Assembly: GCA_022340465.1 (NCBI GenBank)
Contig: JAJDNW010000020.1
Span: 1 to 64,000 of the forward strand
Direction of reading: 5' to 3'
Origin: Deltaproteobacteria bacterium
GTDB taxonomy: Bacteria > Desulfobacterota > Desulfobacteria > Desulfobacterales > B30-G6
DNA: 64,000 nt
Shown here: positions 1 to 64,000 of the stretch, one piece after another
Layout of the letters: each line of letters starts with the position of its first letter
How positions within the stretch are numbered: the stretch's first letter is position 1
The notes under the pieces: generated by a model
Told to the model about the DNA's origin: nothing
Database searches by the model: none
What the model saw: only the letters and a program-made list of their open reading frames with translations
Translations under genes and position numbers: made by a program

Positions 1-16
1 CGGAGGGGAAAAGCGC

Positions 17-865
17 ATGACCTCCCCTTCCATCCTGATGAAGGCATGGAATCTCCATCCCAAAAAGCAGCTGGGTCAAAACTTCCTGGCCGACCCGAAC
101 ACGGCCCGCGCCATCGTCGATAAAACAGGGGTCGCCGCCGAGGATGTGGTCCTGGAAATCGGTGCGGGTTTGGGTGCACTGACCCGCCCCATAGCGGAAA
201 AAGCCCGACAGGTGATTGCCGTCGAAAGGGACCATCGTCTGGTGAGCCTGTTGAAGACGGAATTGACCGCCGCAGGCCGTGGAAACGTGACTGTCGTGGA
301 AAAGGATATCCTGAAACTGGACATCCCGTCTCTGGCCGCATCGGTAAAAAAGGATCTCATCGTCATGGGCAATGTGCCCTACAACATCTCGTCCCAGATC
401 CTGGTGCGGGTGATCAAGGCAAGGGGCTGCGTGAAAAAGGCTGCGCTCATGTTCCAGAGGGAACTGGCCGATCGGATTATGGCGGGCCCGGGTTCGAAGA
501 CTTACGGGCGCCTTTCGGTAATGGTACAGTATTGTGCCACGGTGGGGGTGTTGATGGAAGTCAGGGCAGCCCTGTTCTACCCCAGGCCCACCATCGACTC
601 CCTTGTTCTGGGCTTCGAATTTAAATCCGATCTTGCCCTCACGGCAAACGACGAATCCTTTTTCTTCAATGTCATCAAAGCGGCATTTTCCAAGAGGCGC
701 AAAACCCTGAGGAATTCCCTGGCGGGATTTATCCCGGGTTTTGACCATCAGGCCGCCGCGGCCGCACTCGAGACTGTCGGCATCGATCCGGTCCGGCGTG
801 CCGAAACCCTTACCGTGGACGAATTTGTACGCCTCGGCAACTTTATCTACGCAGAATATAGATAG
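17..865 (+). CDS. rsmA: 16S rRNA (adenine1518/1519-N6)-dimethyltransferase
   Basis: RsmA/KsgA dimethylates two adjacent adenines in the 3' hairpin of 16S rRNA during 30S maturation, using S-adenosylmethionine. The 282-residue length matches the family (about 270). Visible motifs are LGQNFL near the N-terminus, the SAM-binding VLEIGAGLGALT around residues 46-57 and the catalytic NVPYN motif (usually NLPYN). A GGAGGGG ribosome-binding site at 2-8 supports the ATG at 17. The 3' end overlaps, tail to tail, the convergent dehydrogenase gene by 19 bp. Identification is secure. Confidence 0.97.
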   Translation: MTSPSILMKAWNLHPKKQLGQNFLADPNTARAIVDKTGVAAEDVVLEIGAGLGALTRPIAEKARQVIAVERDHRLVSLLKTELTAAGRGNVTVVEKDILKLDIPSLAASVKKDLIVMGNVPYNISSQILVRVIKARGCVKKAALMFQRELADRIMAGPGSKTYGRLSVMVQYCATVGVLMEVRAALFYPRPTIDSLVLGFEFKSDLALTANDESFFFNVIKAAFSKRRKTLRNSLAGFIPGFDHQAAAAALETVGIDPVRRAETLTVDEFVRLGNFIYAEYR

Positions 866-1836
866 TCCGCCCTGTCCACCACCCCCCGGACGGGCTTTCC
901 CTCCAGGAAATCACGCACGTTTTCCGCCGCCGCCCTAACCGCCTTCGTCCTCATCGCTGGCACACGGTCGGCTTTGTGGGGAGAGCCGATCACGTTGGGC
1001 AGGTCGAAAAACGGGTAGTCCACCTTGAACCCCTGAGGGTCTCCGGGTTCGGACCACCAGGTATCGATGCCGGCACTGAAGGTGGGCACAGCCGTCAGGT
1101 GGTCGTAAAGGGCCTGTTGCTCCACCACGGCGCCCCGGGCCACGTTGATCAAAATGGCATCCGGCTTCATGCGCTGCAGCTCGTCACGGCCGATCATGCC
1201 CCGTGTGGTCCTGGTGAGGGGAACGGTGAGCACCACCACGTCCGCCGCCTGCAGAACCCTGTCCATGTCGGCAAGAGTTCCCATGAAGTCGAGCGCGGCG
1301 ACGGATTTCCCGCTGCGGTTAATGCCCATGACCCGCATGCCCAGCCCCTTCATCAGAGATGCGATAGCGGTGCCGTTGCCACCCATGCCGATGATGGCGC
1401 AGGTGCAACCCCGCAATTCCCTGCTGAGCACTGAATGCTCGAAGCGTCCCCTAACCAGAGCTTCGTGACCGTTCAGAAGTTTTTTGGCCAGGCATAGCAC
1501 CATCCCCAGAACGTGCTCTGCCAGGGGGCCGGCAAATGCTCCGGCATTGCCTGCCACCATCGCGTTTTCGGGCAGCGATTCATAGGGAACTTGGTCGGCA
1601 CCGGCAAAAACCAGTTGAACCAGCCGCACGCGTTCAAGCGCCGAAACTTCTGGAAGGCCCACCTCTTTCCCCGAAAAACGCTTGGAGATAACGATATCCG
1701 CGGCCTTCAATAGATCCAGCCTGCGGGCGGATTCGATACCGGCAATACATCGGATCTCCGTAAGGCCGTCCAAAACGGACTCGAGGGCCTGCATTTCCGA
1801 GGCTTCAGGTTTGAAGGTGACGGCTGTTGTATTCAT
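847..1836 (-). CDS. D-2-hydroxyacid dehydrogenase family protein
   Basis: NAD(P)-dependent oxidoreductase of the D-isomer 2-hydroxyacid dehydrogenase family, interconverting a 2-keto acid and a D-2-hydroxy acid; the substrate cannot be read from sequence. The Rossmann motif GMGGNG, NVARGAVV (catalytic Arg), GIDTWWSEP (Glu) and GSPHKAD (His) are all present, so the catalytic triad is intact. I place the start at the ATG at 1836 (329 residues). A longer reading from 1872 is possible, but its extra codons fall inside a dispersed AACCC-type repeat and neither start has a clear ribosome-binding site. The stop overlaps the end of rsmA. Confidence 0.88.
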   Translation of the reverse strand: MNTTAVTFKPEASEMQALESVLDGLTEIRCIAGIESARRLDLLKAADIVISKRFSGKEVGLPEVSALERVRLVQLVFAGADQVPYESLPENAMVAGNAGAFAGPLAEHVLGMVLCLAKKLLNGHEALVRGRFEHSVLSRELRGCTCAIIGMGGNGTAIASLMKGLGMRVMGINRSGKSVAALDFMGTLADMDRVLQAADVVVLTVPLTRTTRGMIGRDELQRMKPDAILINVARGAVVEQQALYDHLTAVPTFSAGIDTWWSEPGDPQGFKVDYPFFDLPNVIGSPHKADRVPAMRTKAVRAAAENVRDFLEGKPVRGVVDRADYLYSA

Positions 1837-1837
1837 G

Positions 1838-1918
1838 GTGTTTGTTGGGTTCGTTGCTCTTGATAAGTTCATTGAGTTTGTCGCGTTACACCAGCTAACC
1901 CAAGTAACTTGCTAAACC
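1838..1918. repeat. AACCC/GGGTT dispersed spacer repeat, copy 1
   Basis: Degenerate intergenic sequence with GTTGGGTT and TTCATTGAGTT on one side and TAACCCAAGTAACTTG on the other, giving weak dyad symmetry. Similar tracts occur at 18304-18411 and 50466-50543. All three lie just upstream of a minus-strand gene. Confidence 0.5.
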
Positions 1919-1919
1919 A

Positions 1920-3167
1920 CTAAAGGTCTTCGGCCACGGACACCGTCCGGTCACCGAGCATTTGCACGTAGCTGCCCATTTCGTTGTCATACCAGCCGTA
2001 GATGACCGTCTGGGTTACCGGTACTCTCAGAATGGTCTTGTTGAGCGTGGCAACGATTTCCCTGTCGATTCCCGGCACTTTCTCGAGATCTATGGTCACT
2101 TCAGCTGTCCTGCGGTGGGTCTCGTTGCCCTCGATAATAGCGGCCGCCTTGGGAAACCCGACGATGTCCCCCGATACGTTCTGCTGGTCCGAGTAGTAAA
2201 GGTAGCCATTGGGGTCGACGTCGGCGGCACGCTTGTATATGTTGTTGATATACTCCCGGGATATCGGTTCCGTGGCCAGCTCCTCCTGAAGGTTGACCAC
2301 CAGAATGATGAGCGATCCGCTGGCTGTGGGGACCCGAACGGACTCTGCGATGAAACCGATCTGCTCCATGGCCGGTATGACCAGACTAAGCGCCTTGGCC
2401 GCACCCGTTGTCGTCAGGATGATGTTGTTCATGATGCTGCGGTTTTTTCTCAGATCGGTTTTACCGCTTTTGGGCAGCCGGTCCAGCACCGCCTGCGATC
2501 CCGTGGCGGCATGCACCGTTGCCATGGAGGCGGACAGGATTTTTTTAGGGCCGAAGGCATTCAGCAGGGGTTTCATCATGTGGGCCAGGCAGGTCGTGGT
2601 GCAGGATGCATTGGAGATGACACAATGCCGTCTGGGGTCGTAATCGCTATGGTTGATACCCATGACCGTTGTCACGGCATCTTCCGGCATGGTTTGTCCC
2701 TGATCTTTGATCTTAAAAGGCGCCGATGCGATCACCTTTTCCGCGCCGGCCTCCAGGTGTCCCCTGATGGATCCCTTGGCGTCTTCCGGTGACAGGGTCG
2801 GGTCCAGGAACTGGCCGGTGGTTTCCACTACCAGCCGCACGCCCTCCTGCCGCCATCCGATATCGATGGGATTGCGCTGAGAGCGCAAAAATTTTACGCG
2901 CACACCGTCCAGAACCATGGTGCCGGAGGCTTCGTCGATATCGGCCACGACCGGTTTCGCATTCTGCCCGTGCAGGTAGGTGTGCAGCCTGCCGTAGGTG
3001 GAGTCTCTCTGCACATAGTGGGCGATGTCCTGAAGCGACGTGCCGGACTGCCGTCCTATGTTTACGACGATCTCCCCGAAAAATTTGCGGGCCACGTGGT
3101 GCCACACCGTAAGCTTCCCGATCCGTCCGAAACCGTTGACGCCGACTTTCAAATTGCTGTCACTCAT
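1920..3167 (-). CDS. gap: glyceraldehyde-3-phosphate dehydrogenase, long form
   Basis: Interconverts glyceraldehyde 3-phosphate and 1,3-bisphosphoglycerate with NAD(P). The N-terminus carries the nucleotide-binding motif GVNGFGRIG, the active-site segment reads SNASCTTT (catalytic Cys; Asn of the usual SCTTN replaced by Thr), and the C-terminal YGWYDNEMGSY is typical. From the ATG at 3167 it has 415 residues, well above the usual ~335; the extra length is internal, including an insertion before the active site, as in a longer GAPDH clade. An in-frame extension to 3311 exists, but AAAGGTGG just upstream of 3167 and the start of recognisable homology favour the shorter protein. It lies 160 bp downstream of the dikinase-like gene on the same strand. 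Confidence 0.93.
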   Translation of the reverse strand: MSDSNLKVGVNGFGRIGKLTVWHHVARKFFGEIVVNIGRQSGTSLQDIAHYVQRDSTYGRLHTYLHGQNAKPVVADIDEASGTMVLDGVRVKFLRSQRNPIDIGWRQEGVRLVVETTGQFLDPTLSPEDAKGSIRGHLEAGAEKVIASAPFKIKDQGQTMPEDAVTTVMGINHSDYDPRRHCVISNASCTTTCLAHMMKPLLNAFGPKKILSASMATVHAATGSQAVLDRLPKSGKTDLRKNRSIMNNIILTTTGAAKALSLVIPAMEQIGFIAESVRVPTASGSLIILVVNLQEELATEPISREYINNIYKRAADVDPNGYLYYSDQQNVSGDIVGFPKAAAIIEGNETHRRTAEVTIDLEKVPGIDREIVATLNKTILRVPVTQTVIYGWYDNEMGSYVQMLGDRTVSVAEDL

Positions 3168-3327
3168 CGCATCCACCTTTGTCCTCTCCATGACCCATTC
3201 CGCAACAGGCCGGTTCTGCCTACCTCGACGTTGATGTCTATCCCTGTTTCTCTCTTCTGAGTTGAGCGGCTCAGCCGCGTTAACTGATTGTCCCGGGCCG
3301 AATTTGTGCAACTCCGGCCCGAAACAA

Positions 3328-6300
3328 TCAGGCTTCGTCGAGTTCCAGCATACCCCTGTAAACCGACCCCTCGCGACCGTCGATACTTATGTAGTCACCG
3401 GACTCCAGCCTGATCGACGAAAAAATGCAGACCTTCTCTTTCTCGTCGCAGCGCATGCTGCCGCACCCGACCACCCCGGTTTTCCCGAGCCGATGGGCCA
3501 CCACCGCAGCATGTGAGGTAACGCCTCCCCGGGCGGTCAGCAGGCCGTCCGAGGCATATATTTCCCTGATGTCGTCCGGAACGGTGTCGCCGCGTACCAG
3601 TATCAAGGGGGTGTCGGGCTCGGTGCTCCGCCAGTTGTCGATCTCCTTGAGCGTGAAAACCAGGCGTCCGCTCATGGCACCACCCGATACGCCGATACCG
3701 TGCCCCAGCATTCGGTCGTCACCCGTATGACCCGGATCGACGAAGGTAAGCTCCTTTTTGCGCTCACGCATGGCCATGTCACGGGTCTGCAAAAGGTACA
3801 GATCGCCCGGGGAGGGTCCTTCGAAGGTAAACTCCATTTCCTGGGGACTCCACTCCCTTTTTTCGACCAGTTCGACGGCCCAGCTTTTCATGGCGGCGTA
3901 AATTTCGGGAAAGGCCGTTTCCAGGGTGATGTCCGTCTCGCGCATCTCAATGTCCTGCTGGGTAATGGAGATGGGCAGGGTGGTGACCAGCCCGGAAACC
4001 ACATCTTCGCCCTGATTGCCGATAGTGAAATCCCCCCACAGCCTGATGCTGTCTCCGGACCACCTGGGGTTGTGCGTGAAGAAGACCCCGGCTCCTGACT
4101 GTTCCGACATATTGCCGTACACCATGGTCTGAACGGTCACGGCCGTCCCCCAGTCGTCTGAGATACCCATGATCCTGCGGTAGGTCCTGGCCTTGGATGA
4201 CTCCCAGGAAGCCAGCACGTTGCGAATGGTGATAAACAGCTGCTCCATAGGATCCTCGGGGACTTCTATTCCGCTTTCCTTGATGTGACGTTTATAGGCG
4301 ATGGCCACCTTTTGCATCTGCTGGCCGGACATGTCCCGTTTGAACCGGACCGCTGCCCGCCGTTTGAGTTCGCTGATAATGGCGTCGAATTCATCGCGCT
4401 TCAGGCCGAAGGACATACCGTAGCACTGCAGGAAACGCCGGTAGTTGTCCCATGCAAACCACTCATTGCCGGTAAGGGCCGCCAGCCCCCTGGTAATCTC
4501 CTCGTTGACCCCCACATTGAGAAAGGTGTCCATCATGCCCGGCTGGGAGATGGAGGAGCCGCTCCTCACGGAAAACAGAAGCGGGTTTCCGGGATCTCCG
4601 AAATTGCGCCCGGTTTTCCCTTCGATGGTGTGTATGTGCCTGGTCACCTGCTCCTTGAAATTTTCCTCTGCGGGCAGGTAGCTTTCGATGATATCCCAGC
4701 ATCGGTAGACTTCGGTGGTAATGACGAAGCCCGGGGGCACCGGGAGGCCGAACGATTTGAGCTTGGCCATGTTCAGTCCCTTGTTGCCCAGGTGGATAAT
4801 GCCGGAAACCCTTTTTCCCACGTCGTGGATATAGGTCATGGCATTGTGGGGGTCGTACAGAAGCAGCTGATGAAGCTTGTCCTTGGGCAGCTTGTTGGAC
4901 TGCTGGAAAAGCGTGTTCAGAATCCGGCTGAGGAAAAGGTCCAGTTGCCGGAGCCCGGTGGTAAAGGCGATTCTGTCTCTGAAGAAAATTTCCGATATCC
5001 TGTGGCGGGCCTTGTCCCTGTCCTGCAGCCCGTCTTTAGGCAGAAACCGCCCCAGGATGGCTCCCGGCGGCAGCTTGGTCAGAATGGTGTTCAGGTTCTG
5101 CCCGTGCACGTTGGCAAAGTAGTCGTTGATGATATTTTTGACCGCCTGTGCAAACCCTTTGAAGATGTCGATGTATTGGGTAAAGGTAAACCCCCTTATC
5201 TCGAGGGAATGGGCCAGCATTTCAAGCTGGCGTTCCAGTTCCACGGAATGGATGCCCTCGATGTGCAGTGCCTTGTCAAAAAGCAGCAACCGGTCATAAA
5301 TCTGAAAAAAAGTGGCTTTGGTAATCAGGCTGAGATCGATTCTGTCCACCAGTTCCTCGAAGAGCGTGTTCACCAGCGATTCCAGACGGAACGTCAGCCC
5401 CAGCGCATCGAATTTCATTTCGTGGTAGCTGCCGTACATGGAGGGGATGTCCACCGTGAAATGTCTTTTTTTGTATATGTCCTCCTTTACCTCGAAAGAT
5501 TCATTCGAGAGGATCAGATATTTCAGAAACTCGAGATAATCCAGCATCATGAATATCTTCTTATCCAATTCCGGCTCTTTCAGGGCATCCTCCAGCTGAT
5601 CGAGGCCCGGAAAAGCCTCCGCTTTCAACCGGGCAACGTGATTGTTGATTTCGATAAAGTCCAGGTTGTACTTCTGATGCAGGTGTTTGTAGAATGAAAT
5701 GGCCAGGGTAACCCGCTCGACATCTTCCTTTTGCAGGTCGGAAGCGCCATCCAGCAGCGCCTTTATCTTCTCCCCATCAAGGCTGATCAGGTCCCCCGGC
5801 AGGGACACCCCTTTTTGCCTGAGGTATCGGACGGTCTGGTGCATACCATCCACATACACGCCTTTATCTTCGATGCGGTTATAGATGACCGGCGGCACGT
5901 ACGGCTTGAGCAGCGTCTTGTCCCGGGTTTCCCAAAAGGTAAAGGCCGCCTCCATAAAGCCGATAATGAGATTGCTGCTCTCCACGTGGCTCTGTTTGCG
6001 CAAGAAGTGGATGAGTTCGTCCTTTCTGTGAGCGATCTCGTCCAATCTGGTGGAAATGTCGCGCAGCTTGCCTTCCGCACCGATATCGTTGAAATAGACC
6101 GGAAAGAGTTTGGCCAGCTGCTTGAGGAGATTGTAGACCTGTCCGATGCGGCTGTTGAGGATGCGGGTGATATCGCGCGGAAACAGATCCGTGTCTTTGA
6201 TGAACACGCCGCACAGCGACAGGTGGATGATCATGCAGGAAATCAGCCTTACCGAGCGCTTGGGCCCCAATATGATCAGCTCCATCCAGGTACGAATGTT

Positions 6301-7512
6301 CTGTATGTGCGCCGGGTTGACCATCACCTGCCAGTCATCGCCCACTCCGGTGATCATGGGCGCCTGAAAACCGAGATCGATGACGTGTTCGATGAAGTCG
6401 TTGACCAGCTCGCTGTCCTCGGTCTGGTAAATCCCCTTGCCCATTGTCAGTACGCAGTTGAGAGCCGTGGCCGGAAAGGCGTCGGTCTGCTTTTGCAGGA
6501 TTGAAAACGTTTTCTGCATGAGCTTGCGAATGTAAAAGTGGGTCTCGTTGCCGATAAGCCAGGTCAGCGTCCGGTTGATATCCCTCAGGGTCTCCTCGTG
6601 AATGATGGACAGCTCCGAAATGTGCATGATCAGAAAGAGAAAAATCATCTTCCACTGGTTGCCCTTGTTGCTGTCCCTGCCTGCATCCAGCAGTCTTTGA
6701 GGCATTCCCCGGTACATGTCGGCAATCTGGTTGTATCCGGCCAAACCCATCAGTTGGTCGAGCATCTCGGCCGAACCCGGGTCCTCACGCCGTACGATGC
6801 CGTCGAGGCCTTTTTTCCAGGCAAAGATGCGATCTCTGGAAATATCCCTGAATATCTGCTTCCATTTGTTGCCGGGATCCAGCATCTCCACTTCTTCTTC
6901 GAACCAGTCGCTGGGGTCCTTCTGCTTCAGCCAGAAATCGTAGGCGGTTTCAAAGTTGTGCACCAGAAGGAGGTTGAGCTCCGTCAGGTCCAAGCCCGAG
7001 ATATCCAGGCTGCCCCGGAATACCTCGGCCAACTTTTTCAACTGGTAATAGCTGGTGACAAAAAGAAAAAACGTCGGTTGATCGTATTGCCGGATCTCTT
7101 TGAAAGCATCCATGAGAACCGGCACAAAGGTTGCCTGCTTCTCTTTTGACTCTTTGATGATCTTCTGAAGGTACAGCAGCAGGTTGTCGACGGCGTCCCG
7201 TTTTGCCTGCACCGGGATGTTGGCCCGGACGGCCGCCTGAAAAATACCTATCAACAGTCTCACGGCCTCATCCCCCTGGGGGTGCGCTTTCAACAGATGA
7301 AAGTAATCCAGGGAATAGGAGCGGGCTTCGTTGACAATGAACTGCCAGTTTTTATACGGGTGGGAGAGTTCCTTCAGAAAGGTGCCCAGGCCCTCCATGA
7401 TGCCGTAATAGCTGGACATGGCTTCCTGCAGCACCGCGTACTTGGGGTCGATGCTCACATCCACATGATAATCCGCGATGTTGACTTCCAGCGCTTTGGA
7501 TTTGATGGTCAA
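3328..7512 (-). CDS. PPDK-like ATP-grasp/phosphohistidine protein with ~900-residue N-terminal region
   Basis: This 1394-residue protein ends in two thirds of a pyruvate phosphate dikinase. Residues from about 905 form the ATP-grasp domain (GNKGLNMAKL, FSVRSGSS, QPGMMDTFLNVGVN, GNQGEDVVSG, LYLLQTR). The swivelling phosphohistidine domain follows, with GGVTSHAAVV placing the phosphorylated His near residue 1334. It stops there: the PEP/pyruvate TIM barrel of PPDK or PEP synthase is absent. Residues 1-900 look helix-rich and match no family I recognise. By analogy with rifampin phosphotransferase and glucan water dikinase, it probably moves a phosphate from ATP via His to an unknown acceptor. 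The start is TTG at 7512, set by GGAGG six bases upstream. A long-form GAPDH gene follows on the same strand. Confidence 0.85.
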   Translation of the reverse strand: MTIKSKALEVNIADYHVDVSIDPKYAVLQEAMSSYYGIMEGLGTFLKELSHPYKNWQFIVNEARSYSLDYFHLLKAHPQGDEAVRLLIGIFQAAVRANIPVQAKRDAVDNLLLYLQKIIKESKEKQATFVPVLMDAFKEIRQYDQPTFFLFVTSYYQLKKLAEVFRGSLDISGLDLTELNLLLVHNFETAYDFWLKQKDPSDWFEEEVEMLDPGNKWKQIFRDISRDRIFAWKKGLDGIVRREDPGSAEMLDQLMGLAGYNQIADMYRGMPQRLLDAGRDSNKGNQWKMIFLFLIMHISELSIIHEETLRDINRTLTWLIGNETHFYIRKLMQKTFSILQKQTDAFPATALNCVLTMGKGIYQTEDSELVNDFIEHVIDLGFQAPMITGVGDDWQVMVNPAHIQNIRTWMELIILGPKRSVRLISCMIIHLSLCGVFIKDTDLFPRDITRILNSRIGQVYNLLKQLAKLFPVYFNDIGAEGKLRDISTRLDEIAHRKDELIHFLRKQSHVESSNLIIGFMEAAFTFWETRDKTLLKPYVPPVIYNRIEDKGVYVDGMHQTVRYLRQKGVSLPGDLISLDGEKIKALLDGASDLQKEDVERVTLAISFYKHLHQKYNLDFIEINNHVARLKAEAFPGLDQLEDALKEPELDKKIFMMLDYLEFLKYLILSNESFEVKEDIYKKRHFTVDIPSMYGSYHEMKFDALGLTFRLESLVNTLFEELVDRIDLSLITKATFFQIYDRLLLFDKALHIEGIHSVELERQLEMLAHSLEIRGFTFTQYIDIFKGFAQAVKNIINDYFANVHGQNLNTILTKLPPGAILGRFLPKDGLQDRDKARHRISEIFFRDRIAFTTGLRQLDLFLSRILNTLFQQSNKLPKDKLHQLLLYDPHNAMTYIHDVGKRVSGIIHLGNKGLNMAKLKSFGLPVPPGFVITTEVYRCWDIIESYLPAEENFKEQVTRHIHTIEGKTGRNFGDPGNPLLFSVRSGSSISQPGMMDTFLNVGVNEEITRGLAALTGNEWFAWDNYRRFLQCYGMSFGLKRDEFDAIISELKRRAAVRFKRDMSGQQMQKVAIAYKRHIKESGIEVPEDPMEQLFITIRNVLASWESSKARTYRRIMGISDDWGTAVTVQTMVYGNMSEQSGAGVFFTHNPRWSGDSIRLWGDFTIGNQGEDVVSGLVTTLPISITQQDIEMRETDITLETAFPEIYAAMKSWAVELVEKREWSPQEMEFTFEGPSPGDLYLLQTRDMAMRERKKELTFVDPGHTGDDRMLGHGIGVSGGAMSGRLVFTLKEIDNWRSTEPDTPLILVRGDTVPDDIREIYASDGLLTARGGVTSHAAVVAHRLGKTGVVGCGSMRCDEKEKVCIFSSIRLESGDYISIDGREGSVYRGMLELDEA

Positions 7513-7723
7513 ACAGGTCCTCCGTAATAAACCGGTTTTGCTTTGAATTCACGAAAGCTCGACATGCGAAGACACGAACGAAAAATCGAGCGGTACGGAT
7601 GTAAATTTATCAAAGGACCGTCATATATTCAACCCAATTTCCCCCGGGTGTCGGGGTTTGAAGTACCTCATCGTTGCAAACGCCCGAGGACTTCAGCGTC
7701 AAGGCGCCTGAGGGTGAAGTCGC

Positions 7724-9196
7724 CTAAGAGGCTTCGGGCGGCGGAACGAATCCGCCTGCCGCTTCCTCGATCAGCATGGCCAGCTGAAGCGTGGTGCGGT
7801 CGCCGAGGTAGGGCCCGACGATCTGGGCGCCGGCCGGCAGTCCGTCGACGGTGAGGCCTGCGGGTACCGCTGTTGCCGGCAGGCAGGCCACGCCGGCCAG
7901 GCCCGACCAGGTGTAGACGGTGTTGCCATAGGGCCGCTTCTCGCCGTTGACCATGAGCGTGCGATCGTAAAATTTGCCATGGTCATGGGGAAAAGCGGTG
8001 ACCGGCGCCGACGGACACAGCAGCACATCCTTATCTTCGAAATATTCGGCCCATTTCCGGCGCAGCTGCTGTCGCTCACGATCCGCCTTGAGCCAGTCAC
8101 GATGGCTTTGGGTGATCCCCTTGATGTACAGCGCGCGGGGATGGTTGTCCTGTTTGCCGGTTTCGGCGGCCTCTGCCGCCAGGCGGTCATACATCTTTAG
8201 AGGCATGTCCGCGGATCCCACAACGGAAAACAGCGATACGAAGACGGCGTGGCTGTGCCGGAAATCCAGGTTGGGTTTGCTTTCCTCAATCTTGGCGCCG
8301 GCTCTGGCGAGCGTGTCCGCCAGCTGCTGTAGGAGATCGCCGACGGCGGCATCCACAGGGCAGAACGGGTCGTCCAGCCACAAACCGATGCGAAAATCTT
8401 TCAGACGCTTTTTAACAGGCAAGGGAAGGTTGACCTTCCAGGCCGCCCGCTGCGCTCTGTCGGGTCTGACAAGAAGATCCATGGCCACCACGAGGTCCCC
8501 GGCACTCCTTGCCATGGGACCCACTACGCCAACGTCGATGCCGGCGGCGTAATCCGGCGGAAACACCCCCGGCGGTACGGGTATGTGCCCCTGCTTGGGA
8601 ATCACATTGAAACTCGATTTGTGGCCGAACACCCCGCACAGGTGGGCCGGCAGCCGGATAGACCCGCCGAGGTCGCTGCCCAATTCCAAAGCGGCCATAC
8701 CCGCTGCCAGGGCGGCGGCGGCCCCGCCGGAGGATCCGCCGGGTGTACGCGAGATATCCCAGGGGTTGTTGGACTGGCCGTACACATCGTTGTACGTCTG
8801 GAAATCGTTGCCGGCCATGGGCACGTTGGTCTTGCCGATGATGACGGCACCCGCGTCCACCAGCGACTGCACGGCATCCGCGTTCTGCGCAGGCACATAC
8901 GACTCCAGCGCCGGCAAACCGGCCGTGCAGGGCATGCCGGCGACCTCGAAGGTGTCCTTTATGGTTATGGGCAGCCCGTGCAGGGGACCCCACTGCTCTC
9001 CCCTGTCGAGGGCTTCGTCCGCCGCCTTGGCTCTCCGCCGGGCCGCTTCGTAATCCGTGGTCACCACCGCGTTGATTTCGGGGTTCTTCCGCTCGATGCG
9101 CTCGATAAACGCCTCCAGCAGCTCCGCACAGCCGATGCGCCGGTTCCGGATATCCGCCAGCAGCCGGCTTGCCGATCGATAGATTGGGTTTGGCAT
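7724..9196 (-). CDS. amidase (amidase signature family)
   Basis: Hydrolase of the amidase signature family, cleaving a carboxamide to acid and ammonia; substrate unknown. The Ser-cisSer-Lys triad is visible: Lys in TIKDTFEVAG, cis-Ser in GGSSGGAAAA and the nucleophile Ser in GSDLGGSIRLP. The 490-residue length is normal. The ATG at 9196 is preceded by AAAGGAGA eight bases upstream, so the in-frame extension to 9253 is not used. It is not a GatA: no gatB or gatC is nearby and the C-terminal half resembles stand-alone amidases. The neighbouring MFS gene lies just upstream on the same strand. Confidence 0.92.
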   Translation of the reverse strand: MPNPIYRSASRLLADIRNRRIGCAELLEAFIERIERKNPEINAVVTTDYEAARRRAKAADEALDRGEQWGPLHGLPITIKDTFEVAGMPCTAGLPALESYVPAQNADAVQSLVDAGAVIIGKTNVPMAGNDFQTYNDVYGQSNNPWDISRTPGGSSGGAAAALAAGMAALELGSDLGGSIRLPAHLCGVFGHKSSFNVIPKQGHIPVPPGVFPPDYAAGIDVGVVGPMARSAGDLVVAMDLLVRPDRAQRAAWKVNLPLPVKKRLKDFRIGLWLDDPFCPVDAAVGDLLQQLADTLARAGAKIEESKPNLDFRHSHAVFVSLFSVVGSADMPLKMYDRLAAEAAETGKQDNHPRALYIKGITQSHRDWLKADRERQQLRRKWAEYFEDKDVLLCPSAPVTAFPHDHGKFYDRTLMVNGEKRPYGNTVYTWSGLAGVACLPATAVPAGLTVDGLPAGAQIVGPYLGDRTTLQLAMLIEEAAGGFVPPPEAS

Positions 9197-9257
9197 GGGT
9201 AGGTCTCCTTTTACACAGATAAATCCTAAATCCCAATAGCGAAGCGGGCGCAAGATG

Positions 9258-10508
9258 TCAGTCGAAATCGACCTTCATCAGAGCAAAAAAGGTGCCCGCA
9301 ATCAGGAACACCGAAACCGTAAAAACGATCCGGTAGGAATCACCCTCCAGCCACGCGAATCTGTCCAGAAACCGCCCGAAAGCGAGGGGAAGGCCGGTGG
9401 CGAACAACAGGGTCAGCAGCGGAGCAACGGCAAAATAACTGGTGGCGTCATTCAGTCCGGACAGCCTGCCCACGGTCGGTCCGAATACGATCGAACGCGT
9501 GCCCCGGCAGGCACCGAACAAAAAGGAGGCCAGCAGAAAGCTCCAGTATTCCCTGAAAACGACGATAAGCAGGAGGGCGGCGATGGCGGCGATCTTGGAA
9601 AAGATGTACTTGTCCCGGGGGCTAAGATATCCCATGGAGCCCAGGAGAATGTTGCAGCTGATAGCGCCGAGATAGAGCAGCCCCACGAACATTCCCGCCG
9701 CAATGGCCGGTTTGATGCCGCAATAGGTGGTGGCATAGTTGGCGTAAAAGGAGATGGCCGTCACCACCACGAAGTAGTCCATATCGCCCGCCAGGAAATA
9801 TAAAAAATTCCTGTTTTTGAGGATAGCTCTCACGGAATCCAGCGTGTACCGCAGGAGGGACCGCCCACCGCGGTCGTTGTTTTTCCCGTCCCGGGCCACC
9901 TCCCGGGTAAACAGAAACAGTACGGCACTCGCAGCGAACAGAACCCCCACCGCGATGAAGATCAAAGCGGATGCCCTCGACGAGAAGGAATATTTCTCGA
10001 CCCACTTGACGATGAAAATGCTGCAGATCAACCGGGCCACGTGCTGGGAAATCATCATGTAGGAGAAACCCATTACGGTTCGTTCGGCGGAAAACATGTT
10101 CACGGCATAGTTCAGCCAAACCGGTACGGTCATGCCGATGCATACGGAAAACACCGCATAGGAGATGAAGAACACGAGAAGAATGGCCGGAATCTTGCCG
10201 AACAAAAACAGAAAACAGCCGAAAAAAAGGAGGGCGACACCCGACACGACGTGCAGCCAGATCACGGCGTTGCGCTTGAAGATCATTCCCGAGGTAATGT
10301 AGCTGGCAAGCAGACCGAAAACGGAGCACCCCACGAAGAAGATGGCCGGAATGAAGCCGATGACAAAACTCGAAGCGCCCAAACTTTTGAGAAACAGCTG
10401 CAGGAAGGTCGACTCGATGACCACCGGCAGCCCCAGGCCCCACAGGAATTCCACGCTCGATATGCCGAAAGCGTTCTGCTTGAAGTATTGGTCGATCGTC
10501 TTTTTCAT
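9258..10508 (-). CDS. MFS-type membrane transporter
   Basis: An integral membrane protein of about 416 residues with around twelve hydrophobic segments, consistent with the major facilitator superfamily. A cytoplasmic basic loop (REVARDGKNNDRGG) sits in the middle, between the two six-helix halves. No substrate motif is recognisable. I chose the ATG at 10508 (MKKTIDQY) because the upstream in-frame extension to 10577 runs through a repeat found elsewhere. It precedes the amidase on the same strand with a gap of about 60 bp, so the pair may be co-transcribed, with the carrier perhaps importing an amide (inference). Confidence 0.8.
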   Translation of the reverse strand: MKKTIDQYFKQNAFGISSVEFLWGLGLPVVIESTFLQLFLKSLGASSFVIGFIPAIFFVGCSVFGLLASYITSGMIFKRNAVIWLHVVSGVALLFFGCFLFLFGKIPAILLVFFISYAVFSVCIGMTVPVWLNYAVNMFSAERTVMGFSYMMISQHVARLICSIFIVKWVEKYSFSSRASALIFIAVGVLFAASAVLFLFTREVARDGKNNDRGGRSLLRYTLDSVRAILKNRNFLYFLAGDMDYFVVVTAISFYANYATTYCGIKPAIAAGMFVGLLYLGAISCNILLGSMGYLSPRDKYIFSKIAAIAALLLIVVFREYWSFLLASFLFGACRGTRSIVFGPTVGRLSGLNDATSYFAVAPLLTLLFATGLPLAFGRFLDRFAWLEGDSYRIVFTVSVFLIAGTFFALMKVDFD

Positions 10509-10514
10509 TCTTTT

Positions 10515-10572
10515 GAACCACAAAGGCACAGAGGACACAAGGATGGTCACTCCCTGTGTGCTCTGCGCCTCT
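10515..10572. repeat. ACCACAAAGGCACA dispersed repeat, palindromic copy
   Basis: AACCACAAAGGCACAGAGG followed by an inverted partner ending GCTCTGCGCCT gives an imperfect stem of roughly 17 bp just upstream of the MFS gene. A half copy (ACCACAAAGGCACAAAGG) lies at 22741-22758. Confidence 0.5.
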
Positions 10573-10716
10573 AACAAAGTGAGTAATAATGGTTACGTAG
10601 TTGCCCGTGAGCCACGGTTCAACCATCGCCCATATACCAGATGTTTTCGCAAAGAAAAAGAACTTGTTGCCGCCATCCTGTTTGCATGTTGCCCCGATAT
10701 TTGCTAAAGCTGATGC

Positions 10717-11478
10717 ATGTGGCCGCATGACACCATATCTTTTAAAAAAAAGCCCACCTGGCTGGCCAGCAAGGTGCCCGGATTCATCTTCTATTCCAAC
10801 GCCGTTTGGGCGGTAATCGCCGCCTCGCGCCTGGCCCGCAGGGGGCTCTATTCCGCCAGGGACCGGATTCACAGCAGCCTCAGCATTTTGAAATCCCTCG
10901 AATACCTGGGAACCGACGTCAGGGTCGAAAATCTGGACATGCTGTCGAAATTGAAAAACCCCTGCGTTTTCGTCTCCAACCACATGAGCGTGCTGGAGAC
11001 CTTCATTTTTCCCTGCTTGATCCTGCCTTACAAGGCATACACAGTGGTGCTGAAACACAGCCTGATGCAGTACCCTGTATTCAAACACGTGCTGCGCAGC
11101 CTGGACCCCATTGTGGTGGGCAGAACCAATCCGCGGCAGGATTTCAGGACGGTCATGGAGGAGGGCCTCGCCAATCTGAAGAACAATATTTCCGTGTTGA
11201 TATTTCCGCAGACAACCCGGGCGCTCGACTTCGACCCGGCCAAATTCAACACCCTCGGAATCAAGCTCGCCAAACGGGCCAAGGTGCCGGTGATACCCGT
11301 GGCCGTCAAAACCGACGCCTGGGGCATAGGAAAATGGGTGAAGGACCTCGGCAGGATCGACCCCTCCAAGCCGGTGAGGGTCTGCTTCGGCGAGCCCGTC
11401 CACATCAGCGGCGCCGGCAAGACCGAGCACCGCTCCACCATCGATTTCATCGCAGCCAAGCTGGCCTGCTGGGAATAA
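10717..11478 (+). CDS. PlsC-like lysophospholipid acyltransferase
   Basis: A 253-residue protein of the 1-acyl-glycerol-3-phosphate acyltransferase (PlsC) superfamily, expected to acylate a lysophospholipid or similar acceptor at the inner membrane. Motif I reads NHMSVLE: the catalytic His89 is kept but the usual Asp of HX4D is Glu94. Motif III reads FPQTTR (163-168) instead of FPEGTR. Motif IV-like VPVIPVAVKT follows. These substitutions suggest either altered acceptor choice or lower activity. The start is uncertain because no strong ribosome-binding site precedes 10717. A perfect hairpin follows the stop. Confidence 0.8.
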   Translation: MWPHDTISFKKKPTWLASKVPGFIFYSNAVWAVIAASRLARRGLYSARDRIHSSLSILKSLEYLGTDVRVENLDMLSKLKNPCVFVSNHMSVLETFIFPCLILPYKAYTVVLKHSLMQYPVFKHVLRSLDPIVVGRTNPRQDFRTVMEEGLANLKNNISVLIFPQTTRALDFDPAKFNTLGIKLAKRAKVPVIPVAVKTDAWGIGKWVKDLGRIDPSKPVRVCFGEPVHISGAGKTEHRSTIDFIAAKLACWE

Positions 11479-11521
11479 CCCGTTCGCCCCGTTCATCTCG
11501 GATGACCGGGGCGAACGGGTT
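11477..11521 (+). terminator. perfect 15-bp hairpin after the acyltransferase gene
   Basis: AACCCGTTCGCCCCG at 11477-11491 is exactly complementary to 11507-11521 with a 15-base loop. There is no T-run after it, so it may act as an RNA-stabilising end or a Rho-associated terminator rather than a canonical intrinsic one. Confidence 0.6.
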
Positions 11522-11621
11522 CTGGAACGCGGCTTCCCTCTTCGCTCCGAGAGCTTCGCCGAGACCGCCCGCCGCTAATATGCGGTCCAAAGCAGGATTT
11601 TCAACTTGATCATGGTCGGTA

Positions 11622-13670
11622 TCATCGCCCCGCCGATCCTACAAAACACCCTTCAAACACAGGATCCACGCGGTCTTCGAACTCCCCCATTGGCATGGGC
11701 GGCGCGTCGTCGCCGGCCAGGGCTTCCCTTACCGACAGCCTCACATCCCTTGCCCACTGTTTTGCCTTATTCAACAACCTAGCCCACGCAGTCTTTTCCA
11801 GGGCACTGCTCTCTGCCTGGTAATAATAGGGAAACCGCAGGAAGACATTTCCGGCCTGTGCTTTTACCCAGTACCCCTGGTAGGGCTCCATCAGGAGCTC
11901 GTTGTATGAGTGATATACGGCGTTTTCCCAGCACCAGATCCTGAGGTCGATATAGGGGTTGTTGCCGTCCATGAACAGGATGCTCTGCGGGCCAAAGATG
12001 ATCGCGCCGTTGGCATCGTAAACGACGACCTGCACATCCCCCCAGTAATAGCGGGCGTCGTTGGGCGGCGCGACCATGTTCCAGCCGTTTTGTGTCGTCG
12101 GGTTGTAGCCCAGCTTGACGTCGATGTCGAATTCCTTGCTCACGGGGATGCCGCTGAAGTTCACCGTCAACCCTTCCCGCGCCAGGATCCAGTAGGCCCG
12201 GCCCGGCTCCATCTTCAAGCCCTTGCCGAACTCGATGTATCTGCCCTGCACAGCATCATAGGTGCCGATGCGGTAGTTGGCCGGGTCGTAATCGATGTTG
12301 AAGACGGCCCGGGGGTCGGGGTTGTCGGGCCAGTGTACGATGGATGCCATGCCGAAGTCGCCCAGTTCTTCCCCTGCCGCGATCGGCGGGAGGGAGTCCG
12401 GCTCGGAAGTGCCCACCTTGAAGGAAAACGTGTCGGACCACGGCGACGCCAGTCCGGTGTCATCCACATACCGGACCTGCCAGGCATACTTGAGTCCTGT
12501 CGTCAAACCAACGCTGCCGATGATGTACTGGGTCAAGTCGGTTGTGGAAATGATCGGGTTCACGGCAGCGCCTGTATCCGCACGCATTATTTTCCATTGT
12601 GTCTGATAGTGTATGCTGCTGCCGTCCGGATCGTCGAAAGCGCTTGATTTGAGGGTTATGGGGTTTTCCCCTGAAAAAATGCTTTCGATTGGAGGAGCGA
12701 CCCCGGTCGGCTTTACGGGGGGGTGCATCCCGGCTTCAAGCCGTTTGTTCAAAATCAAGCCCCCTCCTCCGACCACAAAAACATTGTATGCTGAGCTGCC
12801 CCATACGCCATATGGGTAAGCACTCGGGTTGTACTGCACCCCCCACGAATTTCCGTCAAAATACTCGATTACCCTGTTGTCGCTGCCGCCTACCGCATAT
12901 ATATCGCTGTCCGATGTGCCCCATAAGCCGTTAGGGTAATCAACCACCCCAAGTTCCGCCGTCCAGATGTCGCCTGCATTCCCGTCATAATGCAATATGT
13001 TCGTCGCCCCACAGGCGAAGACATCTGAAGCGGAATTTCCCCAGACAGCGGTAAGCGGGCTAGTTCCGGGATTGGTCATAGGCGCCCAAGTGCTGCCGTC
13101 ATACTTCAGGATCGTACCGTTTTCCCCCACGGCAAAAACGTCGTTTTCGGAAGCGCCCCAGACGGCATTCAGCGTGTAGGCGGTGCCGCTGCTATGGACT
13201 TCCCAACTGCTGCCCGTATAGTGCAGGATAACGGCGGTTCCCCCTGTGGGAGGTTGAGCGCCGACAATAAACACCTCGCCGTTGGCACTGACCCAGACGC
13301 CGTTCAGGTCGGCCGAGGTATTAATGTCGCTCACAAGCGACCAGGTGCCATCATAGTGATATATGGTTCCATTGCCACCCACGGCATAGACATTGCTGCC
13401 GGAATTGCCCCGGACATCCCTCAAAACGACACCATTGGCAACGACGTTCTGCTCCACCCAACTGCTGCCGTTAAAATGAAGGATGGTCTCCAGCCCTCCT
13501 GCCGCAAAAACATCGCTCCCCGAGGTACCCCAGACAGCATACAATGTTTCTGTCGTCGGAACCGATCCCATGGCAGTCCACTCCTCGCCGGCCACGTGAT
13601 TGACCATGAATAAACTGCAAAACGCCACTGTCGTGACAACGAAAGCCACAAGTCTATTTTTCGGCTGCAT
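11622..13670 (-). CDS. exported beta-propeller-like repeat protein
   Basis: A 682-residue exported protein. A signal peptide occupies about residues 1-28 (hydrophobic run ending near VAGEEW). Residues 30-310 hold about seven copies of a ~40-residue repeat with the core AVWG-S-SDVFAVG, which resembles a beta-propeller blade. A fibronectin-III-like stretch (YAWQVRYVDDTG) follows, then a ~250-residue C-terminal region of unknown type. No C-terminal sorting signal or membrane anchor is obvious. It is the last gene of a minus-strand cassette with a FecR-domain protein and a TPR/barrel protein, which suggests that it is displayed on or released from the cell surface. The ATG at 13670 has GGGGG just upstream. 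Confidence 0.72.
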   Translation of the reverse strand: MQPKNRLVAFVVTTVAFCSLFMVNHVAGEEWTAMGSVPTTETLYAVWGTSGSDVFAAGGLETILHFNGSSWVEQNVVANGVVLRDVRGNSGSNVYAVGGNGTIYHYDGTWSLVSDINTSADLNGVWVSANGEVFIVGAQPPTGGTAVILHYTGSSWEVHSSGTAYTLNAVWGASENDVFAVGENGTILKYDGSTWAPMTNPGTSPLTAVWGNSASDVFACGATNILHYDGNAGDIWTAELGVVDYPNGLWGTSDSDIYAVGGSDNRVIEYFDGNSWGVQYNPSAYPYGVWGSSAYNVFVVGGGGLILNKRLEAGMHPPVKPTGVAPPIESIFSGENPITLKSSAFDDPDGSSIHYQTQWKIMRADTGAAVNPIISTTDLTQYIIGSVGLTTGLKYAWQVRYVDDTGLASPWSDTFSFKVGTSEPDSLPPIAAGEELGDFGMASIVHWPDNPDPRAVFNIDYDPANYRIGTYDAVQGRYIEFGKGLKMEPGRAYWILAREGLTVNFSGIPVSKEFDIDVKLGYNPTTQNGWNMVAPPNDARYYWGDVQVVVYDANGAIIFGPQSILFMDGNNPYIDLRIWCWENAVYHSYNELLMEPYQGYWVKAQAGNVFLRFPYYYQAESSALEKTAWARLLNKAKQWARDVRLSVREALAGDDAPPMPMGEFEDRVDPVFEGCFVGSAGR

Positions 13671-13726
13671 AGTGCCCCCATCGATTCTCGACATCGAAAA
13701 TTACCCCCAATGTTGCGACCTTGAGG

Positions 13727-14731
13727 TTACTCCGGCATCTGCGGAAAATCCGGCAGATTGCCCAGGTAGCCCTCTTTGGCCTGCTCGATTATATCGACCC
13801 GGACGGTGCTGGGGCGTTCTTTGGTCACGCCCGACTGCACCACGGTCCTGTAGATATCGCCGGCTCTGACCTCCTTGGTCTCGAAGTCTTCGGGTACGGC
13901 GACGATGACTTTCTCGGGCACCAGCACCCTGACGTCTGCCTTGACAATGGCCTCGATCCCTTTTCCTGCCTGTATTTCACCCGCTTCGGGTTCATAATCT
14001 TCTGGCGCCACGCTGATGAACTGGTCCAGCAGGCGCTTGACCGCTTCGGGTGAAACGTTGACCGGCTTGGACGGGTATCCCCCGGCATACACCCTTGATG
14101 ACTGGTAGTCGGTCAGCACGACGGGTTCTCTCGCCGGGTCTACCAGTCCCGCCAATTCGATGGAGGTTTTTTCCAATGCCGTGGCTATGGTCACTTCCGC
14201 GGAGGCTTCGAGCACGAAATCGGAGCCCCGCACGCCGCAGACGGCCGTAGGCGTCTTCACCTTGAATTCCGAACGTTTGAATTTGAGCAGTTTCACCACG
14301 AAAAACCGCGCCTTGCCGAAAGCCATGCGAAGAAACGACGATCGGCTTTTCTTCTTCTTGTCGTAAACACTCTGGTTGAGTTCCAGCTTCGTTTCCGAAG
14401 CCAGGGAGAGAATACTGCCGTCGTTCATCCTGAAACGGATCTTGCCTCTTTTCAGGGTGGTTACCGTGTCCCCCCTGTAAAGGGGCAGGCCCGGCCGCGC
14501 CCGGTATCCCTCGTGCGCATTCTCGGCGTGCATCACCACCACGTCACCCCTGACCCGCTGGACGCTTCCGATGGGCGCACCGAACCCCGGCATGAATGTA
14601 TCAGCAATGACAACGCCTGCCGGCAGGATGGTACCGGTGGCGGCGATGCCCGGCGAACAGAGGCCCGCAAAAAGAAATGCCGCAACAGCCAGACCACGGA
14701 TTGCCGTCAATGTACCTTTACATGTATTCAT
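13727..14731 (-). CDS. FecR-domain exported protein
   Basis: A 334-residue protein with an N-terminal signal peptide (hydrophobic run ending near GIAATG) and a periplasmic FecR domain at about residues 55-175: VRGDVVVMH, LYRGDTVTT, FRMNDGSILSLASETKLELN, and TAVCGVRGSDFVLE. Unlike the sigma-regulator FecR of iron uptake, no anti-sigma N-terminal domain or ECF sigma gene is present. This stand-alone type is common near secretion and surface-protein genes. It sits 18 bp after the TPR/barrel gene and 56 bp before the propeller-like gene, so the three are probably one operon. GGAGAG precedes the ATG. Confidence 0.85.
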   Translation of the reverse strand: MNTCKGTLTAIRGLAVAAFLFAGLCSPGIAATGTILPAGVVIADTFMPGFGAPIGSVQRVRGDVVVMHAENAHEGYRARPGLPLYRGDTVTTLKRGKIRFRMNDGSILSLASETKLELNQSVYDKKKKSRSSFLRMAFGKARFFVVKLLKFKRSEFKVKTPTAVCGVRGSDFVLEASAEVTIATALEKTSIELAGLVDPAREPVVLTDYQSSRVYAGGYPSKPVNVSPEAVKRLLDQFISVAPEDYEPEAGEIQAGKGIEAIVKADVRVLVPEKVIVAVPEDFETKEVRAGDIYRTVVQSGVTKERPSTVRVDIIEQAKEGYLGNLPDFPQMPE

Positions 14732-14749
14732 TTTATCTCTCCAGCAAAT

Positions 14750-16225
14750 CTAAAATTCCAATTCAAGTCCCATGCCCAGGCTGTTTCTCCTGTAATCGTA
14801 CTCCTCGATATTGGAATGATTGGTGATATGGTTGTATTCCAGAGTGACAAAAAGCCAATCCCGGTAAACCGGTCGTTTGAGCGCCGCAATCCCGGAGAAC
14901 TTGTCGTCTTTCCTTGTCTCCCCGGGAAAATTCGGGTACTCCTTGTGGTAGTAGTACAGTTCCAGGTCCATGATAAGGCGCCATCCAAGCTCCATGGAAA
15001 TGCCCGCCTTGAGTTTTGGACGGGTGTAGTCGTAGGCTGACACATCGGCGGTACTCGTCTCGTAGCCGACCCCCCCGAAAACGAATCCACGTCCGCCAAA
15101 CACGTGGTAGTAGACATCGGCATACAGGTCGTGAAGGCTGCCGTCCCGGTCGTCATTCTGGCGGTAATCCCTCAGATAGTAGGAGTAAACGAATCGGGTC
15201 AGGAGATTCCTGTTGGGTTGCCAGAAAACCGAAGGGCGCAGCTGGTGCTGCAGCAGATAGTCCTCGTCGTCGAGCGTGTAGAGCCTGGGTATGTAATTGA
15301 GGCCGAAAAGCAAAGACCCGCTGGAATAGGTCCCGTAAAGGTCGGCGCTGGTGTCGGACATGTCGAACTGGTCCAGGTCGAAATACCAATTCTGGCCGCG
15401 CTCGATTCCGGCCCCCAGAACCAGATCGCTGCGATTGACGATATTGTAGCGTCCACCCGCCCGGGCGTAAACACCCGAATCGGCTTCATCCGACGGGAAC
15501 AGGTCCATGTCCGTGGGGTCCAGGGGAACGTTGTCGTCGTAGATATATTGCAGGGCAAAGTCGAGATAATACGGTTTTTGCGCCGGCTCCGCACCGAGAA
15601 TGCCCAACCATTTTTCCGCGTTCCTCTTCTCCGCCGGCGTGTCGGCATTGTCCTTTACATAGGTAAACTGTTCTTTCGCCGCCCCCGTATTCCCCGTTTG
15701 ATAGTTGCATATGCCGGCATAGTAGGTGCTGTTGACCTTCAGGGAGGGGCTCCTTTCCGCGGCCTTTTCAAACAGGGGAGCGGCCTCGCCGTAGCGCTTC
15801 TGCCGGTAAAGACAGATGCCGCCGTAATAGGCGGCCAGCACGTTGGAATCGTCCTCCCCGGCACCGGCTGCAAAGTGTTCGGCGGCCGTGCCGTACTGCT
15901 CGGTGTGGTAATAGAGCAGACCCAAGTCGTAGTTCAGGCCGGACAGATCCGGATCTTTGTCCCAGGCGGCTTCGAGATTTTCTCGGGCCTCTTCGTAACG
16001 TCCCTGCTCTGTATGGACCCGACCCAGATATTGCAGGTAAACCGGGTTTGCAGGATCGGTTTCAAGAGCCTTCTTGAAGAGGCTTTCGGCTGACTGGTAG
16101 TCTTTGGACTCATATGCAAAAACCCCCAGATCGTAATATCCGCCTCCTGCTTCCGCTGCCTGGGCCGACAGACCGGCACCCGCCAAGAGAAGAACCGCCA
16201 ACGCAACCGCCAACGATCGACGCAT
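14750..16225 (-). CDS. TPR protein with C-terminal outer-membrane beta-barrel
   Basis: A 491-residue envelope protein. Residues 1-24 form a signal peptide, and residues 25-205 contain about five tetratricopeptide repeats (for example YLQYLGRVHTEQGRYEEARE). Residues 215-491 alternate polar and aromatic residues as in an outer-membrane barrel and end in ELEF, with the C-terminal Phe that BAM substrates usually carry. This periplasmic-TPR plus barrel layout resembles Slam-type surface assembly modifiers, but I cannot confirm that family by eye. It is the first gene of a three-gene cassette. GGGGGA precedes the ATG at 16225. Confidence 0.78.
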   Translation of the reverse strand: MRRSLAVALAVLLLAGAGLSAQAAEAGGGYYDLGVFAYESKDYQSAESLFKKALETDPANPVYLQYLGRVHTEQGRYEEARENLEAAWDKDPDLSGLNYDLGLLYYHTEQYGTAAEHFAAGAGEDDSNVLAAYYGGICLYRQKRYGEAAPLFEKAAERSPSLKVNSTYYAGICNYQTGNTGAAKEQFTYVKDNADTPAEKRNAEKWLGILGAEPAQKPYYLDFALQYIYDDNVPLDPTDMDLFPSDEADSGVYARAGGRYNIVNRSDLVLGAGIERGQNWYFDLDQFDMSDTSADLYGTYSSGSLLFGLNYIPRLYTLDDEDYLLQHQLRPSVFWQPNRNLLTRFVYSYYLRDYRQNDDRDGSLHDLYADVYYHVFGGRGFVFGGVGYETSTADVSAYDYTRPKLKAGISMELGWRLIMDLELYYYHKEYPNFPGETRKDDKFSGIAALKRPVYRDWLFVTLEYNHITNHSNIEEYDYRRNSLGMGLELEF

Positions 16226-16485
16226 GGTATCGTCCCCCTATATAGTCAAGCGTTCATAAGGATGGTTTCAATGCGAATGATTTTGTGTTATCCACGACAG
16301 GTAAATCAGCGGCCGATAGCAGAGTCGAAGGTATGAGGAAGGCCCCTCGAAAGGGTCCGATCCGCCTTTGGCGCTAATTTGGATTATTGTATAAAGAAAT
16401 ACCAACGATGTCAAATAGTAATAACCTTCGGCGGGGCAAGATTTGTGCGCCGCATTTTTCAGGACCGGAAAGAGGATGACTCACT

Positions 16486-16980
16486 ATGTCCGGCATTCGT
16501 GCAAAAACAATCAGCGGCCTCAAGCGAGGCGACGTGTTTATCGTTTCCAGAACCTTCGGCGAAAATGAGGTGAAAACATTTGCCGATATCACCCACGACT
16601 ACAACCCGGTCCACTTCGACGATCGCTTTGCCGAGGCCAAGAATTTCGACGGGCGCATCTGCCACGGCCTGCTGACGGGCGCCATGGTCACGGAAATCGG
16701 GGGGCAGATCGGGTGGCTGGCCACCCAGATGAACTTCGAGTTCAAAAAGCCGGTCTATTTCGGCGATACGATTACCTGCCGTTTCCTCATCGCCGACGTG
16801 GATGCGCGCGGATGGGCCCGGGCGGAGATAACCATGAAAAACCAGGACGGACTTACCGTGGTGGAAGCGTGGATTACCGGGCGGCTCCCGGGGAATCGAG
16901 ACATCGAGGTGCTGGAGGCCATGGTGGCCGAGGGGGACCCCACCAACGGATTGAGAGGCAAGAGGGCTGAAGATCAGTAG
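16486..16980 (+). CDS. MaoC-family (R)-specific enoyl-CoA hydratase-like protein
   Basis: A 164-residue single hot-dog-fold protein of the MaoC/PhaJ type, expected to hydrate trans-2-enoyl-CoA to (R)-3-hydroxyacyl-CoA. The hydratase-2 motif with catalytic Asp38 and His43 is intact (DYNPVH), followed by GRICHGLL. AAAGAGGAT lies upstream of the ATG. It is a single gene, convergent with serB; no polyhydroxyalkanoate genes are close by, so its pathway is open (lipid, PHA or aromatic degradation). Confidence 0.88.
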   Translation: MSGIRAKTISGLKRGDVFIVSRTFGENEVKTFADITHDYNPVHFDDRFAEAKNFDGRICHGLLTGAMVTEIGGQIGWLATQMNFEFKKPVYFGDTITCRFLIADVDARGWARAEITMKNQDGLTVVEAWITGRLPGNRDIEVLEAMVAEGDPTNGLRGKRAEDQ

Positions 16981-17117
16981 GCTTTAACGTGAGATTTTGG
17001 CCATCCGTGAGTTGCCGGTGCTGTCGGTAAGCTTCTTGCTGTCTGCGCCGACAACAGACAAACGGGCCACCGGCTACTGGATAAGCCTCAGGTTTTCTAA
17101 CCCGCTTACCTTCCTGA

Positions 17118-18281
17118 TCAATCTTCCGGTATGCCCAGGAAATAACGCAAACCGGACAGGTTGTCCGTGGTGATCATGCCGTCGCTGTATTCCTTGAGGA
17201 TCTCCTTGGGGCTGAAGGCAATGGCCAGGCCCGCATTTTGCAGCATGAAGCGGTCGTTGGCGCCGTCTCCCACGGCCACGATCTGATCTTTGGTAATGTT
17301 CTCCAGGCGTGCGATCTCGATGAGGATTTCTCCCTTGCGCTCCGCATCGATAATTTCCCCCTTGATGCTGCCGGTCACCTGCCCGTTTTCTATCTCGAGC
17401 TCATTGGCGTAAACGTAATCGAGCCCCAGGCGCTGCTTGAGATAATCGGTGAAAAAAGAAAACCCGCCTGAGATCACGCCCACCTTGTAGCCCATGAAGT
17501 GGAGCGTGGAAATCAGATCCTCGGTACCGGGTGTCAGGTGGATCGATTTCGTCAGGGATTCCAGCTGGTCGGTGGTCAGGCCCTTCAGCAGGCTCACCCT
17601 TTTTCTGACCGCATCCTTGAAATCCAGGTTCCCGCTCATGGCCTCCTCGGTCATGGCCTTTACGTCGGCGCCCACGCCGGCGACCTCCGCCAGTTCGTCA
17701 ATGACCTCCCCCTGAATAATGGTACTGTCGCAGTCGAAAACGACCACGCGCTTGGGTTTCTGAAAGCGATCGTATTTTCTGAGGGAAACGTCCAGACCGG
17801 TCTTGCCGGAAAAGTCATAGAACATCTTGCGCAGGGCGGCGATATCCGCCACATTCGACGTGTCCACGGTGATCTCCATGGCAATGTATTCACCGCGCGC
17901 AATCATCTTGATGGTTTCAATGTTGATATTTTTTTCGGAAAAAATGCCGGACACGCCGGCCACAATGCCCGGTCGGTCGCGTCCCATCAGGGTAAACAGC
18001 ATCAGGTGCTTGTTGACGATTCTGCGGCCCTCCTCGTACGGTTCCACCCGCAGGCCCAGGTTGAAATCGGCGCCCACGGGCTCGACAGCCTTCATCATCT
18101 CTTCGTAGCCGATGTCGGACGTACTCATATCCACCACCAGAAACATGGTGAAGTGCCCCCGCACGGCACGGGCCTCCACGTCCACGATATTGATTTTTAG
18201 CCCGGCAAGGACACTCGTCACCGAGTGGACCAGCCCGGGCTTGTCCTTTCCCACCGCTGAAATGACATACAAGGTGTTCAT
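17118..18281 (-). CDS. serB: phosphoserine phosphatase with tandem ACT domains
   Basis: Last step of serine biosynthesis, hydrolysing phosphoserine. Two ACT regulatory domains fill residues 1-175 (first strands TLYVISAVGKDKPG and HLMLFTLMGRDRPG). A HAD phosphatase domain follows, with the nucleophile motif FDCDST, SGGFSFF and VGDGAND. The 387-residue length fits the ACT-ACT-HAD type. I chose the ATG at 18281, with AAGGG nine bases upstream, rather than the one at 18302. The upstream spacer carries an AACCC-type repeat. The gene stands alone and converges on maoC. Confidence 0.95.
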   Translation of the reverse strand: MNTLYVISAVGKDKPGLVHSVTSVLAGLKINIVDVEARAVRGHFTMFLVVDMSTSDIGYEEMMKAVEPVGADFNLGLRVEPYEEGRRIVNKHLMLFTLMGRDRPGIVAGVSGIFSEKNINIETIKMIARGEYIAMEITVDTSNVADIAALRKMFYDFSGKTGLDVSLRKYDRFQKPKRVVVFDCDSTIIQGEVIDELAEVAGVGADVKAMTEEAMSGNLDFKDAVRKRVSLLKGLTTDQLESLTKSIHLTPGTEDLISTLHFMGYKVGVISGGFSFFTDYLKQRLGLDYVYANELEIENGQVTGSIKGEIIDAERKGEILIEIARLENITKDQIVAVGDGANDRFMLQNAGLAIAFSPKEILKEYSDGMITTDNLSGLRYFLGIPED

Positions 18282-18700
18282 CTGATAAAGCCCTTGAATC
18301 AAATGAGTTTGTTGTGTTTTTTTTAGTTCGTTGTGTTTTTTGTGTTTATTGAGTTAACGGCAAACCCACCAACCCAACAAACCTGCTAACCCAATGAACC
18401 CAACAAACCTACGTTTCTGTCTAAATACGTTTGGCTCTGCCGGTATGTCAATTATAATTTTTTGCGATATTTTGTGTTTAGCACCAAATGTCTTGCACAA
18501 GATGTTGTTGATCACCCCCTGAAGGCATATGCAGGTCGCCGGTGTCGATTGCCCTGTTTTACATCAGACGGTGACAATCGGCAGACGGCGCTTTACAGCC
18601 GTATAAGGGGGACGGTACGGGGGTTGCGGTTCCTGCCGCCGTTCTGCAGGGGGTGAGACGCTTGCATTCCGCACCAGGCATGCTTATTATGTTGGTCATT
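18282..18700. other. intergenic spacer between serB and the ClpX-like gene
   Basis: About 420 bp between divergent genes. The left part is the AACCC/GGGTT repeat copy 2. The rest holds no convincing coding sequence or RNA gene. Promoters for both genes must lie here, but I cannot assign them firmly. Confidence 0.5.
18304..18411. repeat. AACCC/GGGTT dispersed spacer repeat, copy 2
   Basis: T- and G-rich phrases (GAGTTTGTTGTG, TTTATTGAGTT) on the left are mirrored by ACCAACCCAACAAACC and AATGAACCCAACAAACC on the right, giving an imperfect dyad upstream of serB. It matches the spacers at 1838-1918 and 50466-50543 in style. Confidence 0.55.
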
Positions 18701-20467
18701 ATGAAAGAATACAGCGAAAAAATACCGACCCCCAAGGAACTCGAAAAAGAACTGGGCGACTTTCTTTCCAAGAAGTTCGGCGGCAATGTCAAGGTGGCTA
18801 CCCCCATCCTGATGCAGCACGAAAACGCCGACGACAGCGAGCAAGCCAAGCCGCCCGAAAAGCGCAAGATCAATTTCGAGCTCAAGCCCGAGGACCTGGT
18901 GGCCTACCTGGACCAGTATATCGTCAAGCAGGACGATGCCAAGGCCATTCTCTCTACCAAAATATGCACTCATTTCAACAGGATAAAACGATATCAGCAG
19001 TTCCCGGATCAAACGAGTGAGATGGTGGGCAGCATTAAAAACAACGTGCTCATGATCGGACCCACCGGTGTTGGCAAGACCTACATGATCAAGCTGATCG
19101 CCAAGAAGATCGGCGTGCCATTCGTCAAGGGTGATGCTACCAAATTCAGTGAAACCGGCTATGTCGGCGGTGATGTCGAGGACCTGGTCAGGGATCTGGT
19201 GCGGGAGGCGGACAATGACATCGAAAGGGCCCAGTACGGCATTGTCTACATCGACGAAATCGACAAAATCGCTTCCAGCCACAACCTGATCGGGGCCGAT
19301 GTGTCCCGTACCGGGGTACAGCGGGCCCTGCTGAAACCCATGGAAGAGACCGAAGTGGACCTCAAGGTGCCCCACGATCCCATATCCATGCTTCAGGAAG
19401 TCGAACGCTTCAGGAAAACGGGAAAAAGGGACAAAAGTACCGTCAACACCAAAAACATCCTTTTCATCATGAGCGGGGCCTTCACCGGCCTGGTGGAAAT
19501 TATCAACAAACGTGTTGCCGCCAAGGGAATCGGTTTCGGGGCCAATCTGCCGAAATCGATCGAAAATACCGATGTTCTTTCCCAAGTCAGGTCCGAAGAC
19601 CTGATATCCTTTGGCTTCGAGTCGGAATTCGTGGGCAGGCTTCCCGTCAGGGCGGTATTCGAACGCCTGACCGAAGACGACCTCTACCTCATACTGAAAA
19701 ATCCAAACAATCCGATCATTTTAGGGAAGAAGCTGGACTTCGCCGCCTATGGCATCGATGCCGTATTCGAAGACCAGGCGCTTCATCTGCTGTCCAAAAA
19801 CGCCTTCCAGGAAAACACAGGCGCCAGAGGCCTGGTGAGCGCCGTCGAGAATGCCCTGCTGCCGTTTGAAAAAAAACTGCCATCCACAGAGGTGGGCAGG
19901 TTTGCCATCACCCGGGGGGTCATCGATGCACCCAAACAGAGCATGGAGCGCATTCTGGACAAAGGCAGGCGATCGGATAACGACGGCATTTTCGAAAAAC
20001 TGGCCGAGGAGGAGCGGCAATCCATAGTGGCCTATCTCGAAGACAATCAGAACAACATCATCAACAAGCACAAAATGGACCTGACGGCCTCCCGCAAAAA
20101 CCTGGTCGCGGAATGCTATGCCGCCAATCCATCGGATATCGACAGCATTATTAAAAAAATCAAATCGTATCACAGTCAGATCAAGACCATCGAACTCTAC
20201 TTCCTGAAAAATCACGACATCAACATCGTGCTCGAAGAGGACGCCATCGACTTTATCATCGAAAAGGTGATCCACGGACAGATCGAACTGAAGGATGTCT
20301 ACAAAAACCTGTCCAATGATTTTGAGTACGGCCTGAAACTGGTCAGGGACAAAACCGGCCGCAACCGCTTTTTCATTACCCGTGATGCATTGCATTCCCC
20401 TGAGACCTATGTCGGCGAGTTGATCAACCTGCACGCCAAATCACTCCCAACAGGGGAAGAAAAATAA
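18701..20467 (+). CDS. ClpX-like AAA+ unfoldase lacking the zinc-binding domain
   Basis: A 588-residue AAA+ ATPase closest to ClpX. Visible elements are Walker A GPTGVGKT (120-127), the pore-loop GYVG motif (153-156), Walker B IVYIDEID (181-188), the IGFG tripeptide region (277-280) that ClpX uses to dock ClpP, and sensor-2 GAR (374-376). It lacks the N-terminal four-cysteine zinc domain and instead has a short charged N-terminus. It also has about 180 extra C-terminal residues, largely helical and ending in a region unlike ClpX. No clpP is adjacent. It may be a ClpP partner with different substrate choice (inference). The start is uncertain; ATG 18701 begins the conserved part. Confidence 0.85.
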   Translation: MKEYSEKIPTPKELEKELGDFLSKKFGGNVKVATPILMQHENADDSEQAKPPEKRKINFELKPEDLVAYLDQYIVKQDDAKAILSTKICTHFNRIKRYQQFPDQTSEMVGSIKNNVLMIGPTGVGKTYMIKLIAKKIGVPFVKGDATKFSETGYVGGDVEDLVRDLVREADNDIERAQYGIVYIDEIDKIASSHNLIGADVSRTGVQRALLKPMEETEVDLKVPHDPISMLQEVERFRKTGKRDKSTVNTKNILFIMSGAFTGLVEIINKRVAAKGIGFGANLPKSIENTDVLSQVRSEDLISFGFESEFVGRLPVRAVFERLTEDDLYLILKNPNNPIILGKKLDFAAYGIDAVFEDQALHLLSKNAFQENTGARGLVSAVENALLPFEKKLPSTEVGRFAITRGVIDAPKQSMERILDKGRRSDNDGIFEKLAEEERQSIVAYLEDNQNNIINKHKMDLTASRKNLVAECYAANPSDIDSIIKKIKSYHSQIKTIELYFLKNHDINIVLEEDAIDFIIEKVIHGQIELKDVYKNLSNDFEYGLKLVRDKTGRNRFFITRDALHSPETYVGELINLHAKSLPTGEEK

Positions 20468-20497
20468 TCAATCACGAAAACACGAACGGATTATACA

Positions 20498-21685
20498 ATG
20501 ATCGGAATATCGAAACTCTATTGTGGAACCGTAGAGCCGTCGGATGCATTGCGTTACGGGCGTCTGTCCTCTTCACTTCCCTCCCACCTGCTGCAGTTTT
20601 CCGCCGACAAGCGACCCGTTGTCGTCTGGAATGTCACCCGCCGGTGCAACCTGAAGTGCGTACACTGCTATGCGCATGCCGAGGACCGGCATTTCGCGAA
20701 CGAACTCTCTTTCGATGAGGGCAAAACCCTTATCGACGACCTGGCAGGATTCGGTGTGCCCGTGCTGCTTTTTTCGGGCGGGGAACCCCTGGTCCGCAAG
20801 GACCTGCCCGACCTGGCCGCCTACGCCGTGGACAAAGGCATGCGGGCGGTGATTTCCACCAACGGGACGCTCATAACGGCCGAACTGGCCCGGACGCTGA
20901 AAGATATCGGCCTATCTTACGTGGGCATCAGCCTGGACGGAATGGAAAAGATCAACGACCGTTTCCGGGGGGTGCCGGGGGCCTTCGGCAAGGCCATGCA
21001 GGGCATTCGAAACTGCCAGGCGGCCGGCATCAAGGTCGGGTTGCGCTTCACCATCAACAAGGCCAATGTAGGGGAGATCCCCGCCATCTTCGACCTCCTG
21101 GAGGAAATGGACATACCCAGGGTGTGTTTCTACCACCTGGTTTACGCCGGCCGGGGCTCCACCATGGTGGATGAGGATCTTTCCCACGCAGAAACCCGGG
21201 CGGCCGTGGACCTGATCATAGACCGTACCAAGGACCTCCACGACAGGGGCAAACCCAAAGAGGTACTGACGGTGGACAACCATGCAGACGGGCCCTACCT
21301 CTACCTGAGGCTGCTGAAGGAAGACCCGCAGCGCGCCGGAGAGGTATTTGACCTTCTGAAAATGAACGAAGGCAACAATACCGGCCGCGGCATCGGCTGT
21401 GTTAGCTGGGACGGCAGCGTTCACCCCGACCAGTTCTGGCGTCACCACAGTTTCGGCAACGTGAAAGACAGACCCTTTTCCGAAATCTGGACGGATCTGT
21501 CCGACCCCCTGATGGCAAAACTGAAGGAGAAAAAGAATCATGTGACCGGCCGTTGCGCCGCCTGCGGATGGCTCGACATCTGTGCCGGCAACTTCAGGGT
21601 TCGCGCGGAAGCGGTTTACGACGACATCTGGGCACCGGACCCGGCGTGCTATTTGACAGACGCCGAAATCCAGAAAACGGAGTGA
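20498..21685 (+). CDS. ahbC: 12,18-didecarboxysiroheme deacetylase (radical SAM)
   Basis: Radical SAM enzyme of the siroheme-dependent heme pathway. It removes acetate side chains from 12,18-didecarboxysiroheme to give Fe-coproporphyrin III. The radical SAM cluster motif CNLKCVHC lies near the N-terminus, followed by FSGGEPL. A SPASM-type cysteine cluster (CAACGWLDIC) is C-terminal. The N-terminus MIGISKLYCGTVEPSD is characteristic of AhbC as I know it. It is followed by hemB and ahbD on the same strand, which strengthens the call. The 395-residue length is normal. Confidence 0.92.
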   Translation: MIGISKLYCGTVEPSDALRYGRLSSSLPSHLLQFSADKRPVVVWNVTRRCNLKCVHCYAHAEDRHFANELSFDEGKTLIDDLAGFGVPVLLFSGGEPLVRKDLPDLAAYAVDKGMRAVISTNGTLITAELARTLKDIGLSYVGISLDGMEKINDRFRGVPGAFGKAMQGIRNCQAAGIKVGLRFTINKANVGEIPAIFDLLEEMDIPRVCFYHLVYAGRGSTMVDEDLSHAETRAAVDLIIDRTKDLHDRGKPKEVLTVDNHADGPYLYLRLLKEDPQRAGEVFDLLKMNEGNNTGRGIGCVSWDGSVHPDQFWRHHSFGNVKDRPFSEIWTDLSDPLMAKLKEKKNHVTGRCAACGWLDICAGNFRVRAEAVYDDIWAPDPACYLTDAEIQKTE

Positions 21686-21739
21686 CAATGGCATCGGCCT
21701 TAACCCTTAAACCTTGAACCTGATACCGAGGAAAACAAC

Positions 21740-22714
21740 ATGCTGTTTCCAGACTACAGAGGCCGCCGCATGCGGCAAAGCAAGGCGTTCAGGCGCATGG
21801 TGCGCGAAACCGAGCTGTCGACGTCGAATCTGATCTATCCCCTTTTCGCCGTCAATGGAAAAAACGTCGAAACCCCCATTCCGTCCATGCCCGGACAGAG
21901 CCAGATGTCCATCGACAAACTGGTGAAAACGGCCGGAGCGGCCTACGATCTGGGCATTCCGGCCATTATGCTTTTCGGCCTCCCCGATAAAAAGGATGCG
22001 CTGGGCACAAGGGCATATGCCAAGGACGGCATCGTTCAACGGGCGGTGAAAGCCGTCAAGGACAAGCTCCCCGACCTGGCTGTCATCACGGATGTCTGCC
22101 TGTGCCAGTACACGGACCACGGACACTGCGGCATCATTGACGGCAATGTCATAGACAACGATGCCAGCCTCGACCTGCTGGCCAGAACCGCCCTCTCCCA
22201 TGCGCAGGCGGGGGCCGACATGGTGGCCCCGTCGGACATGATGGACGGACGGGTTGCCGAAATACGCAACACCCTGGATGAAAAAGATTTCAGCCACGTC
22301 CCCATCATGGCCTATGCAGCCAAGTATTGCTCGTCCTATTACGGCCCTTTTCGTGAAGCCGCGGATTCGGCCCCCCAGTTCGGCGACCGGCGCACGTACC
22401 AGATGGACCCGGCCAACGTGCTGGAGGCCATTCGTGAAGTGACCATGGACGTCGAAGAGGGTGCCGACATCATCATGGTGAAACCCGCCCTGGCCTATCT
22501 CGATGTCATTTGCCGGGTGCGTGACGAAATCGACCTGCCCGTGGCCGCCTACAACGTGAGCGGCGAGTATGCCATGATCAAGGCCGCCGAAAAACTGGGT
22601 TGGCTGGACGGTCCGAAGGTAATGATGGAAACCCTTACGGCCATCAAGCGTGCGGGAGCCGACCTGATTCTCACCTATTTTGCCATGGATGCGGCCAAGG
22701 TGCTGCACGATTGA
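21740..22714 (+). CDS. hemB: porphobilinogen synthase (delta-aminolevulinate dehydratase)
   Basis: Condenses two 5-aminolevulinate molecules to porphobilinogen, an early step for siroheme and heme. The zinc-site cysteines are present (CLCQYTDHGHC), as are the two active-site lysines (MAYAAKYCSSYYGP and MVKPALAYLD). The 324-residue length is typical. AGGA precedes the ATG. It lies between ahbC and ahbD in a probable operon. Confidence 0.96.
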   Translation: MLFPDYRGRRMRQSKAFRRMVRETELSTSNLIYPLFAVNGKNVETPIPSMPGQSQMSIDKLVKTAGAAYDLGIPAIMLFGLPDKKDALGTRAYAKDGIVQRAVKAVKDKLPDLAVITDVCLCQYTDHGHCGIIDGNVIDNDASLDLLARTALSHAQAGADMVAPSDMMDGRVAEIRNTLDEKDFSHVPIMAYAAKYCSSYYGPFREAADSAPQFGDRRTYQMDPANVLEAIREVTMDVEEGADIIMVKPALAYLDVICRVRDEIDLPVAAYNVSGEYAMIKAAEKLGWLDGPKVMMETLTAIKRAGADLILTYFAMDAAKVLHD

Positions 22715-22737
22715 AGCAAACGCAGACCAATAAATAT

Positions 22738-22767
22738 CGAACCACAAAGGCACAAAGGGCACAAAGC
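22738..22767. repeat. ACCACAAAGGCACA dispersed repeat, half copy
   Basis: CGAACCACAAAGGCACAAAG with a following GGCACAAAG, in the short gap between hemB and ahbD. It matches one arm of the palindromic copy at 10515-10572. Confidence 0.45.
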
Positions 22768-22802
22768 GATACCCCATTGGAAACAAGGAACTGAAAAAAC
22801 CA

Positions 22803-23885
22803 ATGTCCGACAAAAAACACCCCCATGAGGACCGGAAAAGCAGCCCACCGCTCCGGTTGGTGGCATGGGAAATAACCCGAAACTGCAACCTCTCCTGCGT
22901 GCACTGCCGTGCGGCTGCCACCATGGGGCCCTATGAAGGCGAACTGGACACGCAGGCCGGCCTCAGGCTTCTCGACCAGATCAAAGGCGTAGGGGACCCC
23001 ATCATCATCCTCACCGGGGGGGAACCGCTGCTGCGCCCCGACATATTCGAAATTGCCCGTTACGGGACCGATCTGGGGCTCCGGATGGTAATGGCGCCCA
23101 ACGGAACCCTGATCACCAGGGAAATGGCCGGGAAAATGGCCGGGGCGGGCATAAAGCGCATCAGCATCAGCCTCGACGGTGCCACGCGCGACGTCCACGA
23201 CCGGTTCAGGGGGGTGGAGGGAGCCTTTGACGGCGCCCTGCATGGGATCGAGTTGGCCAAAGAGGCCGGCATCGAGTTTCAAATCAACACCACCATCACC
23301 AAGTCCAATCTCGACCAGATACAGGCCATCCAGGACCTCGCCGTAAAACTGGGTGCCGTGGCGCACCACATCTTTCTGCTGGTGCCCACCGGCAGGGGAA
23401 AATACATTGTCGACAAGGAAATCAATGCCCTGGAGTACGAGGAAACCCTCAATTGGTTTTACGATCAAAGAGGGCAGACGCCGCTGCAGCTCAAGGCCAC
23501 CTGCGCACCGCACTATTACCGGATTCTCAGGCAGAATGCCAAGAGAGACGGTGAAAAGGTAACCTTCCAAACCCATGGCCTGGACGCGGTCACCCGTGGC
23601 TGCCTGGGTGGCGTGGGTTTCTGTTTCATTTCCCATACCGGCATTGTGCAGCCCTGCGGCTTTCTCGATCTCAACTGCGGCGACATCACCCAAAAGCCTT
23701 TCCAGGAAATCTGGAATGATTCGGAAATCTTCAGAAATCTGCGTGATTTTGACGCATTGAAGGGGAAATGCGGGGCATGCGAATACCGCAAGGTGTGCGG
23801 CGGATGCCGGGCCAGGGCCTACGAAGCCACCGGCGACTACATGGCGGAAGAGCCGCTGTGCAGCTACCAGCCGGCTCAGACCTAA
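22803..23885 (+). CDS. ahbD: heme b synthase (radical SAM Fe-coproporphyrin III decarboxylase)
   Basis: Last enzyme of the siroheme-dependent route, oxidatively decarboxylating two propionates of Fe-coproporphyrin III to the vinyl groups of heme b. The radical SAM motif CNLSCVHC and LTGGEPLLRPD are present. The C-terminal cluster region CGACEYRKVCGGCRARAY is of the SPASM type. Length is 360 residues. AAGGAA lies upstream of the ATG. It shares the operon with ahbC and hemB. The precursor-forming decarboxylase genes ahbA/ahbB are not in this window. Confidence 0.92.
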   Translation: MSDKKHPHEDRKSSPPLRLVAWEITRNCNLSCVHCRAAATMGPYEGELDTQAGLRLLDQIKGVGDPIIILTGGEPLLRPDIFEIARYGTDLGLRMVMAPNGTLITREMAGKMAGAGIKRISISLDGATRDVHDRFRGVEGAFDGALHGIELAKEAGIEFQINTTITKSNLDQIQAIQDLAVKLGAVAHHIFLLVPTGRGKYIVDKEINALEYEETLNWFYDQRGQTPLQLKATCAPHYYRILRQNAKRDGEKVTFQTHGLDAVTRGCLGGVGFCFISHTGIVQPCGFLDLNCGDITQKPFQEIWNDSEIFRNLRDFDALKGKCGACEYRKVCGGCRARAYEATGDYMAEEPLCSYQPAQT

Positions 23886-24198
23886 ACGGCGCCAGGCACG
23901 AGGCGCAAGGAACCTTCAGAGCGCCTGGCACCCAGCGCTCTAAGCCCTGCGCCGTATACCCTATGCCGTGAAACGTGGAGCGAACCGCACGTCTATCGTC
24001 TTACCTCTACCGTTTCACGCTTTTTTGGAAGTGTCCCCTATACCGTGAACCGCATACCGTGTACCGCATCCCCTTTACAATCCCTTGACATGCAAACGAT
24101 TCTTATCTATTCTCTCACCGAACTGCCTGATGCCCTCATGGTGTCGGGACAACCTTTTCCACACCGTTACTCTTAATCTTGAACAGCGTATTCGTGCA
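23886..24198. other. spacer after the heme genes
   Basis: About 310 bp with no gene. It contains phrase-like low-complexity repeats of ACCGTATACCGTGAACC type and one terminator-like hairpin (listed separately). Confidence 0.45.
23967..24026 (+). terminator. probable terminator of the ahbC-hemB-ahbD operon
   Basis: CGTGAAACG (23967-23975) pairs with CGTTTCACG (24011-24019), followed directly by a C and six T residues. The 35-base loop is long for an intrinsic terminator, so confidence is moderate. Confidence 0.5.
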
Positions 24199-25218
24199 AT
24201 GAAGCAACCAGGACCCCGCATATGCCCGGCAATCCTTTTCCTCGTGATACTCTTTGCCTGCATGGCCACTGCTGCTTTCGCCGCGGAGCTTCAGGAAATC
24301 AGAACCGGGAAAAAAAGTGGTTTTACACGCATCGTTTTTGAGTTCAACGGGCCTGTCCGCTACCTGGTAAAAGAGAGCCAGGGGGCGGGAAAGCTGCTGT
24401 TGACCTTCACGGAATCGACATCCGGGCCAGGGGCTGGCAAAAAGATTGCGTTGGCCCCGCCTATCAAGTCCATCACGGTTCAAGCGAAGGGGAAAAATCT
24501 GAAAACCGGCATAGACCTTGCCACTCCCCAGTACCGCATGCAGGCGTTCACCTTGACCGAACCGGACAGGGTGGTCTTCGACCTTTACCCTCTAGCACCT
24601 GCCGCATCCGAGGTGCGGCTGAACCGGATGGTTGTGAAAGCGTCGATGCGAGGCGATGGCGGCGCGGAAAAAACGGAAATTGAATCACCGGCTGAAACGG
24701 CGGAAAAAAGTCCCAACACAGCGGCTCCCGAACAGGCCGCCTCCCCGCCCCCCGCGGCGGAGGCCCCCGGGGGCAAGCCCGGCATCCAAAAGCCGCGGCG
24801 AACGGCCGAAGTGCCAAGCCGGCAACCTGCACCGCAAATGGCTGCCGGCCCTGAAATTGCTCCGGCAGCGGTCGCACCCGCCCAACCCGCCGGCAAACAA
24901 GCGCCAAAGGCCCCGGAAACGGCACCGGCTGCACCGAAGCCGTCGCCGGCATCCGGCACCATGAAGCAAGAGGTGCAGACAACCCCGTCGGGAAACTTCC
25001 AGACCTATCTGATCGCCGCCCTGGCCGTCATATCGATTGTCATCTTTGCCCTGATCGGAATGCTGCTTTTACAGAGGAAAAACACTGCCGGCCGGACCCG
25101 GCGCATCGACTCCGGAGAGGAATTGAAGACAACCGCCGACATCATGGCTTCCATCGATGCGAAAATCAGGGAAAAATTCAAACAATACGAGGAATCGAAT
25201 CCCAAGGGAGCGGACTGA
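24199..25218 (+). CDS. AMIN-domain single-pass membrane protein
   Basis: A 339-residue envelope protein. A signal peptide or anchor (residues 10-28) is followed by an AMIN-type domain (about 30-130: GFTRIVFEFNGPVRYLV, DRVVFDLYP). AMIN domains bind peptidoglycan or septal and polar structures, as in AmiC and PilQ. A Pro/Ala-rich linker of about 110 residues leads to a transmembrane helix (YLIAALAVISIVIFALIGML) and a short cytoplasmic helical tail. An upstream in-frame ATG at 24085 would put a non-hydrophobic leader before the signal, so I prefer 24199. It is the first gene of a four-gene operon ending in a MinD-like ATPase. Confidence 0.8.
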   Translation: MKQPGPRICPAILFLVILFACMATAAFAAELQEIRTGKKSGFTRIVFEFNGPVRYLVKESQGAGKLLLTFTESTSGPGAGKKIALAPPIKSITVQAKGKNLKTGIDLATPQYRMQAFTLTEPDRVVFDLYPLAPAASEVRLNRMVVKASMRGDGGAEKTEIESPAETAEKSPNTAAPEQAASPPPAAEAPGGKPGIQKPRRTAEVPSRQPAPQMAAGPEIAPAAVAPAQPAGKQAPKAPETAPAAPKPSPASGTMKQEVQTTPSGNFQTYLIAALAVISIVIFALIGMLLLQRKNTAGRTRRIDSGEELKTTADIMASIDAKIREKFKQYEESNPKGAD

Positions 25219-25535
25219 TGGCGGGAAAAGATCAAGAGGGGTTCGACCTTGGACTCTCGGACGAGGAAAAAGCGGACCTGGAAAGCATGATCAGCGACTT
25301 CAGCGCCGATCGAACGCACGCCCCGAACCGCCCGGCCGGGGGCGATCCTCTGGAGCAGGTGGCGGCACTGCAGGATAAAATTTATCAACTGAGTGATATC
25401 GTAATAAAGATCAATAAACGCATCGATGCGTTTTATGATATTATCCGCTTGATCCATCAAAAAAGCGAGATCATGAACCGGCGCATCGATGCCCTGATCG
25501 GTCACGGCGGAGACGAACGTGCCGACCGGAAATGA
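25218..25535 (+). CDS. small helical (coiled-coil) protein
   Basis: A 105-residue protein without signal peptide, cysteines or a known motif. The N-terminal 45 residues are acidic. The C-terminal 60 form heptad-like helices (LEQVAALQDKIYQLSDIVIKINKRID). Its ATG overlaps the preceding TGA (TGATG), so it is translationally coupled to the AMIN gene. A structural or adaptor role with its neighbours is inferred from position only. Confidence 0.75.
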   Translation: MAGKDQEGFDLGLSDEEKADLESMISDFSADRTHAPNRPAGGDPLEQVAALQDKIYQLSDIVIKINKRIDAFYDIIRLIHQKSEIMNRRIDALIGHGGDERADRK

Positions 25536-25585
25536 TATTCCAAATTCGAAGATGGTGTGGTTGAGCAGCCAAGAGCGCCGCAGCC

Positions 25586-26779
25586 ATGGTGAACCCCGGG
25601 GGACAAAGATTGAATTCTCAAAATGAATCGTACGAAAGAATTCTTGCCCGCATCAAAGAAGGAACGATTATCATCAACGAAAGGGAAAAGTTCGAGCACC
25701 TCCTGAAACTGTTTCCCGAAAAAGCGTCCCTTCACAGGGCCTTTGCCGATTTTCTCGCAAAAGAGGGGGCGCGGGACGAAGCCGTTCGGGTATATGAACG
25801 ATCCGCCAAGATGTACCTCGATTCGGGCAGGAGCCTGCAGGCCATCGTGGCCACGATACTGGCATGGAGCATCAACAAACCCACCCACGATCAGGGCCGG
25901 GTTTTCCACGCCGCCGTGCAGGCATCCAAATCTGCCGAAACGCCCCTGCAGGACTTTTTTTCCGCTTTCACCTATCCGGAGCTGGTGGCCGTCATGCTGA
26001 GACTGGTGAGGGTCCATTTCCCGGCCAATCATGCCGTCAAGAGCTTCGGAGATGAAGCGAACGAACTGTTTTTCATCGTGTCCGGCACCCTGAAAGAAAC
26101 CACCTACCGCACCGACGGCGATGATGAATCCGGCGACCAGGCACTGGTGCGGCACCTGTCCGATAACGACATCTTCGGAGACATATATCCCCTCGATGCG
26201 GAACACCGTTCGAGATCGGACGTTGAAACACTTACCCATGTCGAACTGGTCAAAATTTCCAAACAGGTACTTCAGCAATTGTGCCGGAAACACCCAAGGG
26301 TGGAGCTCCTGCTGACCGACCTTTACAGGAACCCCAGCGAAACCCTCGACGGAAGAATGTGGACAAGCGTTCGGCGGGCGGTGAGGTACGAAATCCCCAC
26401 GAAGGTCAAACTCAGCATCCTTCCACAAATGGAGAACGCCCCCCCTATCGACACGGAGGGACTCACCAGGGATATCTCTCTGGGCGGTGCGTGTGTGGAT
26501 ATCGGTGACCAGCATCTCGCGACCCCCTTGAAGGCGTTTGAAAATGCCGCCGTGAACGTTGAAATCAGGCTGACCGGAGAGAATGTGACCCTGAAAATCG
26601 CCGGGAACATCGCCTGGAGCGTAAAATTTATCGAGAACGCTAACACCCGTTTACTAGTGGGCATCCGCTTCGAAGCTTTAAACGATTCAGAACGGAGGGC
26701 CCTGGAAAAATACTGCCTGCAGGGAAATGCCGAACAGAATCTGCTCTGGAATCTGTGGGATGACTTGGTGAAAGGATAG
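25586..26779 (+). CDS. cyclic-nucleotide-binding-like and PilZ domain protein
   Basis: A 397-residue cytoplasmic protein. Residues 1-125 are helical, perhaps TPR-like. Residues 135-235 form a cNMP-binding-type beta-roll (ANELFFIVSGTL, LSDNDIFGDIYPL); the usual Gly-Glu of the phosphate cassette is Gly-Asp, so ligand binding is uncertain. Residues 260-375 form a PilZ domain with both c-di-GMP motifs intact: RRAVR at 263-267 and DISLGG at 296-301. There is no DNA-binding helix-turn-helix, so it is not a CRP-type regulator. It probably relays c-di-GMP to the MinD-like ATPase encoded next. The exact start is uncertain. Confidence 0.83.
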   Translation: MVNPGGQRLNSQNESYERILARIKEGTIIINEREKFEHLLKLFPEKASLHRAFADFLAKEGARDEAVRVYERSAKMYLDSGRSLQAIVATILAWSINKPTHDQGRVFHAAVQASKSAETPLQDFFSAFTYPELVAVMLRLVRVHFPANHAVKSFGDEANELFFIVSGTLKETTYRTDGDDESGDQALVRHLSDNDIFGDIYPLDAEHRSRSDVETLTHVELVKISKQVLQQLCRKHPRVELLLTDLYRNPSETLDGRMWTSVRRAVRYEIPTKVKLSILPQMENAPPIDTEGLTRDISLGGACVDIGDQHLATPLKAFENAAVNVEIRLTGENVTLKIAGNIAWSVKFIENANTRLLVGIRFEALNDSERRALEKYCLQGNAEQNLLWNLWDDLVKG

Positions 26780-26783
26780 CCTT

Positions 26784-27707
26784 GTGACTGATAACCATGC
26801 GGAACAATCGCCGGTAAAACCTAAAATATGGGCCGTCGGTGGCGGAAAAGGAGGGGTCGGGAAAAGTGTTCTCAGCTCGCTTTTTGCGCTTTGGCTGGCA
26901 CAGATAGGCAAACGCACCATCATCGTCGACGTGGACCTGGGCGGCGCCAATATCCACACGCTGCTGGGGATCAAAAGCCCCACCCACACGATTAACGACT
27001 TCATAACCAAAAAAGTCGGCAGCCTGGGAGATATCTGCATCGAAACAGGCGTGCCCAACCTGCGCCTGCTCAGCGGTGCGAGTGAAATTCTCTCGCTGGC
27101 CAATCTCCAATTTGCCCAGAAAGTGAAAATCATTCAGGGCATCGGGCAGTTGGATGCCGAGTATGTGGTTCTGGACTTGGGGGCGGGAACGTCCTTCAAT
27201 GTCCTCGATTTTTTTCTGATTGCCCACCGGCAGATTGTCATGCTCACCCCCCAACCCATATCCATTCAGAATTCCTACGCCTTCGTCCGCAACGCCGTGT
27301 ATCGGAAATTGAGCCGTCTCACGAGCCAGAAACCGGGTATGCTGTCCATCATCAAATCGGCCATGGATCCCAAAAACGAATTGAACGTGAGAACCGTCAA
27401 AGAGTTGTTTCGGGTTATCCGGGACGACGGGGGAGCCGAAGCAGCGGATTTTCTAAAGGGAGAACTGGCTACGATCCGCCCGGCGCTGGTGACCAATATG
27501 GTCCGCAGCCGCAGGGACAACAACGCCGGCAGCATCATCCGGCTGGTTTCGGAGAAATATTTGATGATCGAACCCGTGGATATGGGGGGCGTCGTTTACG
27601 ACAAGCGGCTGAATTCGCTCGTATCGAGCATGACACCGCTCTCGCAGATCGACAGGTCGAGCGAAGCCTTTGCCGGGGTGCACGAGATAACGTCAAAACT
27701 GCTGTGA
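26784..27707 (+). CDS. MinD/ParA-family (FlhG-like) P-loop ATPase
   Basis: A 307-residue deviant-Walker ATPase. The motif GGGKGGVGKS is at residues 19-28, the switch segment DVDLGGANIHTLLG resembles FlhG and MinD, and DLGAGTSFNVLDFF is the Walker B region. Relatives position flagella, pili, chemoreceptors or the division site. The usual amphipathic C-terminal membrane helix of MinD is not obvious, and no flagellar genes are near. The start is GTG at 26784, with AAAGGA eight bases upstream and only 4 bp after the PilZ gene stop. Confidence 0.88.
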   Translation: MTDNHAEQSPVKPKIWAVGGGKGGVGKSVLSSLFALWLAQIGKRTIIVDVDLGGANIHTLLGIKSPTHTINDFITKKVGSLGDICIETGVPNLRLLSGASEILSLANLQFAQKVKIIQGIGQLDAEYVVLDLGAGTSFNVLDFFLIAHRQIVMLTPQPISIQNSYAFVRNAVYRKLSRLTSQKPGMLSIIKSAMDPKNELNVRTVKELFRVIRDDGGAEAADFLKGELATIRPALVTNMVRSRRDNNAGSIIRLVSEKYLMIEPVDMGGVVYDKRLNSLVSSMTPLSQIDRSSEAFAGVHEITSKLL

Positions 27708-27740
27708 AAAACATGCTTTGAACTCACAATTGAAAAATTC

Positions 27741-27780
27741 CCACCCCGGATAAACCGGAAAAGATAAAGATCATTATCTA
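27741..27780. repeat. GATAAACCGGAAAAGATAAAG dispersed repeat, copy A
   Basis: Contains CCGGATAAACCGGAAAAGAT followed by AAAGATCAT. The same phrase occurs inverted at 37111-37168 and direct, with two changes, at 45657-45715. The surrounding gap (27708-27977) holds no gene I can support. Confidence 0.55.
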
Positions 27781-27977
27781 TTGCTTGTCATGTTGTTTTA
27801 AAACCGTGGGGCCAACCTATCGGTATGGTGTCCTTGAACATCTCGAAGCGATGGTTTTAAAGCCCGGCGGTTCTTATACCCATTGCCATAAGTATGTTCC
27901 GATTGAAACTCGAAATAGGGGCTGTCCGGAACCATTTTCCGGCAACCACTAAAGACGGCATCGGGAAAAGCCGACGC

Positions 27978-29294
27978 TTACAATACCCCGCGGTTCTGCC
28001 TTTCCCAGTAGCGCCGGTACACCACATTCTCACGCTTGTCGACCGCAGCGGCCCCGACGCGTTCGATCCATTCACGCGTCATTTTCCTGGCCTTTTCGAA
28101 GGCGGTCCTTGACACCTCCCACCTGGCTTCCGGCGTTGCGGAAGCAGCCTGTTCCACAAACCGTCCCTCCAAAAGGTCTCGTTCGCGCTTGTAGAGGGCT
28201 ATTCTGTTGTTATAATCTTCGATGACCAGCCGGTGCAAATTTTCATGGAACCACCACAGGCTCTTGGCGTCATAAACGGCGCCGGGTGCCGGCCCGATGT
28301 CGGGCAGGCCGCATTCGTCGATCCAGACCGGCTTGAAAATGCCGGTGCAGGGCGCCGAGGTCCCGGTAACCCATACCGTTTGCCGCGTCGCTTTGAGATG
28401 GGCGACGAGGGAGCCCGTCGTCTGGGCCGCATCTCTGGAAAACGGGTTGGCGGCATGCGCACACAACCGGTCGAGGAACAGGTGGGCGCCCGGCCGATAC
28501 GTCGTATCCGGGCCGTGGTCCCGCAGGATGCGCATGGCCATGCCGGGAGCGACGGATTTGGCCCGCCGGCTCATCAGATGCATGGCGCGCGACCGACGCT
28601 TCCCGCTGGCGGAAAAGGTGGTGTAAAACCAGTCTGCGTAGCATTTGGCGAAATGAAACGTGGTCCTTTTTTTCAGCCACCCCTTCTTCCTGGCAACGGA
28701 AATCAGGTCCGGATGCCCCTCGTCATAGGTTTCACCGATGGTCAGTCCGTTGCTGATGCTGTATCGGCTTTTCACCCTCAAGGCGGCCCACAAGGGGCCT
28801 GCCGTTTCCAAGACCCAGGCCCTTTGTGCATCGGCGATGATATAACTGTTGTGATAGAAAAGGCCCTTGTTTTTGTACCCGCACGCCCCCCCCTGCCCGT
28901 GGTCGGCAAGAAGCTGCACCATCACCTCCAGGGCCCTGTCCGCCGTTCCCGAGCGTTCGAGCGCGAGCCGCAGGATGTCCATTCCCGTCAGGCCGCCGTT
29001 CCGTTCCCGGGGCATTTTGGTAAAAACGGCCTCGTTGCCGATAACCACCCCTTTTTCGTTGGCGCCCATTTCGGCCCCCCACATCCAGAACGGTCTTGAA
29101 ATAACGGTCGCAAGCGTCTCCTGGACCTGGGGAACCTCGATGTAGGTGCACGTCGCCTGTTCGCCCTTTGGGTGTGCGGCGGCCGGGTGATATTCCAGGG
29201 ACTGGGCTTCATTGGGTTCACGGTCGCTGTTTTTGCCGAACAGTACCGAACCGTCCGTCGTGCTGTCCGGCATGATGATGAAAGTGTCACACAT
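27978..29294 (-). CDS. secernin/C69-type Ntn-hydrolase (dipeptidase family)
   Basis: A 438-residue protein of the peptidase C69/U34-secernin group. The sequence begins Met-Cys-Asp-Thr, so Cys2 becomes the N-terminal nucleophile after Met removal, as expected for this Ntn-hydrolase fold. SVLFGKNSDREPNE is the family signature. Members hydrolyse dipeptides or small amides; the true substrate is unknown. GGAAGACAGG precedes the ATG. It lies downstream of a kinase-like gene and a class III aminotransferase on the same strand, hinting at amino-compound metabolism. Confidence 0.85.
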   Translation of the reverse strand: MCDTFIIMPDSTTDGSVLFGKNSDREPNEAQSLEYHPAAAHPKGEQATCTYIEVPQVQETLATVISRPFWMWGAEMGANEKGVVIGNEAVFTKMPRERNGGLTGMDILRLALERSGTADRALEVMVQLLADHGQGGACGYKNKGLFYHNSYIIADAQRAWVLETAGPLWAALRVKSRYSISNGLTIGETYDEGHPDLISVARKKGWLKKRTTFHFAKCYADWFYTTFSASGKRRSRAMHLMSRRAKSVAPGMAMRILRDHGPDTTYRPGAHLFLDRLCAHAANPFSRDAAQTTGSLVAHLKATRQTVWVTGTSAPCTGIFKPVWIDECGLPDIGPAPGAVYDAKSLWWFHENLHRLVIEDYNNRIALYKRERDLLEGRFVEQAASATPEARWEVSRTAFEKARKMTREWIERVGAAAVDKRENVVYRRYWERQNRGVL

Positions 29295-29403
29295 ACCTGT
29301 CTTCCGCGTGTTTTGTTTAGTATTTCGTGTTTCGTGTTTGGTGTTTCGTGGCTAATGATACTTGATCATTGGACATTGGAACCCTCGAGCCCTTTTTGTC
29401 CAA

Positions 29404-30327
29404 TCAGCGCACAATCTTCCCCGGCAGAATGAATTCGTACCTTTTGCGCATCAGTTTGGTCGTCAGCCAGCGGTCCACACGCCGGAAAGCGGAAAAAAGC
29501 ATCCAGATCATTCTGTCTTCCCGGTAGTACTTTTCGATCGCTTTTTCCGTCAACGGCTTCTGCTCAACGTCAAGATAGCCGTTGAAGACGTCAATCGTGC
29601 CGGGAATCAGATCCGGGCACTGTTCCTTGTAGAGATTGGCGGCAATGTCAATAAATACCATCCTCAAGTCATAGTAACGGTTCATGACGTCGTCCAGAAA
29701 CAGCCACCGCAGTATCCATCGTAAAAAAAGCGGCGCACTTTTCAGCAGCGGCTCCGGATCCATTTGTTCGATTCCCCCCAACCTGAATAACGGCGTGCTG
29801 GTGTCGATATAGGTCAACCCGGCTTCTTTTTCGCCGCCCGTGCGAACCCAGTTGGAAATCTGGCCATCGAGTGCCAGCTCGACCTCGGGTGTGGAAGCGG
29901 CATTAAAACGCCACACCCCGTCGACTGCCCGGGCCACCTGCTCCATCAACGCGTAGCAAGCATCCCTTTCAAGGTTGTGAACGAGCTTGTGAGCGAACCG
30001 TTCCGCAGGCAGCCATTCCTGGGCGATATAGACCACCACCGGGCGGCCGGGAACAGGCACAACGGCCGTATCGTGTTCGGGAAGATTCAGACCGGCATCC
30101 CGAAGAAGCCTGCAGTAGTGCCGATACACGCTGACATACGTTTCGGCCGAAGACCTGTCCGAAAACAAGGGCATGCGTTTGTACGCGGTTCTTTCATCGC
30201 CCTCGATTTTGAATATCGCAGAGATTTCACCGTAGCCCAGTAGCGTTGCCGGGACCCTCGATCGTTCTATTTGCTGGGGGTCCAGGCCGGCCTCGAAACG
30301 CGTTAATAGCTCCGTATCAATTTTCAT
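29404..30327 (-). CDS. uncharacterised protein, possibly kinase-like
   Basis: A 307-residue soluble protein that I do not recognise with certainty. The order of elements resembles an aminoglycoside-kinase fold: a beta-rich N-lobe (LLGYGEISAIFKIEGDERTAYKRMP, with a candidate ATP-site Lys), then LALDGQISNWV where such kinases have HGD...N, then LTYIDTSTP where the metal-binding Asp sits. I think it may belong to DUF6206, but this is from memory. It lies 52 bp from the aminotransferase stop and 109 bp before the secernin gene, so co-transcription is likely. Confidence 0.65.
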   Translation of the reverse strand: MKIDTELLTRFEAGLDPQQIERSRVPATLLGYGEISAIFKIEGDERTAYKRMPLFSDRSSAETYVSVYRHYCRLLRDAGLNLPEHDTAVVPVPGRPVVVYIAQEWLPAERFAHKLVHNLERDACYALMEQVARAVDGVWRFNAASTPEVELALDGQISNWVRTGGEKEAGLTYIDTSTPLFRLGGIEQMDPEPLLKSAPLFLRWILRWLFLDDVMNRYYDLRMVFIDIAANLYKEQCPDLIPGTIDVFNGYLDVEQKPLTEKAIEKYYREDRMIWMLFSAFRRVDRWLTTKLMRKRYEFILPGKIVR

Positions 30328-30379
30328 CCGCTGTTAATTCTTTCCAAATATGTTGTGCCTGTATTCTTACTAGTCGTAA

Positions 30380-31633
30380 TTAACGATTGTCTAAAACGAA
30401 ATCCCTTGCCTGGGAAACGGCCTTTTCCAGCCTTTCGGCAACCCACGGCACACGTTCCCTCTCCATGATCAACGGCGGCAGCAGTTGACACACGGAGGGG
30501 TCATTGTTGGCATACACCATCAGCAGGTCGTTGTCGTAGGCGGTTTTACTGACCACCTGCCCGGATATCTCCCCTGCGAACACCAGACCCATCATCAGGC
30601 CGAGCTGCCGGAAACCGATTAAAAAATCCGCGTATTTCTGCTGAAGGACGGCCACGCACCGCCGGAATTCCCCGGCCAGTTCGACGACCCTGTCCAGGAA
30701 GGCCGGATCGGAAGAAATCTCCAGCACGCGTCCGGCAACACAGCACCCCGGTTCGGCTCCGCCAAAGGTGGAGATATGCACGAAAGGATCCTTGTGGAAT
30801 ATCCGCTCCAACGGCTGCCGCAACACAGTGGCCGTTATGGGATACAACCCGCCGGACAGTCCCTTGCCAAGCACGACGATGTCCGGAACCACATCGAAGT
30901 GTTCAAATCCCCAGAGGCGTCCTGTTCTGCCCAGCCCGGTCTGCACCTCATCGAGAATGAGCAGCGCCCCTTTGCGGGTGCACAGTTCCCGCACGCCGGA
31001 CATGTATTCTCTGCCGGGAACGACCACGCCCATCGTCGCCGGCACGGTTTCGAGAATGACGGCAGCTGTATCAGGCCCCACGGCCGCTTCCATACAGTCC
31101 AGGTCGCCGAACGGAACCTGTTCGAACCCGGTGGAAGTCACGCCGAAAGGATCCCTGTACCGGGGATCGCCTGCGGCCAGAGCAAGCCCGGTATGGCCGT
31201 GATAGCCCCCTTTCGCCGAAACGACTTTCCCGCGCCCCTGCCAGGCCCGGGCAACCTTTATCGCCAAATCAATCGCTTCCCCTCCGGAAACGCCGAACAC
31301 CGTGTAATTCAGATCGGCCGGCATGCACCCGGCGATTTTCTCCGCAAGTTCGCCCCGTACGCGGCTCATGAGATGATGGTTGCCGATGTCGAACTCGTCA
31401 AGGCTTTGCTTTAAAAGTTCTATCAACTCGGGGTTTCGGTGGCCCAGGTTGAAGACGCCGCCGTTGCAGTGCAAATTGAACAGTTTTTTGCGGCCGTCCA
31501 TATCCGCCAGAAAGGCCCCCTCCCTGTCCCCCATGACCAGGTCCATCCCCAAATTGATGAAAAAATCTGCTTTGCCGGAGGAAACATGGTTCCGAAAGCG
31601 TCCTATGGCCGCCTCTTTCTCTTCGGTATGCAT
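30380..31633 (-). CDS. class III PLP-dependent aminotransferase
   Basis: A 417-residue aminotransferase of the omega-amino/acetylornithine/GABA type. The class III signature LLILDEVQTGLGRTG is present and ends in VLGKGLSGG, where the Lys forms the Schiff base with PLP. GGVFNLGHRNPEL and GGEAIDLAIKVAR are typical. The amino donor is unknown. It is followed by a kinase-like gene and a secernin-type hydrolase, which suggests a small catabolic or modification pathway. AGAGGGG lies about 13 bases upstream of the ATG. Confidence 0.9.
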   Translation of the reverse strand: MHTEEKEAAIGRFRNHVSSGKADFFINLGMDLVMGDREGAFLADMDGRKKLFNLHCNGGVFNLGHRNPELIELLKQSLDEFDIGNHHLMSRVRGELAEKIAGCMPADLNYTVFGVSGGEAIDLAIKVARAWQGRGKVVSAKGGYHGHTGLALAAGDPRYRDPFGVTSTGFEQVPFGDLDCMEAAVGPDTAAVILETVPATMGVVVPGREYMSGVRELCTRKGALLILDEVQTGLGRTGRLWGFEHFDVVPDIVVLGKGLSGGLYPITATVLRQPLERIFHKDPFVHISTFGGAEPGCCVAGRVLEISSDPAFLDRVVELAGEFRRCVAVLQQKYADFLIGFRQLGLMMGLVFAGEISGQVVSKTAYDNDLLMVYANNDPSVCQLLPPLIMERERVPWVAERLEKAVSQARDFVLDNR

Positions 31634-31686
31634 GTGCTGTTTTCCCCTCTTTGAATTCCCGTCATCTATGGTTGTTCACTGGGCGT

Positions 31687-31741
31687 AATTGAACACTCCC
31701 CGCAGCAAGCTGCGGGGAATGCGCTCGCCATCTCGGTTCAA
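31687..31741. repeat. 55-bp derivative of the REPIN-like element
   Basis: Shares both ends of the 121-bp element (AATTGAACACTCCCCGCAG ... GAATGCGCTCGCCATCTCGG, ending TTCAA) but lacks 66 internal bases. The two original hairpins are reduced to one perfect stem: CCCCGCAG / CTGCGGGG (31698-31717). Confidence 0.85.
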
Positions 31742-31822
31742 TTGGCTGTCATTCATTGTCGCCAATTGCTTCTCGCCAATAACTGCAATGAATTATGCCG
31801 AAGGCAAATTACGCACCCGCAA

Positions 31823-33916
31823 CTACCGCCCGATCGCATTCAACACCAGGGTAATGGGCCGATCCTCCTCACTCTTGCCGGCAAAGCGGATGGGGCCCGG
31901 TTTTCTGAAGTGATCTTCACCGGGGGCGGCGGCCAGCCACTCCTCACGGCATGCCCTGGCCACTCTGAATGCATTGGAATCGATATCGACGATGCTTTTT
32001 TCTATCACCAGCTCCAGCTTTCCCTTGCGCTCTTCAAGATGCATCAGGGGGGCTATGGGAATGCCGATGGGCTCCCACGCGGAAAATTCCTTTTCCAGAT
32101 TCCTGATTGCCGCCATCTGGCCGGTGGCCCCATCGGCTATCAGGTTGAACACGGTCAATCCCAGATTATAGGTGTATATGCAGTCGAAGCGCGTGGGGTC
32201 GCTCCCCCGCCCGTCGTAGCCGTAAAAGTGAGTCTGGGTTTTGAATTCCGGAACGGACTTCTTGTAAATCTTGCGGACAGCATCGGGAATGGATTCGTTC
32301 TTATCCAGTAAATTGGCCGCTTCCAGCTCCTGCGTCAGGGTCTTGACGGATATGATCGATTCTTTGACCAGAAGATAAGGGGCGTCGCCATAATTTGCAA
32401 ACAGGACCGGCCCGAACAGATCAGGCTCGAGCCCCCCCCTGCGCAGGGTCTTTCGATAGTATTTCTCCTCGATGCCGTTTTTATAGCGCCCCTGCTCTTT
32501 TAAGATATCCAGGTAATCCCTGACCATCCCCATGATTACCTTGTCGGTCTCCACCTGTGAAAACTGGAAATTGCCGTGACTGTCCCTTTCCGTCAGCAGT
32601 CCCTCCTGAAAGAACAAAGGGAGGTCATTGAAAAGATCTTCGTCCCGGCGGTTCCAGACCATAATCTTGTCTTCCTCTTCCGACTGCCTGGCCATCCGTC
32701 TTAAAAATTCGAGTTTGTCCTCCAGAAAAGGGTGGGTTTTGTGAAAATCCCGGTCATGGGTCGCATTGAAATCGGCGATAATGGTGTTCAACTTGAGGAT
32801 GAACACCTGAATTTCGTTGACGAATTCCAGAATGCCTTCCGGAATGACGATCACACCGTATTTTTTGCCTGCCGCGGCGCGTTTTACGATGCCGTTGCAT
32901 ATCACCCGCGAAAGGTGCCTGAGGGTAATACCATAAGCGCTGTAGTCGGTCGCATTCCCTGAAACCGCCCGTTCCAGCCGGCGCCGGTCCGTGTAGTCGG
33001 CCAGGTCCTCGCCGATGAGCGTCATGCTGGCATGGGTCTGCAGGGCGACTTCGAGAGCCAGGTGGCTGGCAACGCGGCCCATGACCTTGCAGATGTGCCA
33101 GTACTTCACGTCGGAACTGCAATCCGTGCACAGGTTGCCGATGGCATTGGAAAAGGCCCTCGCGGCCGTGTGGAATCCAAAGCTCATGGCGCACAGCACC
33201 TTTCCGTTGCTGTCCCTGACCTGGATATCGCCGTCAATGGTTTTGGGAACGCCGATCACCTGTATGCCGTCCGCCGCCATCGCCTGGGCCAGGAAAGCCG
33301 CGTTGGTATTGGAATCGTCCCCGCCCACGACGACCAGAGCGTCCAGGCTCAGCTTCCGGCAGGTCTCGCGGGACAGGGCCATTTTTTCGCTGGTATCGAT
33401 CTTGGTCCGACCCGTCTTTATCATGGTGAAACCGCCCAGGTTCCGGTAGGCATCGACCATTTCCCCGGTGATTTCGACCACCTCGCTCTCGATGATGCCG
33501 TCCGGTCCCAGCAAGAAACCCATGACGGCATTTTCCGGGTTGGCCCGCTTGGCGGCGTCATAAATGCCGGCAATGACATTGTGGCCGCCGGGCGCCGGCC
33601 CTCCCGAAAAAACGATCCCGATCCTGCGCCGACGGCGATATTTTTTTTCGTCTTCACCGCCCGGCTTGTCCTTTCCCACGATGCGTTGCACCTGGTTGCC
33701 GATAATATCCGGCAGCTGTTTCCGTGCCTCGCGATCGATCTCGAAACAATAGGCGTCATCCGCCTCGAGTCCGGTCACCGTCGAGGTGAATACCTCACAC
33801 ATGGGCGGTCTGTAGGCGGTTCTTTCGACAAATTCGGCGTTTACCTTGTCGACTGCCCGGACGACTTCGGGGTGGGCCATTAATTTTTCCGTGGACAACG
33901 CTTCGGGAATGGTCAT
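31823..33916 (-). CDS. pfp: diphosphate--fructose-6-phosphate 1-phosphotransferase (PPi-PFK)
   Basis: A 697-residue long-clade phosphofructokinase that reversibly phosphorylates fructose 6-phosphate using pyrophosphate. Residues 99-112 carry the GGPAPGG phosphate loop. GGDDSNT (198-204) has Asp where ATP-dependent enzymes have Gly, the diagnostic change for PPi use. PKTIDGD (224-230) holds the catalytic Asp pair, and VMGRVASHLAL matches the substrate-binding helix. GGAGG precedes the ATG at 33916. Reversible PPi-PFK fits an anaerobe running gluconeogenesis, together with the PPDK-like and GAPDH genes elsewhere in the window. Confidence 0.94.
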   Translation of the reverse strand: MTIPEALSTEKLMAHPEVVRAVDKVNAEFVERTAYRPPMCEVFTSTVTGLEADDAYCFEIDREARKQLPDIIGNQVQRIVGKDKPGGEDEKKYRRRRRIGIVFSGGPAPGGHNVIAGIYDAAKRANPENAVMGFLLGPDGIIESEVVEITGEMVDAYRNLGGFTMIKTGRTKIDTSEKMALSRETCRKLSLDALVVVGGDDSNTNAAFLAQAMAADGIQVIGVPKTIDGDIQVRDSNGKVLCAMSFGFHTAARAFSNAIGNLCTDCSSDVKYWHICKVMGRVASHLALEVALQTHASMTLIGEDLADYTDRRRLERAVSGNATDYSAYGITLRHLSRVICNGIVKRAAAGKKYGVIVIPEGILEFVNEIQVFILKLNTIIADFNATHDRDFHKTHPFLEDKLEFLRRMARQSEEEDKIMVWNRRDEDLFNDLPLFFQEGLLTERDSHGNFQFSQVETDKVIMGMVRDYLDILKEQGRYKNGIEEKYYRKTLRRGGLEPDLFGPVLFANYGDAPYLLVKESIISVKTLTQELEAANLLDKNESIPDAVRKIYKKSVPEFKTQTHFYGYDGRGSDPTRFDCIYTYNLGLTVFNLIADGATGQMAAIRNLEKEFSAWEPIGIPIAPLMHLEERKGKLELVIEKSIVDIDSNAFRVARACREEWLAAAPGEDHFRKPGPIRFAGKSEEDRPITLVLNAIGR

Positions 33917-34236
33917 ACTCGAACCTCCGTTTCATAAAAAATTGTGTTCGGTGACTATAAAATATCGGGCAACCATTTACAATATCTCATATAACCTTCG
34001 GCAAAACAACGAGTCCCCGGGTTCAATTCAGGGCGCCGATATTCGAAATGCCGGAGGTTATCGATCGGTTGTACCGAAGCAGATTCACGTCAACCGCTAT
34101 AAAAGGTTTACAATACCGATATTATAGTATAATGGTTAATTTTGTTTTGGCACGAGACATCAGTTCCTTTAACTGTGCTTAAGTTGAAATCAGGTTCTGG
34201 TCATTCCAAAATCCCAAAAACGTAAGGAGGCGAAAC
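33917..34236. other. divergent promoter region between pfp and the ABC importer
   Basis: About 320 bp with no coding potential that I can support. It is AT-richer than the genes and contains the promoter-like pair listed at 34107-34133. Confidence 0.5.
34107..34133 (+). promoter_or_regulatory. candidate sigma-70 promoter for the ABC importer
   Basis: TTTACA (34107-34112) and TATAAT (34128-34133) are separated by 15 bases, slightly short of the ideal 17. It lies about 100 bp before the substrate-binding protein gene. Confidence 0.4.
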
Positions 34237-35064
34237 ATGAAGAGAGGATTATTGACGGGGCTTTTTGCCATTGCCGTGCTGGGGCTCATTTTTTCAACAG
34301 CGGTATTCGGTGCGGACATCGAGCTGGCAAAAAAATCGACGGTCGAAAAGGTCCTGAAAAGGGGTGAACTGCGCGTTGGATTCGAATCCGGCTACGTTCC
34401 GTTTGAAATGACCGCCAAAACCGGCAAGTTCATCGGTTTCGATATGGACTTCGGCCGCCAGTTGGCCAAGGCCATGGGCGTCAAGTTCGTACCGGTCAAC
34501 ATTGCCTGGGACGGTATCATTGCCGGACTCGTGACGGACAAGTTCGACATCATCATGGGCGGCATGACGATCACCCAGGAAAGAAACCTCAAAATCAACT
34601 TTGCCAACCCCTACATCGTCGTCGGGCAGACCATCCTGTTGAATAAAAAACACGAAGGTAAAGTCCTTTCCTACAAAGACCTGAACGACCCGAAATACAT
34701 CCTGACTTCCAGGTTGGGAACCACCGGTGAGCAAGCCATTAAAAAATACATCCCCAAAGCAACCTACAAGGCTTTTGAAAGCGAAAGCGAAGCCGCCCTG
34801 GAAGTCATCAACGGCAAGGCCGATGCCATGGTCTACGATCTGCCCTTCTGCGGCTACATGTACGGCAGCCAGGGCAAAGGCAAGACGGTTTTCCTGAACA
34901 AGCCCTTCACCTACGAACCGCTGGCCTGGGCCATCAACAAAGGCGACCCCGACTTCCTCAATTTCCTGAACAATTTCCTCAGGCAGAGCAAGGGGGATGG
35001 GTTCTATGAAAAAGTCTACAACAAATGGATCATCGGTTCGGACTGGAAAAAAGAGCTCGAGTAA
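34237..35064 (+). CDS. polar amino-acid ABC transporter, substrate-binding protein
   Basis: A 275-residue periplasmic solute-binding protein of family 3. A signal peptide covers residues 1-25 (MKRGLLTGLFAIAVLG, ending near AVFGAD). GELRVGFESGYVPFEM and GFDMDFGRQLAKAMG are typical of amino-acid binders of the HisJ/GlnH kind. TAAGGAGG provides a strong ribosome-binding site. The cognate permease and ATPase follow. A strong hairpin lies between this gene and the permease gene and may favour higher expression of the binding protein. Confidence 0.93.
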   Translation: MKRGLLTGLFAIAVLGLIFSTAVFGADIELAKKSTVEKVLKRGELRVGFESGYVPFEMTAKTGKFIGFDMDFGRQLAKAMGVKFVPVNIAWDGIIAGLVTDKFDIIMGGMTITQERNLKINFANPYIVVGQTILLNKKHEGKVLSYKDLNDPKYILTSRLGTTGEQAIKKYIPKATYKAFESESEAALEVINGKADAMVYDLPFCGYMYGSQGKGKTVFLNKPFTYEPLAWAINKGDPDFLNFLNNFLRQSKGDGFYEKVYNKWIIGSDWKKELE

Positions 35065-35166
35065 TAACTGCCAGCAATTTTCCCTCACAGTTGCACAAAC
35101 GACATGGGCAACCTGTCTATTTGCAACGTCGAGGTATTGGGCGTTAATTTTGCTGACGCCCTGAAT

Positions 35167-35206
35167 AAGGCCGGCTGATCCCGTATGAACGAGATCGGCC
35201 GGCCTT
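35167..35206 (+). terminator. intercistronic hairpin between binding protein and permease
   Basis: AAGGCCGGCTGATC (35167-35180) pairs with GATCGGCCGGCCTT (35193-35206): 14 bp with one mismatch and a 12-base loop. There is no T-run, so it probably stabilises or partly terminates the message, as in other binding-protein operons. Confidence 0.65.
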
Positions 35207-35304
35207 GTGGCATTTGGGGAATGTAGCCCGCGGCCGGTCGAACGACCCGAGATGGACCGCCGCCCATTTTTAGCCCTTAGCCCTGAAATTCAAAACGTGG
35301 CACC

Positions 35305-36315
35305 ATGACTAAAAATTCCCAAAAACAAAAAATACAAAAGCCCCCGGGCTACAACAAGTGGGTGGGTGTCTTCGTTGTTTTTGTCCTCGTGTTTGTCGGC
35401 CTTTTCTATTATGCGACCCAGAAAATCGAATACGTCTGGCGCTGGAACCGCATGCCGATCTACTTCGCCTACGAGGATACCATCGAAATCACTTCGGGAC
35501 TGGATGGAGAAGTGGTCAACCTGCGAGTCGAGGGTGACGACACCATCGTAACCGTCCAGGAATTCGATGAAAAAGCCGCCTACCGCGTCCCCACTCAGGG
35601 TTTGAAGGTCGGAAGGGGCGATATGGTCTCCATCGGGGACGTGCTGGGCTCCTACACCAAGTGGAAACCCGGGCTCCTGATGATCGGCCTCTGGATTACC
35701 CTTAAGCTCAGTGTCATGGCCACGATTTTCGGCATTATCATCGGTGTCGCCGGGGGCCTGGCCAGGATCTCCTCCAATCCGGCCTTCAAATGGATCAGCA
35801 TCGTCTATGTCGAAATCATCCGGGGCACCCCCCTGATGGTGCAGATCCTGATCTGGTACTTCGTTCTGGGAACCGTTATCAACGACCTTTTGGCCGCCTA
35901 CGGTTTGGGCAGGCTTTCCGCTTTCTGGTACGGCGTGGCCTCTCTGGCCTGTTTTGCCGGCGCCTATGTCACCGAAATCGTGAGGGCCGGCATCCAGTCC
36001 ATCCATCGGGGCCAGACGGAAGCCGCACGCTCCGTGGGCATGACCTACGCCCAGAGCATGTATCACATTATTTTGCCCCAGGCCATGCGCAGGATACTGC
36101 CCCCCCTTGCCGGTCAGTTCATCAGCCTGATCAAGGATTCTTCGCTGTTGGGAATCATCGCCATCCGGGAACTCACCAAAGCTGGAAGGGAAGCGGTCAG
36201 TGCCAGCCTGCAGCCCTTTGAAATCTATCTGGTGGTGGCGGTACTCTATCTTGTTTTGACATTCACCCTTTCCATGTTCGTGCAACATCTCGAGAGGAGG
36301 ACGGCCACAAAGTGA
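35305..36315 (+). CDS. polar amino-acid ABC transporter, permease
   Basis: A 336-residue inner-membrane permease of the HisM/GlnP family. The ABC-interacting loop is recognisable ([22 protein letters not shown]). It is longer than usual (~220-250): a first membrane helix (residues 14-35) is followed by a ~85-residue hydrophilic segment ([20 protein letters not shown] and onward) before the canonical permease core at about 125. The segment would face the periplasm. The stop overlaps the GTG of the ATPase gene by 4 bp. Confidence 0.9.
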
Positions 36316-37043
36316 TTGACATCCAGCATGTTCACAAAACGTTTCACATCCCCCACGACGTCAAGGCCCTGGTGGATGTTTCGGCCAACGTAGCCGCCGG
36401 TGAGGTGGTCGTGGTCTGCGGCCCCTCCGGTTCCGGAAAAAGCACTTTCTTAAGATGCCTCAACCGCCTGGAAAAAGCCGATTCCGGTCACATCATCATC
36501 GACGGCATCGATGTCCTCGACCACAAGACCAACATCAACAAGGTCCGCGCCGAAGTCGGCATGGTGTTTCAGTCCTTTAACCTTTTCCCGCATAAAACCG
36601 TCTTTGAAAACGTCAGCCTTGCCCAGACGGTCGTCCGCAAACGCTCCAAGGACAAGGCCAAGGAAAAGGCCATGTTTCTGCTCAACAAGGTCGGCATTGC
36701 CGACAAATCCAAAGCCTACCCGGACAACCTGTCCGGAGGGCAGCAGCAGCGGGTGGCGATTGCACGCGCCCTGGCCATGGATCCCAAGGTGATGCTTTTC
36801 GACGAACCCACTTCGGCCCTCGACCCCGAAATGATCGGGGAGGTGCTCGACGTCATGAAAACCCTGGCAAAGGAAGGCATGACCATGGTGGTGGTGACCC
36901 ACGAAATGGGATTTGCCCGGGAGGTGGCGGACCGGGTCATCTTTATGGACGCCGGCGCCATCGTGGAAGTCGGCACTCCGGAACACTTTTTTACCAATCC
37001 GGGGCACGAAAGGACCAAGCTTTTTCTCAGTCAGATTTTGTAA
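36312..37043 (+). CDS. polar amino-acid ABC transporter, ATP-binding protein
   Basis: A 243-residue ABC ATPase of the GlnQ/HisP type that powers the importer. Walker [10 protein letters not shown], the Q-loop, the signature [15 protein letters not shown], Walker [13 protein letters not shown] and the switch His (VVTHEMGFA) are all intact. The start is GTG at 36312, overlapping the permease stop (GTGA), so translation is coupled. Confidence 0.95.
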
Positions 37044-37488
37044 AGATCCATTTTACGTTTTAGCTCCTTACGAGTTTAAATGACAGCAAAACACGCACAT
37101 CTTCATGGTCTTTTTCGTGTTTTCGTGATAAATGATCTTTATCTTTTCCGGTTTATCCGGGTTGGGTGCTGGGCATTAAGCGGCGAAAAGCCGGATGCAA
37201 GGCGCATCTTAAAACCTAACACCTGAAACGTAAAACGAAATATCCACATCTTGTGCCTTTTATACGGCAAACCCACTCCCCCTTGTGTTTTTTCTTTACA
37301 AGCCGCCCTATATCTGCTAAATTACCCGGGATAATGTCAGGCGCAAAAAGATCTGTGACCGGGAACCGCTCGCCTGCGGCACGACAACCCCCATTTTTGC
37401 CTGTTTTGTGCCTCGGGCGCAGCGGGAATCTTAAAAAAGCGCCGGCTACAAATGCATAAAGAAAAAAGCAAGAGGAGATCTCCATTCC
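37044..37488. other. spacer between the ABC importer and smc
   Basis: About 445 bp with no supported gene. It contains copy B of the GATAAACCGGAAAAG repeat (37111-37168), then low-complexity phrases such as AAACCTAACACCTGAAACG. An smc promoter is expected here but I cannot place it. Confidence 0.45.
37111..37168. repeat. GATAAACCGGAAAAGATAAAG dispersed repeat, copy B (inverted)
   Basis: Reverse complement of the phrase at 27741-27780, extended by TTTCGTGTTTTCGTGATAAA, which links it to the CACGAAAACACGAA tracts at 20473-20487 and 45694-45710. Confidence 0.6.
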
Positions 37489-40400
37489 ATGAAGCTTAAA
37501 AAGCTGGAAATATCAGGTTTTAAATCCTTCCCGGAAAAGGCCGCCATCGAGTTCCCGACCGGTATATCTGCCGTGGTGGGCCCCAACGGCTGCGGTAAAA
37601 GCAATATCGTCGACGCCCTGCGCTGGGTGATGGGTGAGCAGAGCGTCAAGCAGCTCCGGGGCAAAGCCATGGAAGACGTCATTTTTGCAGGCACACGGGG
37701 AAAGGCCCCGTTGAACATGGCGGAGGTGTCCTTGACGCTCCTCAACGACAACGGTTCGGCACCCGAAGAGCTGAAGGATTTTGCGGAAATCAATGTCACC
37801 CGGAGGCTCTACCGCTCAGGGGAAAGCGCCTATTTCATAAACCGGCGTCCATGCCGTCTGAAAGACATCCACAATGTGTTTATGGGAAGCGGTATGGGCG
37901 CCAAGACCTATGCCGTCATTCAGCAGGGAAACATCGGGGCCATCACCGATGCCGGCCCCGAGGATCGCCGCCTGTTCATAGAAGAAGCCGCCGGTGTAAC
38001 GCGCTATAAAAATCGAAAAAAGGAAGCCTTGCGCAAGGTGGCCTCGACCAACCAGAATCTTTTGCGGGTCAACGATATCATCGTTGAAATCGAGCGCCAG
38101 ATGGCCGGTCTCAAACGACAGGCACGCAAGGCGGAGCGTTTCAAGAAATATAAAACAGGCGCCAGGGAGTTGGACATCCGGCTGGGGTTGCACTATTTCG
38201 ATGATTATGCGGCCAAGATCAGGGAAACCGCCGCTCTTTTGGAATCGCAAAGGGACAAAGACATTCAGCACACCTCGCAACTGAAAAAAATCGACGCGGC
38301 CGTCGAAGAGATCAAGATGCGACGCTGGCAGAAAAACCAGGAGATATCAAACCAAAAGTCAAGACAGTTCGACATCCAACGCAGACTGGACCGCACGGAA
38401 TCAGACCTGGCCCACCTGAAGGAGGAAATCGAGAGACTGGGCACCGAGGTCATTGAGCTGGAGTCCGCCAAAACCGACCTGAAAGAGAAGAATCAGAGCA
38501 TCCTGACCGAAATCGATCAGGTAAAATATGAAGCCGGTGCCGTCAAAACCGAAAAAGAGGACGTTCACCGCCGGTTGGAAAGCGAACGGGAGGTGGTTCA
38601 AAAAAACAAAGAGCGTCTGGAAGAGTTGAACCGCCTGCTCGACAGCCATAAATCGACCCTGATGGACCTTGTCGCCCAGGAGGCGCGCTTCAAGAATATT
38701 TACCAGAACGCCACCAACAACAAAGAGAGTCTGCGGCGCAGGCAGAAGCGCACCGACCAGGAAACGGCCACCGCCGAAAAAAAGGTTTCCGCCCAACAGG
38801 CGGAGGTCGATCTGATCGGAGAGGATCTCGAGCAGCTGAGGGGCGAAATCACATCCGTCAAGGAGGAAATCCAGGCGGTTGAGAAAAAGCTCGCCGAAAG
38901 AAGCCAGGCATTTGCCGGTCAGGTGAAGCTGGCGCAGGGCATTGAACTGGAGCAGAACAGGGTAAACTCACAGTATGCCGCCCTAAAAAAAATGGAAGAA
39001 AGCTATGCCTGGTACAAGGACGGCGTCAAGGCTGTCATGCAGGCGGCCCGAACCTCTGCAGATGGCAAGAGGCCTGAAAATGCGGAATGGAACCAAAAGC
39101 TCGCCGGCAATGTTCTGGGGCTGATGGCGGACATCCTCGTGCCGGAACCCACTTATGAAGCCGCCGTGGAAGCGGTTCTAGGCGAACAGCTTCAGTATAT
39201 CATCGTCAAACAGCAGACCACGGGAGCGGATGCCATCGACTACCTGCAAACCACAGGGAAAGGACGCAGCGGATTCATCCCGCTGCCGGACGTCAAACGC
39301 CTGGCCTCCGAAAACATGCAGGGACCGGAACCCGGCAAACTGCTTTTGAATCGCGTATCGGTGAAAAAAGGATTCGAAAACGTCGCCCAGGCACTGCTCG
39401 GTCATGTGGCCGTTACCACGGATATGGCCGAGGCCCTCGAACTTTTTAACCGCAACGGGCGCCTGCAGACCATCGTCACCAAAAACGGCGACGTCATTTC
39501 CCACCAGGGTATTATCATCGGCGGCACCAGGGAAAAACTGTCCGGCATCCTTTCAAAGAAACAGGAGATCAAACGGCTTTACCAACGTGAAAGGGAACTG
39601 GCCCAAAAGCTTCTGGCAGCCCGGGAGCGGCAATCCGAGCTGGAGGAAGCGGTAAAGGAATCCGAGGACAAACTGCAGCAGCGCCTGGAAAGAAAGTATG
39701 ACCTGTCCGAGGAAGAGGTCGAAAAGGAAAAGAGCCTGTACAAGGCCACGGAAAGCCTCAAGCATACCCGGCGTCATCTGGACGTTCTCAGGCTCGAACA
39801 GGAACAACTGCTGGGCGAGGAAAGCGATATCGATGCAGAAATGTCGCAATACAACCAGGCAATTGCCGATATCGAAAAACGCGTCACGGAAGCCCAGGCC
39901 GCGGTAGCGGAAACAAAAGTGCAAATAGAGACGGACTCCCGCGAAGCGGAATCCTTCAACCAGGCCCTGGTTGAATTGAAGCTGAAACTGACGTCTCTGG
40001 ATGCCCGGCTGGACAACAGCAACCACACCCTCAAACGCCTCGAAGAATTCAGGCAGGACGGTCTGGTCAGGATCCAACAGATTGACGGGGAAATTGCCGC
40101 CAAAACCCGTCGTTTGTCGGACTCGAAAGAAAAGATCGTGCGTCATGAACAAAGCGTTACCGAACTGTACGAAGAACTCAATCAGCTAAGCCGCACACTT
40201 GAACTCAACGAGTCGAATTACCTCGAAATCGAAACGGAGCTGAAGAAAAACGATGACCTTATCTCCGGCATCCAGAACGAAAGGGAGGAAACGCTCCAAA
40301 AAATTCGACTGCTCGAGATCGAACATTCCCAGCAGAAAATGCAGCAGGAAAACATCGGCAGCCGCCTGAAGGAGCGCTACCATTCCGACGTCGGGCAGCT

Positions 40401-41103
40401 GCGGTTTCAGTTTCCCCCATCAGCGGACGAGGAGCCGCTCGACATAGAAGCCATGGAAGGTGAGTTGGAAAAACTCCGCAAAAGAATGGCCAGAATCGGC
40501 GACGTCAACCTGGGGGCTATCGATGAGTATGACCAGCTAAAAAATCGCTACGACTTTCTGGTTGAACAGAGGGACGACTTGATGAAGGCCATCAATGACC
40601 TGCATCGGGTGATTAAAAAAATCAACAGGATCACCCAGGAACGCTTTACCCAAACCTTCGATGCCGTCAATGAAAAGCTGAAAGAAGTGTTTCCCCGCCT
40701 GTTCGAGGGGGGGGCGGCCAAACTGACCCTGACCGAGCCGAACAATCCGCTGGAAACCGGGGTGGAATACATGATTCAACCCCCCGGAAAAAAGCTGACC
40801 CGCATGAGTCTTCTGTCGGGAGGGGAAAAGGCCATGTCGGCCATTGCTTTCATTTTTTCCATTTTCCTGATCAAACCCACATCCTTCTGCCTGATGGACG
40901 AAATCGATGCGCCCCTCGATGAAGCCAATGTTTTTCGCTTCAACGATCTGCTGAAGGTCATCGGGGAGAAATCCCAGATAATCATGATCACCCACAACAA
41001 GCGCAGCATGGAATTTGCCGACACCCTGTTCGGAATCACCATGGGGGAAAAGGGCGTTTCGAAAGTCGTTTCGGTGAATCTCGCCAAACAGCAAGCCGCA
41101 TAA
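37489..41103 (+). CDS. smc: chromosome segregation protein SMC
   Basis: A 1204-residue SMC ATPase that organises and segregates the chromosome with ScpA/ScpB. The N-terminal head has GPNGCGKSNIVDAL (Walker A). Two long coiled coils flank a hinge at about residues 520-680. The C-terminal head has LSGGEKAMSAIAF (signature) and CLMDEIDAPLDEAN (Walker B with D-loop). Length and order are standard. GAGGAG lies upstream of the ATG. scpA and scpB are not in the window. Confidence 0.97.
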   Translation: MKLKKLEISGFKSFPEKAAIEFPTGISAVVGPNGCGKSNIVDALRWVMGEQSVKQLRGKAMEDVIFAGTRGKAPLNMAEVSLTLLNDNGSAPEELKDFAEINVTRRLYRSGESAYFINRRPCRLKDIHNVFMGSGMGAKTYAVIQQGNIGAITDAGPEDRRLFIEEAAGVTRYKNRKKEALRKVASTNQNLLRVNDIIVEIERQMAGLKRQARKAERFKKYKTGARELDIRLGLHYFDDYAAKIRETAALLESQRDKDIQHTSQLKKIDAAVEEIKMRRWQKNQEISNQKSRQFDIQRRLDRTESDLAHLKEEIERLGTEVIELESAKTDLKEKNQSILTEIDQVKYEAGAVKTEKEDVHRRLESEREVVQKNKERLEELNRLLDSHKSTLMDLVAQEARFKNIYQNATNNKESLRRRQKRTDQETATAEKKVSAQQAEVDLIGEDLEQLRGEITSVKEEIQAVEKKLAERSQAFAGQVKLAQGIELEQNRVNSQYAALKKMEESYAWYKDGVKAVMQAARTSADGKRPENAEWNQKLAGNVLGLMADILVPEPTYEAAVEAVLGEQLQYIIVKQQTTGADAIDYLQTTGKGRSGFIPLPDVKRLASENMQGPEPGKLLLNRVSVKKGFENVAQALLGHVAVTTDMAEALELFNRNGRLQTIVTKNGDVISHQGIIIGGTREKLSGILSKKQEIKRLYQRERELAQKLLAARERQSELEEAVKESEDKLQQRLERKYDLSEEEVEKEKSLYKATESLKHTRRHLDVLRLEQEQLLGEESDIDAEMSQYNQAIADIEKRVTEAQAAVAETKVQIETDSREAESFNQALVELKLKLTSLDARLDNSNHTLKRLEEFRQDGLVRIQQIDGEIAAKTRRLSDSKEKIVRHEQSVTELYEELNQLSRTLELNESNYLEIETELKKNDDLISGIQNEREETLQKIRLLEIEHSQQKMQQENIGSRLKERYHSDVGQLRFQFPPSADEEPLDIEAMEGELEKLRKRMARIGDVNLGAIDEYDQLKNRYDFLVEQRDDLMKAINDLHRVIKKINRITQERFTQTFDAVNEKLKEVFPRLFEGGAAKLTLTEPNNPLETGVEYMIQPPGKKLTRMSLLSGGEKAMSAIAFIFSIFLIKPTSFCLMDEIDAPLDEANVFRFNDLLKVIGEKSQIIMITHNKRSMEFADTLFGITMGEKGVSKVVSVNLAKQQAA

Positions 41104-41572
41104 TTTTTTCAAGGCCGTAATCGTAAACAAACCGCAGGATAGCTGTGTTTTAAATTCTTTTCCTGATTTTCTATACGTAAAACTTGAAAAATTATTAAAA
41201 AATAAAGGAAACTATACCGTTTTTTATAAATTTTCAGATTCAAATAAATGTGTTATAAAAAATCACGATAGTGTTTGCCAGAATACCGTTCCGTATGCCA
41301 TGAGCGGGTGGCGGGATTGTTTTTCAAAGCGTCATATCAAACCAAGGCATACCCTGTGCCCGCCGGATTGTTGATGAAAAAATACAGATTTTTAATAAAA
41401 TCAGCTAGCGGAGACATCACCAATCCGGCAGGGCACTCCGACAGCCGTGCAGATTATCGATGATATGGTGCTTTGAAAAACAATCCCGCCACCTGCCAAT
41501 CCAATGTTGAAACGAAACATGTATATGGCAAATGCTCAAAATCATGGCATATGAAAATGGTGTGGAGAAAAA
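41104..41572. other. AT-rich spacer between smc and ftsY
   Basis: About 470 bp with no supported gene, distinctly AT-richer than its surroundings. Its centre is the 187-bp palindromic element listed separately. The short reading frame at 41275-41463 runs through the palindrome and has no coding character. Confidence 0.6.
41307..41493. repeat. 187-bp element with 33-bp terminal inverted repeats
   Basis: The left arm (41307-41339, beginning GGTGGCGGGATTGTTTTTCA) and the right arm (41461-41493, its reverse complement) match at 31 of 33 positions. Inside lies a second inverted pair, TGCCCGCCGGATTG (41357-41370) and CAATCCGGCAGGGCA (41421-41435), around a 50-base AT-rich centre. Transcribed, it would fold into one long interrupted hairpin. 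A MITE-like insertion or a structured RNA are both possible. Confidence 0.8.
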
Positions 41573-42754
41573 ATGGCATTGAAATGGTTCAAAAAGAAGA
41601 CGCGTGACGATAAAGGGCTGACAACCGCGGGGGACGCGTCAGACGAAACAGAAATATCTGATGAAACGCTAACCGAAGAAGCTGAGGCCGACCACCGGGA
41701 AACACCGGCTGCGGAAGCCGTGAACGACACGACCCGGCCCGCAGCGGCGGATCCCTCCGGGGAACGTTCTGGAGAAAAGGCCGCACCCCCGGAAGATGAA
41801 ACGGAAATAAAACCGGATCAAAATGCGGGCGATGAACCGGAGAAAAAGAAAAGCTTCTTCAAACGCCTCAAGAAAGGCCTGTCCAAAACCCGCGACATTT
41901 TAACCACCGACATCGACGACCTTTTCACCGGGAAAAGAAAGCTGGACGAGGATCTCCTAGAGGAGCTCGAAGAGCTGCTGATCACCTCGGATATCGGTGT
42001 GGCCACCGCCATGGAGCTCATCGAAAGCATTTCCAGAAAATCAGGCAGCATCAAGGATGCCGCCCAGCTCAAAAGCTTTCTGAAGAAAGAAATTCTGAAA
42101 ACCATGGGCACCATCGAAACGTCTCCGGAAACCACGGACGCAAAACCCCACGTGGTCATGGTCGTGGGGGTCAACGGGGTCGGCAAAACCACCACCATAG
42201 GGAAACTGGCCGCCAATCAGCGCGCCAAAGGAAAAAAGGTGTTGATCGCCGCCGCCGACACGTTCAGGGCCGCCGCCACCGAGCAGCTCTCCATATGGGC
42301 CGAACGGGCGGGTGCCGACATCGTCAAACACAGGGACAATGCCGATCCCGCCGCCGTGGCTTACGACAGCCTCGAAGCCGCCCAGGCCAGAGACACCGAC
42401 GTCGTACTGATCGACACCGCCGGAAGGCTGCACACCAAGGTGAATCTGATGGAAGAAATCAAGAAGATCAAACGCACCGTCTCAAAAAAAATTCCCGGCG
42501 CTCCTCATGAAATTCTGCTGGTTTTAGATGCCACCACGGGCCAGAACGCGATCTCCCAGGCAAACCTGTTCAACGAAGCCCTCGACATCACGGGTCTCGC
42601 CTTGACAAAATTGGACGGGACCGCCAAGGGCGGCATCGTCGTGGGCATCTGCAGCACCCTCAACATCCCGCTGAAGTATATCGGCGTCGGTGAAGGGATC
42701 GATGACCTGCAACCCTTCGACCGGGAAACATTTGTGGAAGCGCTGTTTCAATAG
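41573..42754 (+). CDS. ftsY: signal recognition particle receptor FtsY
   Basis: A 393-residue SRP receptor GTPase, which delivers ribosome-SRP complexes to the Sec translocon. Residues 1-95 are acidic and poorly conserved (the A domain), 95-180 the N domain (FFKRLKKGLSKTRDILTTD), and 195-393 the G domain with GVNGVGKTTT, DTAGRLHTK and TKLDGTAKGG. GGAG precedes the ATG. The last codons overlap the convergent acylphosphatase gene by 7 bp. Confidence 0.97.
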   Translation: MALKWFKKKTRDDKGLTTAGDASDETEISDETLTEEAEADHRETPAAEAVNDTTRPAAADPSGERSGEKAAPPEDETEIKPDQNAGDEPEKKKSFFKRLKKGLSKTRDILTTDIDDLFTGKRKLDEDLLEELEELLITSDIGVATAMELIESISRKSGSIKDAAQLKSFLKKEILKTMGTIETSPETTDAKPHVVMVVGVNGVGKTTTIGKLAANQRAKGKKVLIAAADTFRAAATEQLSIWAERAGADIVKHRDNADPAAVAYDSLEAAQARDTDVVLIDTAGRLHTKVNLMEEIKKIKRTVSKKIPGAPHEILLVLDATTGQNAISQANLFNEALDITGLALTKLDGTAKGGIVVGICSTLNIPLKYIGVGEGIDDLQPFDRETFVEALFQ

Positions 42755-43029
42755 GTGACATCGAATCCCGGGAACTCGCCGATGTAGTCCTGCCAGGTGA
42801 TACGCACGTCGTCCACCCTGGATAGGCGCGGCCCCTGCCGGCACCAGCCCAGAGCGGCATCGACATCGGCCTGCTCTCCTTCGAAAACGGCCTCCACCGA
42901 CCCGTCGCGTTTGTTTCTGACCCAGCCCGATACGTCGAGGCGCTCCAGGGCCCGGCAGGTTTCCATGCGAAAACAAACCCCCTGGACCCTGCCGGTGATA
43001 ATGGCATGCGCACGAACTTTATTTCCCAT
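42748..43029 (-). CDS. acyP: acylphosphatase
   Basis: A 93-residue acylphosphatase that hydrolyses acyl phosphates such as 1,3-bisphosphoglycerate or acetyl phosphate. Catalytic Arg21 lies in GRVQGVCFR and Asn39 in GWVRNKRDG, both conserved. AAGGAGG precedes the ATG. It follows the ligase-like gene by about 28 bp on the same strand. Confidence 0.94.
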   Translation of the reverse strand: MGNKVRAHAIITGRVQGVCFRMETCRALERLDVSGWVRNKRDGSVEAVFEGEQADVDAALGWCRQGPRLSRVDDVRITWQDYIGEFPGFDVTY

Positions 43030-43057
43030 ATCGGCCTCCTTGTAGAAAAAGGGAATA

Positions 43058-44893
43058 TCACGGCTTGATAAGCGCCAGATACGCTTCCTCGGACAAAATC
43101 GTCACTCCCAGGGATTCGGCTTTTTTGATTTTGGCTGCGCCTACTTTCTCGCCGCACACCAGCAGGTCCGTTTTTCCGCTCACACTCGTTTGCACCCGGG
43201 CCCTCAGGTTCCTGGCCCGTGCCTGCATCTCTTCCCTGCTGCCCTGTTTCATTTTTCCGGTGAACACAATGCCCTTGCCTGCAATCGCACTGTCGGCTGC
43301 CGCCTGATCCTGAAGCGGATCGGGCGCAACGAGATTGAAGCCGAGCGACAGCATGTGCTCGATCGTGTTTTTCAGCCTTTCAATCCCCTGATGTACCGAC
43401 AGGCTGGTGACCCCGCCAAACCCGTTGATGGATTCTATCTCCTCTTGTTCGGCCTGCAGGAGGTCTTTAAGCGATATGTGTGACAACAGCTTGCGACTGT
43501 CGCCTTTTCCCAGGTTGGCAATGCCAAAGGCTGCCAGGAAGCGCCATGCTTCCACCGGTTTTCTCCGGCTGATATTCAGTGACTCGGCCAGGTTTTTGGA
43601 CTGCACAGGGCCGAAGCCCATTGCCACGAAATCCGCTTCCGTAAGGGCATAGATTTTTTCCAGGGAATCGAATCCGGCGGCCACTATTTTCTGAATGGTT
43701 TTAATACCGAACCAGTCGGCATTGCCCAGGGTTTTGAACCAGTGGCTGATGGACTGCTCGACTTGAGCCCGGCACCGGGGGTTGGTGCAGCGCAGGAAAT
43801 CATTCTGCCACGTCAGCGGGGTTGCACAAACAGGGCAGTTTTCCGGCAGGCTGACCGCATCGGCGGGTTTTATGACCTTTTCCAGCTTTGGGATCACTTC
43901 ACCGCTGCGGATAATTTCGACGACCGCCCCCCTGCCGAGCCCCTCTCTCACCACCATGCCCGCATGGTGGGCGGTCACCCTTCTGATTGTGGCACCGGAA
44001 AGCAGAACGGGTTTAACCTCCATGACCGGGGTGACGTTGCCGGTGCGCCCAACCTGCCAGGTGAGGCCCTCCACATCGGTCTCCGCCGTGGCTCCCTTGG
44101 ATTTAATGGCGATCTGCCAACGGTGGTGGTGGGCGGTAGCCCCCATGCTGGTTTTCAATTCCTCGTCGACGGCTTCCGCCACGACCCCGTCCATGGGGTA
44201 GTCGGTTTTCGATGCGAGATCTTCGACAATGGCCTCCAGGCCATCGAGCAGTTCCTCTCCGCTGCCTTCCCAGCGGGGCAGTTCGTCGTACGGAACGAAA
44301 TGGACAACGCCGTCGTCCAGTGCCTGCCGGGCTATCTCGTTGACCGTGTCGGACGACACGATGCCCACCACCATGTTGCGCGGGTGCTCGAAAACGCCGG
44401 ACAGTCTTTCCGTAAAATAGGACTGCCGGACCACGATCTCCCCGAGCCCGTTTCCCCTGCCTCCCAACGGAACCACGCCCTTGTCGAAGGCGCTGCTTAT
44501 TTCGTAACCGGTCTCCCCGTTGCCCCGGGAGACGAAAGCCCTGCCGTCGTCCCTCCCGGCCAGGCCGTCCAGCTTGGGAGTCACTCGGAAGGTGATCTCT
44601 TCGAGTCCGATCTGCACGGCGGCTTTTTGCACCCGGTTGACAAAACGCTCGACATCATCGCGGCTGTAGGCCTTTTCCGTAGAAAGCATGGGGACGGGGT
44701 GCCGGATCTCTATTTTCCCGTCAAACCTCTCCGGTTCGACCTTTGTCAGAAAGGGATGCCGAGGGGCGAGCTCCCGCAGGCGCTCCACCAGTTCGTCATA
44801 TTCCCGGTCGCTGACGAGCGGGTTTCCGCTTCGGTAGGCGGCGTTGCAGGCTTCGAGCCTCTCGGCCAGTTTTTCGATGCTTCGATCTTGCAT
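43058..44893 (-). CDS. divergent LigA-like NAD-dependent DNA ligase
   Basis: A 611-residue protein with the full LigA layout: domain Ia remnant (SDREYDEL), adenylation domain, OB fold, four-cysteine zinc finger (CPVC...CTNPRC), helix-hairpin-helix region and C-terminal BRCT. The adenylated Lys is present (PKLDG, Lys107), as is the motif V Lys (AIKSKG, Lys264). However, the motif III RGE reads Arg156-Gln-Ser, and motif IV DGVVxK reads DGVVAE (Glu240 for Lys). Both positions are catalytic in LigA, so activity is doubtful or altered, and a canonical ligA presumably exists elsewhere. The ATG at 44893 is preferred over 44950, without a strong ribosome-binding site. Confidence 0.85.
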   Translation of the reverse strand: MQDRSIEKLAERLEACNAAYRSGNPLVSDREYDELVERLRELAPRHPFLTKVEPERFDGKIEIRHPVPMLSTEKAYSRDDVERFVNRVQKAAVQIGLEEITFRVTPKLDGLAGRDDGRAFVSRGNGETGYEISSAFDKGVVPLGGRGNGLGEIVVRQSYFTERLSGVFEHPRNMVVGIVSSDTVNEIARQALDDGVVHFVPYDELPRWEGSGEELLDGLEAIVEDLASKTDYPMDGVVAEAVDEELKTSMGATAHHHRWQIAIKSKGATAETDVEGLTWQVGRTGNVTPVMEVKPVLLSGATIRRVTAHHAGMVVREGLGRGAVVEIIRSGEVIPKLEKVIKPADAVSLPENCPVCATPLTWQNDFLRCTNPRCRAQVEQSISHWFKTLGNADWFGIKTIQKIVAAGFDSLEKIYALTEADFVAMGFGPVQSKNLAESLNISRRKPVEAWRFLAAFGIANLGKGDSRKLLSHISLKDLLQAEQEEIESINGFGGVTSLSVHQGIERLKNTIEHMLSLGFNLVAPDPLQDQAAADSAIAGKGIVFTGKMKQGSREEMQARARNLRARVQTSVSGKTDLLVCGEKVGAAKIKKAESLGVTILSEEAYLALIKP

Positions 44894-44918
44894 GTCATAT
44901 GATACCGGTTGCCAAAGG

Positions 44919-45653
44919 CTATAGCAGCTTGCAAAGTTTCCCGACAACACCGGCGGCGCTCATACGCCCCCGCTTGAATGCCTCACTCTTGAATCCCGGC
45001 TTCCACTGCATGGCGAACAGTTCATCCGACACAACCAGCAGCCCCCCGGCATCGATTCCCAGAGATGCGGCCACGCTGAAAATGCAGGACATCTCCATTT
45101 CCACCGCCAGCGCCTTTTTCCGTTGATAGCAGGCCACCTTTGCCGGTGTCTCCCTGAAGGCACCGTCCGTTGTCCAGACCACGCCCTCGTGGAATGGCAA
45201 CGCTTCATCGTGAAGTACACCGCACAAGGCGTTGCGGAGTGCTTCGGACGGTCGGGAAATTTCTCCCGCACCCACCCCATAGTGGGGCGAGGTACCCTCG
45301 TCCACGATCCCCCCGGTCGGAACGACGATATCGCCGATGCGCACGCCGGCATTGAGGGACCCGCACCAACCCTGAAAGATCACCTTTTCAGCCCCCCGGC
45401 TCGCCAGCACCTCCATCAGCATAGCAGCGTGCGGTGACCCCAGAAAGGGGCCCGCCAGAGAATAACCGGCCGCCGGTCCATCCCCGGCAAACAGATTTCC
45501 GGTAAACAGTGGTGCGGGTTTCGTATTCTCCATTCCCAGGGATGCCGCCAGGGGCTGGAGATCCGGTTTGGGGGCCGCCATGACGGCCACCGGCCCCAGT
45601 TGCGGTGAGTTTTTGCCTCTGACAGGCTTTACGATGGGCTCGTCGTTGTCCAT
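44919..45653 (-). CDS. PNP/UDP-family nucleoside phosphorylase or nucleosidase
   Basis: A 244-residue enzyme of the purine/uridine phosphorylase superfamily, cleaving the N-glycosidic bond of a nucleoside. GWCGSLNAGVRIGDIVVPTGG and ALAVEMEMSCIFSVAASLG (the ribose-binding Met-Glu pair) are diagnostic. The substrate is not determinable; no futalosine-pathway genes are adjacent. The in-frame extension to 45806 runs through a dispersed repeat and a hydrophobic stretch with no homology, so I start at 45653, with GGAAG upstream. It precedes the ligase-like gene by 25 bp. Confidence 0.82.
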   Translation of the reverse strand: MDNDEPIVKPVRGKNSPQLGPVAVMAAPKPDLQPLAASLGMENTKPAPLFTGNLFAGDGPAAGYSLAGPFLGSPHAAMLMEVLASRGAEKVIFQGWCGSLNAGVRIGDIVVPTGGIVDEGTSPHYGVGAGEISRPSEALRNALCGVLHDEALPFHEGVVWTTDGAFRETPAKVACYQRKKALAVEMEMSCIFSVAASLGIDAGGLLVVSDELFAMQWKPGFKSEAFKRGRMSAAGVVGKLCKLL

Positions 45654-45981
45654 GAGAAGCTTCCGGGCAAACCGGAAAAGAGAAAGATCATTTATCACGA
45701 AAACACGAAAGTTCAAAAACACGAAAAAGATCATGAAAATTTTCGTGCTTTCCCGCTTTCGTGCTTTCGTGATTGGTTTTATTTTTTTCCACTGAAACCC
45801 GACCACCGGCAGCTTACGTCTATGTTTGGATCATTTGAATTTTGGCCATTTGATATTGTTTAGGATTTCGGATTTGGTGCTTGGAATTTTATTACCCTTG
45901 TTGCCGGCACAGCCAAATATCTCTGACCTGGCCCACAGGACCAGGATTTCAATACGTGATTAAAGCCCCCGCTGCAGCTGA
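45654..45981. other. repeat-rich spacer upstream of the nucleoside phosphorylase gene
   Basis: About 330 bp with no gene. The left part holds copy C of the GATAAACCGG repeat and several CACGAAA/TTTCGTG phrases forming an imperfect dyad (45694-45775). The rest is AT-rich and unremarkable. Confidence 0.5.
45657..45775. repeat. GATAAACCGG / CACGAAAACACGAA dispersed repeat, copy C
   Basis: CCGGGCAAACCGGAAAAGAG then AAAGATCATTTATCACGAAA matches copies A and B with two substitutions. It continues into CACGAAAGTTC and a mirrored TTTCGTGCTTTCGTG, giving an imperfect dyad. Confidence 0.55.
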
Positions 45982-46236
45982 TCACTCGGGCGATGCATAC
46001 TCCGACAGGGTGTCCTTGATTTCATCGATGGTATCGTACAGCCACATCACGTCTTCCATGCTCAGACGACCGGCTCTCACCGGTGCCCTTTCCGAACCAT
46101 CCTTTTTGAGCAGTATTCGCGGGCCGATTTGCACTTTGGGCTGTCCCTCGTTGTACTGGTTGATCGTCACCACCAGGCCGGTCTCTTCACACTTCCAACG
46201 TTTGAGGACTTTATCTTTTTCGGGGTCGAATGGCAT
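45982..46236 (-). CDS. small PC4/YdbC-like protein
   Basis: An 84-residue soluble protein. The pattern of a curved beta-sheet (VVTINQYNEGQPKVQIGPR) followed by a helix (SMEDVMWLYDTIDEIKDTL) resembles the PC4/YdbC single-stranded nucleic-acid-binding fold. This is a by-eye resemblance, not a firm assignment. ACAGGAGACA precedes the ATG. It lies 67 bp downstream of glyS on the same strand and could be read through from it. Confidence 0.6.
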   Translation of the reverse strand: MPFDPEKDKVLKRWKCEETGLVVTINQYNEGQPKVQIGPRILLKKDGSERAPVRAGRLSMEDVMWLYDTIDEIKDTLSEYASPE

Positions 46237-46303
46237 ATTGTCTCCTGTAACATCAAATCGTTATCCTACCTGAATTGAGCGTTTCAATATCGGCCATGGA
46301 AAA

Positions 46304-48379
46304 TCAGGCCAGCTTCGAAAAGTCGGCGAACTGGCCGAAGAGGGCGGCAATGCCCCCCAATAGAGCGAGGCGGTTGTTGCGGACCTTAAGGTCCTCGGCC
46401 ATGACCAGCACACCGTCGAAAAAAGCATCCACGGCATCCTTCAGCGAAGCGATTTTCAACAGCGCTTCCTCGAAGTCGCCGGAGGCAAAAAGCGCCGACA
46501 CCTGGTTCTCCACATCACGGAAGGCCGTCAGCAAATCCTTTTCAGACGCATGGGAAAACAGATCTTCGTCGACCCGGGTCTGAACCCCGCCCTCGGTTTT
46601 CCTGATGATGTTGACCACGCGTTTGAACGCCGCCGCCAACGGTTCGAAATCCGGGGCCCCCTTCAGGTCTTCCAGGGCCTTGACCCTTCGCCACACCTGC
46701 GGCACGTTTTCCGCCCCCGCACTGGTGACGGCGGCAACGACATCTTTGGAAAAGCCATTTTCAACCAGGATGTGCGCCATGCGGTTTTGGATGAAGGTGT
46801 GTACTTTTTCCACGATTTCCGTAAAGTCGAAATCCGCTTTGGATTTAAAAAGTTCGAGGCTTTTGGCGATGAGATCCTGCAGGGAAAAACCAAACGCTTT
46901 GTCCTGCATGATGTTGACGATGCCGATTCCCTGCCTGCGGAGGGCGTAGGGGTCGGAAGCGCCGGTAGGAATCAGGCCCACGGAGAAACATCCGCAGATG
47001 GAATCTATTTTGTCCGCAATGGCCAGGATGGCGCCGGTATCCGTTACCGGGAGTTTCCCGCCCGAAAACGTCGGTCGGTAGTGCTCCTCTATGGCGCTGG
47101 CCACATCTTGGGGCTCGCCGGCCACACCGGCGTAAACCCGGCCCATTACCCCCTGAAGTTTCGGGAATTCCACCACCACCTGGCTTACCAGGTCGGCTTT
47201 GCACAGTTCCGCCGCTCTGGTCACCCGCGACCTGAAGCCGGCATCCTTTCCCGCTTGGTCGGCCAGATAGGCGGCCAGCATTTTAACCCGGCCGACCTTC
47301 TCCTGCATGCTGCCGAGCTTTGCCTGAAACAGGACCCCTTTCAGTTTTTCTATCCAGGGACCGAACGAGGCCTTGACGTCGCTGTTGTAGAAAAACTTGG
47401 CGTCCGAGAGGCGCGCCCTCAGAACCCGCTGGTGCCCGGTGGCCACCAGGCCAAGATCCCTGGTGCGGGTATTGTTGACGGCAATGAAATAGGGCATAAG
47501 CTTTCCCCCGCCGTCGACAACCGCAAAATACTTCTGGTGCTCCCGCATGGCCGTAATCAGAATTTCCCTTGGGATCGCCAGAAAATCGTCGTCAAATTTG
47601 CCTGCGGTCGCAACGGGAAATTCCACCAGATTGGTGACGATATCGACCAGTTCTTCATCGGGCAGTATGTTGCCGCCCACGGCCGACGCGGCGCGTTCAA
47701 TTTCCTGCAGGACCATCTGCCTGCGTTCGCCGATATCCGCGATGACTTCGACGCCGCGCAGGGCGTCCAGGTACCCGTCCGGATGTTCTATCTTGACTTT
47801 TCCCGGGTGCATGAAGCTGTGCCCGTAGGAGTGCCGGCCGCTTTTGATGTTGTCCAATTTAAAGGGAACGATCTGCTTGCCCAGCAGGGCGACCACGGAA
47901 TGCACGGGCCGCGCAAACTGAATATCCAGTGTCGCCCATTTCATCGTCTTGGGAAATGGCGTCGCCAGGATGACCTCGGGCAGCATCCGCTGCAACAGGG
48001 TCTTGGTGGCCAGCCCCCTTTCCGTCACCCGAGCGCTGAGGTAACGCCCTTTTTCCGTTTCTTTCAGTTTAAGTGACGTAACGGGCACGCCTACCTTTTC
48101 TGCAAATTTCACGGCGGGAACGGTCGGATTGCCATCCGCGTCAAAAGCCACCTTCTCGGGAGGTCCCTGCACGTCTTTTGAAATGGTAGGCTGCTTTGCC
48201 GCAACCTGTTCAACCATAACGGCCAGACGCCTCGGCGTCCCGAATGTATGCGCTCCCCCGTGTTCGATGCGGGCGGCGCTCAGTTTTTTAAGCAGATTTG
48301 CAGTGATGGCCTCCAGAGCGGGTGCGATATATCCCGCGGGTATCTCCTCCGCACCGATCTCAACCAGTAAATTGTCCAT
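46304..48379 (-). CDS. glyS: glycyl-tRNA synthetase beta subunit
   Basis: The 691-residue beta subunit of the bacterial alpha2beta2 glycyl-tRNA synthetase, which binds tRNA-Gly. The N-terminus LLVEIGAEEIPAGYI is characteristic, and the length is standard. The ATG at 48379, with AGAGGTGA upstream, is preferred over 48394. It follows glyQ by 76 bp on the same strand. Confidence 0.97.
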   Translation of the reverse strand: MDNLLVEIGAEEIPAGYIAPALEAITANLLKKLSAARIEHGGAHTFGTPRRLAVMVEQVAAKQPTISKDVQGPPEKVAFDADGNPTVPAVKFAEKVGVPVTSLKLKETEKGRYLSARVTERGLATKTLLQRMLPEVILATPFPKTMKWATLDIQFARPVHSVVALLGKQIVPFKLDNIKSGRHSYGHSFMHPGKVKIEHPDGYLDALRGVEVIADIGERRQMVLQEIERAASAVGGNILPDEELVDIVTNLVEFPVATAGKFDDDFLAIPREILITAMREHQKYFAVVDGGGKLMPYFIAVNNTRTRDLGLVATGHQRVLRARLSDAKFFYNSDVKASFGPWIEKLKGVLFQAKLGSMQEKVGRVKMLAAYLADQAGKDAGFRSRVTRAAELCKADLVSQVVVEFPKLQGVMGRVYAGVAGEPQDVASAIEEHYRPTFSGGKLPVTDTGAILAIADKIDSICGCFSVGLIPTGASDPYALRRQGIGIVNIMQDKAFGFSLQDLIAKSLELFKSKADFDFTEIVEKVHTFIQNRMAHILVENGFSKDVVAAVTSAGAENVPQVWRRVKALEDLKGAPDFEPLAAAFKRVVNIIRKTEGGVQTRVDEDLFSHASEKDLLTAFRDVENQVSALFASGDFEEALLKIASLKDAVDAFFDGVLVMAEDLKVRNNRLALLGGIAALFGQFADFSKLA

Positions 48380-48455
48380 GCTCACCTCTACCATTATTAC
48401 AAACGGAAAACGTATGTCGTTATTTTAGGATTCGATAAAATACGCAACGGCCGGT

Positions 48456-49331
48456 TCACGCCCCTTTCTTCAGCAGAGGATAGCCCATGGCCTCCCTCTG
48501 TTTAAGGTAACCTTCCGCCGCCGCACGCGCCAAATTCCTTATGCGGGCTATGTAGCCGGTCCTCTCTGTGACGCTGATAGCCCCCCGGGCATCCAGCAGG
48601 TTGAAGGTGTGGGAACACTTCAGGCAGTATTCGTACAGGGGCAGAACCAGCCCCTCCGCCTTCATCCGCTGACCTTCGTGTTCATACTTGTTAAACAGGT
48701 CGAAGAGCATGTCCACATCGGCTTTTTCAAAATTGTAGGTGGACTGCTCCACTTCCTGCTGGTGATGCACGTCCCCGTAGGTCACGGTGTCGTTCCACAT
48801 GAGGTCGTACACATTGTCCACGCCCTGCAGATACATGGCGATTCTTTCGAGACCGTAGGTCAGTTCTACCGGAATGGGCGACAGTTCGACACTGCCGGCC
48901 TGCTGGAAATAGGTGAACTGCGTAATCTCCATACCGTCCAGCCAAACCTCCCATCCGAGGCCGGAAGCCCCCAGTGTCGGCGATTCCCAGTCATCTTCCA
49001 CAAAACGGATGTCGTGCTCCAGAGGGTCGACACCCAGCACTTTCATGCTTTGCAAATACTGCCGCTGAACATCATAGGGCGACGGCTTCAGCAGCACCTG
49101 GTACTGATAATAGTGCTGGAGCCGGTTGGGATTTTCTCCGTAACGACCGTCGGTGGGGCGCCTGGAAGGCTGCACATAAGCAACGTTCCACGGTTCCGGT
49201 CCCAGCGCTTTCAGGGTCGTGTTGTGGTGAAAGGTCCCGGCACCCACCTCCAGGTCATAGGGCTGCGTGATGAGGCACCCCTTCCTGGCCCAGAATTGAT
49301 TCAGCTTTAAGATTATATCCTGAAAATTCAT
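48456..49331 (-). CDS. glyQ: glycyl-tRNA synthetase alpha subunit
   Basis: The 291-residue catalytic alpha subunit of glycyl-tRNA synthetase, forming glycyl-adenylate. The class II core is recognisable ([35 protein letters not shown]). GAGGAA precedes the ATG at 49331, which removes an artefactual overlap with the upstream kinase gene. It is in line with glyS. Confidence 0.97.
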
Positions 49332-49357
49332 ATACGTTCCTCGCTTTGCCATGTGGT

Positions 49358-50446
49358 TCAAGCACCTCTGAGACCGGCCCTCGACGATGAGGTGACCTTC
49401 ATCCCGGTGCGGTCAACGGCGGCGTCCAGCAACCGGGCATCCGCTCTGGTTGAAAGAGCTTTTTCCCATATCTGCCTCAGCCTGTCAATATCTTCAACAT
49501 CACCCAGAGCCCACACGCACCCTCCCCCGCCGGCACCCGTAAAGCGGGAGCCGCACCCGGCATTTACAGCCCCCTCCACCAGTTGTCGGCCGACGCCATC
49601 CAAGACCTCCGGCGTCATCGCCGTACGAAGCGCGACCTCCCTGTTCATGCACGCGGCGGCCTCTTTATAATCTCCGGTTGACAGCGCTTCGACGAACCCA
49701 TGGGTGCACTCGGCCACCTGAACCCACTTGTTGCGATCCGTTCCCGCTATGAACTGCCTGACCCACTCACCGTTGATATCCGCCGATGTGTGGGGGACGC
49801 CGCAGTAGGCCACCAGGATATGGTCTTTGAGTTTTTCGGCTTTGCCGGGCGGCTTGACGGAAACCCGCCTGAAATCGGGAGCACCGATGTTTTCAGGCCA
49901 GTACCAGGCGTTCACCCCCCCATAAGCAGCTGCAAGATGGTCCTGGAGGCCGCAGGGCACACCGGCGACGCTCGACTCGAGGGCGTGTGCCAGCAGGGCC
50001 GCCCTTCTTCTGGTAATCGATCCGCCCCTGCCTGCCCGCCGCAACGCCGCTCCGAAGGCCGCCACCAGAGCGACCGCCGCCGCCGAAGATCCCCCCAGGG
50101 CGCTCCTGGGAGGTGAAGATGAATCGATGGTGATGCGAACGCCCGCCGCACCGAAATAATTGGCCACGGCAAACATGAAACCGAGGGGATGGTTGAAAGG
50201 CGCTTGCCCCGCATAAAACTCGGCGTCTTCGAAGCCCCTGGAGCTGATTCTGATTCTCTCCTTCTCCCAGGGTTCAAGGACAACGGTGGTTCTCAAAGCC
50301 AGGGCGATATTAAAAGTGCAGGGGCGAACAAATCTCAAGGGCAGAAAAAAGGTGCTCAGATCGAGGGTGCCCCCCATGTCGATCCTGCAGGGAGCCGACG
50401 CCTTCACCGCTCCCGATTTCAATAGCTCTCTCATGGCCGTGGACAT
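49358..50446 (-). CDS. GHMP-family sugar or small-molecule kinase
   Basis: A 362-residue GHMP kinase. The phosphate-binding motif [13 protein letters not shown] is intact, the N-terminal [13 protein letters not shown] resembles the heptose/galacto-type members, and the C-terminal [16 protein letters not shown] is motif 3. The substrate is unknown (heptose phosphate, mevalonate-like or another sugar). GGAAGGG precedes the ATG. It ends 26 bp before glyQ, so the three genes may be co-transcribed, although no functional link to tRNA charging is apparent. Confidence 0.82.
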
Positions 50447-50465
50447 GGTACCCTTCCTGTGGTCG

Positions 50466-50543
50466 CGTGGGTTGCTTGGGTTATTGAGTTACTCGAGTTA
50501 TTTGGGTTGGCGAGTAGCGCAACAAACCCAACGAACTCAAAAA
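50466..50543. repeat. AACCC/GGGTT dispersed spacer repeat, copy 3
   Basis: GTGGGTTGCTTGGGTTATTG and TTATTTGGGTTGG on the left are mirrored by CAACAAACCCAACGAACTC on the right. It lies just upstream of the GHMP kinase start, like the copies upstream of serB and the hydroxyacid dehydrogenase. Confidence 0.55.
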
Positions 50544-50627
50544 ATCGCAATGCACAAGGCACTTACAGGGTGAAGCCAGTGCCGGGTCTTACGTGCCGGG
50601 GGTTTACAATATCATTAATTCAGAATA

Positions 50628-51392
50628 TTACAAACGTATCCGCCTGAGAAACTTCAGGCTGCGGGGTTCCTTTCCCAGGTGGTAGGGTACGAAGGATTCG
50701 AGAAAATGAAGTCCTTCCTTGAGGGCCTGATCAGAAAAGCGTATCCTGGCCGCCTTGTGCAAATCTCCGTTGCCGATCCACTGGAGTTGCTTGATGGTCC
50801 CCTTCGAAAGAAAGTGGGATTCCCTGCCATAGGGAGCACATCTTTCGCATACGACACCGCCCTTTGACAAGTCGACATTCATCCGGTTGTGCGGGGCGGC
50901 ATCTATCTCTATCCGGCAAGTGCAGCAATTGCTGAGGTTTGGGCAAAGTCCTGACATATCCAAAAAACGCATCTGAAACAGGATGCTCAGCACTTCTCCG
51001 GAAATCGTACCGGCGTCCAGCTCCGTCAAAACGTATGCCAGCAGGTCGTACACATCCTTCTGTTGCCGTTCCTCCTCCAGCCATAAGTTGACCAGTTCCG
51101 CCCAGTAGCTGGCGTAGGCGGTTTTTCTGATATCGGCTGCGATGTTGAACAGCGGCTGTATGAGGGAGGCTTCCTGAATGACGGCAAGCCCCCTGCCCCG
51201 TCTTCGGCTGACCACGATGTCCAACGAATTGAACAGTTCCAACAGCCCCCCGAACCGTTTTTTGCTGCGTTTGGCCGACTTGGCGATAAGGGATATCTTC
51301 CCCCGGTTCCTGGTCAGGAAAGTGAGGATGAGATCATAATCTCCATAGTCCACACGGCGAATCAATATGGCGGGGGTAGTATATGGTGTCAT
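50628..51392 (-). CDS. recO: DNA repair protein RecO
   Basis: A 254-residue recombination mediator that loads RecA with RecR. The N-terminal OB fold starts PAILIRRVDYGDYDLILTFL. A zinc-finger-like cysteine set follows (CPNLSNCCTC and CERC). The open frame extends to 51893, but that part overlaps mgtE in another frame and has no RecO homology, so the ATG at 51392 is the start. It lies 23 bp after the mgtE stop. Confidence 0.92.
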   Translation of the reverse strand: MTPYTTPAILIRRVDYGDYDLILTFLTRNRGKISLIAKSAKRSKKRFGGLLELFNSLDIVVSRRRGRGLAVIQEASLIQPLFNIAADIRKTAYASYWAELVNLWLEEERQQKDVYDLLAYVLTELDAGTISGEVLSILFQMRFLDMSGLCPNLSNCCTCRIEIDAAPHNRMNVDLSKGGVVCERCAPYGRESHFLSKGTIKQLQWIGNGDLHKAARIRFSDQALKEGLHFLESFVPYHLGKEPRSLKFLRRIRL

Positions 51393-51415
51393 CGAAAGCT
51401 GCAGCTCGGGATACG

Positions 51416-52768
51416 TTACACCCCCAGCAGGGTCGTGGCGATCGAAAAATAAAGGGAAACACTGATAACATCGATGGATGTCGTCACAAAAGGGCCTGTG
51501 GCCACGGCCGGATCGATATCGGCCTTGGCAAAAGCCATGGGCACCAGCGATCCGACAAGAGCGGCTACGGCCATTGAGGACAATATCGCGCAACACACGG
51601 AAACAGCCAGTGCCATGGTGCCGAAGACCAGTTGGGCCACGATCCCGATAAACATGCCGTAGGTCAACCCCAATATGACACCGATGGCAAGCTCCTTCAA
51701 CACGACCGACCAGATTTCCCTGACATTGATCCGGCCGGTGGCCAGACCGCGAACCACGATGGTCGATGACTGCGTTCCGATATTGCCGCCCATGCCCATA
51801 ACCACCGGAATAAAAGCGGCGAGATATGCCAACTGTTTCAGGCTGGACTCGAAGCCGTCGATGACGTAAAAAGCGATGATGCCGCCGACGCAACTGGCAA
51901 ACAGCCAGGGGAAACGGATGCGGGTACTCTTGAAAATAGACTTGGTCTCGACGTATTCCTCACCCACACCGGCCATTTTCAATATATCTTCGGTGGCTTC
52001 ACGCCTGAAGATGTCGATGACGTCGTCGACGGTGACAATCCCGACGAGCTTATTGGTTTCATCCACCACCGGTACGGCCAAAATGTCATAGCGGGCTACG
52101 ATTCGGGCCACCTCTTCCTGATCCATGTCGGTTTTGACGGCGAACACATCCGTAGTCATAAACGCTTTCAAAGGGGTTTGAGGAGGGACGACGACCAATT
52201 GCCTCAAAGAAATGACACCCACCAGGTTGCCATAGTCGTTCACTACGTACAAATAGAAAGGCATCTCCACGTCCTGATGCTCTTTTTGCAGCGATTCAAT
52301 GGCTTCCTTGGCGGTATTATGCTCCTCCAATGCGATGAAGTCCGGAACCATGATGCCGCCGGCGGTGTCATCGCCGTACCGCAGCAGCCCCTCGACTTTT
52401 TCCGAATCCTCCTTTTGCATCAACTTGAGGATTTCATCGGATTTTTCCTCCGGCAACCGGCCGATGATGTCGGCAACATCGTCATTGGGCATGCTTTCCA
52501 GGATGGAAACAAATTCCTCCAATTCCAGATCTTCCACAAACTCAAGGAAGGTGTCCTCCTCCATCTCGCTGAAGAGCACCCCCTTTTGCTCGGTTTCCCT
52601 TATCATCTGAAACAGTTTTTTCTGGTCTTGAAGCGTCAGGGAGTCGAATACCCTGGAAAGGTCTGCGGCGTGCGTTTTGTCAACGATCTTCTGAAGATTG
52701 TACAGCGCATTGCGTCGAAGCAGCCGTTTAATGCTGTCGAGCAAAATTTTATTGCGATCGCCCTGCAT
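51416..52768 (-). CDS. mgtE: magnesium transporter MgtE
   Basis: A 450-residue Mg2+ channel. The N-terminal MgtE helical domain (EEFVSILESMPNDDVADIIGRLPEE) is followed by two CBS domains (about 130-260) that sense Mg2+. A C-terminal block of about five membrane helices includes the pore segment (AAFIPVVMGMGGNIGTQSSTIVVRGL). Length is standard. GAGGA precedes the ATG. No Mg2+ riboswitch is apparent upstream. Confidence 0.95.
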   Translation of the reverse strand: MQGDRNKILLDSIKRLLRRNALYNLQKIVDKTHAADLSRVFDSLTLQDQKKLFQMIRETEQKGVLFSEMEEDTFLEFVEDLELEEFVSILESMPNDDVADIIGRLPEEKSDEILKLMQKEDSEKVEGLLRYGDDTAGGIMVPDFIALEEHNTAKEAIESLQKEHQDVEMPFYLYVVNDYGNLVGVISLRQLVVVPPQTPLKAFMTTDVFAVKTDMDQEEVARIVARYDILAVPVVDETNKLVGIVTVDDVIDIFRREATEDILKMAGVGEEYVETKSIFKSTRIRFPWLFASCVGGIIAFYVIDGFESSLKQLAYLAAFIPVVMGMGGNIGTQSSTIVVRGLATGRINVREIWSVVLKELAIGVILGLTYGMFIGIVAQLVFGTMALAVSVCCAILSSMAVAALVGSLVPMAFAKADIDPAVATGPFVTTSIDVISVSLYFSIATTLLGV

Positions 52769-52813
52769 AGGAATCCTCGGAAAATATAGAAACTAAGCGT
52801 TTCAAATTTTAAG

Positions 52814-52934
52814 AATTGAACACTCCCCGTAGCAAGCTTAAGGGGAATCTTCACCGTAAGGAATTCTATCAATTATGATTCGCTCGCTTACCCTGCAGCA
52901 AGCTGCAGGGAATGCGCTCGCTATCTCGGTTCAA
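52814..52934. repeat. 121-bp REPIN-like double-hairpin element, copy 2
   Basis: Runs from AATTGAACACTCCCCGTAGC to TCTCGGTTCAA. It contains a first imperfect hairpin (CCCCGTAGCAAGCTTAAGGGG) trimmed by mutation, a ~45-base AT-rich middle (AATTCTATCAATTATGATTC), and a second perfect hairpin, CCCTGCAGCAAGCTGCAGGG (52891-52910). It is nearly identical to the reverse complement of 62949-63069. Confidence 0.9.
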
Positions 52935-53042
52935 ATAGATAGAATCCATTGAAAATATGTTTGTTTTGATCATTCTTAAAATTCGAAACGCTCAACTTAG
53001 GTAGAATCAACAGATTTATTTACCATGAAAAGCTTCACTTTG

Positions 53043-53091
53043 GCAAGCCATATCCTGCAAGCTTGCGCCGCCGCATGAGGGTATGGCTTGC
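53043..53091 (-). terminator. hairpin after the SurA-like operon
   Basis: GCAAGCCATA (53043-53052) pairs perfectly with TATGGCTTGC (53082-53091), and three more pairs extend the stem. The loop itself contains the palindrome GCAAGCTTGC. No T-run follows on the minus strand, so it is termed terminator-like only. Confidence 0.5.
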
Positions 53092-53104
53092 GGTGGGGCG
53101 GCCA

Positions 53105-54127
53105 CTATCGTATGATCTTTATGTGAGATTTTTTCTTAAGCGCTTCCAGCCACTCGCCATATTTCTCGTCGACGGCCGCATTGTACAATTTTTCTTCTAT
53201 CTCCGGAGAGGCTTGCTCGAAACTCTTACCGCCCTTCATGACCACGTCTTCCACATAAAATATCTGGTATCCCCGTTCCGTATCCATTACAGCCGTGTGA
53301 TCTCCCGCCTTCAATCCTTCAATCGCCCCCTGGATCTGCGGTGAGAAATCCGCATAGGGTATCGTTCCCAGATCCCCCCCATCCTTGGCCAGGGGGGACT
53401 CCGAATACTGCCGTGCGAGGGCTTCGAAAGATTCACCGGCGTTCAGTTTTTCCATGACCGCATCTATTTTGGCGCGTGCTTTTGCACGGGCGACTCCTCC
53501 GGCGTTGGCATCCACGGCAGCAATGATGTTGCGAAGATGATATGAAAGGTCGCCCATGTATTCATCGGCGTGGCTGTCGTAATAAGCACGCACGTCCTCG
53601 GTCGTAATGACAATTTTCGAACTGACCTCTCTGCCGACCAGGCGGCTCCTCAAGATCTGATTCTTCAGTGACCGCCTGTATTCCTGCAGGGTCATCCCCT
53701 CTGCTTCCAAAGCATTGCGCAGGTCTTCATCCGTCCACATTTTCGAAGCCTTGAGGCGCTCGATGGATGCGTCTATTTCCGCATCATCCACGGTGATCTT
53801 GTTTTTCTTGATTTCCTGGTCTGCCAGCTTCTCGTCGATGAGCCGGTAAATCAGTTCGTCCCTCACCTTATAGAGCATCCGGCGTTCTTTTTCCTCCGAA
53901 TACCCCATGGATTTGATTCTTTCCTCATAGGGTTTCAGCTCTTTCTGCAATTCGAGATAGGTGATAATATCGTCGTTGACCACGGCAACGATACGGTCGA
54001 CAATCTCTTCAGCCAAAGCGAGGCCGGCGGTCCACAGTCCCACCAGAAGCAGGCACCCGGCGAACCACCGGCCAATGCGGAGCACCCCCGCTGTGCTATG
54101 AATACGGTCCATTCTCATTTCGCTCAC
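53105..54127 (-). CDS. SurA-type periplasmic peptidyl-prolyl isomerase/chaperone
   Basis: A 340-residue exported chaperone. A signal peptide ends near residue 40 (LALAEE). A SurA N-terminal domain follows (IVDRIVAVVNDDIITYLELQ), then one parvulin PPIase domain at about 205-300 (GESFEALARQYSESPLAKDGGDLG). It assists folding of outer-membrane proteins. Its start overlaps the preceding lipoprotein gene by 4 bp. Downstream of mfd on the same strand. Confidence 0.9.
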   Translation of the reverse strand: MSEMRMDRIHSTAGVLRIGRWFAGCLLLVGLWTAGLALAEEIVDRIVAVVNDDIITYLELQKELKPYEERIKSMGYSEEKERRMLYKVRDELIYRLIDEKLADQEIKKNKITVDDAEIDASIERLKASKMWTDEDLRNALEAEGMTLQEYRRSLKNQILRSRLVGREVSSKIVITTEDVRAYYDSHADEYMGDLSYHLRNIIAAVDANAGGVARAKARAKIDAVMEKLNAGESFEALARQYSESPLAKDGGDLGTIPYADFSPQIQGAIEGLKAGDHTAVMDTERGYQIFYVEDVVMKGGKSFEQASPEIEEKLYNAAVDEKYGEWLEALKKKSHIKIIR

Positions 54128-54813
54128 GAATCGTTCATTTTTTCCCAGGCAGCGAAATTGACCTCCACCTCGTACCTGTTTTGCAGATTTTCAAGCCAGG
54201 TTCGATAGGCTTTCTGGGCTTTCTGCCGTCTTACCAGCTTAACCACTTTGGCATCGATGTCGGGCTCGATCAGATGCCCCTCCTTCTCCGCGCCGTCAGA
54301 CGGATAAAGCGCCTCATATGCAGCCGTCATCTCTGCCGGCGTCAGGACCACAGACGCTTCCAGATCTTCACGCACCACTTTTTCCTCGAGCAGACGCGTA
54401 CGCAACTGCTCTTTCCAAACATCGTAGGAAATCGCCTGCTCCAATAGAACCTTTTTGAACTCACCGTCCGGATAGTCGGCCCTAATTCTGTCGACGGCGG
54501 CCTGCAGTTCCTCATCGGTAACTTCGAGGTTCATCTCCTCGGCCCTTTCGAGCAGAATCAGCTCCTCTGTCAGCTGATTAAGCAAGCGCAGCTTCAATTC
54601 CTTTTCCACCAGCGGGTCCGCCTGGGACTGTATCGGGGATTCAGCCGAGGCCGCATCGTACCGGCGATTGAATTCGGCCACCGATATCGAGCGGTCGTTG
54701 ACCCTGATCAGGGATTCGAACCTCGGCGGGGTCGACCGCTCGCTGCATCCGCCGACGGTCAGCAAAACAGCGCTCAACAGCGTTGCTATCAAACGGTACC
54801 AAGGCATTCCCAT
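54124..54813 (-). CDS. SurA-N-like periplasmic lipoprotein
   Basis: A 229-residue lipoprotein: the hydrophobic leader ends in TVGGCS, a workable lipobox with the lipidated Cys near residue 23. The body resembles the SurA/PrsA N-terminal helical domain (VNDRSISVAEFNRRYDA, LLNQLTEELILLERAEE) without a parvulin domain. It probably holds unfolded outer-membrane proteins for the adjacent SurA-type isomerase. Overlaps that gene by 4 bp and lies 59 bp after mfd. Confidence 0.82.
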   Translation of the reverse strand: MGMPWYRLIATLLSAVLLTVGGCSERSTPPRFESLIRVNDRSISVAEFNRRYDAASAESPIQSQADPLVEKELKLRLLNQLTEELILLERAEEMNLEVTDEELQAAVDRIRADYPDGEFKKVLLEQAISYDVWKEQLRTRLLEEKVVREDLEASVVLTPAEMTAAYEALYPSDGAEKEGHLIEPDIDAKVVKLVRRQKAQKAYRTWLENLQNRYEVEVNFAAWEKMNDS

Positions 54814-54872
54814 TCTAAAATCCGCGTTTCTTTGTTAACGTATGTTTCTAATTAAATTATGCATTTAGGTGA

Positions 54873-57800
54873 TCACGGGTTAACATGGCGGGCAATATCT
54901 TTCAAGATATTTTTCGCCTGGGTGAGACGGGCGTATGCGCCTTGATGAGAGAGATGCGCGTTCAATACATATCCCGGTGTCAGTCTGAAACGATCGCCGC
55001 CTGCCACGATCATGTCGGCCAGCCTCTCGGGGTTTTCCTGATGCGCTTCCGAGAAATGCACAGTCATATCGCTTCCGGCGATGTCCAGTCGCATGACCCC
55101 GGCATGCCGCGCCAGTATCTTCAGCATGATCTTCAATAGCAGGTTGCCGGCTTCGTCCGGCAGGTTGCCGAAGCGGTCGATCAACTCATTTTTAAGCGCG
55201 GTAATCTCCGCGATGTCGGTCATCTTTGCCAGGCGTCTGTATATGGAAAGCCGTTGATCGATATCTTCGATATAAGTCTCCGGAATGTAAGCCGAAAGGG
55301 CCATGTTGACTTCCGGCTCCAGCTGCGGGATGAGGCGCTCCCCTTTCAACTCGCTGATCGACTCCTCCATCAGTTTCAGAAACATGTCGTACCCCACCGC
55401 GGCGATGTGACCGGATTGCGAAGCACCCAGGATGGTACCGCCACCACGGATCTGGAGGTCGCTCATGGCAATTTGAAAACCGGCCCCCAAATCACTGTGC
55501 TCCATGAGGACCTTGAGCCGTTTCTGCGCATCCCTTCCTAAATAGCTTTCGTCCGGAATAAACAGATAGGCATAGGCCTGTTCCTCCGACCGCCCCACCC
55601 GTCCCCGCAGCTGATACATCTGTGCGAGACCGAACCGGTCGGCCCGGTTAATGATAATCGTGTTGGCGGAGGGGACGTCGAGACCCGACTCGATGATGGT
55701 CGTGCAGACCAGCATGTCGATGTCGCGGTCCATGAACCGCATCATCACCTTTTCGAGCTCCCTCTCCTCCATGCGGCCATGGGCGATGTCCAGCCGCACC
55801 TCGGGGACCAGGGTCTTCAAGTACCCGGCTGTCTTTTCTATGGTATTGATATTGTTGTGGACGAAAAACACCTGCCCTTTCCGCTTCAGCTCTTTCCGGA
55901 TCGCCTCCCTGGCGATGCCCTCATCGAACTCGCAGATATAGGTGATAATGGATCGGCGATATTCCGGCGGTGTCGCAATCAGTGAAATGTCGCGTATCCC
56001 CACCATGGACATGTGCAGGGTCCTGGGTATCGGCGTTGCCGTCAGCGCCAGGACATCGACGGTGCTGCGGATGCGTTTCAGTTTCTCCTTGTGGCGCACG
56101 CCGAAGCGCTGCTCCTCGTCCAGCACGAAAAGCCCCAGGTCCTTGAAGCCGACATCCTTCTGCAGCAGCCTGTGGGTGCCGATGACAATGTCGACTGCGC
56201 CCGATTTGAGTTCTTCCACGATCCGCTTCTGTTCGGCCTTCTTCCGAAACCGGCTCAGGCAGGCCACCCGAATGGGATAGCCGCTGAACCGCTCCGAAAA
56301 ACTGGCAAAATGCTGTTCGGCCAATACCGTGGTCGGCACCAGGACGGCAACCTGCTTGTTGTTGAACACCGCCATGAAAGCGGCCCGCATGGCGACTTCT
56401 GTTTTGCCGTAGCCCACGTCCCCGCACACCAGTCTGTCCATGGGAGTGGCCTTCTGCATGTCCTCGAGCACGTCCTGGATGGCCCCGCGCTGGTCGGCGG
56501 TCTCTTCGAACAGAAAGCCGGCTTCGAAGCCCCTCAGTTCACCTGTCACCGGCACGTGCTCGAAGCCCTCGTTGACCTTGCGCGCGGCATACAGTTTCAG
56601 CAGTTCACCGGCAATTTTTTCGGCCGATTTTTTCGCCTTGCGCTTGACCTTTGCCCAGGAAACCCCTCCCATTTTATCAAGCAGGGGAATGGTGCCCTCG
56701 ACTCCCATGTATTTTTTGATGAGGGCCATCCGGTCGACGGGAAGATAGAGTTTGTCTCCATCCCGGTACTCTATCAGCAGAAAATCGTTGTCCACTCCCG
56801 ACAGGTTCATCTTTTCAAGGCACTTGTATTGACCGATACCGTGTTCTTCATGCACCACCAGATCACCGCTCTTGAGATCCTCGAAAGCCAGGATCTGACG
56901 GTTCGCCAACCCGCTGCCCCCCTTTTGGCGATGCCTGCGGGCGCCGAATATCTCATCCTCGGCAACCACGGCCACCCGCTCCCCCGCCCACACAAAACCT
57001 GTGGAAAGCGCACCTCTGCACAGGAACACGCGCCCGTCCCTCCCAGCGATTCCCCTCAGCCAATAGGGAAAAGAGGTTTCATAACGGACGGCGATCCCGT
57101 AAGGTTCGATCAGCGTCTGCAACCCTTTCAGCCGGGCGTCCGTCGCGCACACCAGAACGGTCATGAAGCCGTCTTTTTGCCTTTCCTCCAGCCATGTTAT
57201 CAATGGCGATCCCGCACGATCCACATGGGCGGGATTTCTCAGTTCGGCGGTCAACACGGCATTGTTTTCAATATGGAAGGGGTAGGTCCTTTTCCCGGCG
57301 TCATCGCCGTCTTCTTCCCTCACCACCGACAGCATCCTGAAAGCCAGGGGCAGGGTCTTGGCAAAGGTTTCCTTCAGTTCGGGCCAATCGAAATACATCC
57401 TGGTCGGCTCAACGGCAAAAGAGCCGTCGGCGATCGACGCTTCGAAGTTCGTGTCCACCTGATCCTGCGCTTCTCCGGCACTCTTTTCCATGAGTTCGTC
57501 ATCGACGGAGACCCACAGGGTTTCCTCCGGAACATATTCGAAAAGGGATGACAGCCGGGGATAAATCAATCCGAGAAAACTTTCGATGCCGTTGAAGAGA
57601 CCCTCCTCCCGGATGCGCTCAACAAGGTGCCTGACCTCGGTCACCGGCAGGCCCAACCCGGCGCCCTGCTTTCTTACCCGGGAGATCAGGGCCCGTTTGT
57701 CCTCTTCTTTCAGAATCACTTCTTTGGAGGGAATGACGACCGCTTCCTTCACCGGATTCAGGGTCCTCTGGCTGGCAGCCGAAAAAAAACGGATGCTTTC

Positions 57801-58403
57801 CACGAAATCACCGAAAAGCTCGATGCGCAGGGGATTCTCGTACAGCGGCGAAAACAGGTCGAGGATCCCTCCCCTCACACAGAAATCGCCCGGTTCCTCG
57901 ACGATGGTCGCGTGGGTGTATCCGCCTGCAATCAGCTTCGTCACCAGGTCATCCCTGTCGACCTCCTCCCCTTCGAGCACAATATCGGCGTAGGCCACCA
58001 GGGATGCTTTCGGAATGATCCTTTTCATCAGGGCGGCCACCGTTGTCACCACCACCGGCGCCTTTTCGCGCTGGGTCAGATTATAAAGCGTGCGCATCCT
58101 TGCCGCCGCGGTCTCATTGTGAGAGGCCAGAAATTTGAAAGGCAGAAGATTGTAGGGGGGAAAATATTCGACGATGTGGTCGGGATCGTTTCTCAAAAAA
58201 AAGAGCAGGTCATCACGGAACGCGAGGGCACTTTTCGGAGAGGCCGCGACCACAACCATGGGACGTTTCAATTCTTCATACAGGCGGGCCACGGTATAGG
58301 CCTTTTCCGCGCCTGAAAACCCGGTGCAGTTCAGGGCGGTCGTTCTTGCGGGAATGGCCCGCAGCAGCGTATCGACTGTAAATTTTCCTTGATTTTGATG
58401 CAT
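54873..58403 (-). CDS. mfd: transcription-repair coupling factor Mfd
   Basis: A 1176-residue ATP-dependent translocase that removes stalled RNA polymerase and recruits UvrA. The UvrB-like N-terminal region (1-350), an RNA-polymerase-interacting CarD-like domain (about 490-560: GDLVVHEEHGIGQYKCLEKM), the helicase core with CGDVGYGKTEVAMRAA and DEEQRFGVRHKE, and the C-terminal TRCF domain are in order. Length is typical. It is divergent from the tRNA gene. Confidence 0.97.
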   Translation of the reverse strand: MHQNQGKFTVDTLLRAIPARTTALNCTGFSGAEKAYTVARLYEELKRPMVVVAASPKSALAFRDDLLFFLRNDPDHIVEYFPPYNLLPFKFLASHNETAAARMRTLYNLTQREKAPVVVTTVAALMKRIIPKASLVAYADIVLEGEEVDRDDLVTKLIAGGYTHATIVEEPGDFCVRGGILDLFSPLYENPLRIELFGDFVESIRFFSAASQRTLNPVKEAVVIPSKEVILKEEDKRALISRVRKQGAGLGLPVTEVRHLVERIREEGLFNGIESFLGLIYPRLSSLFEYVPEETLWVSVDDELMEKSAGEAQDQVDTNFEASIADGSFAVEPTRMYFDWPELKETFAKTLPLAFRMLSVVREEDGDDAGKRTYPFHIENNAVLTAELRNPAHVDRAGSPLITWLEERQKDGFMTVLVCATDARLKGLQTLIEPYGIAVRYETSFPYWLRGIAGRDGRVFLCRGALSTGFVWAGERVAVVAEDEIFGARRHRQKGGSGLANRQILAFEDLKSGDLVVHEEHGIGQYKCLEKMNLSGVDNDFLLIEYRDGDKLYLPVDRMALIKKYMGVEGTIPLLDKMGGVSWAKVKRKAKKSAEKIAGELLKLYAARKVNEGFEHVPVTGELRGFEAGFLFEETADQRGAIQDVLEDMQKATPMDRLVCGDVGYGKTEVAMRAAFMAVFNNKQVAVLVPTTVLAEQHFASFSERFSGYPIRVACLSRFRKKAEQKRIVEELKSGAVDIVIGTHRLLQKDVGFKDLGLFVLDEEQRFGVRHKEKLKRIRSTVDVLALTATPIPRTLHMSMVGIRDISLIATPPEYRRSIITYICEFDEGIAREAIRKELKRKGQVFFVHNNINTIEKTAGYLKTLVPEVRLDIAHGRMEERELEKVMMRFMDRDIDMLVCTTIIESGLDVPSANTIIINRADRFGLAQMYQLRGRVGRSEEQAYAYLFIPDESYLGRDAQKRLKVLMEHSDLGAGFQIAMSDLQIRGGGTILGASQSGHIAAVGYDMFLKLMEESISELKGERLIPQLEPEVNMALSAYIPETYIEDIDQRLSIYRRLAKMTDIAEITALKNELIDRFGNLPDEAGNLLLKIMLKILARHAGVMRLDIAGSDMTVHFSEAHQENPERLADMIVAGGDRFRLTPGYVLNAHLSHQGAYARLTQAKNILKDIARHVNP

Positions 58404-58479
58404 AAACGAAGTAGTGCAATCTACTCTGCCATACGGTTTGAAACCGATGGGAGATGCAACGTTAAAAGAGATGCCGTCA

Positions 58480-58555
58480 GCCGATGTAGCTCAGCTGGTA
58501 GAGCAGCTGATTCGTAATCAGCAGGTCAGCGGTTCGAGTCCGCTCATCGGCTCCA
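58480..58555 (+). tRNA. tRNA-Thr (anticodon CGT)
   Basis: A 76-base cloverleaf: acceptor GCCGATG pairs with CATCGGC, D-arm GCTC..GAGC, anticodon stem GCTGA/TCAGC with loop TTCGTAA (anticodon CGT, reading ACG), and T-arm AGCGG TTCGAGT CCGCT. The terminal CCA is encoded. It is a single tRNA divergent from mfd and is followed by a terminator. Confidence 0.97.
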
Positions 58556-58563
58556 ATAAAATC

Positions 58564-58606
58564 AGGGGATTACAGGCATTTACGCCTGTTGTCCCCTTTC
58601 GTTTTT
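58564..58606 (+). terminator. terminator of tRNA-Thr
   Basis: AGGGGATTACAGGC (58564-58577) pairs, with two mismatches, with GCCTGTTGTCCCCT (58584-58597), followed by TTCGTTTTT. It lies 9 bases after the tRNA. Confidence 0.8.
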
Positions 58607-58658
58607 CGCGCATAATAGCGCATATTAGACTCAAAATCGACAGTTTTGTGTATAAAGG

Positions 58659-59183
58659 CTACGAAGCACTCACTGCCCTGATCAGTTCTTCCATTGCATG
58701 TTGTGCAATCGTCCGCATTTCGTCGTCGGTCCGGTCCTGAATGGGATGGCGTACAAACACGACCGCCGGATCATACCCCAAAGCCAGGGCCTGGGCCTCT
58801 CCAGCAGCCTTGAACTCCGATGAGGCCACATATACGCCCGGAACGCCCCGGCCTTCCAATTCCACGATATCGTGCACACTGCACGACGTGCACGACCCTC
58901 AGTCCGCAAGGGCTTCAATGACCAGGTCGCATTGTGTGCTGATTTTCTGCTGAAGTTCCACGGGGGCTGTTCTTGCAAAGGTTGGTTTCTGATATCGTTT
59001 GACCTTCATGCCCTTTCCGGAAAGCCGGGCCTCGATTTCGTCTAAAAATATGTCCCCGCGGGCCTTCGAGATGTCCAGCAGGCCCACCGTAAGCCCCTGA
59101 AGATCCGCGGGCCTGGGCAACCTTTTCCGCCTTTCAGGGGCGTTTTCAGATGTCGGGTCCAGCAGAATGGTTGTTTTCGTCAC
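58659..59183 (-). CDS. UGSC-family selenoprotein (selenocysteine at an in-frame TGA)
   Basis: A 174-residue protein read through one TGA (58899-58901), which encodes Sec95. Upstream of it the frame reads ...VIEALAD and downstream GSCTSCSVHDIVELEGRGVP, giving the motif U-G-S-C-T-S-C, the hallmark of the UGSC (seleno)protein family as I recall it. A hairpin starts three bases after the TGA, where bacterial SECIS elements lie. The start is GTG at 59183, with AAAGGAGGT six bases upstream, and overlaps the stop of the thioredoxin-like gene (GTGA). A thiol/selenol redox role is inferred from the motif; the reaction is unknown. An annotation treating TGA as stop would report two fragments. Confidence 0.88.
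58870..58895 (-). promoter_or_regulatory. candidate SECIS hairpin
   Basis: On the minus strand TCGTGCAC (58895-58888) pairs perfectly with GTGCACGA (58877-58870) around the 10-base loop GTCGTGCAGT. The loop starts 12 bases after the TGA, the expected spacing for a bacterial selenocysteine insertion element. Confidence 0.75.
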
Positions 59184-60619
59184 GATCGGACCTCCTTTGT
59201 TACGGATTGGCTCCCCTTGGGACCGCTGGCTACCCACCCCCCGATGATGGCGGAAAATAGCCCGGCGGTTCCGCCGGCATGAACGATGTGAAGTCCGTCC
59301 GGCCGGAATTTGGGCAGGGTTGCCTCCTTCAGTGCCTCGGGAACGCCTTCGGCTATGCCGCCTGCCCCGCGAACCAGGTCCGCTCCGGGAAATTGGAGCA
59401 GGCCGTCCAACTCCTCCCTCAGTCTCGATTTTGTCCATCCCGCCCTGCTGAATATGCGGCCGTGTTCAGGGGACACCACCAGCATGGCGTCAGCGGCCAT
59501 GGGGATCTTGGGATGTGCCACGTTTCGAAGGCACAGGGCATAGGTCCGCGCAAGGGATTCGGGCGTGCGGGACAGCTGATCAAAAACGGCCTGAACCCCG
59601 TCTCCAGCGAACAGGGTCACCGTAGATGCGTCTTTTGTAAATCCTCGCTCAACGCTCAGCGGTTCCCATGGCGAATCGTCTTCCTTCTCCGCAAAACAGA
59701 AGGTGTACTTGCCGGGGTTTCCCAGCGTTGAGCGGTCGATCTCGTCCGGCCGGCCCCCGCCTACATTTCGAACCACCAGCTGCAGGGTGCGGCCGATGGT
59801 GGCATTGGCCCGGTTTCCCTGACCCAGGGCGTTGACACCCGAATTCATGCCGATGGCTTTGGTCACGGGGCCGTTGACGACCACCACCGGCCCTGAGAAA
59901 TAGGTTGTGGCCAGTAGACCATGCAGGCAGAAGTCGTCTATTAAAGCCGCTTCAACAGCAGCGAGCACGACCGGCATATACTCCGGCTTGCACCCGGCCA
60001 TGACTGCGTTGATTGCCACTTTTTCCACGGTACAGGGTGCCTGGTTGGGAGGGATGCGGCCCACAACCTCGTCCGCTGCCCGGTCGGTGCCCCGGAGCAT
60101 GCGGACCACGCGGACCTCGGTGGGCGGAACCACGGGCAGTCCGTCGGTCCACCCGCGGGTAAAACAAGTCTCCACATCGTCTTCCAGCTGCGGAGATTCA
60201 ATGCGCCTCGAAGCCAGGGGGACCTTGCCGAACCGCACGGCCAGTTCCTCGGCAATGCCGGGTTCCACATTTTTCGCTCCGCACCCCGGCCGAAACTCGG
60301 GCAGGTCACCGCCCAGACCGTCCATGCCGGACAGCCTCCGCCATTCGGCCCTGTCCCATCCCACGGCGCGCCCTGTCTCTTGGCCGTCCTCCATTCTGAT
60401 CAGCGTGGGGACCGTTTCAATATCGAAGTAAAAGGAGGTTTCCAGTGCCGTATCGTCGATCACGCCCGGCAATCCCTCGGGAAACCCGGGATCATCTTGG
60501 CAATAAATGGTGAGCGCCGCAATGGCTTCGGCGATCTCCTTCATGGCGGGCACGACCGTGGCGCAAGTCTCGCACGCCCGCTTGCAAAACACAATGTACC
60601 CATCCGGCGGTTTTTCCAT
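59180..60619 (-). CDS. thioredoxin-like protein with a large unknown C-terminal domain
   Basis: A 479-residue cytoplasmic protein. Residues 1-100 look like a thioredoxin fold: strand YIVFC, the cysteine motif Cys12..Cys16-Glu-Thr-Cys19, and a cis-Pro-type VPTLI. Residues 140-479 form a domain I do not recognise by name (GWTDGLPVVPPTEVRV, GPVVVVNGPVTKAIGMNSGVNALG, VHAGGTAGLFSAIIGGW). Its stop overlaps the GTG of the UGSC selenoprotein by 4 bp, so the two are made together and probably exchange electrons or form one complex (inference). GGGAG precedes the ATG. Confidence 0.8.
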   Translation of the reverse strand: MEKPPDGYIVFCKRACETCATVVPAMKEIAEAIAALTIYCQDDPGFPEGLPGVIDDTALETSFYFDIETVPTLIRMEDGQETGRAVGWDRAEWRRLSGMDGLGGDLPEFRPGCGAKNVEPGIAEELAVRFGKVPLASRRIESPQLEDDVETCFTRGWTDGLPVVPPTEVRVVRMLRGTDRAADEVVGRIPPNQAPCTVEKVAINAVMAGCKPEYMPVVLAAVEAALIDDFCLHGLLATTYFSGPVVVVNGPVTKAIGMNSGVNALGQGNRANATIGRTLQLVVRNVGGGRPDEIDRSTLGNPGKYTFCFAEKEDDSPWEPLSVERGFTKDASTVTLFAGDGVQAVFDQLSRTPESLARTYALCLRNVAHPKIPMAADAMLVVSPEHGRIFSRAGWTKSRLREELDGLLQFPGADLVRGAGGIAEGVPEALKEATLPKFRPDGLHIVHAGGTAGLFSAIIGGWVASGPKGSQSVTKEVRS

Positions 60620-60998
60620 GGATCGACTCCCAATTCAGTATTCGCTTTACAACCCGCCCTGTCCCGCCCCGCACGCGGGCACCTGATGTTTCACATCGAT
60701 CTCATGCTTCCGAACGGCAGTGGCCTCAAAGGTTGGGTCACCTGAAGGGCGAGTTAAGCAATCGTCAAAAGTTGGAAATAAATTAGACATCAGGCTGCCC
60801 GAGCGAGCGAATAGGGTAAACCGCAATAAACCTCATTCTGGGTTTTAACGTCTAGGGAAGAATGTCCCCTTTTGCGATTATAGCCACTGATCCAGATCAT
60901 TCGGCTAATCGCTCTCTGGATAGCGCTGACACTATACTGTGTGTCCTGCCTGCGCAGGAATAACAAAGGGTTTAAGTTAAAACTCCGCGGTCCCTGCA
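60620..60998. other. spacer between the thioredoxin-like gene and hcp
   Basis: About 380 bp holding a decayed transposase fragment (60790-60999) and otherwise no supported feature. Confidence 0.5.
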
Positions 60999-60999
60999 T
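60790..60999 (-). pseudogene. transposase C-terminal fragment (IS3/integrase-core-like)
   Basis: The frame ends IWISGYNRKRGHSSLDVKTQ, matching the conserved tail of IS3-type DDE transposases (YN..R.H..L). The catalytic core and the element ends are missing, so it is a relic. The first ~25 codons may not belong to it. Confidence 0.6.
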
Positions 61000-62642
61000 T
61001 AATTACCAGCCATCATCGCTGCAATGTCGTCGTCCACATCGCCGATCTGTTTGATGTCAAAGTTTTCCACCAGGACCTTGAGCACATTGGGAGAAACAAA
61101 CCCCGGCAGGGTGGGCCCGAGCCTAATCCCCTTGATGTTCAAAGACAGCAGGGCTAAAAGGACGGCCACTGCCTTCTGCTCATACCAGCCGATGTCGAAA
61201 GACAACGGCAGATCATTGATGTGATCCAGTCCAAAAGCGTCTCTGAGTTTCATGGCGATAACCGCTAACGAGTAGGAGTCATTGCACTGGCCGGCATCCA
61301 ACACCCTGGGGATGCCCCCGATATCGCCGAGATTCAGTTTGTTGTACCTGTATTTGGCGCACCCGGCAGTCAGGATCACGGTGTCTCGAGGCAGCTTTTG
61401 CGCCACCTCGGTAAAATAGGACCGGTTCTTCATCCTTCCATCACACCCGGCCATGACAATAAAGCGTTTGATGGCGCCCGATTTTACCGCTTCAATCACT
61501 TTGTCTGCCAGAGCCAGCACCTGGTTGTGGGCGAAACCGCCAACGAGCGTACCGGTCTCGATCTCCTGCGGGGCTTCGCATTGCGCAGCGCGTTCGATCA
61601 ATGCGCTGAAATCCTTGGCCGCTCCATTTTGCCGGTCGGCAATATGGGGCGCCCCTGGATACCCTGCGGCCCCGGTCGTAAAGATCCTTTCGCCGTACGT
61701 ATTTTTCTTTTTGATGGGGATAACACAGTTGGTGGTCATCAGGATCGCGCCGTTAAAGGTTTCAAAATCCTGGTTTTGGTGCCACCAGGAGCTGCCATAG
61801 TTTCCCTTCAAGTGGGCAAATTTCTTTAGCCCTGGGTAATAATGGGCCGGCAGCATCTCGCTGTGGGTGTAGACATCGATGCCTTTGCCCTCGGTCTGGG
61901 CCAACAATTCTTCCAGGTCCTTGAGGTCGTGCCCACTGACCAAAATTCCGGGATTGGTGCCGACACCCAAATTAACTTCGGTTATCTCCGGGTGTCCGTA
62001 TGCGGTCGTGTTGGCTTCATCCAATGCAGCCATGGTTGAAACGGCGCATTCACCTGTTTTCAACACCATGGCGACCATTTCATCGGTGGACAGCGTTTCC
62101 GTCGTAGACGCCAGCCCCTCGATCAATTGGGCATATATTTCTTTTTTCTCGACCCCCAGCATGGCCGCATGGTGGGCGTAGGCGCTGATGCCCTTCGATC
62201 CGAAAACGACGATTTCCCTGAGGGAGCGCACATCTTCATCTTCCGTGGACAAAATGCCGACGGTCTTGGCTTTTTCCTGGAACTGTGACGCATCTTCGTT
62301 GATGTAATTGGCTGCATCGTGAAGGTTATCAGGCAAGGCAGCCACGAGAGACGCTTTCAGTTCAGCCTTAAATGCCTGGGTTTCCTTTACACAGGCGGTA
62401 AGGGCCTCGTTGTCGAAATTGGCATTGGTGATGGTTGTAAACAAAGCAGCTGTAATGATGCGACCAGCATCCTCGATCTTGTCTATGCCGGATCGACTCC
62501 CAAGCTTTGCAAGGACTGCAATCCCCTTGCAATGGAAAATAATTAAATCCTGAAGGTTAGCTGTTGTTTCTTCCTTCCCGCATACTCCCCGGATGGTGCA
62601 CCCCGTTCCTTTTGCTGTTTCCTGACATTGAAAACAAAACAT
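60999..62642 (-). CDS. hcp: hybrid cluster protein (hydroxylamine/NO reductase)
   Basis: A 547-residue hybrid cluster protein (prismane protein), with hydroxylamine and nitric-oxide reductase activities and a role in nitrosative stress. The N-terminal cluster cysteines are Cys3, Cys6, Cys15 and Cys21. Hybrid-cluster ligand segments are visible: TTNCVIPIKKK, MAGCDGR, LTAGCAKYR and GQCNDSYS. GGGGAGGT precedes the ATG. No hcr reductase gene is adjacent, as expected for anaerobes that use other donors. Confidence 0.96.
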   Translation of the reverse strand: MFCFQCQETAKGTGCTIRGVCGKEETTANLQDLIIFHCKGIAVLAKLGSRSGIDKIEDAGRIITAALFTTITNANFDNEALTACVKETQAFKAELKASLVAALPDNLHDAANYINEDASQFQEKAKTVGILSTEDEDVRSLREIVVFGSKGISAYAHHAAMLGVEKKEIYAQLIEGLASTTETLSTDEMVAMVLKTGECAVSTMAALDEANTTAYGHPEITEVNLGVGTNPGILVSGHDLKDLEELLAQTEGKGIDVYTHSEMLPAHYYPGLKKFAHLKGNYGSSWWHQNQDFETFNGAILMTTNCVIPIKKKNTYGERIFTTGAAGYPGAPHIADRQNGAAKDFSALIERAAQCEAPQEIETGTLVGGFAHNQVLALADKVIEAVKSGAIKRFIVMAGCDGRMKNRSYFTEVAQKLPRDTVILTAGCAKYRYNKLNLGDIGGIPRVLDAGQCNDSYSLAVIAMKLRDAFGLDHINDLPLSFDIGWYEQKAVAVLLALLSLNIKGIRLGPTLPGFVSPNVLKVLVENFDIKQIGDVDDDIAAMMAGN

Positions 62643-63082
62643 TTTTTACCTCCCCTATGCATTGGCTTGATTTTCAACCCTGGAAAGAATTTTCTATTGT
62701 TTCGTCTCTAGTAAGACTTGAGGTGCACGGAATCGCTGAGATTATGTAATCAGGATACAACAACCCAATCAGAATTGTCAATCACACGAGAATCTATTTC
62801 CAGTGCGTTTGCATCTTATATAGTTCTTCAATCACTTCAGGGGCCAGAGGTTCTGTTTGGTGATGCATTGCCTCAGTGGACAAGGCTCGACCCGGCGGCA
62901 GCCGCGGTAAGGGTCTGAAAGGTGGCCTCTATCCCGACTCGAGGGCCGTTGAACCGAGATAACGAGCGCATTCCCTGCAGCTTGCTGCAGCGAAAGCGAG
63001 CGAATCATAATTGATAGAATTCCTTACGGTGAAGATTCCCCTTGAGCTTGCTGCGGGGAGTGTTCAATTGCGGTAATTGGAG
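62643..63082. other. spacer upstream of hcp with a REPIN-like element
   Basis: About 440 bp. The left 300 bases hold the hcp promoter region and nothing I can name; I did not find a confident FNR- or HcpR-type operator by eye. The right part is the 121-bp repeat copy 3, which abuts the truncated methyltransferase. Confidence 0.5.
62949..63069. repeat. 121-bp REPIN-like double-hairpin element, copy 3 (inverted)
   Basis: The reverse complement of this segment matches 52814-52934 almost base for base, including both hairpins and the AT-rich middle. Small differences (CTCGTT for CTCGCT, TTTCGCTGC for TTACCCTGC) slightly weaken the second hairpin. It ends 13 bp before the stop codon of the broken methyltransferase gene. 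Confidence 0.9.
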
Positions 63083-63471
63083 CTATCGCAAATCTACTGG
63101 AAAGATGAAGATACCTTTAGATTGAAACAGCAACGTCGCTCCTAATAAAACGAGGGTTCCAGCTATGTAAAGAGGGTTTCTTACGTATTTGTAGAGTCCA
63201 GTTCCCAAAAGTTCTTTGGTTGGCGTAAAAGGTATCGGCGTTCCCTTGGCATAAATCACAAAACTGGCTGAACACCAAATATATGCAGCAACCCCCAAGG
63301 TAATAAACACCAAACCAACATACTGAAATACCCTGTTGTTATACTCGATATCATGACCAAACTCTGCCAGGATTTCATGTGGTAACCAGATGATAAAAAA
63401 TGGAACCAAAAAAATAGGAAAATCACGGTACCAAGTAGAGAAAAAATAGTTATAGAAGTGCTTTTCTTCAT
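63083..63471 (-). pseudogene. isoprenylcysteine carboxylmethyltransferase-like membrane protein, frameshifted and truncated
   Basis: The N-terminal membrane helix (MKKSTSITIFSLLGTVIFLF, from the ATG at 63471) is in one frame, and the rest (PFFIIWLPHEI, LGTGLYKYVRNPLYIAGTL) is in another. The shift coincides with a run of seven T on the coding strand (63408-63414). GLYKYVRNPLYIAG is the ICMT/PEMT-type SAM-binding signature. The protein stops about 25 residues after it, where relatives continue for 30-50 more, and the stop lies beside the REPIN-like element. A sequencing error could explain the frameshift but not the truncation. Confidence 0.72.
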
Positions 63472-63501
63472 TAGAATCTGATTAACTTTAGGCAGATGCA
63501 C

Positions 63502-64000
63502 TCAAGCGTCTTCCGGCGGTTCCGGAAAACGGTTCGCGGATTGGGTTTTGATCATCCAGCCGGGATATTCTGCGGGCAATTCGCTGACCTTTTGCAAGCG
63601 ACCCAGGTCAGCGTCGGAGAGCGTCACATCCGATGCGGCGAGGCTATCTGAAAGCTGCTCCGGGGTTTTGGCACCGATGATCACGCTGGTGACCACCGGC
63701 TGGTGCAGCAGCCATGCCAAGGCGATCCGGGCCACGGACACATTCTTTTGGCGAGCGATTTCCCGCATCTCATCGACGGAGTTGAATGCGCGTTCCCTAT
63801 TCACCGGCGGAAAATCGAAATCAACACGACGGGCACCTGCAGGCCCCTTGCCTTCGCGGTCAAATTTGCCGGACAGCAGGCCGCCGGCTAGAGGACTCCA
63901 TACCAGCAGGCCCAGGCTCTGGTCCTGCAGGGCCGGCACGATATCCCGCTCTAGATCACGGCCGGCGATAGTGTAGTAGGCTTGCAAGCTCTCAAAACGG
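63502..64000 (-). CDS. aldo/keto reductase, C-terminal part (cut by window edge)
   Basis: The gene enters from beyond 64000; about 166 residues are visible. LGLLVWSPLAGGLLSGKF, ARIALAWLLHQPVVTSVIIGAKTPEQL and the C-terminal PGWMIKTQSANR are typical of NADPH-dependent aldo/keto reductases of the YghZ/Kvbeta type. The catalytic Tyr/Lys/His lie outside the window, so activity cannot be judged. Its 3' end faces the broken methyltransferase, transcribed in the same direction. Confidence 0.9.
   Translation of the reverse strand, partial: RFESLQAYYTIAGRDLERDIVPALQDQSLGLLVWSPLAGGLLSGKFDREGKGPAGARRVDFDFPPVNRERAFNSVDEMREIARQKNVSVARIALAWLLHQPVVTSVIIGAKTPEQLSDSLAASDVTLSDADLGRLQKVSELPAEYPGWMIKTQSANRFPEPPEDA

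Follow-up and report, generated by a model that had tools for sequence, protein, structure and literature searches.

The minus-strand locus at 58659..59183 of the window (the whole 64,000-nucleotide stretch of DNA that was analysed) raises the question of whether two reading frames parted by a single TGA encode one selenoprotein and, if so, with what partner and in what chemistry such a protein might act. Under the standard code, 59183-58659 is split into two separate ORFs. The preliminary description had placed both frames in phase, divided only by the TGA at 58901-58899, and had assigned the gene a GTG start, a strong ribosome-binding site and a 174-residue product. Coordinates and phase were confirmed, and AGGAGG was found 7 nt before the GTG (59191..59196, minus strand), with a TAG stop at 58661-58659. 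With the TGA (58899..58901, minus strand) read as Sec95, the product contains D-U-G-S-C-T-S-C, and the U-G-S-C-T-S-C motif reported earlier indeed runs unbroken over the TGA.

Selenocysteine coding in the UGSC gene

The read-through product matched PF24696 (E 4e-44, 151 bits; cut-off 25) and NF041046 (E 7e-45, 152.6 bits; cut-off 125), and the family match spans 165 residues, running across the TGA; the UGSC-family membership proposed earlier was thus borne out. Codon 95 is TGA in 80/80 of the nearest homologous loci in reference genomes, with no other stop, and a few relatives carry Cys instead of Sec (L122 is a Cys homologue), so that Sec or Cys is kept at this position, as had been anticipated. 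A profile match across the TGA together with TGA in 80/80 loci places the pattern beyond chance. On this sequence evidence, 59183-58659 is predicted to encode one Sec-containing protein, which belongs to the established UGSC family and is the only UGSC copy in the source genome.

The source genome (162 contigs, 95% complete) contains selA, selB and selD above family cut-offs as well as selC, its tRNA-Sec scoring 75 bits (cut-off 47) and being called tRNA-SeC(tca) by ARAGORN; selB and selC, whose absence had been named as decisive against a selenoprotein, are therefore both present. An in-frame TGA also lies within selD of this genome (contig C13:29872-30798, L017), and SelD is probably itself a selenoprotein. 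Two short GrdB/PrdB-type (PF07355) proteins were observed at C125:15805-16218 (L144) and C118:8822-8992; the PF07355 match of the former stops at a TGA and goes on in frame (U-P-L-C), which makes it probably a selenoprotein too. Among the homologous loci, a selB homologue lies near the UGSC operon in 14 and selA in 10 (within 6 kb), which suggests transfer as a selenium package. The selB-linked loci are from Halopseudomonas, Pseudomonas and Marinobacter (L042, L057, L061, L063, L074, L076, L085, L086) and from Actinobacteria (L027, L030, L035, L041, L056, L071).

In the case of the hairpin, the earlier claim held only in part. A perfect 8-bp stem three bases past the TGA is present (58870..58895, minus strand; arms 58895-58888 / 58877-58870), but its pairing is not kept among homologues, so it is unlikely to be the SECIS. 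Numbered from T1 of the TGA, this stem (7-14/25-32) shows 70% paired cells among 63 distinct sequences, no more than shuffled controls give, and most homologues break three of its pairs. A second hairpin shares an arm with it, making the two mutually exclusive. This second hairpin (58869..58887, minus strand; arms 58887-58880 / 58876-58869) has 8 pairs, one of them G-U, and a GUG loop, and its stem starts 14 nt past the first TGA base. Its stem (15-22/26-33) has 97% of cells paired across 63 distinct homologues, a level that 0/1000 shuffles reach, with compensatory GC/AT and CG/TA exchanges. Taken by itself, the window sequence does not fold with unusual stability (z -1.2). Over the 42 nt from the TGA, the mean folding energy of the homologues (-13.62) lies below all 100/100 synonymous-codon shuffles (mean -12.97, minimum -13.48). 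The downstream hairpin is SECIS-like in lying just 3' of the UGA and in carrying a G in its apical loop, and the covariation makes 58887-58869, rather than the hairpin described earlier, the most likely SECIS.

That the TGA is instead a true stop, leaving two separate genes or a pseudogene, would agree with the two halves being separate ORFs under the standard code. Its probability is nevertheless negligible: all 80 homologues have TGA and none any other stop, the hairpin is conserved, the sel machinery is complete, and the Cys homologue L122 exists. In Geodermatophilaceae, moreover, the Sec of UGSC-motif proteins is encoded by UAG, matching a tRNA-Sec whose anticodon is CUA (PMC5330540), which also argues against a true stop.

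The upstream partner and a second selenocysteine

The preliminary description was right about the selenoprotein but treated the gene alone and did not connect it with its upstream operon partner. This gene, of 479 aa (59180..60619, minus strand), matches no Pfam family at E<=1, and its TGA stop overlaps the UGSC GTG start by 4 nt (GTGA), implying translational coupling. It stands directly upstream of UGSC in 79/80 loci; in the remaining one (L078), UGSC is where the contig starts. Of 297 genomes of the source phylum, 30 have UGSC and 31 the partner core; all 30 UGSC genomes are among the latter, and the one extra core hit is a 100-aa fragment match (hypergeometric P 2.5e-40, a value that ignores kinship among genomes). 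In many phylum members UGSC and core form one ~600-aa chain without thioredoxin, and in others a separate core without thioredoxin adjoins UGSC. The adjacency, the shared genomes and the fused chains together indicate that UGSC is one half of a two-part unit in which the partner is obligate, and the two proteins would be expected to form a complex.

Residues 1-99 of the partner (60323..60619, minus strand) are a thioredoxin domain. They match PDB thioredoxins by profile (E 3e-4), their model superposes on thioredoxin structures (Z 10, 1.9 A over 85 residues), and they combine this fold with a CxxC (C16/C19). Both of these cysteines and Cys113 (60281..60283, minus strand) are invariant, the last lying in RPGCGA here and in RPGCGS in most homologues. 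The core, residues 140-479 (59183..60202, minus strand), belongs to no described family: its ~340 residues match no Pfam or NCBIfam family, and its profile gave only chance-level matches to PDB sequences. A fumarase class I fold, raised by Foldseek against the PDB, was not credible (TM about 0.2, rmsd >12 A). The VIA structure list for the partner was filled by the thioredoxin domain, and so the core fold was barely tested there. By hhalign, the core is related neither to GrdB nor to UGSC, and a search with NF045500 gave no match that would make the partner a GOS_C protein.

In one Acidimicrobiales family, Cys113 of the partner is replaced by Sec. The codon is TGA in L088 and L070 (both Acidimicrobiales), and in the family of L088 the partner occurs in 46/48 genomes, with one in-frame TGA in about 41/46 copies. 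The TGA falls exactly at Cys113 (PGUGS) in 20/20 copies read (L197-L216), most of which have an 8-bp hairpin after it, and the UGSC gene with its own TGA follows ~1.4 kb downstream. For this hairpin, 98.6% of cells are paired in 18 distinct sequences, 1/1000 shuffles reaches this value, and one pair shows a TA/CG exchange. A Cys/Sec exchange at an invariant residue suggests that Cys113 is redox-active. The Sec form is covered by no NCBIfam model, and no papers were found tying Acidimicrobiia to selenoproteins; it apparently represents an undescribed selenoprotein family. In these Acidimicrobiales operons, standard gene callers can be expected to break up or cut short both Sec genes. In Acidimicrobiia, the genes around the operon (MutY-like, oligopeptidase and others) were considered as a functional clue; their synteny is conserved, and they gave no hint.

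Fold, relation to GrdB, and paralogues

In an AF2 model of UGSC built from 40 sequences (pLDDT 92), five beta-alpha units are seen, and Sec95 follows strand 87-93 and precedes helix 96-111. The structural neighbours of the model are flavodoxin-like and receiver-like. The best of them was 8s7v chain H, a subunit of the methyl-coenzyme M reductase activation complex, at a score (Z 12.6, 2.8 A over 129 residues) barely above unrelated folds. UGSC is thus modelled as a flavodoxin-like domain. The thioredoxin fold suggested for it in PMC2398784 agrees neither with this model nor with hhalign to the partner thioredoxin domain (E 0.06).

Selenoproteins of the GrdB/PrdB type are glycine, betaine, sarcosine and D-proline reductases. 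When such sequences were read through their own TGA, the deep UGSC profile aligned with them Sec on Sec (hhalign E 2.6e-6), and with all Cys/Sec masked the value was 7.5e-4, against 0.14 for a reversed control and 0.12-0.89 for 20 column-shuffled ones. TIGR01917 matched one fused UGSC member at E 6e-4. PF07355 gave no match to the window protein at E<=1, and TIGR01917 gave it 13.4 bits, far under the cut-off of 602. UGSC falls under all GrdB cut-offs and so is kin to that family without belonging to it; these profile comparisons indicate kinship with the Sec domain of GrdB, protein B of glycine reductase.

Some genomes of the phylum carry many UGSC domains (23-24 in G033, at least 17 in G208, at least 15 in G252 and 12 in G198), most with TGA and mostly fused to core, some with signal-peptide-like N-termini; these multi-paralogue hosts are called anaerobes by inference from their phylum. 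Near several paralogues are TRAP, TctC-like and ABC solute-binding or transport components, GntR/FCD regulators, ETF subunits, MmgE/PrpD, UbiD, cupins, and pyridine nucleotide-disulfide (thioredoxin-reductase-like) reductases. Up to 24 paralogues per genome with transporter and ETF neighbours suggest substrate diversity. Most copies in G208, G252 and G033 stand alone. Transporter neighbours are mostly lacking from the G208 and G033 paralogues, which counts against a catabolic reading. Among the fused ORFs, profile reading gave the Sec variants USSC and UGAC, and several members keep UxxC only (UGSCTSW, USSCSPA). Three divergent paralogues have neither Sec nor Cys at the site, so that part of the superfamily would not be Sec-redox. 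In a few paralogues Ser or other residues replace Sec/Cys, two of these standing in tandem (L178). In the window itself, the neighbours of the operon, by their sequence mfd, tRNA-Thr and hcp, point to no substrate.

Possible chemistry and known systems

We regard it as rather probable that UGSC and its partner form a thioredoxin-fed, two-subunit Sec-dependent reductase of small organic substrates. UGSC would present Sec95 at a helix N-terminus, as in the GrdB/PrdB Sec domain, and the partner core would probably build the active site with it and help to bind the substrate. The selenolate would attack or reduce the substrate, and a selenenyl-sulfide would be left between Sec95 and Cys98 or Cys101, or between Sec95 and Cys/Sec113. 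The CxxC and Cys113 arm of the partner could bring electrons from thioredoxin reductase and so regenerate Sec95, along a presumed route from NADPH through thioredoxin reductase, CxxC and Cys/Sec113 to Sec95. In the anaerobes, the fused UGSC-core chain would work with a separate thioredoxin, its paralogues having multiplied probably for different substrates. More tentatively, and with somewhat less than an even chance, UGSC and core may constitute a new class of Sec-dependent reductase, in which a new scaffold carries a GrdB-like Sec domain that is served by a built-in thioredoxin with a Cys/Sec relay, with >15 paralogues per anaerobe genome for different substrates, the Sec113 partner being an undescribed selenoprotein family.

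The main rival, for the aerobic lineages, is that the same complex is a thiol/peroxide oxidoreductase, i.e., an antioxidant enzyme or a disulfide reductase, with disulfides of proteins or of low-molecular-weight compounds as its targets. The thioredoxin domain and CxxC of the partner would suit such a role, a thiol redox function is assumed in PMC2398784, and in aerobic Acidimicrobiia the operon is single-copy and conserved without catabolic neighbours. The operon is likewise single-copy in aerobic Halopseudomonas and Marinobacter, and aerobic hosts are not obvious Stickland-type settings, which counts against the reductase reading. However, the UGSC fold is neither thioredoxin nor peroxiredoxin, and the paralogue numbers with their neighbours and the profile relation to GrdB also speak against a thiol/peroxide enzyme, which we consider unlikely. 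A narrower form of the favoured reductase would perform GrdB-type reductive cleavage of C-N, C-S or C-halogen bonds, with a selenoether formed on Sec and released by the partner. The strand-Sec-helix placement, UxxCxxC and the Sec-on-Sec profile alignment are consistent with this chemistry, whereas the missing match to PF07355 and the fused members that keep UxxC alone are not, and we take it as possible though doubtful. The two-subunit, thioredoxin-fed reductase stays the preferred reading.

UGSC is abundant in aquatic metagenomes and ranks among the most abundant GOS selenoprotein families, with 255 Sec against 21 Cys sequences (PMC2398784), and has been without a function for >15 years. A 2026 review (PMC13188914) still gives its function as uncharacterized, and both this review and PMC2398784 agree with the earlier statement that the role of the family is undescribed. 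In the literature searched, the operon partner, the second Sec, the GrdB relation and the paralogue expansion were absent, save that the GOS selenoproteome paper of 2008 (PMC2398784) mentions a 'UGSC/Unknown_1' fusion. The UGSC family was thus already known, and the computational additions are an obligate partner, a second selenoprotein and the GrdB relation. Dependence on a partner, the thioredoxin domain and second Sec, and kinship with GrdB would turn an orphan into a two-protein enzyme open to expression, assay and structure determination.

Compared with known systems, the window protein differs in nothing from the UGSC family (PF24696, NF041046), sharing the whole-length match, Sec at the naming motif and a SECIS downstream; the partner, operon and second Sec lie outside the family description in the available published text. 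The UGSC/Unknown_1 fusion probably joins the same core domain to UGSC, but the operon, co-occurrence, thioredoxin domain and second Sec are not reported in the available part of that source. GOS_C (NF045500) is likewise a thioredoxin-like UxxC selenoprotein abundant in marine data; it gave no match to the Sec form of the partner at E<=1, and the Sec of the partner lies at PGUGS, not at the thioredoxin CxxC. GrdB/PrdB (PF07355, TIGR01917) resemble UGSC in their strand-Sec-helix, UxxCxxC and subsequent E-x-x-G-I/V-P motif, whereas UGSC, under the cut-offs of those families, pairs with an unrelated core and a thioredoxin domain.
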